A stretch of DNA of 17,210 bases from an uncultured Clostridium sp. (GTDB lineage Bacteria; Bacillota; Clostridia; Lachnospirales; Lachnospiraceae): NCBI GenBank assembly GCA_958349075.1, contig CATWBR010000031.1:1-17210 (forward strand). Direction: 5' to 3'. Positions 1 through 17,210 of the stretch are shown in pieces; within the stretch, counting starts at the first letter, position 1, and each line of letters starts with the position of its first letter. The notes beneath the pieces are model-generated. The model did not search any database. It was not told where the DNA came from and saw only the letters and a list, made by a program, of their open reading frames with translations. The position numbers and the translations under genes are program-made.

Positions 1-12
1 AATCATTCCTAC

Positions 13-40
13 TTGTATTTTCTGGATTTTACTATATAAT
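13..40 (+). promoter_or_regulatory. Probable sigma-A promoter of the nifS operon
   Basis: A TTGTAT element (13-18) and a perfect TATAAT (35-40) are separated by 16 bases, about 64 bases before the nifS start. The -35 has three mismatches to TTGACA; the -10 is consensus. No clear operator was recognised, although nifS operons of this type are often controlled by an Rrf2/IscR regulator encoded upstream, which would lie outside this window. Confidence 0.55.
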
Positions 41-103
41 AATAAGCGTAGATGAAGCTTTTACCTTTATTACTACAAATAAGAAGAAAGGCGGATTTTT
101 ATT

Positions 104-1297
104 ATGAAACAGATTATTTATCTGGACAATGCAGCTACAACGAAGACGAGACCGGAGGTTGTAGATGCGATGCTTCCGTATTTTACGGAATTTTACGGAA
201 ACCCATCCTCCGTATATGATTTTTCGGCAGAGCCTAAGAAGGCGATTGCCAATGCGAGGGAGACGATTGCCGGAGCGCTTGGCGCAAAGGCGAATGAGAT
301 TTACTTTACCAACGGCGGTACCGAGTCGGACAACTGGGCGCTCATTGCTACGGCAGAGGCCTATCAGGCAAAGGGAAACCATATTATTACAACTAAAATC
401 GAACACCATGCGATTATTCACACCTGTGAATATCTGGAAAGCCGCGGTTTTGAAGTGACTTACCTGGATGTGGATGAGTTTGGCGTTGTGAAATTAGATG
501 ATCTGAAGAAAGCGATCCGTCCCGGGACGATCCTGATTTCAGTTATGTTTGCCAATAATGAGATTGGAACAATCCAGCCGATCAAAGAGATTGGTGAGAT
601 TGCGAAGGAACACGGAATTCTGTTCCATACCGATGCGGTACAGGCATTTGGCCATGTTCCGATCAATGTGGATGAATGCCATATCGACATGTTAAGCTCC
701 AGCGCTCATAAATTAAACGGCCCAAGAGGCGTCGGCTTCCTGTATATCCGCACCGGAGTGAAGGCAAAGGCCTTTATCCACGGCGGAGCCCAGGAGAGAA
801 AACGCCGCGGAGGCACAGAGAATACCCCGGGAATCGTGGGATTCGGCAAAGCAGTTGAGATTGCCATGGCCACGATGAAGGAGAGGACGGAGAAGGAGAG
901 AGCCCTCAGGGATCACCTGATCGAGCGTGTGATGAAAGAGGTTCCCTTCGTGCGTCTGAACGGCCATCCGTCAAAACGTCTTTCCAACAATGCCAACTTT
1001 GCATTCCAGTTTATTGAGGGTGAATCCCTGCTGATTATGCTGGATATGGACGGCATCTGCGGTTCCAGCGGTTCCGCCTGCACATCGGGCTCCCTGGATC
1101 CTTCACACGTGCTTCTGGCAATCGGCCTTCCTCATGAGATTGCCCACGGTTCACTGCGTCTGACCCTGAATGATGAGATCACGATGGAACAGATTGATTT
1201 TACCGTGGAGAGCATCAAAAAAATAGTGGAGCGTTTAAGATCCATGTCTCCATTATATGAGGACTACATGAAGAGACAGGCAGTGGCGCACGCGTAA
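104..1297 (+). CDS. nifS: Cysteine desulfurase, NifS/IscS type
   Basis: A PLP enzyme of aminotransferase class V that takes sulfur from L-cysteine as an enzyme-bound persulfide and passes it to Fe-S scaffolds and tRNA-thiolating enzymes in the cytosol. The 397 aa fit the family. The N-terminal LDNAATT motif, the PLP region (ATG start followed by GGTESDN near residue 70), the Schiff-base lysine K203 in the SSSAHKLNGPRG motif and the catalytic cysteine C326 in SSGSACTSG are all visible; the longer loop around C326 marks the group I NifS/IscS type. The start at 104 is preceded by a GAAAGGCGG ribosome binding site 9 bases upstream. It is the first gene of an operon with nifU and mnmA, which need its sulfur. 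Identification is firm; whether it mainly serves Fe-S clusters or tRNA is inferred from the neighbours. Confidence 0.96.
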   Translation: MKQIIYLDNAATTKTRPEVVDAMLPYFTEFYGNPSSVYDFSAEPKKAIANARETIAGALGAKANEIYFTNGGTESDNWALIATAEAYQAKGNHIITTKIEHHAIIHTCEYLESRGFEVTYLDVDEFGVVKLDDLKKAIRPGTILISVMFANNEIGTIQPIKEIGEIAKEHGILFHTDAVQAFGHVPINVDECHIDMLSSSAHKLNGPRGVGFLYIRTGVKAKAFIHGGAQERKRRGGTENTPGIVGFGKAVEIAMATMKERTEKERALRDHLIERVMKEVPFVRLNGHPSKRLSNNANFAFQFIEGESLLIMLDMDGICGSSGSACTSGSLDPSHVLLAIGLPHEIAHGSLRLTLNDEITMEQIDFTVESIKKIVERLRSMSPLYEDYMKRQAVAHA

Positions 1298-1307
1298 CAG
1301 GTTTTTA

Positions 1308-1346
1308 TATCCGCGGACCGTTATAAATCAGGCAAAACCGCGGATA
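1308..1346 (+). promoter_or_regulatory. Intercistronic hairpin between nifS and nifU
   Basis: A perfect 9-base inverted repeat, TATCCGCGG (1308-1316) and CCGCGGATA (1338-1346), with a 21-base loop, sits in the 112-base nifS-nifU gap. No T-run follows, so it is not a standard terminator. It may be an mRNA processing or stability element, or a leader structure. The function is inferred. Confidence 0.4.
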
Positions 1347-1409
1347 GAAACATATCAGGCGCCGCCACATGCATAAAATTTGAGATACGGGCTGAAAGGA
1401 GCAAAATAC

Positions 1410-1847
1410 ATGTATTCAGAAAAGGTAATGGATCATTTCCAGAATCCGAGAAATGTCGGAGAGATAGAGAATGCAAGCGGAATGGGAACTGTCGGTAACG
1501 CGAAATGCGGCGATATTATGAGGATTTACCTCGATATTGACGACGATCAGATCATCCGCGATGTCAAATTTAAAACGTTCGGCTGCGGGGCCGCAGTGGC
1601 TACCAGCAGCATGGCGACAGAACTCGTAAAGGGCAAATCCATACAGGAGGCAATGCAAATTACCAATAAAGCTGTAATGGAAGCACTTGACGGATTGCCC
1701 CCAGTTAAGGTACACTGTTCTTTGTTAGCAGAAGAAGCGATCCATGCTGCACTCTGGGATTATTCGGAGAAGCATGGCATTAAAATAGAAGGACTGACTA
1801 AGCCAAAGACAGACATCGGTGAGGAAGAAGTCGAAGAAGAGTACTGA
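1410..1847 (+). CDS. nifU: Fe-S cluster assembly scaffold, NifU/IscU type
   Basis: A scaffold on which Fe-S clusters are built from NifS-derived sulfur before transfer to apo-proteins. The 145-aa protein is a single IscU-like domain without the C-terminal Nfu domain of full NifU. The three conserved cluster-ligand cysteines are present: C33 in NAKCGD, C59 in FGCGA and C103 in VHCSL; D35 next to the first is the conserved aspartate that influences cluster lability. It ends in a run of acidic residues. The ATG at 1410 is chosen because AAAGGAG lies 8-10 bases upstream; an in-frame TTG at 1380 has no such site and would add ten residues unlike the family. It is followed by mnmA after three bases. 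Confidence 0.95.
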   Translation: MYSEKVMDHFQNPRNVGEIENASGMGTVGNAKCGDIMRIYLDIDDDQIIRDVKFKTFGCGAAVATSSMATELVKGKSIQEAMQITNKAVMEALDGLPPVKVHCSLLAEEAIHAALWDYSEKHGIKIEGLTKPKTDIGEEEVEEEY

Positions 1848-1850
1848 TAC

Positions 1851-2930
1851 ATGGAAAAGAAAAGAGTGGTAGTCGGCATGTCCGGAGGAGTAGACTCCTC
1901 CGTGGCGGCCTGGCTTTTGAAAGAACAGGGATATGACGTAATCGGCGTCACGATGCAGATATGGCAGGATGAAGAGCCGGAAGTTCAGGAAGAGAACGGG
2001 GGCTGCTGCGGCCTGAGCGCCGTGGACGACGCCAGAAGAGTAGCGGAACGGCTGGAGATCCCCTACTACGTCATGAATTTTAAAAAAGAATTTAAAGAGA
2101 ATGTAATGGATTATTTCGTGCGGGAATATATCGGGGGGAAGACTCCCAATCCCTGTATTGCCTGCAACCGTTTTGTTAAATGGGAGTCACTTTTGAAGAG
2201 AAGCATGGATATCGGGGCTGATTACATCGCCACCGGCCATTACGCCAGAATCGAGAAACTGGAGAACGGCCGCTTTGCCCTGCGCAAGTCTGCGACGGCG
2301 GCGAAGGACCAGACCTACGCGCTTTACAATCTGACCCAGCATCAGCTTTCCCATACGCTCATGCCGGTTGGTGAATATACAAAAGACGAGATACGCGCAA
2401 TTGCGGAGAAAATCGGGCTGACAGTTGCGAATAAGCCGGACAGCCAGGAGATTTGTTTTATTCCGGATCACGATTACGCAAAATTTATTGAAGAAAATAC
2501 CGATTGCCGTCTACCGGAAGGCAATTTTGTAGATAAAGACGGCAACATACTGGGCCGTCACCAGGGCATTACACACTATACGGTCGGACAGAGGAAGGGA
2601 CTCAATCTTGCCATGGGCCGCCCCGTATTTGTGACTGCAATCCGCCCGGAGACAAATGAAGTAGTAATAGGAGACAATGAGGACGTATTTTCCAGAAGAC
2701 TTACCTGCAGTAAGCTGAACTGGATGGCAGTGGACGGAATTCCGGGGGAAGGAATGAGAGTGACTGCCAAGATTCGTTACAGCCATAAGGGCGCACCCTG
2801 CATGATCCGAATTATCGGTGAGGATCTGTTGGAGTGCGTATTTGACGATCCACAGAGAGCTGCAACGCCGGGACAGGCCGTGGTATTTTACGATGGGGAA
2901 TACGTTGTCGGAGGAGGAACTATCTTATGA
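1851..2930 (+). CDS. mnmA: tRNA-specific 2-thiouridylase MnmA
   Basis: It activates U34 of tRNA-Lys, tRNA-Glu and tRNA-Gln by adenylation and replaces the 2-oxygen with sulfur, giving s2U34. The 359 aa match the usual length. The ATP-binding PP-loop SGGVDSS is at residues 11-17. The first catalytic cysteine C102 is in TPNPCIACN and the second, C202, in SQEICFIP; both are needed for the persulfide relay. The C-terminal half carries the expected [17 protein letters not shown] segment and beta-barrel. It starts three bases after nifU and probably depends on local translation or coupling, since the ribosome binding site lies inside the nifU tail. In many Firmicutes MnmA takes sulfur from a partner desulfurase encoded next door, here NifS. 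The stop overlaps the next start (ATGA). Confidence 0.97.
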
Positions 2931-4165
2931 TAAGAACAGCAGGATGCAGGGGGGCGGCAGTACTGCTTGGTATGTTTCTGATGGCTTCTTCCGTGGCGGG
3001 CTGCGGCGGCAAGTATGAACCGATTACTTTGCAGGCTCAGGAGACTCAGGCTTCGGAGGAGGAGAGCCGGCAGGTTCAGGCTGAGAGCGTCACGGATGAC
3101 GGCAATACACAGGACACGGCAGAAAAGGAAAAACAGGAACGGATGCTGGTTCTGGGAGACGCGCAGGATGCACAGACGGTGAAAGAAGCCGATGGAGCCG
3201 CGGTGGCGGAGATGAGCTCGCTTGAGAATGAGCGCACGACCGCCAACGGGTTTACGGATGTGGACGAGACCGTATTTGTAGTGGAGGATCACGTCAATCT
3301 CCGGAAGGGATGCGGAACGGAATTTGGCATTGTAACACAGCTTAAGACGGGCGACAGTATCAAGAGGACCGGGTACAGCGACGGATGGAGCAGAGTCGTA
3401 TATAAGGACACTACATGCTATGTCATGTCGGAATTTGTCTCCGCCCAGGATCCTTCGGGAGAGAATGGGGAGAATGTAATGGCTCTTGAGAACCAGCCGG
3501 CGCCGGCCAGCGCCGACGGTTCGGCTGCCGTGAGCAACGGCCGCATTGTGGCAATTGATGCGGGACATCAGGCAAAGGGCAATAACGATAAGGAGCCCAT
3601 CGGGCCGGGTTCTTCCACGATGAAGGCCAAAGTGGCGGCCGGCGCCGAGGGAATCGGCACAAAGCTTCCGGAATACAAACTGACGCTGTCGGTGTCCAAG
3701 AAGCTTAAGAGGATTCTGGAGGAGCGCGGTTATAAAGTGGTTATGATCCGTGAGACAAACGATGTGAATCTGAGCAATGCGGAGAGGGCGGAGATCGCCA
3801 ACAAGAGCGGGGCCTCCATCTTTGTCCGTGTCCATGCCAATTCCCTGGATAACAACAGTGTCCATGGAACGCTGGCCATGTGCCAGACGTCGGGCAATCC
3901 TTATAACGGATCCCTTCATGACCAGAGTTATTCCCTCTCCAAGAAGATCACGGACTATGTCTGTGCCGCCACCGGATTTAAGAACCGGGGTGTGCAGGAG
4001 ACGGACAGCATGAGCGGCATTAACTGGTGTACCATCCCTGTGTCCATCGTAGAGATGGGATTCATGAGCAATCCGGAGGAAGACCAGAAGATGGCGCAGG
4101 ACGACTATCAGGAGCTGATAGCAGCCGGAATTGCCAATGGAATCGACGCCTATTTCGGTCAGTAA
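2927..4165 (+). CDS. Lipoprotein N-acetylmuramoyl-L-alanine amidase with SH3 domain
   Basis: A predicted cell-wall hydrolase that cuts the bond between N-acetylmuramic acid and L-alanine in peptidoglycan, outside the membrane. The 412 aa begin with a lipoprotein signal ending in the lipobox VAGC, so C26 would be lipidated. A Glu/Gln-rich linker follows (about 35-105), then a bacterial SH3-like domain (about 115-170, with VNLRKGCG and WSRVVY), then a second linker and an Amidase_3 domain from about 205 to the end. The zinc ligands H214 (IDAGH), E249 (LPEYKL) and H303 (RVHANS) and the catalytic E376 ([12 protein letters not shown]) are all present, so it should be active. Its start overlaps the mnmA stop by 4 bases, and GAGGAGG lies 8-14 bases upstream inside mnmA, so the two are coupled. 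The link to tRNA thiolation is not functionally obvious. A terminator follows directly. Confidence 0.93.
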
Positions 4166-4183
4166 TTCAGATGAATAAAATGA

Positions 4184-4241
4184 GACGGCCTGCAGGCCCT
4201 GCGACAGATACATTTCGCGGAAGGCCTGCGGGCCGTCTTTT
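4184..4241 (+). terminator. Rho-independent terminator after the amidase gene
   Basis: A 15-base stem (4184-4198 with 4223-4237, one G-T wobble, loop 24 bases) is followed by TTTTATT. It lies 18 bases after the amidase stop, between two convergent operons. Read on the minus strand the stem is followed by TCATTTTATT, a poorer tail, so it may also stop minus-strand transcription weakly. Confidence 0.85.
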
Positions 4242-4297
4242 ATTGAGTGGCAATGAAAAGTTCGCGAAGCGTGCTTTTCGTTGTTGGATGCGGGCGT

Positions 4298-7200
4298 TTA
4301 TGATCCGGAGGCAGGGAGTTCTTTCTCTTCCTCTGAAAGCTGCCGCACAATCAGGTTGAACGGAACCTCCTGATTGCCCAGCCTGAAGCGCAGACGGTAA
4401 GTACCCGGTTCAAGAGCCGCGGGCAAGGTAACTGTGATTTCCTGCTCTCCCTGTTCCGCCGTAAGGCTTGTGTTGCCCCCTGCCGTCCAGGCGGGAGTAA
4501 GTTCCGTATAGGTTCCGTCTGTCTTACGCTCGGCAGACACCGCGATGGAATGGTTTGACGGAGCCGTGTTTTGTACGGAATACGTGACCTTAAAGGCGAG
4601 TGTACTTCCCGGCGCCGCCGCGCGGCTGCCTGAGTCCAGAGAGACGTGGAGGCCGTAGGACGGATTCGGATAAACGGAATAGGCGGCGCTGGCATCGAGT
4701 GTGTCAACGGCGCCGGCATTTTCACCAAGAGGGAAAATCCGGGCGTTTAAAGTGTGGCTGCCTTCGGACAGGCCGGCGGTTTTTCCGGTGTCCATTTCTA
4801 ACTCGTAAGTACCCGCTTTGCTCAGAGGGATATAAACCTTTCCTCCGCTTGGGTAGTAATTTGAGCCGTTTACGGTAAATTTCACATTTTCCGGGAAAGA
4901 GCTGCCGTCTTCTGGAGAGAGGACGGCGGCCGCACCGCCGGAAAAACGTGTATCACTGCCCGCCGTAAGCTGTAGTGCGAAAGTATGTGTTCCTTTGGAC
5001 AGTCCGTCCCCTCCTATACTGCTCAGAGCGGCAGACGCGCTGCCGCCGTCGATGGTGAATACGGCCCCCATATTGTCCGCTCCCATACTGTCACGCAGGT
5101 GCAGACTGTATTCTCCGGCCTCGGGCGGCGTGGATGCGAAACCAAAGTCCAGGATTACGGTGAGCGTCCCGCTGAGCATTCCCGCCGGATTGCCCCGGCC
5201 GCTCATGGAGGTAAAATCGGTCAGCCTGATGATTTGCTCCTCCTCCGTCCCTGTGGCCTGATAGAGGTAAAAATCCGTGCTTCCCAACAGCGTCATCTTA
5301 GTTCCGGCAGGCAGATTCTTCTTACTCCCGTCCTTATCCTGCAGTTCCAGCCACAGTCCTCCCGTATCCGCCGCGGACACGGTAAAGGCGGCGGATACCG
5401 CGCTCTTATCCGATATGGAGGGGTTGCTTCCGGTGGGAGTCTCGTTATATTGCCGTCCGGCTCCTGCGCCGGTACTGGTAACGACGGATTTATTCCAGTG
5501 TATGCGGATCAGGACGGTAAAAACCGAATCTGATTCGTTTAAGTCCTTGAGCGTGAGCGTTACCACATCCTCGGTTTCTTTCGGAGCAAAACCGGGGGCA
5601 TTTTTCAGGGTAAAATCAATCATGGCTTCATACCGGCTGTCGGTTGAGCCTATCGTGACCGGGCTTTTAAAACTGCCCATATCACATTGCTCTGTCATCA
5701 GCCCCGACGATAACCATCCCTGCTTCTTTGAAGGCAGCATGGAGAGGGAAAAATTCTGGCCCTTCATGTCCGCGCCTTCGGCAACAAGATTAGCGCCCTG
5801 GGACGTTTCGACCCCGTTTAATTGAAGGCTTCTGTTTCCGGCCGGGATAAAGAGACTGCCCGTGTAGCTTCCGCTCTGTGTCGCGTAGAGATCTACGCTC
5901 AGTGAGGAGAGGGACGACGCCCTGGTGGCAATTTCAATATTCATGGCAGTCGTTTCCTGAATCTGCCCGTCTACAGAACGCTCTATCACTATCTGTACCG
6001 TTCCGAGATTCCGGCTGGCGGTAATATTATTATGATAGGTAAGATAAAATTCAATCTGCGGTACAACACGGTCCCCGGAGATGACTCCGGTCGTGGACTG
6101 CCCTATCACGGAATTGGTTCCGCCTCCGGAAGAAGATGCATTGGAAAGGACTTTTCCGTCTGCCGCCCCCTCGGAAATAAACCCTGTGCCGGTAGTCATA
6201 TAAAGGCCGAATACACTTAAAGGGTTTTTAGATATCGCCGCTTTCTGGCTTTCCAAATCAACGGCCGTGCCGCCATGCGCCTGATTGGCTTCTGAAGTCA
6301 CCCAGGTCCCGCTTGTTCCGGCACCGTTTTTGGCCGCGTCCGCCAGGGTGAAACCGGAGGTGGAGACGGGAAGGGTAATACTTTTAATCGTGTAGACGGA
6401 GCCGCTGTCTGCCGGAGAAAGCTCAATCACGCCTGTGGCCACGGAAAAACCGTCGCTGCCGTAACCAGGTTCATCCTCCGAAAGTGTTTTTGCCGTGAGC
6501 ATTGTATAGCGTACCACCTCCCGATCTCCAGCGCCCTGAACTTTCCAGTAGCGGTAAGGAGGACTCACCGCCGTCACAGCGGTGAAGCCGATTTCCTGCC
6601 CTTCGCCGTCCGAAAAACCTCCGTCCGGTGAACTGTCTGAAGGGCTGATCCGGCCGTAAACATATCCTTCTGTTGACTCTCCGGCCAGCAGATAACCGTA
6701 ACCGGCCACAGGGCCGTATACCGTGCTTCCTGATGAGGGATCGGTATAGGAAATGCGGAAAATAGTACCTGTGTCAAGCAGCAGAGTATTGGGCGTTTGT
6801 GTAATTGTAGCCAGAGACACCTTATCGCCGGATACATCTACGCTTGCAAACCGTGCAACCTCAATGGCGGCTGATTTTAGGACGAGAGTGCTGCCATCTT
6901 GAAGAACAAGGCCGTTTCCCAGGTTCCCCAGTGAACCGGATTCCCCGTGATCCCCGATCCGGTTCAGTGAATAGAGTGCCGTCTGGTTGGCATTGGCTAC
7001 GTCCGACCGTCCGGTAAGACATATATGTGAGTTGACAAGCAGCACCCTGTCTGCCCGCTGGATTGCGGTGAGTGTGCGCGTCGCTCCCGTGACCGCATTG
7101 CCTGTGTCCCTGACCACGCTGCCATAGTTATATAGTGTAACGATACGTGTTTTGCCGGCATCGCAGGAAGAGCCGCTTCCAAACACACCTCCCGCAAGAT

Positions 7201-10200
7201 TCATCGCCGGTTTGCCTGTGCCGCCACTGCCGCCTGTATCATAGCCCGTACCGTCGATATAGACATGGGATGTACCGGCTACAGTTATGGCATCATAATC
7301 CACCTGTTCGCCTCCGAAGTCTCCGCCTGCATAGACCGAATCTTCAACTGACAGGGCCGAGGCGGCCAGAGACGGTATTTTATCCTGGTGCTGGCTGTAA
7401 TAGCTGCATGCTTTTAACGCATTCAGCCCCACATGCACATGAGTGGAGCCGTTTACGGTTCCCTGGTAGCTGCCGCCAAATACGTTTCCTCTCACCGTGC
7501 CGCCTGTAAGGTTGACAAAAACTAAATCCGGGATTGCTTCTTCATCACTCAGCTGGCTGCCGTCATTACTCAGTTTGCTGCCACCATACAGATTACCCTG
7601 TACAAGACCGCCCGTCATATTCAGCGTAGAACCGCCGGTGACAAGCACGGTGCCGCTGGTGCCTACGGCGCCGCCGAATACGTTCCCCTCCACGGTGCCG
7701 CCCGTGATGCCCACGGAAGTGGAACCGTTAACAGGACCGTATTGGCCGCCGCCGTAAACATCGCCCTGGATGACGGCAGAGCCGGAGATATTGACGGCTG
7801 AGGAGCCGTCAATGCGGGCGCATTCCTCATAGCCGTTTTCACTGACGCCTTTTCCGCCCCCGTAAACATTTCCCGTAACAGTGCCTCCGCTTATAGAGAC
7901 GGAGCTGGTTCCTTTTAAATAGGCGTTTGCCCTGGTATCGTTGATACTGTGATCCGGGCGCTGGATGCCTTCACCGCTGGAATAGATATTTCCGACCGTT
8001 CCACCGGTGACCTTAATAGCGGCATTGCCGGTCAGACTTCCAAGGTCGGAGGCGGGATTATTCAATTTTTGAGGGACGGGAACTGTATCGGTACTGAAGC
8101 CGAACGAACTCGTGGGATCCCATCCCCGGCCTGCGGCAAACAGATTCTTTACCGTACCGCCGCTTACGGTTATGTCAACAGCCGAGGCTGTATCATTGCT
8201 GATTACATAAGCGGCGGAACCGGCGCCGTAAAGATCGGTCACCGTACCGCCGGTTACCGTAATTTTCAGGGTTCCCTGATAAGTTGGAACGCTTAAGTTT
8301 CTGCCGGAACCAGCCCCGTAGACGGTGGACACGGTGCCGCCGGAGATGTTAATTTCGGTTGTACCCGAATAGGGGGATGGATTTGACTGAAATCCCTGGT
8401 TTCCTCCTATGATTTGAGGCACAGTTCCGCCTGTGACATTTATTTTTACATTTCCGTTCAAGATTGCGCCGCTGGCGCTTCCGGCAACGATGGAATCCAC
8501 CCAGGCAGTTCCGTCTATTGTGATTACGGATTCACTGTTTTTGGCATCGAGTGTGCTGGAAGATCTGATATACCCGATTAGCCTGGTCACTCTTCCGCTG
8601 AGCACCGTTATAGTCCGGCCCGTTCCATCGCAGAGCTGGTTCCGGCCTGCGCCATAGAGGTAGAAGGCAGACGGAGTGACAACGTCCCTGCCTATGGTAA
8701 GGCTATATCCCTGTGCGTAGATATGCAGAGGCGAGCCGCTCAGCGTGATGGATTCAAAGCAAAAATCGGAATAGAGGAACAGCGCATAATCACTGGCGTC
8801 CGTTGCTTCTCTTATACACTGGAATGTGGCATTGGCGTCATATCCTTTAACGGTGACAGAAATGGGAGAATCCTTCAGTATATGGCAGTCCTCAACGGTA
8901 TACGTCCCGCAGATTACAATCCGGTTTGTTGTAACAGTTCCGTCGGGGTTGGCCGTCTTAAGCTTTTTTGCTGCGGTGTCCAAGGTTTTTACAGCGGTCT
9001 CCGGAGTGTTCCCATCACGGGAATCATCCCCATTCTGCGAATCCAGATAAACAGTATGGACTTCGGCCAACACATCGGCAGGATCGGAATACATTGTCGG
9101 CAGTTCAACCGTGGAGAACGACCTTAACAGCCTGACCGCCATCACCCTGCACCTTAGCTGCATTCCTTTGTCCGACGGACTCAGTACACGGCGGAAGACA
9201 GGTTTATTGGCGCCTTCAATATCCTCCCATAAGGCGGAAGAATCGTCATTTTTAGGAGCGATTTGCCATTGGAAGATAAATGTATATCCGTCCGGGGCGG
9301 AAATTGTCCGTCCGCCTTTTTTGTCGGCCAGGGTATAAACTGCCGTCTCTTCTTCCAAATCGGTTATAACCTTGAACTGATATCTGGAAGAGGATTCCCA
9401 GACAGAATAAAGATTCAAATGTTCAGCTTTTCCAACCTCCAGATAGTCTCCGGCGGCAAGACAGTCCCCGGCCGGAAGTGGAAGAGCGTGCGCACCGGAC
9501 GGCGAATCGGCCTCGGAGGGGGAAGCGGCCCTGGTTGTGGGAGCGGCCTCGGAGGGGGATGAGGCCCTGGTTGTGGGAACGGTCTCGGAAGGGGAAGCGG
9601 CCTCGGAAGAGGAGGCGGCTTCGGAGGGAGACGCCTTTCTTCCGGAGCGGGTTCCGGTCCAACCGGAGAATACGTAGGTAACCAGGCCGCTCTCTTCATA
9701 AGGGTCGGCCAGTTCTTTTGGACAGTCCGGGAGACGGAGCAGGCCGTCTGTCAGCGGAAGTTCCAGCTCCAGTTTGTCATCCAGAGTGACCAGGATAGTG
9801 GCGTCGGCGGGCTGATACCCGGCAGTCGTGGCAGCCTCTAAAAAGGTAAGGTTATCATCGGAGCAGATAACCGTTCCCGACTGGCCCTGATAGAAAAGAG
9901 TTTCCGGGTTGGATATTTCCTGCTCTGTAATTTCTTCTATAATGTAAAGCTTTTCCGGTTCTTCTACCAGCTCTTCCGGCAGAACCACCTCGGTTTCGCC
10001 TTCAGGCATCTCCTCCTGCGTTTCACCTTCAGGCATCTCCTCCTGCGTTTCACCTTCAGGCAGCTTTTCCTGTGTTTCACCTTCCGGCAGCTCCTCCCGG
10101 GTTTCGTCTTCCGGCAGTTCTTGCTGTGTTTCGTCTTCCGGCAGTTCTTGCTGTGTTTCATCATCCGGCAGTTCTTGCTGTGTTTCATCATCCGGCCGAT

Positions 10201-11311
10201 TTTCAGGTTTTTCTTCGATTTCTTCTTCTGTTCCTTTGGAAGGCTCTTTGGCTGGATCTTCCTGTGAATCTCCCTTCGATTCTTCCTGGAAAGGCAGCCC
10301 GGCGCCGCCGGATCCGGAGGTTCCGCCGCCGCTTGGAATACTTCCGCCGGGGTTTGAGCCGTTGTCGGAATCAGAGGAGGAATCACCTGAACTGTCCTGG
10401 CCGGGAACTACGGTTTCGGCATTGCCGGATTGACTGCCGCTGGGAACAGAGGAATCCTGTTCGCCGGAACTGCTGTTATCGGAACCGGAGGAAGTGTTCC
10501 CGCCGGAATTGCCGTTATCGGAACCGGAGGAGGTATTCCCGCCGGAATTGCCGCTATCGGAACCGGTATGCTCAGATTTATCGCTGTTGGAGGAAGAACC
10601 TTCCGATTTGTCTGATTTGCCTCCGGAAGAATCGTGATCCGGGGACTTTGAGTCTGCCCCGTTCAGGGATTGAAAAGTTAATTGAGACGGACGGTCTGTT
10701 ACGGACGCTGCTTCTGCATTTGAATCCGTGGCAATCTTTTGGCTGTCTTCAGTAGTATCTGCCGGCTTATGTCTATCAGGTTTACCGCCTCGCTTTATAC
10801 TGTCCGTATCGTCCGTCTCATCCGTGTCACCCGTCTCCTCGATCCTTGCAATCTCTCCGAATTCAAACAGATTGCGGATTTTAGTAAAATGTGGAGCTGT
10901 TTCCTCTGTGTCGCCTGAAAAGGCGTAATCCCCGAAGCCGACGATGCTTTTCGGAAGGATCAGTTCGCCTCCCAGTTCACCAAGCCCATAGAACAGGTAC
11001 GAACCAACGTAGGTAATGCCTTTCCCAATGACCAGGGTATGAATTTCTTCGCTATAGTCCAAAAACGGGGCTGTGTCCGCCTCGAAATCGTCGGTGTCTC
11101 CGGTTCCGGAAAGAGTCAGCACTCCGTCTTTCAGTTTGGCGGTAATATTTGTACCGATACGAAAACTTTTAGATTTGCTGCCCGTTGCATAGGCGGCCAT
11201 GAAGCCGAGATTCAGATGGCTCAACAACAGGCAGAGAACCACCAGGAACGCCAAAAAGCGGCGTCGCGGGCCTCTGCGCAAAATTCTTTTTTTCAGAGAG
11301 TTTATCCTCAT
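4298..11311 (-). CDS. Giant secreted adhesin-like protein with beta-helix repeats
   Basis: A predicted 2337-aa extracellular protein. A basic N-terminus and hydrophobic core (19-40) end in AAYA, a standard signal peptidase site after about A42. Residues 50-145 resemble BspA-family leucine-rich proteins (DGVLTLSGTG, then LVIGKGITYVG and YAFSG). A long Ser/Gly/Asp/Glu linker follows (160-450) with 13-aa and 9-aa tandem repeats, then a beta-sandwich-like part, another SPSEA/TTRA repeat linker (about 560-605), an Ig-like part, and a segment beginning VYLDSQNGDDSRDG near residue 755 that typically opens a right-handed beta-helix. About ten repeats of the form xITGGTVxGNVYGGG lie between about 950 and 1290. 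The last 800 residues look like Ig-type sandwiches. The protein ends LPASGS with no hydrophobic tail, so no sortase anchor is seen. AGGAGGA-like TCCTCC complement sits 7-12 bases before the start. It is the last gene of the fibre operon. Binding partner unknown. Confidence 0.9.
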   Translation of the reverse strand: MRINSLKKRILRRGPRRRFLAFLVVLCLLLSHLNLGFMAAYATGSKSKSFRIGTNITAKLKDGVLTLSGTGDTDDFEADTAPFLDYSEEIHTLVIGKGITYVGSYLFYGLGELGGELILPKSIVGFGDYAFSGDTEETAPHFTKIRNLFEFGEIARIEETGDTDETDDTDSIKRGGKPDRHKPADTTEDSQKIATDSNAEAASVTDRPSQLTFQSLNGADSKSPDHDSSGGKSDKSEGSSSNSDKSEHTGSDSGNSGGNTSSGSDNGNSGGNTSSGSDNSSSGEQDSSVPSGSQSGNAETVVPGQDSSGDSSSDSDNGSNPGGSIPSGGGTSGSGGAGLPFQEESKGDSQEDPAKEPSKGTEEEIEEKPENRPDDETQQELPDDETQQELPEDETQQELPEDETREELPEGETQEKLPEGETQEEMPEGETQEEMPEGETEVVLPEELVEEPEKLYIIEEITEQEISNPETLFYQGQSGTVICSDDNLTFLEAATTAGYQPADATILVTLDDKLELELPLTDGLLRLPDCPKELADPYEESGLVTYVFSGWTGTRSGRKASPSEAASSSEAASPSETVPTTRASSPSEAAPTTRAASPSEADSPSGAHALPLPAGDCLAAGDYLEVGKAEHLNLYSVWESSSRYQFKVITDLEEETAVYTLADKKGGRTISAPDGYTFIFQWQIAPKNDDSSALWEDIEGANKPVFRRVLSPSDKGMQLRCRVMAVRLLRSFSTVELPTMYSDPADVLAEVHTVYLDSQNGDDSRDGNTPETAVKTLDTAAKKLKTANPDGTVTTNRIVICGTYTVEDCHILKDSPISVTVKGYDANATFQCIREATDASDYALFLYSDFCFESITLSGSPLHIYAQGYSLTIGRDVVTPSAFYLYGAGRNQLCDGTGRTITVLSGRVTRLIGYIRSSSTLDAKNSESVITIDGTAWVDSIVAGSASGAILNGNVKINVTGGTVPQIIGGNQGFQSNPSPYSGTTEINISGGTVSTVYGAGSGRNLSVPTYQGTLKITVTGGTVTDLYGAGSAAYVISNDTASAVDITVSGGTVKNLFAAGRGWDPTSSFGFSTDTVPVPQKLNNPASDLGSLTGNAAIKVTGGTVGNIYSSGEGIQRPDHSINDTRANAYLKGTSSVSISGGTVTGNVYGGGKGVSENGYEECARIDGSSAVNISGSAVIQGDVYGGGQYGPVNGSTSVGITGGTVEGNVFGGAVGTSGTVLVTGGSTLNMTGGLVQGNLYGGSKLSNDGSQLSDEEAIPDLVFVNLTGGTVRGNVFGGSYQGTVNGSTHVHVGLNALKACSYYSQHQDKIPSLAASALSVEDSVYAGGDFGGEQVDYDAITVAGTSHVYIDGTGYDTGGSGGTGKPAMNLAGGVFGSGSSCDAGKTRIVTLYNYGSVVRDTGNAVTGATRTLTAIQRADRVLLVNSHICLTGRSDVANANQTALYSLNRIGDHGESGSLGNLGNGLVLQDGSTLVLKSAAIEVARFASVDVSGDKVSLATITQTPNTLLLDTGTIFRISYTDPSSGSTVYGPVAGYGYLLAGESTEGYVYGRISPSDSSPDGGFSDGEGQEIGFTAVTAVSPPYRYWKVQGAGDREVVRYTMLTAKTLSEDEPGYGSDGFSVATGVIELSPADSGSVYTIKSITLPVSTSGFTLADAAKNGAGTSGTWVTSEANQAHGGTAVDLESQKAAISKNPLSVFGLYMTTGTGFISEGAADGKVLSNASSSGGGTNSVIGQSTTGVISGDRVVPQIEFYLTYHNNITASRNLGTVQIVIERSVDGQIQETTAMNIEIATRASSLSSLSVDLYATQSGSYTGSLFIPAGNRSLQLNGVETSQGANLVAEGADMKGQNFSLSMLPSKKQGWLSSGLMTEQCDMGSFKSPVTIGSTDSRYEAMIDFTLKNAPGFAPKETEDVVTLTLKDLNESDSVFTVLIRIHWNKSVVTSTGAGAGRQYNETPTGSNPSISDKSAVSAAFTVSAADTGGLWLELQDKDGSKKNLPAGTKMTLLGSTDFYLYQATGTEEEQIIRLTDFTSMSGRGNPAGMLSGTLTVILDFGFASTPPEAGEYSLHLRDSMGADNMGAVFTIDGGSASAALSSIGGDGLSKGTHTFALQLTAGSDTRFSGGAAAVLSPEDGSSFPENVKFTVNGSNYYPSGGKVYIPLSKAGTYELEMDTGKTAGLSEGSHTLNARIFPLGENAGAVDTLDASAAYSVYPNPSYGLHVSLDSGSRAAAPGSTLAFKVTYSVQNTAPSNHSIAVSAERKTDGTYTELTPAWTAGGNTSLTAEQGEQEITVTLPAALEPGTYRLRFRLGNQEVPFNLIVRQLSEEEKELPASGS
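7460..8450 (-). repeat. GGTV beta-helix repeats inside the giant adhesin
   Basis: About ten degenerate protein repeats with the core GGTV followed after two to four residues by YGGG, YGAG, FGGA or similar. They occur every 25-40 residues (residues about 950-1290). The periodic glycines and short hydrophobic strands fit a parallel beta-helix stalk or binding surface. The repeats are conserved at protein level but divergent in DNA, so they are not recent tandem duplications. Confidence 0.75.
9509..9630 (-). repeat. 36-base SPSEA/TTRA linker repeats in the adhesin gene
   Basis: Two clear 36-base units (9522-9557 and 9558-9593) encode variants of SPSEAAPTTRAA, flanked by shorter SPSEA copies. 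The period is a multiple of three, so copy-number change would keep the frame. They make a Ser/Pro/Ala/Glu linker between the N-terminal and beta-helix parts. Confidence 0.7.
9974..10189 (-). repeat. 27-base tandem repeats coding an acidic stalk
   Basis: Eight consecutive 27-base units encode DETQQELPE-type 9-residue repeats (residues 375-446). The first three protein copies (highest coordinates) are nearly identical in DNA; later copies drift to GETQEEMPE. This gives a strongly acidic, extended spacer. The period keeps the reading frame, so length variation among strains is expected. Confidence 0.85.
10476..10566 (-). repeat. 39-base Ser/Gly/Asn repeats in the adhesin linker
   Basis: Two full units (10476-10514 and 10515-10553) and the start of a third encode GSDNGNSGGNTSS, within a larger Ser/Gly/Asp-rich linker. 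Nearly identical DNA suggests recent duplication. Confidence 0.7.
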
Positions 11312-11333
11312 GGCGATTCCTCCATTTGAAAAG

Positions 11334-11353
11334 CCGGGAACGGACTGTTCCGG
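11334..11353 (-). promoter_or_regulatory. Hairpin in the leader of the giant adhesin gene
   Basis: CCGGGAAC (11334-11341) pairs with GTTCCGG (11347-11353) with one bulged base. On the minus strand it is followed by CTTTTC and, about 10 bases later, by the adhesin ribosome binding site. It could lower read-through into the 7-kb gene or shape its leader. The T-run is too short to call it a terminator. Confidence 0.3.
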
Positions 11354-11364
11354 TTATGATAATT

Positions 11365-12120
11365 TTAAAGTCCTTTCAGATTGATCTGATCGGCAAAGGG
11401 TGTGCTGTCCCGGCTCAGATCGGCCGACGGGGCCAGCTTCAAAAGGACGAGTGAGTAAACACCGCAGCCGGGAGAGCGAAAAATATAACCGCCGTCCGAT
11501 GATACGATCCGGTCGTCGGTGGCGTCGGGGATCACGTTATCGGGGAGCAGAAGAGGGATGTTTTTTGCCGAGTCGGTGCAGGTTACGGTAAGTACCGCCG
11601 CAGTGCCGCCGGTCTTGTCATCCACCAGATACTGATTGCCGAGAGCCATTTTAAATGTGGCCGAGAGCGTTTTCTGATAAGGTGATGTGGCGGTTACGGA
11701 AACGGTAACATCACTGCTGTCCTGGCCGGGGGAGACCGTGATAAGCCCCGTATTTTCAGCGCCGCCCGATAAAAGGCCGGAACCGTTCGTTCCTGAGCTG
11801 CCGTCCGTTCCGTTGACGATGCTGTAGGTATAACTGATGTCTGTAGAAGTTATTCTTTGGGAATCGGCATAGTTATAAACGTTTAACTGAAAAACTCCGG
11901 ACTGGGGATCGATATAATAAAAGGTATCTTCCGGCGGATTTTCTTTCAGCAGATCACTGGTGAAATAGAAATCCTGGGCCGACGCAATTCCGGCCTTTTG
12001 ATGCTGTGTTACATAGCGGGCAGCGGTAATACCGGCAAAGGATATTAAAAGGATTGCCGCCGGCAGCGCTGCCGGCAGGAGACGCCGTTTGATAAAGGCG
12101 CCCGTGGCGGATTGTTTCAT
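11365..12120 (-). CDS. SipW-substrate-like secreted fibre or accessory protein (251 aa)
   Basis: A predicted exported protein. Residues 11-34 form a basic then hydrophobic signal followed by GITAARYVT, which resembles the signal of SipW-processed TasA/camelysin proteins and matches the GGTMARYVT of the 205-aa protein in this locus. The mature part is beta-rich, with FYFTSD shortly after the signal, a Ser/Gly-rich loop (GTDGSSGTNGSG) and two cysteines in the C-terminal half (VTCTD and PGCGV) that could form a disulfide. There is no C-terminal membrane segment. AGGAGGT lies 7-13 bases before the ATG, and the gene starts 18 bases after the 187-aa gene. A domain family for the mature part was not recognised; it may be a minor fibre subunit, cap, or adaptor for the giant adhesin encoded next. 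Confidence 0.85.
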   Translation of the reverse strand: MKQSATGAFIKRRLLPAALPAAILLISFAGITAARYVTQHQKAGIASAQDFYFTSDLLKENPPEDTFYYIDPQSGVFQLNVYNYADSQRITSTDISYTYSIVNGTDGSSGTNGSGLLSGGAENTGLITVSPGQDSSDVTVSVTATSPYQKTLSATFKMALGNQYLVDDKTGGTAAVLTVTCTDSAKNIPLLLPDNVIPDATDDRIVSSDGGYIFRSPGCGVYSLVLLKLAPSADLSRDSTPFADQINLKGL

Positions 12121-12138
12121 TTATTTACCTCCTGTCCG

Positions 12139-12702
12139 TTATGGCGTGGCACCCGGCAGAGCCTGCTTCGCATCAATGGTCATGGTTACCAGATCGATTT
12201 CATCCGACAGGCTTTCATCGGCATCATCGGAAGGCCATTCGACGGTTAAAACATAGGTATGGGTGACGCCGGAAGAAGAGAAGGGCAGCAGGCCCCCTGT
12301 CCAGAAGAGCTGCCCTTCAGTTGCGGCTGCCACGTAGCTGCCTTCCGGAGCGGATGGCCCGGCGCCCTGCAATTGATAGGTAAGCGGCAGATTGCCGGTG
12401 GTGGCGATAGTGATGGAATACTCCTGAGCCACCTCACTGACCGTACTGTTTTTCTTATTTGTTACTGCAAAGGTGATTGCTTTTTTCTGTGCCGGCATCA
12501 TGCCGGCCAGCTCGGCTGTCAGATCCACCTGGTTTTGCTTTGAATCCGTTACATCCAGGGCAAATGCGGCCGTTTTTGCTGCGGCAGAACCTGAGACACT
12601 GCCGCTGTAAAATGCATAAGTAGTTCCGATAATCAACGCGCCCGCTGCGGACAGGCAGGACAGGTACGCGGCGATTCTGACAGCCGTCAGATGTTTTTTC
12701 AT
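12139..12702 (-). CDS. TasA/camelysin-like protein with SipW-type signal (187 aa)
   Basis: A predicted secreted fibre subunit. The N-terminus (K2-K3, hydrophobic 10-28) ends in IGTTYAFYSG, the classic SipW-cognate pattern with likely cleavage after A30. The mature part begins with SVSGSAAAKTAAFALDV, like the TasA/camelysin start in which an Ala/Ser-rich strand precedes the beta-sandwich, and contains an AITFAVTNKKNS strand-and-turn typical of that fold. It is shorter than TasA of Bacillus. Its start overlaps the stop of the second signal peptidase gene by 4 bases (ATGA) and has GGGGGA as ribosome binding site, so peptidase and substrate are translationally coupled. The family assignment is by motif; polymerisation is inferred. 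Confidence 0.85.
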   Translation of the reverse strand: MKKHLTAVRIAAYLSCLSAAGALIIGTTYAFYSGSVSGSAAAKTAAFALDVTDSKQNQVDLTAELAGMMPAQKKAITFAVTNKKNSTVSEVAQEYSITIATTGNLPLTYQLQGAGPSAPEGSYVAAATEGQLFWTGGLLPFSSSGVTHTYVLTVEWPSDDADESLSDEIDLVTMTIDAKQALPGATP

Positions 12703-13214
12703 ATTCTGTCCCCCTTTCCGTGATCATTTATTCTCTTTATAAAGCCTGGAAGGATCCAAATCAAAAGTCCCAGAAATAATATCGTCAGGATACCTTTCGG
12801 CTTACGCAAAAAAAGTAATGTGTTTCCCACACCGGGAAGAATCAGGATGACACGCCCTGCAATCTGTTCCGGCCGAACGGGATCTTCGTCCTGTGTATTA
12901 TTGTTATCACCTTTTGTGATACTTCCCTCATTGGTCTGTTTGACAATGCGATGGGTGATTAGGATGCCGTCATTCCAAAAGCTAATTATATCGCCCGGAT
13001 CATATTGTGCTTCACGCCGGATAATCAGTTGGTCTCCGGCTGAAAAAGCGGGTTCCATACTGCCGGATAATACCGTGACGGAAGAATAACCTAAAACTGA
13101 GGGCAGCTTTTGACCAAAAACGGCGCATGCAGTAATTTGATAGAGACACGCTGCCGAAAAGAGAACAAGGATTAAGAAAATCAAATGCCGTAACAATTTA
13201 ACTATTATTTTCAT
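12699..13214 (-). CDS. sipW: Signal peptidase I, SipW type (second copy)
   Basis: A membrane serine protease that removes signal peptides on the outer face of the membrane. An N-terminal membrane segment (11-33) precedes the catalytic S52 in LSGSMEP. The general base is H88 in ITHRIV, where ordinary bacterial type I peptidases have lysine; that His and the following aspartates (D103 and D109 in GDNNNTQD) mark the ER/archaeal-like SipW subtype. A C-terminal membrane segment ends in basic residues. The ATG at 13214 is preferred: it follows the upstream stop by 7 bases and has GAGGAG 13 bases upstream. An in-frame ATG at 13238 would overlap the upstream gene, add eight residues (MPRRIDNT) and lacks a ribosome binding site. 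It overlaps the 187-aa gene and probably serves it and the 251-aa protein. Confidence 0.92.
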   Translation of the reverse strand: MKIIVKLLRHLIFLILVLFSAACLYQITACAVFGQKLPSVLGYSSVTVLSGSMEPAFSAGDQLIIRREAQYDPGDIISFWNDGILITHRIVKQTNEGSITKGDNNNTQDEDPVRPEQIAGRVILILPGVGNTLLFLRKPKGILTILFLGLLIWILPGFIKRINDHGKGDRI

Positions 13215-13221
13215 GGTATTG

Positions 13222-15015
13222 TCAATTCTCCTCGGCATGAATCAGAAGCTGGAGCGTGTAAATCCCGCCGGTTTCCCCTATCGCGGTATCGGCTGCGTCA
13301 TTCCCCGCAAACGGCCATTCCCAGTCCAATTGGTATGTAATAAATTCATTTGCGCCGATTTTATCCTGCAAGGTCAGCTTGCCGTCCGTGATAGAACCGG
13401 AAACGGCCTGCCTGGTGATTTTGCTGCCATTCGTTTTTAATGGGGTCAGCGTAAAGTGAAGAGGAAGATGGAGCTGTCCCTCGGAAATATCCAGTGTAAG
13501 ATTTAACTCCCTGGAGAGCGTGTTTTTTAACTGAAAACGGTAAAATCCGGAAGAGCCAGGGGCTACCTTTTCCGCAAGTCCGCTTGTTCGGTTATAGAAC
13601 AAATCGATTATTTCGCCCTGGTTCCACGGAGCATAATGAGCGGAATCTTTTACGTTTCCCCAAAAAGTCAACTCCCCGTCCCCGGTATTTTCGGTACTGT
13701 CCTCGGTGCTTTCGGTACTGTCCTCAGTGCTTTCGGTACTGTCCTCGGTGCTTTCGGTACTGTCTTCGGTGCTTTCGGTACTGGTCTCGGTGCTTTCGGT
13801 ACTGTCCTCGGTGCTTTCAGTGCTGTCCTCGGTGCTTTCAGTGCTTTCTGTGTGGCTGCCGCCATGGCCTCCGCTGTTGTGTTTGCCGCCGCCGTCCCCG
13901 GCTGAGGATTCAGAGCCGCCCGATATCTCAGGAGCGCCCGCTGTCTCAGGAGCGGCAGGTGAAAGGGATGGCGCTACACTGTCCGGGGCGGCGTCAGGAC
14001 CGGCATCGGTATTTGGATTAGCGGAAGGACTGCTCCCGCCGGAGACGCCCGATGTCTCCGATGGGCTGTCGGCCTCTGTCTGGCGTTCTTGTATCGGTGA
14101 AGCGTTTCCGCCTATAGGCATAACGGTTTCATTATTAATAATCACTCCGTTTTCACCGGGAGCCTGGACTTCCGCACCCGGGAGAGTTACAGTCCCATCC
14201 GGACTGATTAACGTTTCATCCGAAAGGGTGACGGTGCCGTCCGGTTGTATGGTATAACCGTCTCCTGTAATCTGACCGTCGGGATAAATGACGGTGTCAT
14301 CCGGTAAAATAACTGCGGCAATGCCGTTACCGCCGCCGCTTGGGATAACAATGGTGCCGTCCGGCAGATGGACAGCGCCTCCCGGCGTCACAATGACACC
14401 GCTGCTGGTAGAGGCCGTACCGGATGGCGTTGTGATCCATCCGCGGTCGTCGGCATAAAGCTGCCGGTCCGGCAGAAGCGTAATTTGGCCCTCATCGAGT
14501 TCGATGACGAGTTCCAATATTCTGATATCCACGGCAACGGTGATAGCGTAGTCCTGGTTAGCGTCTTTGGTGATAATCACACCCTGCTCATTTTTGTCCG
14601 GCGATATGGTGACCGGCTGTTTCGCATCCACGGAGCCGTCCTGGTTATAAACGGTTATCGTGTGTTCCCCAAATGAGACATTGGGAAATAAAAAACGTCC
14701 CTCCAAATCGGTAACCGTCGAGACGGGATCACTGTGGAGTTCGACATGCCGTCCGGCAGCCGGGGAGCCGTCCGAATAGAAGATGCGCCCTGTAATATGT
14801 GTCATGGTTCTGGCGGCAGATTCTTCCGGAGTAAGTAGAATCGTGTCGATGATTTGCCCTGCCGGCTTTTGCCCTGCACGTTTGCCCAGCAAATACCCGG
14901 CAACGCAGGAAGTAATAAGAGCCAGAAACAGCAGCAGGAGCAGAAGCAGCCACCGTCTTTTGGATTCATCATCCCTCGGGGCAGGGGGAGAGGCAGTATT
15001 GAAAATTTGCGCCAT
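13222..15015 (-). CDS. Membrane-tethered stalk protein with TasA-like C-terminal domain
   Basis: A 597-aa protein of unrecognised name. A cytoplasmic basic N-terminus (to R21) is followed by a hydrophobic run (22-43) that contains ITSC at 34-37, a lipobox match, but stays hydrophobic afterwards, so it may be a membrane anchor or a lipoprotein. Residues about 75-140 look like a carboxypeptidase-regulatory-type beta-sandwich (GRIFYSDGSPAAGRHVEL and TDLEGRFLFPNV). Short strand repeats with PDGT and PDDT follow (about 195-300), then a Ser/Pro linker and an STESTED stalk (about 385-445). The last 150 residues (FWGNVKDSAHYAPWNQGE to the end) have VAPGSSGFYRFQLKN and TYQLDWEWPFAG, resembling a TasA-like sandwich. 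TAAGGAGGT lies 9 bases upstream of the ATG. Inferred role: fibre base or adaptor. Confidence 0.85.
   Translation of the reverse strand: MAQIFNTASPPAPRDDESKRRWLLLLLLLFLALITSCVAGYLLGKRAGQKPAGQIIDTILLTPEESAARTMTHITGRIFYSDGSPAAGRHVELHSDPVSTVTDLEGRFLFPNVSFGEHTITVYNQDGSVDAKQPVTISPDKNEQGVIITKDANQDYAITVAVDIRILELVIELDEGQITLLPDRQLYADDRGWITTPSGTASTSSGVIVTPGGAVHLPDGTIVIPSGGGNGIAAVILPDDTVIYPDGQITGDGYTIQPDGTVTLSDETLISPDGTVTLPGAEVQAPGENGVIINNETVMPIGGNASPIQERQTEADSPSETSGVSGGSSPSANPNTDAGPDAAPDSVAPSLSPAAPETAGAPEISGGSESSAGDGGGKHNSGGHGGSHTESTESTEDSTESTEDSTESTETSTESTEDSTESTEDSTESTEDSTESTEDSTENTGDGELTFWGNVKDSAHYAPWNQGEIIDLFYNRTSGLAEKVAPGSSGFYRFQLKNTLSRELNLTLDISEGQLHLPLHFTLTPLKTNGSKITRQAVSGSITDGKLTLQDKIGANEFITYQLDWEWPFAGNDAADTAIGETGGIYTLQLLIHAEEN
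13691..13851 (-). repeat. 21-base tandem repeats coding the STESTED stalk
   Basis: Seven consecutive 21-base units (13691-13837) plus a partial one encode the 7-residue repeat STESTED in the 597-aa protein. Units differ by only one to three bases. The period keeps the frame, so stalk length can change by slippage or recombination. The opposite strand is also open across it, only because of base composition. Confidence 0.9.
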
Positions 15016-15040
15016 TTTTCCTGTACCTCCTTATAGGTAG

Positions 15041-15147
15041 TGAAAACAATCTGTTTTCAGCCTGCAGGAAAAGGCGTCACGGTCTGTGATGCCCTTTCCT
15101 GAGGGCTGATTTTTCCCCTGAGGGGACCGCCCCGGCACAGGGGGCGG
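15041..15147. promoter_or_regulatory. Hairpin cluster between the TasA-like and 597-aa genes
   Basis: Three inverted repeats fill this 152-base gap. (1) CCGCCCC (15127-15133) with GGGGCGG (15141-15147) lies just after the 205-aa stop on the minus strand. (2) A long stem pairs 15065-15080 with 15086-15101, extended by TCAGCC (15057-15062) with GGCTGA (15104-15109); five Ts follow it only on the plus strand. (3) TGAAAACA (15041-15048) pairs with TGTTTTCA (15052-15059), just before the 597-aa ribosome binding site. Structures 2 and 3 share bases 15057-15059, so they compete. A role in mRNA 3'-end protection or partial termination is inferred. Confidence 0.55.
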
Positions 15148-15168
15148 GAAATGGATAGTGATATGTGG

Positions 15169-15786
15169 TTAAGGGGTTGTTCCCTCGTTTGGAGCAATCT
15201 GCTTGCCGTTGATGGTAATATCCAGCTTCCAGGTCTTTCCGGCATCGTCGTTGTCGTTACTGGATTTAGTATCACCATCTCCGAATCCCCATGCCCAGAA
15301 AACTGTGATGTCCTTTTTCATATCATTAGATGTACTGGAATAGTCAATAGTACCCGTTGGAATATTAAACTTATCCAGAGTGCTACCTAAATTTGAGCCG
15401 GTGATTTCTTCAGTTGAAAACAGCAAATCATCCGGTAAAGTGGTTCCGGATGCGGCTTTGACAGCTACATCGTACTGAATACCCACGTCACTGCCGGAGC
15501 CGTCGATTTCAATTGTGAAGCTTCCACTTGTACCGGGAGCGATAACGTCTTCTTTAAGAGTGGTTCCGTCATAACTGGTTCGATTCGTGGTGTCGCCCAA
15601 GTCAATAGGAGTAAATGTAGAATCGCTATTATTGGCTTTAAAACTCCATGCTGCTACAGTGGCTGTGGCCGAGCCGGTTACTTCTGTTACATATCGGGCC
15701 ATGGTTCCGCCCAGGAGACAGGTACTGATTACAGTCAGCATCAGGGCAAGGGCGCCCAGGCGGCCTACATAAGACTTTTTCTTCAT
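15169..15786 (-). CDS. TasA/camelysin-like fibre protein (205 aa)
   Basis: A predicted major secreted subunit. MKKK and a hydrophobic core (10-27) lead to LLGGTMARYVTE, a SipW-cognate signal with likely cleavage around A30. The mature protein opens with GSATATVAAWSFKAN, where the Ala/Val-rich strand and W-S-F match the start of TasA-like proteins. It continues with a beta-rich body including DVIAPGTSGSFTIEIDGSGS and GIQYDVAVKA, typical of the family's edge strands. No cysteines occur in the mature part. The length is near that of camelysin/TasA. GAGGAAGAG lies 9-17 bases upstream of the ATG. It follows the first signal peptidase gene after a 165-base hairpin-rich gap and is followed by another hairpin-rich gap, which suggests its own mRNA level. 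Polymerisation into fibres is inferred from the family and was not tested. Confidence 0.88.
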   Translation of the reverse strand: MKKKSYVGRLGALALMLTVISTCLLGGTMARYVTEVTGSATATVAAWSFKANNSDSTFTPIDLGDTTNRTSYDGTTLKEDVIAPGTSGSFTIEIDGSGSDVGIQYDVAVKAASGTTLPDDLLFSTEEITGSNLGSTLDKFNIPTGTIDYSSTSNDMKKDITVFWAWGFGDGDTKSSNDNDDAGKTWKLDITINGKQIAPNEGTTP

Positions 15787-15817
15787 TATGTACTCTTCCT
15801 CGCTTTCTTAAATAAAT

Positions 15818-15861
15818 GGGGAACCGTGTTGTGGTTATATATCGCCCAGGCACGGTTCCCT
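15818..15861 (-). promoter_or_regulatory. Hairpin between sip1 and the TasA-like gene
   Basis: GGGGAACCGTG (15818-15828) pairs with CACGGTTCCCT (15851-15861), 10 Watson-Crick pairs plus one wobble, loop 22 bases. On the minus strand it is followed by ATTTATTTAA, then by the ribosome binding site of the TasA-like gene. It may be a leaky terminator or a leader structure. Two imperfect GC-rich direct repeats (each with CAGGCAGAAG, 15887-15896 and 15934-15943) lie between it and the sip1 stop. Confidence 0.5.
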
Positions 15862-15951
15862 CATGTGCCTGCGGCAGTCTGCACCCAGGCAGAAGTCTGG
15901 TTATTGTTACGGCTTTAGTCTGCGCTGTGCCCGCAGGCAGAAGCCGGTGCA

Positions 15952-16593
15952 TTAAAAGTTATTCTTTTTTGTTTCCTCTTCCTTTTCGGAAGCACCCTTT
16001 CCTGAGCGGAGTTCTTCCAGTTCGGCTTCCAGCATGGCGGTTCGGGCGGCATCTGCCTTGTCCAGGCGGTGCCGGTGCCGGAGATCCCAGAGGATGAAAA
16101 GGAGCAGGGGGCAGAAGATGAAAAGAATCATGCCCACGGGAGTCTGGATAAATAGGATAAGATTTCCCAGCCCGCCGATTCTTCCTCCTTTCCAGATACC
16201 CTCAATCTGACCGGTGCTGACGGCCAGACGGTCCGCCGTATTATTGGCATCGCCCTGAGTTACATACCGCGGCAAACCGTCCTCTCCGGCAGTAATATCC
16301 ATGATTCGGTGAGTTACGGCTTTTCCTGATGAGAGATAGCAGATAACGTCACCTTCCTGAAGAACCGACGGTTCAGTTTCGTGGATAAATATCAGGTCAC
16401 CCGTATGAATCACAGGTTCCATGGAACCCGAGAGTACGATGGCCGGTTTGATTCCGAATATCCCCGGAAGTTCGTCGGGGTTAAGATATGTACGGGCAAT
16501 CAGGATGATATTAATCAGAATAATCGGAATAAGAAGGATACAAAGTATGATCCCGGTAATAGCCGACAGCGGCAGTTTGTTTTTTTTACTCAT
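15952..16593 (-). CDS. sipW: Signal peptidase I, SipW type (first copy)
   Basis: A membrane serine protease expected to cut the signal of the TasA-like protein encoded next. The chosen start gives 213 aa. A membrane segment (12-33) is followed by the catalytic S57 in LSGSMEP, then the His that replaces lysine, H95 in AVTHRIM, and the aspartates D115 and D121 in QGDANNTAD, all as in SipW. A C-terminal membrane segment (FIQTPVGMILFIFCPLLLF) is followed by a charged cytoplasmic tail with a short coiled-coil-like ARTAMLEAELEELRSG stretch. The ATG at 16593 has AAGGAGGA five bases upstream; an ATG at 16728 in the same frame would add 45 unrelated residues overlapping the 65-aa gene. It overlaps the 65-aa gene by 8 bases. 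It differs from the second copy in tail and loops, so it is not a recent duplicate. Confidence 0.92.
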   Translation of the reverse strand: MSKKNKLPLSAITGIILCILLIPIILINIILIARTYLNPDELPGIFGIKPAIVLSGSMEPVIHTGDLIFIHETEPSVLQEGDVICYLSSGKAVTHRIMDITAGEDGLPRYVTQGDANNTADRLAVSTGQIEGIWKGGRIGGLGNLILFIQTPVGMILFIFCPLLLFILWDLRHRHRLDKADAARTAMLEAELEELRSGKGASEKEEETKKNNF

Positions 16594-16783
16594 GAGCTTC
16601 CTCCTTATGGTTCTCGTCTTCGTGGGACAGGGGAATTTGGAGGTTCTGCCGGATTCGGAAAATATCACGGCAGTATTTGGCGTAGTGGAATGCTGGGTCG
16701 ATATTGCCGTTAATTTCCTTTTCTTCACAGGGATGATTGATACTTACATTGAGTTCAACTTGAACCGTCGTCCTTTGTTCCAT
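16586..16783 (-). CDS. Small unknown protein, first gene of the fibre operon (65 aa)
   Basis: No family was recognised. The protein starts MEQRTTVQVELNVSINHPC, has two cysteines (C19 and in KYCRDIF) and ends in an acidic, His-rich tail (SHEDENHKEEAHE). It has no signal peptide or membrane segment, so it should be cytoplasmic. It is called real because AAGGAGGAGA lies 8 bases before the ATG and because the ribosome binding site and start of sip1 are built into its last codons (8-base overlap), which indicates coupling. It could be a regulator or a chaperone-like partner of the peptidase, but nothing in the sequence shows this. An opposite-strand frame across it has no ribosome binding site. 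Confidence 0.6.
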   Translation of the reverse strand: MEQRTTVQVELNVSINHPCEEKEINGNIDPAFHYAKYCRDIFRIRQNLQIPLSHEDENHKEEAHE

Positions 16784-16819
16784 TGCCGCTTCTCCTCCTT
16801 GCCTGCTTTTTGCAGCTTT

Positions 16820-16848
16820 AATATACAGAAACGTTGTTTATCACATAA
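16820..16848 (-). promoter_or_regulatory. Candidate promoter of the fibre operon
   Basis: On the minus strand TATATT (16825-16820) is preceded, 17 bases upstream, by TTATGT (16848-16843), a weak -35. Transcription would start about 30 bases before the 65-aa gene. The -35 lies inside the palindrome at 16838-16865, consistent with control by a bound regulator. Confidence 0.4.
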
Positions 16849-16865
16849 TCGACATTATGTGATAA
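16838..16865. promoter_or_regulatory. Perfect palindrome, probable operator
   Basis: TTATCACATAAT (16838-16849) and ATTATGTGATAA (16854-16865) are exact reverse complements separated by CGAC. It overlaps the -35 of the candidate fibre-operon promoter and is about 55 bases before the first gene. Lack of a T-run, AT-richness and perfect symmetry favour a dimeric repressor or activator site over a terminator. The regulator is unknown and not encoded in the window. Confidence 0.6.
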
Positions 16866-16913
16866 GACAGCGGCGAAACACATATCCAACGGTACGCTTC
16901 CCAAATTCTCATT

Positions 16914-16941
16914 AAAAAAACAGCCGGTTTTTACCTGCTGT
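16914..16941 (-). terminator. Minus-strand terminator upstream of the fibre operon
   Basis: On the minus strand ACAGCAGGT and ACCGGCTGT form a 9-base stem with one mismatch and a 4-base loop, followed by seven Ts. It would end transcription of a minus-strand gene entering from beyond position 16959 and insulate the fibre operon. Confidence 0.65.
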
Positions 16942-16958
16942 CAAGAAAAAATAAAAAA

Positions 16959-17129
16959 TTATAATGCGTTTTCCGCCAAATAACAGAAGGTTCGGGCTGC
17001 CCAGGATATTTCATTCAGCCGGAATCCAATTTTGAGTGCCGGAAAATTGCTTTTAATAGATTCCTCCTGCCATTTCCCAGCCGGGTTTACTGCGCCCCGC
17101 GTTCTTATCCGATAAATGGGCGCAAAAAG
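16959..17129 (-). pseudogene. Possible 3' remnant of an upstream gene
   Basis: A 56-codon minus-strand frame with no ATG, GTG or TTG start near its beginning ends in TAA 18 bases before the terminator at 16914-16941. Just upstream in the same frame is one TGA (17130-17132), beyond which the frame is open to the window edge (26 codons). The peptide ends with RLNEISWAARTFCYLAENAL. Placement before a terminator suggests a gene end disrupted by a stop or frameshift, but chance cannot be excluded. Product not recognised. Confidence 0.25.
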
Positions 17130-17162
17130 TCAGAGGTATCCCCCGGTATTTCTAAATATATC

Positions 17163-17205
17163 TTGCAAAAATCCCCCTACTGATGCATAATAATTTGGTA
17201 AGGAG
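17163..17205 (+). promoter_or_regulatory. Possible plus-strand promoter and ribosome binding site at window edge
   Basis: TTGCAA (17163-17168) and CATAAT (17186-17191) are 17 bases apart, and TAAGGAG (17199-17205) follows. A plus-strand gene may begin just outside the window. The leader would be very short, and each element alone is weak. Confidence 0.3.
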
Positions 17206-17210
17206 TAGCT

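Follow-up and report, generated by a model that had tools for sequence, protein, structure and literature searches.

The window analysed here is the whole 17,210-nt stretch of contig CATWBR010000031.1 (GCA_958349075.1) from an uncultured Clostridium sp., and its fibre locus, at 4298-16783, consists of eight minus-strand open reading frames, the same eight that a preliminary description of this DNA had placed on one strand. Read along the minus strand, they are orf65 (16586-16783), a small leader ORF that overlaps the start of sip1 by 8 nt; sip1 (15952-16593), a SipW-type signal peptidase of 213 aa; g205 (15169-15786), the proposed main fibre subunit, with a SipW-type signal and a predicted TasA-like fold; g597 (13222-15015), a membrane-tethered stalk protein; sip2 (12699-13238), a second SipW-type signal peptidase, of 179 aa; g187 (12139-12702), a second TasA-like subunit with a SipW-type signal; g251 (11365-12120), which joins a SipW-type signal and a g205-like N-terminus to a different body and is proposed to be a TapA-like initiator or adaptor; and giant (4298-11311), a secreted protein of 2337 aa and a proposed adhesin. 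The junctions were first described as tight. Five of the seven are, three of them overlapping by 8, 17 and 4 nt and two leaving 18 and 53 nt, but sip1 and g205 are separated by 165 nt and g205 and g597 by 153 nt. In these two gaps a consensus scan found neither a terminator nor a promoter on the minus strand, and it likewise lists no promoter on that strand ahead of orf65 in the window. We infer that the genes of the locus are co-transcribed. By eye, the g205-g597 gap (15016-15168) holds a G+C-rich hairpin without a T run, which might tune the ratio of g205 to the downstream products. Plus-strand genes that we named by eye as nifS-, nifU-, mnmA- and amidase-like occupy the opposite end of the window. 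An amidase homologue also adjoins the locus, after its end, in Clostridium transplantifaecale (L001), whose DNA matches window positions 3367-17210 in five pieces at 82-90% identity.

Both peptidases carry the motifs SGSMEP and THRI, which we take to represent a Ser/His catalytic pair. Both pass the 51.85-bit cut-off of TIGR02228 (87.5 bits for sip1, 81.5 for sip2), while against NF046067, 'signal peptidase I SipW', a model of the Bacillus enzyme, they score 92.4 and 77.4 bits (E 2.5e-26 and 9.8e-22), below its 190-bit cut-off. Each has His for the catalytic Lys and matches a signal peptidase I model of the SipW or archaeal/ER type, and the assignment to the SipW subtype made earlier from the His motif is upheld. 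In a tree of 41 SipW sequences, a 100/99 branch splits 21 sip1 from 20 sip2 rows, and the labels need one change against about 14 in shuffles, each row being labelled by the better of two profiles built from the same loci, although the label also tracks gene position. The S/T-x-S-M motif is present in all 41 rows and THR in 40, the sip2 of L074 being the exception. By this tree, sip1 and sip2 are two old clades maintained side by side, and the pairing, which had been thought unusual, is the rule in the family (20 of 22 loci). Of 11 genomes searched, 5 have no SipW-type gene at E 1e-10 besides sip1 and sip2. Two loci are missing sip2 alone; the genome of one (L008) has two other SipW-type genes elsewhere, and that of the other (L065) just a second match, below cut-off.

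By eye, family alignments show SipW-type signals in g205, g187 and g251, in agreement with the preliminary description. These three proteins and giant have no Pfam or NCBIfam family above cut-off. PF12389 (TasA/camelysin) is matched by no window protein at E 0.1 and by none of 48 g205 family members at E 0.05; 2 of 18 g187 homologues match it weakly, with a best E of 0.0018. Searching PDB sequences with g205 alone, with its alignment and with g187 gave no meaningful match. When the g205 model is searched against PDB structures, the first match is the TasA fibre, at a modest TM-score of 0.38, and many donor-strand pilins are among the matches; archaeal bundling pili (7ueg) and the Sulfolobus acidocaldarius 0406 filament (7pnb) match weakly. 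The structural alignment with the TasA fibre begins at model residue 31, which corresponds to TasA residue 28. Residues 30-49 of g205 (15640-15699, minus strand) are conserved in the family and lack secondary structure in the monomer model, and we regard them as a candidate donor-strand segment. The idea of two subunit classes holds for g187, which hhalign aligns with g205 over nearly its full length (98.7%, E 3.4e-16), but not for g251, whose similarity to g205 is limited to the signal and N-terminus and for which a donor-only, TapA-like role is the better reading.

In the base protein g597, a hydrophobic segment near the N-terminus (by eye) is followed by a carboxypeptidase-regulatory-like domain (PF13620, 34.7 bits against a cut-off of 32.3), a linker of Ser/Thr/Glu-rich repeats, and a C-terminal TasA-like domain (13225-13683, minus strand), the proposed acceptor of a fibre donor strand. 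This last domain aligns with g205 in hhalign (97.9%, E 3.8e-13) with the donor segment absent, and by such profile comparison g205, g187 and the g597 C-terminal domain are homologous. Its model (pLDDT 80.5) reaches TasA in structure searches, but among many beta-sandwiches; the structural likeness to TasA is clearest for g205, and there at a modest score. The membrane-tethered stalk with a TasA-like end is as first described. Divergent loci L072 and L073 encode short bases with a TasA-like domain (L072:7406-8146, 246 aa; L073:11209-12000, 263 aa) that end in SPQTGD or SPRTGD, a membrane segment and a basic tail. We take these tails to be sortase-like, which suggests that the base serves cell attachment. 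The term 'fibre base', likewise inherited from the preliminary description, is supported both by the homology of the C-terminal domain to g205 minus its N-terminal segment and by these short sortase-tailed versions. In-frame 21-nt tandem repeats occur in the stalk (window 13678-13839), and because g597 homologues differ in length, stalk length is probably strain-variable. A plasmid scan with g597 gave no match.

By eye, giant begins with an ordinary-looking Sec signal. The 'beta-helix' label given to it earlier rests on a beta-helix-like GGTV repeat region (7442-8440, minus strand; about residues 958-1290), in which GGTV-type repeats number ten, including two variants, at residues 961-1273; window giant has no Pfam or NCBIfam match at E 0.1; for the giants of L002 and L008, LRR_5 is the sole family match, below cut-off. 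The giants are alike in their N-terminal part and C-terminal end (GTYRL...PYN.IV), with complete copies ranging from 901 to 2370 aa. In-frame 27-nt tandem repeats lie at window 9973-10196. The idea that giant carries a TasA-like C-terminal domain found no support: when the C-terminal 130 residues from 12 giants were compared by hhalign with g205, g187, g251 and the g597 C-terminal domain, the probabilities were at most 4.5%.

A g597-alignment scan of a species-genome collection gave 11 loci; genome searches added more, and 13 longer regions were taken. The result is 22 distinct loci including the window, after removal of two duplicates (L068 and L077, second copies of L005 and L009) and a lone g597 N-terminal fragment (L071), and with several short-flank finds kept outside the count (L030, L032, L059, L060, L061, the G418 pieces and the second contig of G494). 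The named loci belong to Bacillota, mostly Clostridia, plus one Gordonibacter. The series sip1-g205-g597-sip2-g187-g251-giant is complete and in order in 13 of the 22 (the window, L001-L007, L010, L011, L066, L069 and L075); a contig end cuts giant in L005, and giant is split across two ORFs in L003 and L066, in the latter near a masked run. A sipW gene beside a tasA-like gene, within the core sip1-g205-base-sip2, is found in 20 of 22 loci, the core being spread out in L076 and in pieces in L009. Since the loci were recruited via g597 or g205, the evidence rests on the remaining genes, and the recurrence of seven genes in order in 13 of 22 is more than chance. The check across related genomes that had been suggested for the eight-gene locus therefore finds a whole set conserved, not single genes, although this set is the seven main genes, with relatives of orf65 in few loci. 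In the Intestinibacillus locus L009 (5145-8245), sip1, g597 and sip2 are in pieces, either decayed or mis-sequenced, and it was counted as core only. The Clostridium asparagiforme genome has two loci, L006 with the full set and L070 with the core; after the core of L070 comes a 447-aa protein that, by eye, bears a SipW-type signal.

The distribution of the system is patchy. Among 398 genomes of the phylum, 6 match g205 at E 1e-10, that of L001 among them, and in all 6 a sip1 or g597 homologue adjoins g205. At E 1e-20 the system occurs in 1 of 8 genomes of the L001 genus (L001 itself) and in 5 of 17 of the C. asparagiforme genus, C. asparagiforme included. A family sample yielded g597 matches at E 1e-5 in 21 of 397 genomes. 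The base is full-length in 6 of these and short, with sip and g205-like genes next to it, in 5; the other 10, which have the shared domain only, were dropped, as the similarity is domain-level and sip and g205 genes are absent within about 1.5 kb. Two of the five short-base genomes, seen with 1.5-kb flanks, show the orders sip1-base-g205-sip2 (L032) and base-sip2-g205 (L030), and gene order is therefore not fixed in divergent loci. The Gordonibacter locus (L007, Actinomycetota) has the full seven-gene set and a riboswitch; its G+C of 0.63 fits its flanks (0.63-0.65), so any transfer was not recent.

Beyond the window, the sole clear relative of orf65 is in L001 (71%); a 56-aa ORF at L069:14265-14435, which overlaps the start of sip1, resembles it weakly (34% over 50 aa, E 8e-5). 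With orf65 in 3 of 22 loci, window included, we rejected it as a member of the conserved system; since dS (0.44) exceeds dN (0.15) against L001, it fits a coding gene. A perfect 12-nt inverted repeat with a 4-nt spacer (16838-16865, unstranded) is a candidate operator upstream of the operon. Its 10-nt half-sites, sought upstream across the 22 loci, recur as two sites each in L001 and L007 (0 and 1 mismatch in both) and L069 (2 and 3 mismatches), with 0 matches expected in shuffled L069 upstream DNA at the stringency used. The leader also holds, by eye, a terminator-like hairpin with one mismatch and a T run (16914-16940, minus strand) upstream of orf65, which is missing from the consensus-scan list. 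Rfam has no family at gathering in the window, this hairpin included, and three leader matches up to E 5 were discarded as chance-like hits to unrelated families.

Unforeseen by the preliminary description, c-di-GMP-I aptamers above Rfam gathering lie upstream of the operon in 9 of the 22 loci: L003:8084-8178, L006:7822-7916, L007:8024-8117, L008:7774-7866, L066:14084-14176, L067:15034-15118, L069:14565-14651, L070:2977-3064, and L076, where three (208-300, 2149-2246 and 8771-8873) precede sip1, a second g205 and the base gene. RF01051 has no match in the window at gathering, nor at E 5 in 16500-17210, which includes 427 nt upstream of orf65; aptamers were likewise absent from 8 kb upstream in L001, from 236 nt upstream in L011, and upstream in L002, L004, L005, L009, L010, L065 and L072-L075. 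The window and L001 have the palindromic site in place of the riboswitch, and the site also occurs upstream in L007 and, in weaker form, in L069, where the riboswitch and two palindromic sites stand together. Across 12 genomes, with the best 150 candidates per genome scored, at least 26 aptamers were found at E 0.001, of which 11 are at the locus, against a chance expectation of about 0.005 estimated from genome sizes. The sole aptamer among the best 150 candidates is at the locus in G003, G006, G156 and G409; two of four serve the two locus copies of G005; and G007, G260 and G494 have one of two, one of four and three of five at the locus, the other two of G494 being on its second contig, which also has g205-like genes. 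G001, G002 and G004 have two or three each, none at the locus, and G390 has none by the same scoring. All 12 genomes have GGDEF matches, 5 to 53 per genome.

A script placed terminator-like hairpins 3' of 9 of the 11 aptamers; its rules yield none for L007 and L008, where hairpins are visible by eye. In L003 and L006 the 5' arm of the hairpin has an 8-nt complement to the aptamer core, equalled by 2 of 200 arm shuffles, and by eye L007 and L008 share this arm. L067 and L069 have different complements (5 and 6 of 200 shuffles equal). For L066, L070 and all three L076 aptamers, complementarity does not exceed the chance level, being equalled in 39 to 200 of 200 shuffles. The layout in L003 and L006 predicts an off-switch, whereas in L076 the hairpins overlap the aptamer 3' ends, which predicts on-switches.

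At the level of sequence, the gene content and order, the two old SipW paralogues, the homology of g205, g187 and the g597 C-terminal domain, and the riboswitches before many related loci can be regarded as established. We propose that the locus probably encodes a donor-strand fibre of SipW/TasA type, anchored to the cell, together with a giant surface protein. The notion of an elaborate clostridial fibre system is supported by the synteny, the TasA-first match of g205 and the homology of the base; polymerisation is one of the parts that we infer. In our model, sip1 and sip2 would cut the SipW-type signals of g205, g187 and g251, and cleavage would free an N-terminal strand (A/R-Y-V-T-E-V-x-G...) that passes from one subunit into the groove of the next by donor-strand exchange, as in the TasA fibre. 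g205 would polymerise into a shaft, perhaps mixed with g187, and g251, with a donor-type N-terminus on another body, would start or cap the chain like TapA. Because the g597 C-terminal domain is without a donor segment it could only accept and, carried on a membrane-tethered stalk, would keep the fibre attached to the cell. Giant, with its standard Sec-type signal, would be an adhesin or matrix partner, perhaps tied to the fibre. In relatives, c-di-GMP would gate expression via the riboswitch, a control that the window may have lost or may have exchanged for another, perhaps the palindromic site.

A different reading makes the TasA-like proteins camelysin-like monomers or surface proteins without polymerisation, and the locus a source of a protein coat or of enzymes. 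The modest fold similarity would allow this, as polymerisation does not follow from fold, and camelysin (PF12389), weakly matched by two g187 homologues, is named a metallo-endopeptidase. We nevertheless consider it quite improbable, given that the first structural match of g205 is the fibre form of TasA with many donor-strand pilins listed besides, that its N-terminal segment, though conserved, has no structure in the monomer model, and that a membrane-held homologous domain without this segment is encoded alongside. It also seems unlikely to us that g597 is a membrane-held assembly factor or subunit sensor in place of an anchor: the lack of a SipW-type processed N-terminus and the carboxypeptidase-regulatory-like domain speak for such a role, but the long repetitive stalk, and the sortase-tailed short bases at the same position in L072 and L073, fit cell attachment.

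Harder to set aside, at somewhat less than an even chance, is a real fibre alongside which giant is an independent adhesin that shares the transcript without a physical tie. The ordinary-looking Sec signal of giant, and the failure of its C-terminal 130 residues to resemble any of the fibre proteins, agree with such independence. Set against this, giant comes after g251 in all 13 seven-gene loci as well as in L008 and L065, and its two ends stay alike despite the wide range of lengths between them.

Several published systems resemble this one in part. According to PMC9674648 and PMC10151520, each TasA subunit is completed by the mature N-terminal strand of the preceding one, and the first strand is proposed to come from TapA, which is similar to TasA at its N-terminus. 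Bacillus subtilis tapA-sipW-tasA, as covered there, likewise encodes a SipW-type peptidase with TasA-fold subunits, the donor-strand logic being our extension to the present locus, and has a donor-type N-terminal segment on a different body, TapA there and g251 here; this last likeness combines the g251-g205 comparison with the published description of TapA. Unlike B. subtilis with its one SipW, the locus has two SipW paralogues, a membrane-tethered base with its own TasA-like domain, a second subunit (g187) and giant, and regulation by SinR there contrasts with the c-di-GMP riboswitch in relatives of the window locus. As PF12389 is not matched by the window proteins, we class the locus as working like the TasA system, not as a proven member of it. 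The Clostridium perfringens sipW-bsaABCRSD operon also has a clostridial sipW directly followed by a secreted fibre-forming subunit; compared by description, the accessible text mentions one sipW and no giant or double peptidase, and riboswitches appear there in a reference title only (PMC7395162). Bacillus cereus, with sipW-tasA, capP and calY, also has two TasA-like subunits and an accessory protein that aids polymerisation, with SipW processing in the authors' model; its CapP, a DUF4047 protein, is chaperone-like and has the C-domain as its anchor, and there is one SipW and separate transcription units (PMC13082335). Archaeal donor-strand fibres exist as well, some of them TasA-like, according to PMC9674648.

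Literature searches, with most subscription papers and all bioRxiv preprints outside their reach, gave no c-di-GMP riboswitch linked with SipW, no c-di-GMP-I riboswitch in Lachnospiraceae, and nothing related to paired SipW peptidases. Within these searches, four elements appear to be undescribed: the SipW pair, the acceptor held in the membrane, the giant partner, and control by a c-di-GMP riboswitch. We suggest tentatively, with a chance that approaches even, that a so far undescribed type of donor-strand pilus, gated by c-di-GMP and anchored by its base, is common to gut Clostridia and one or more Gordonibacter. It would have a membrane-held acceptor, a polymerising shaft, a donor-only starter, a giant adhesin and two dedicated SipW peptidases, which diverged long ago and may act at different steps. 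Such a pilus would be a sortase-free, chaperone-free Gram-positive counterpart of the chaperone-usher pilus, and many gut Clostridia would own an anchored fibre system that annotation has overlooked because g205, g187, g251 and giant are without a family above cut-off. It would offer testable answers on how TasA-type fibres are anchored and initiated and why there are two SipW peptidases, and in the four of 12 genomes whose sole found aptamer is at the locus, surface attachment would be a main c-di-GMP output. Small ORFs lie between the riboswitch and sip1 in L006 (8001-8351) and L008 (7967-8299), with a remnant in L003 (8251-8427); they resemble HU/IHF DNA-binding proteins.
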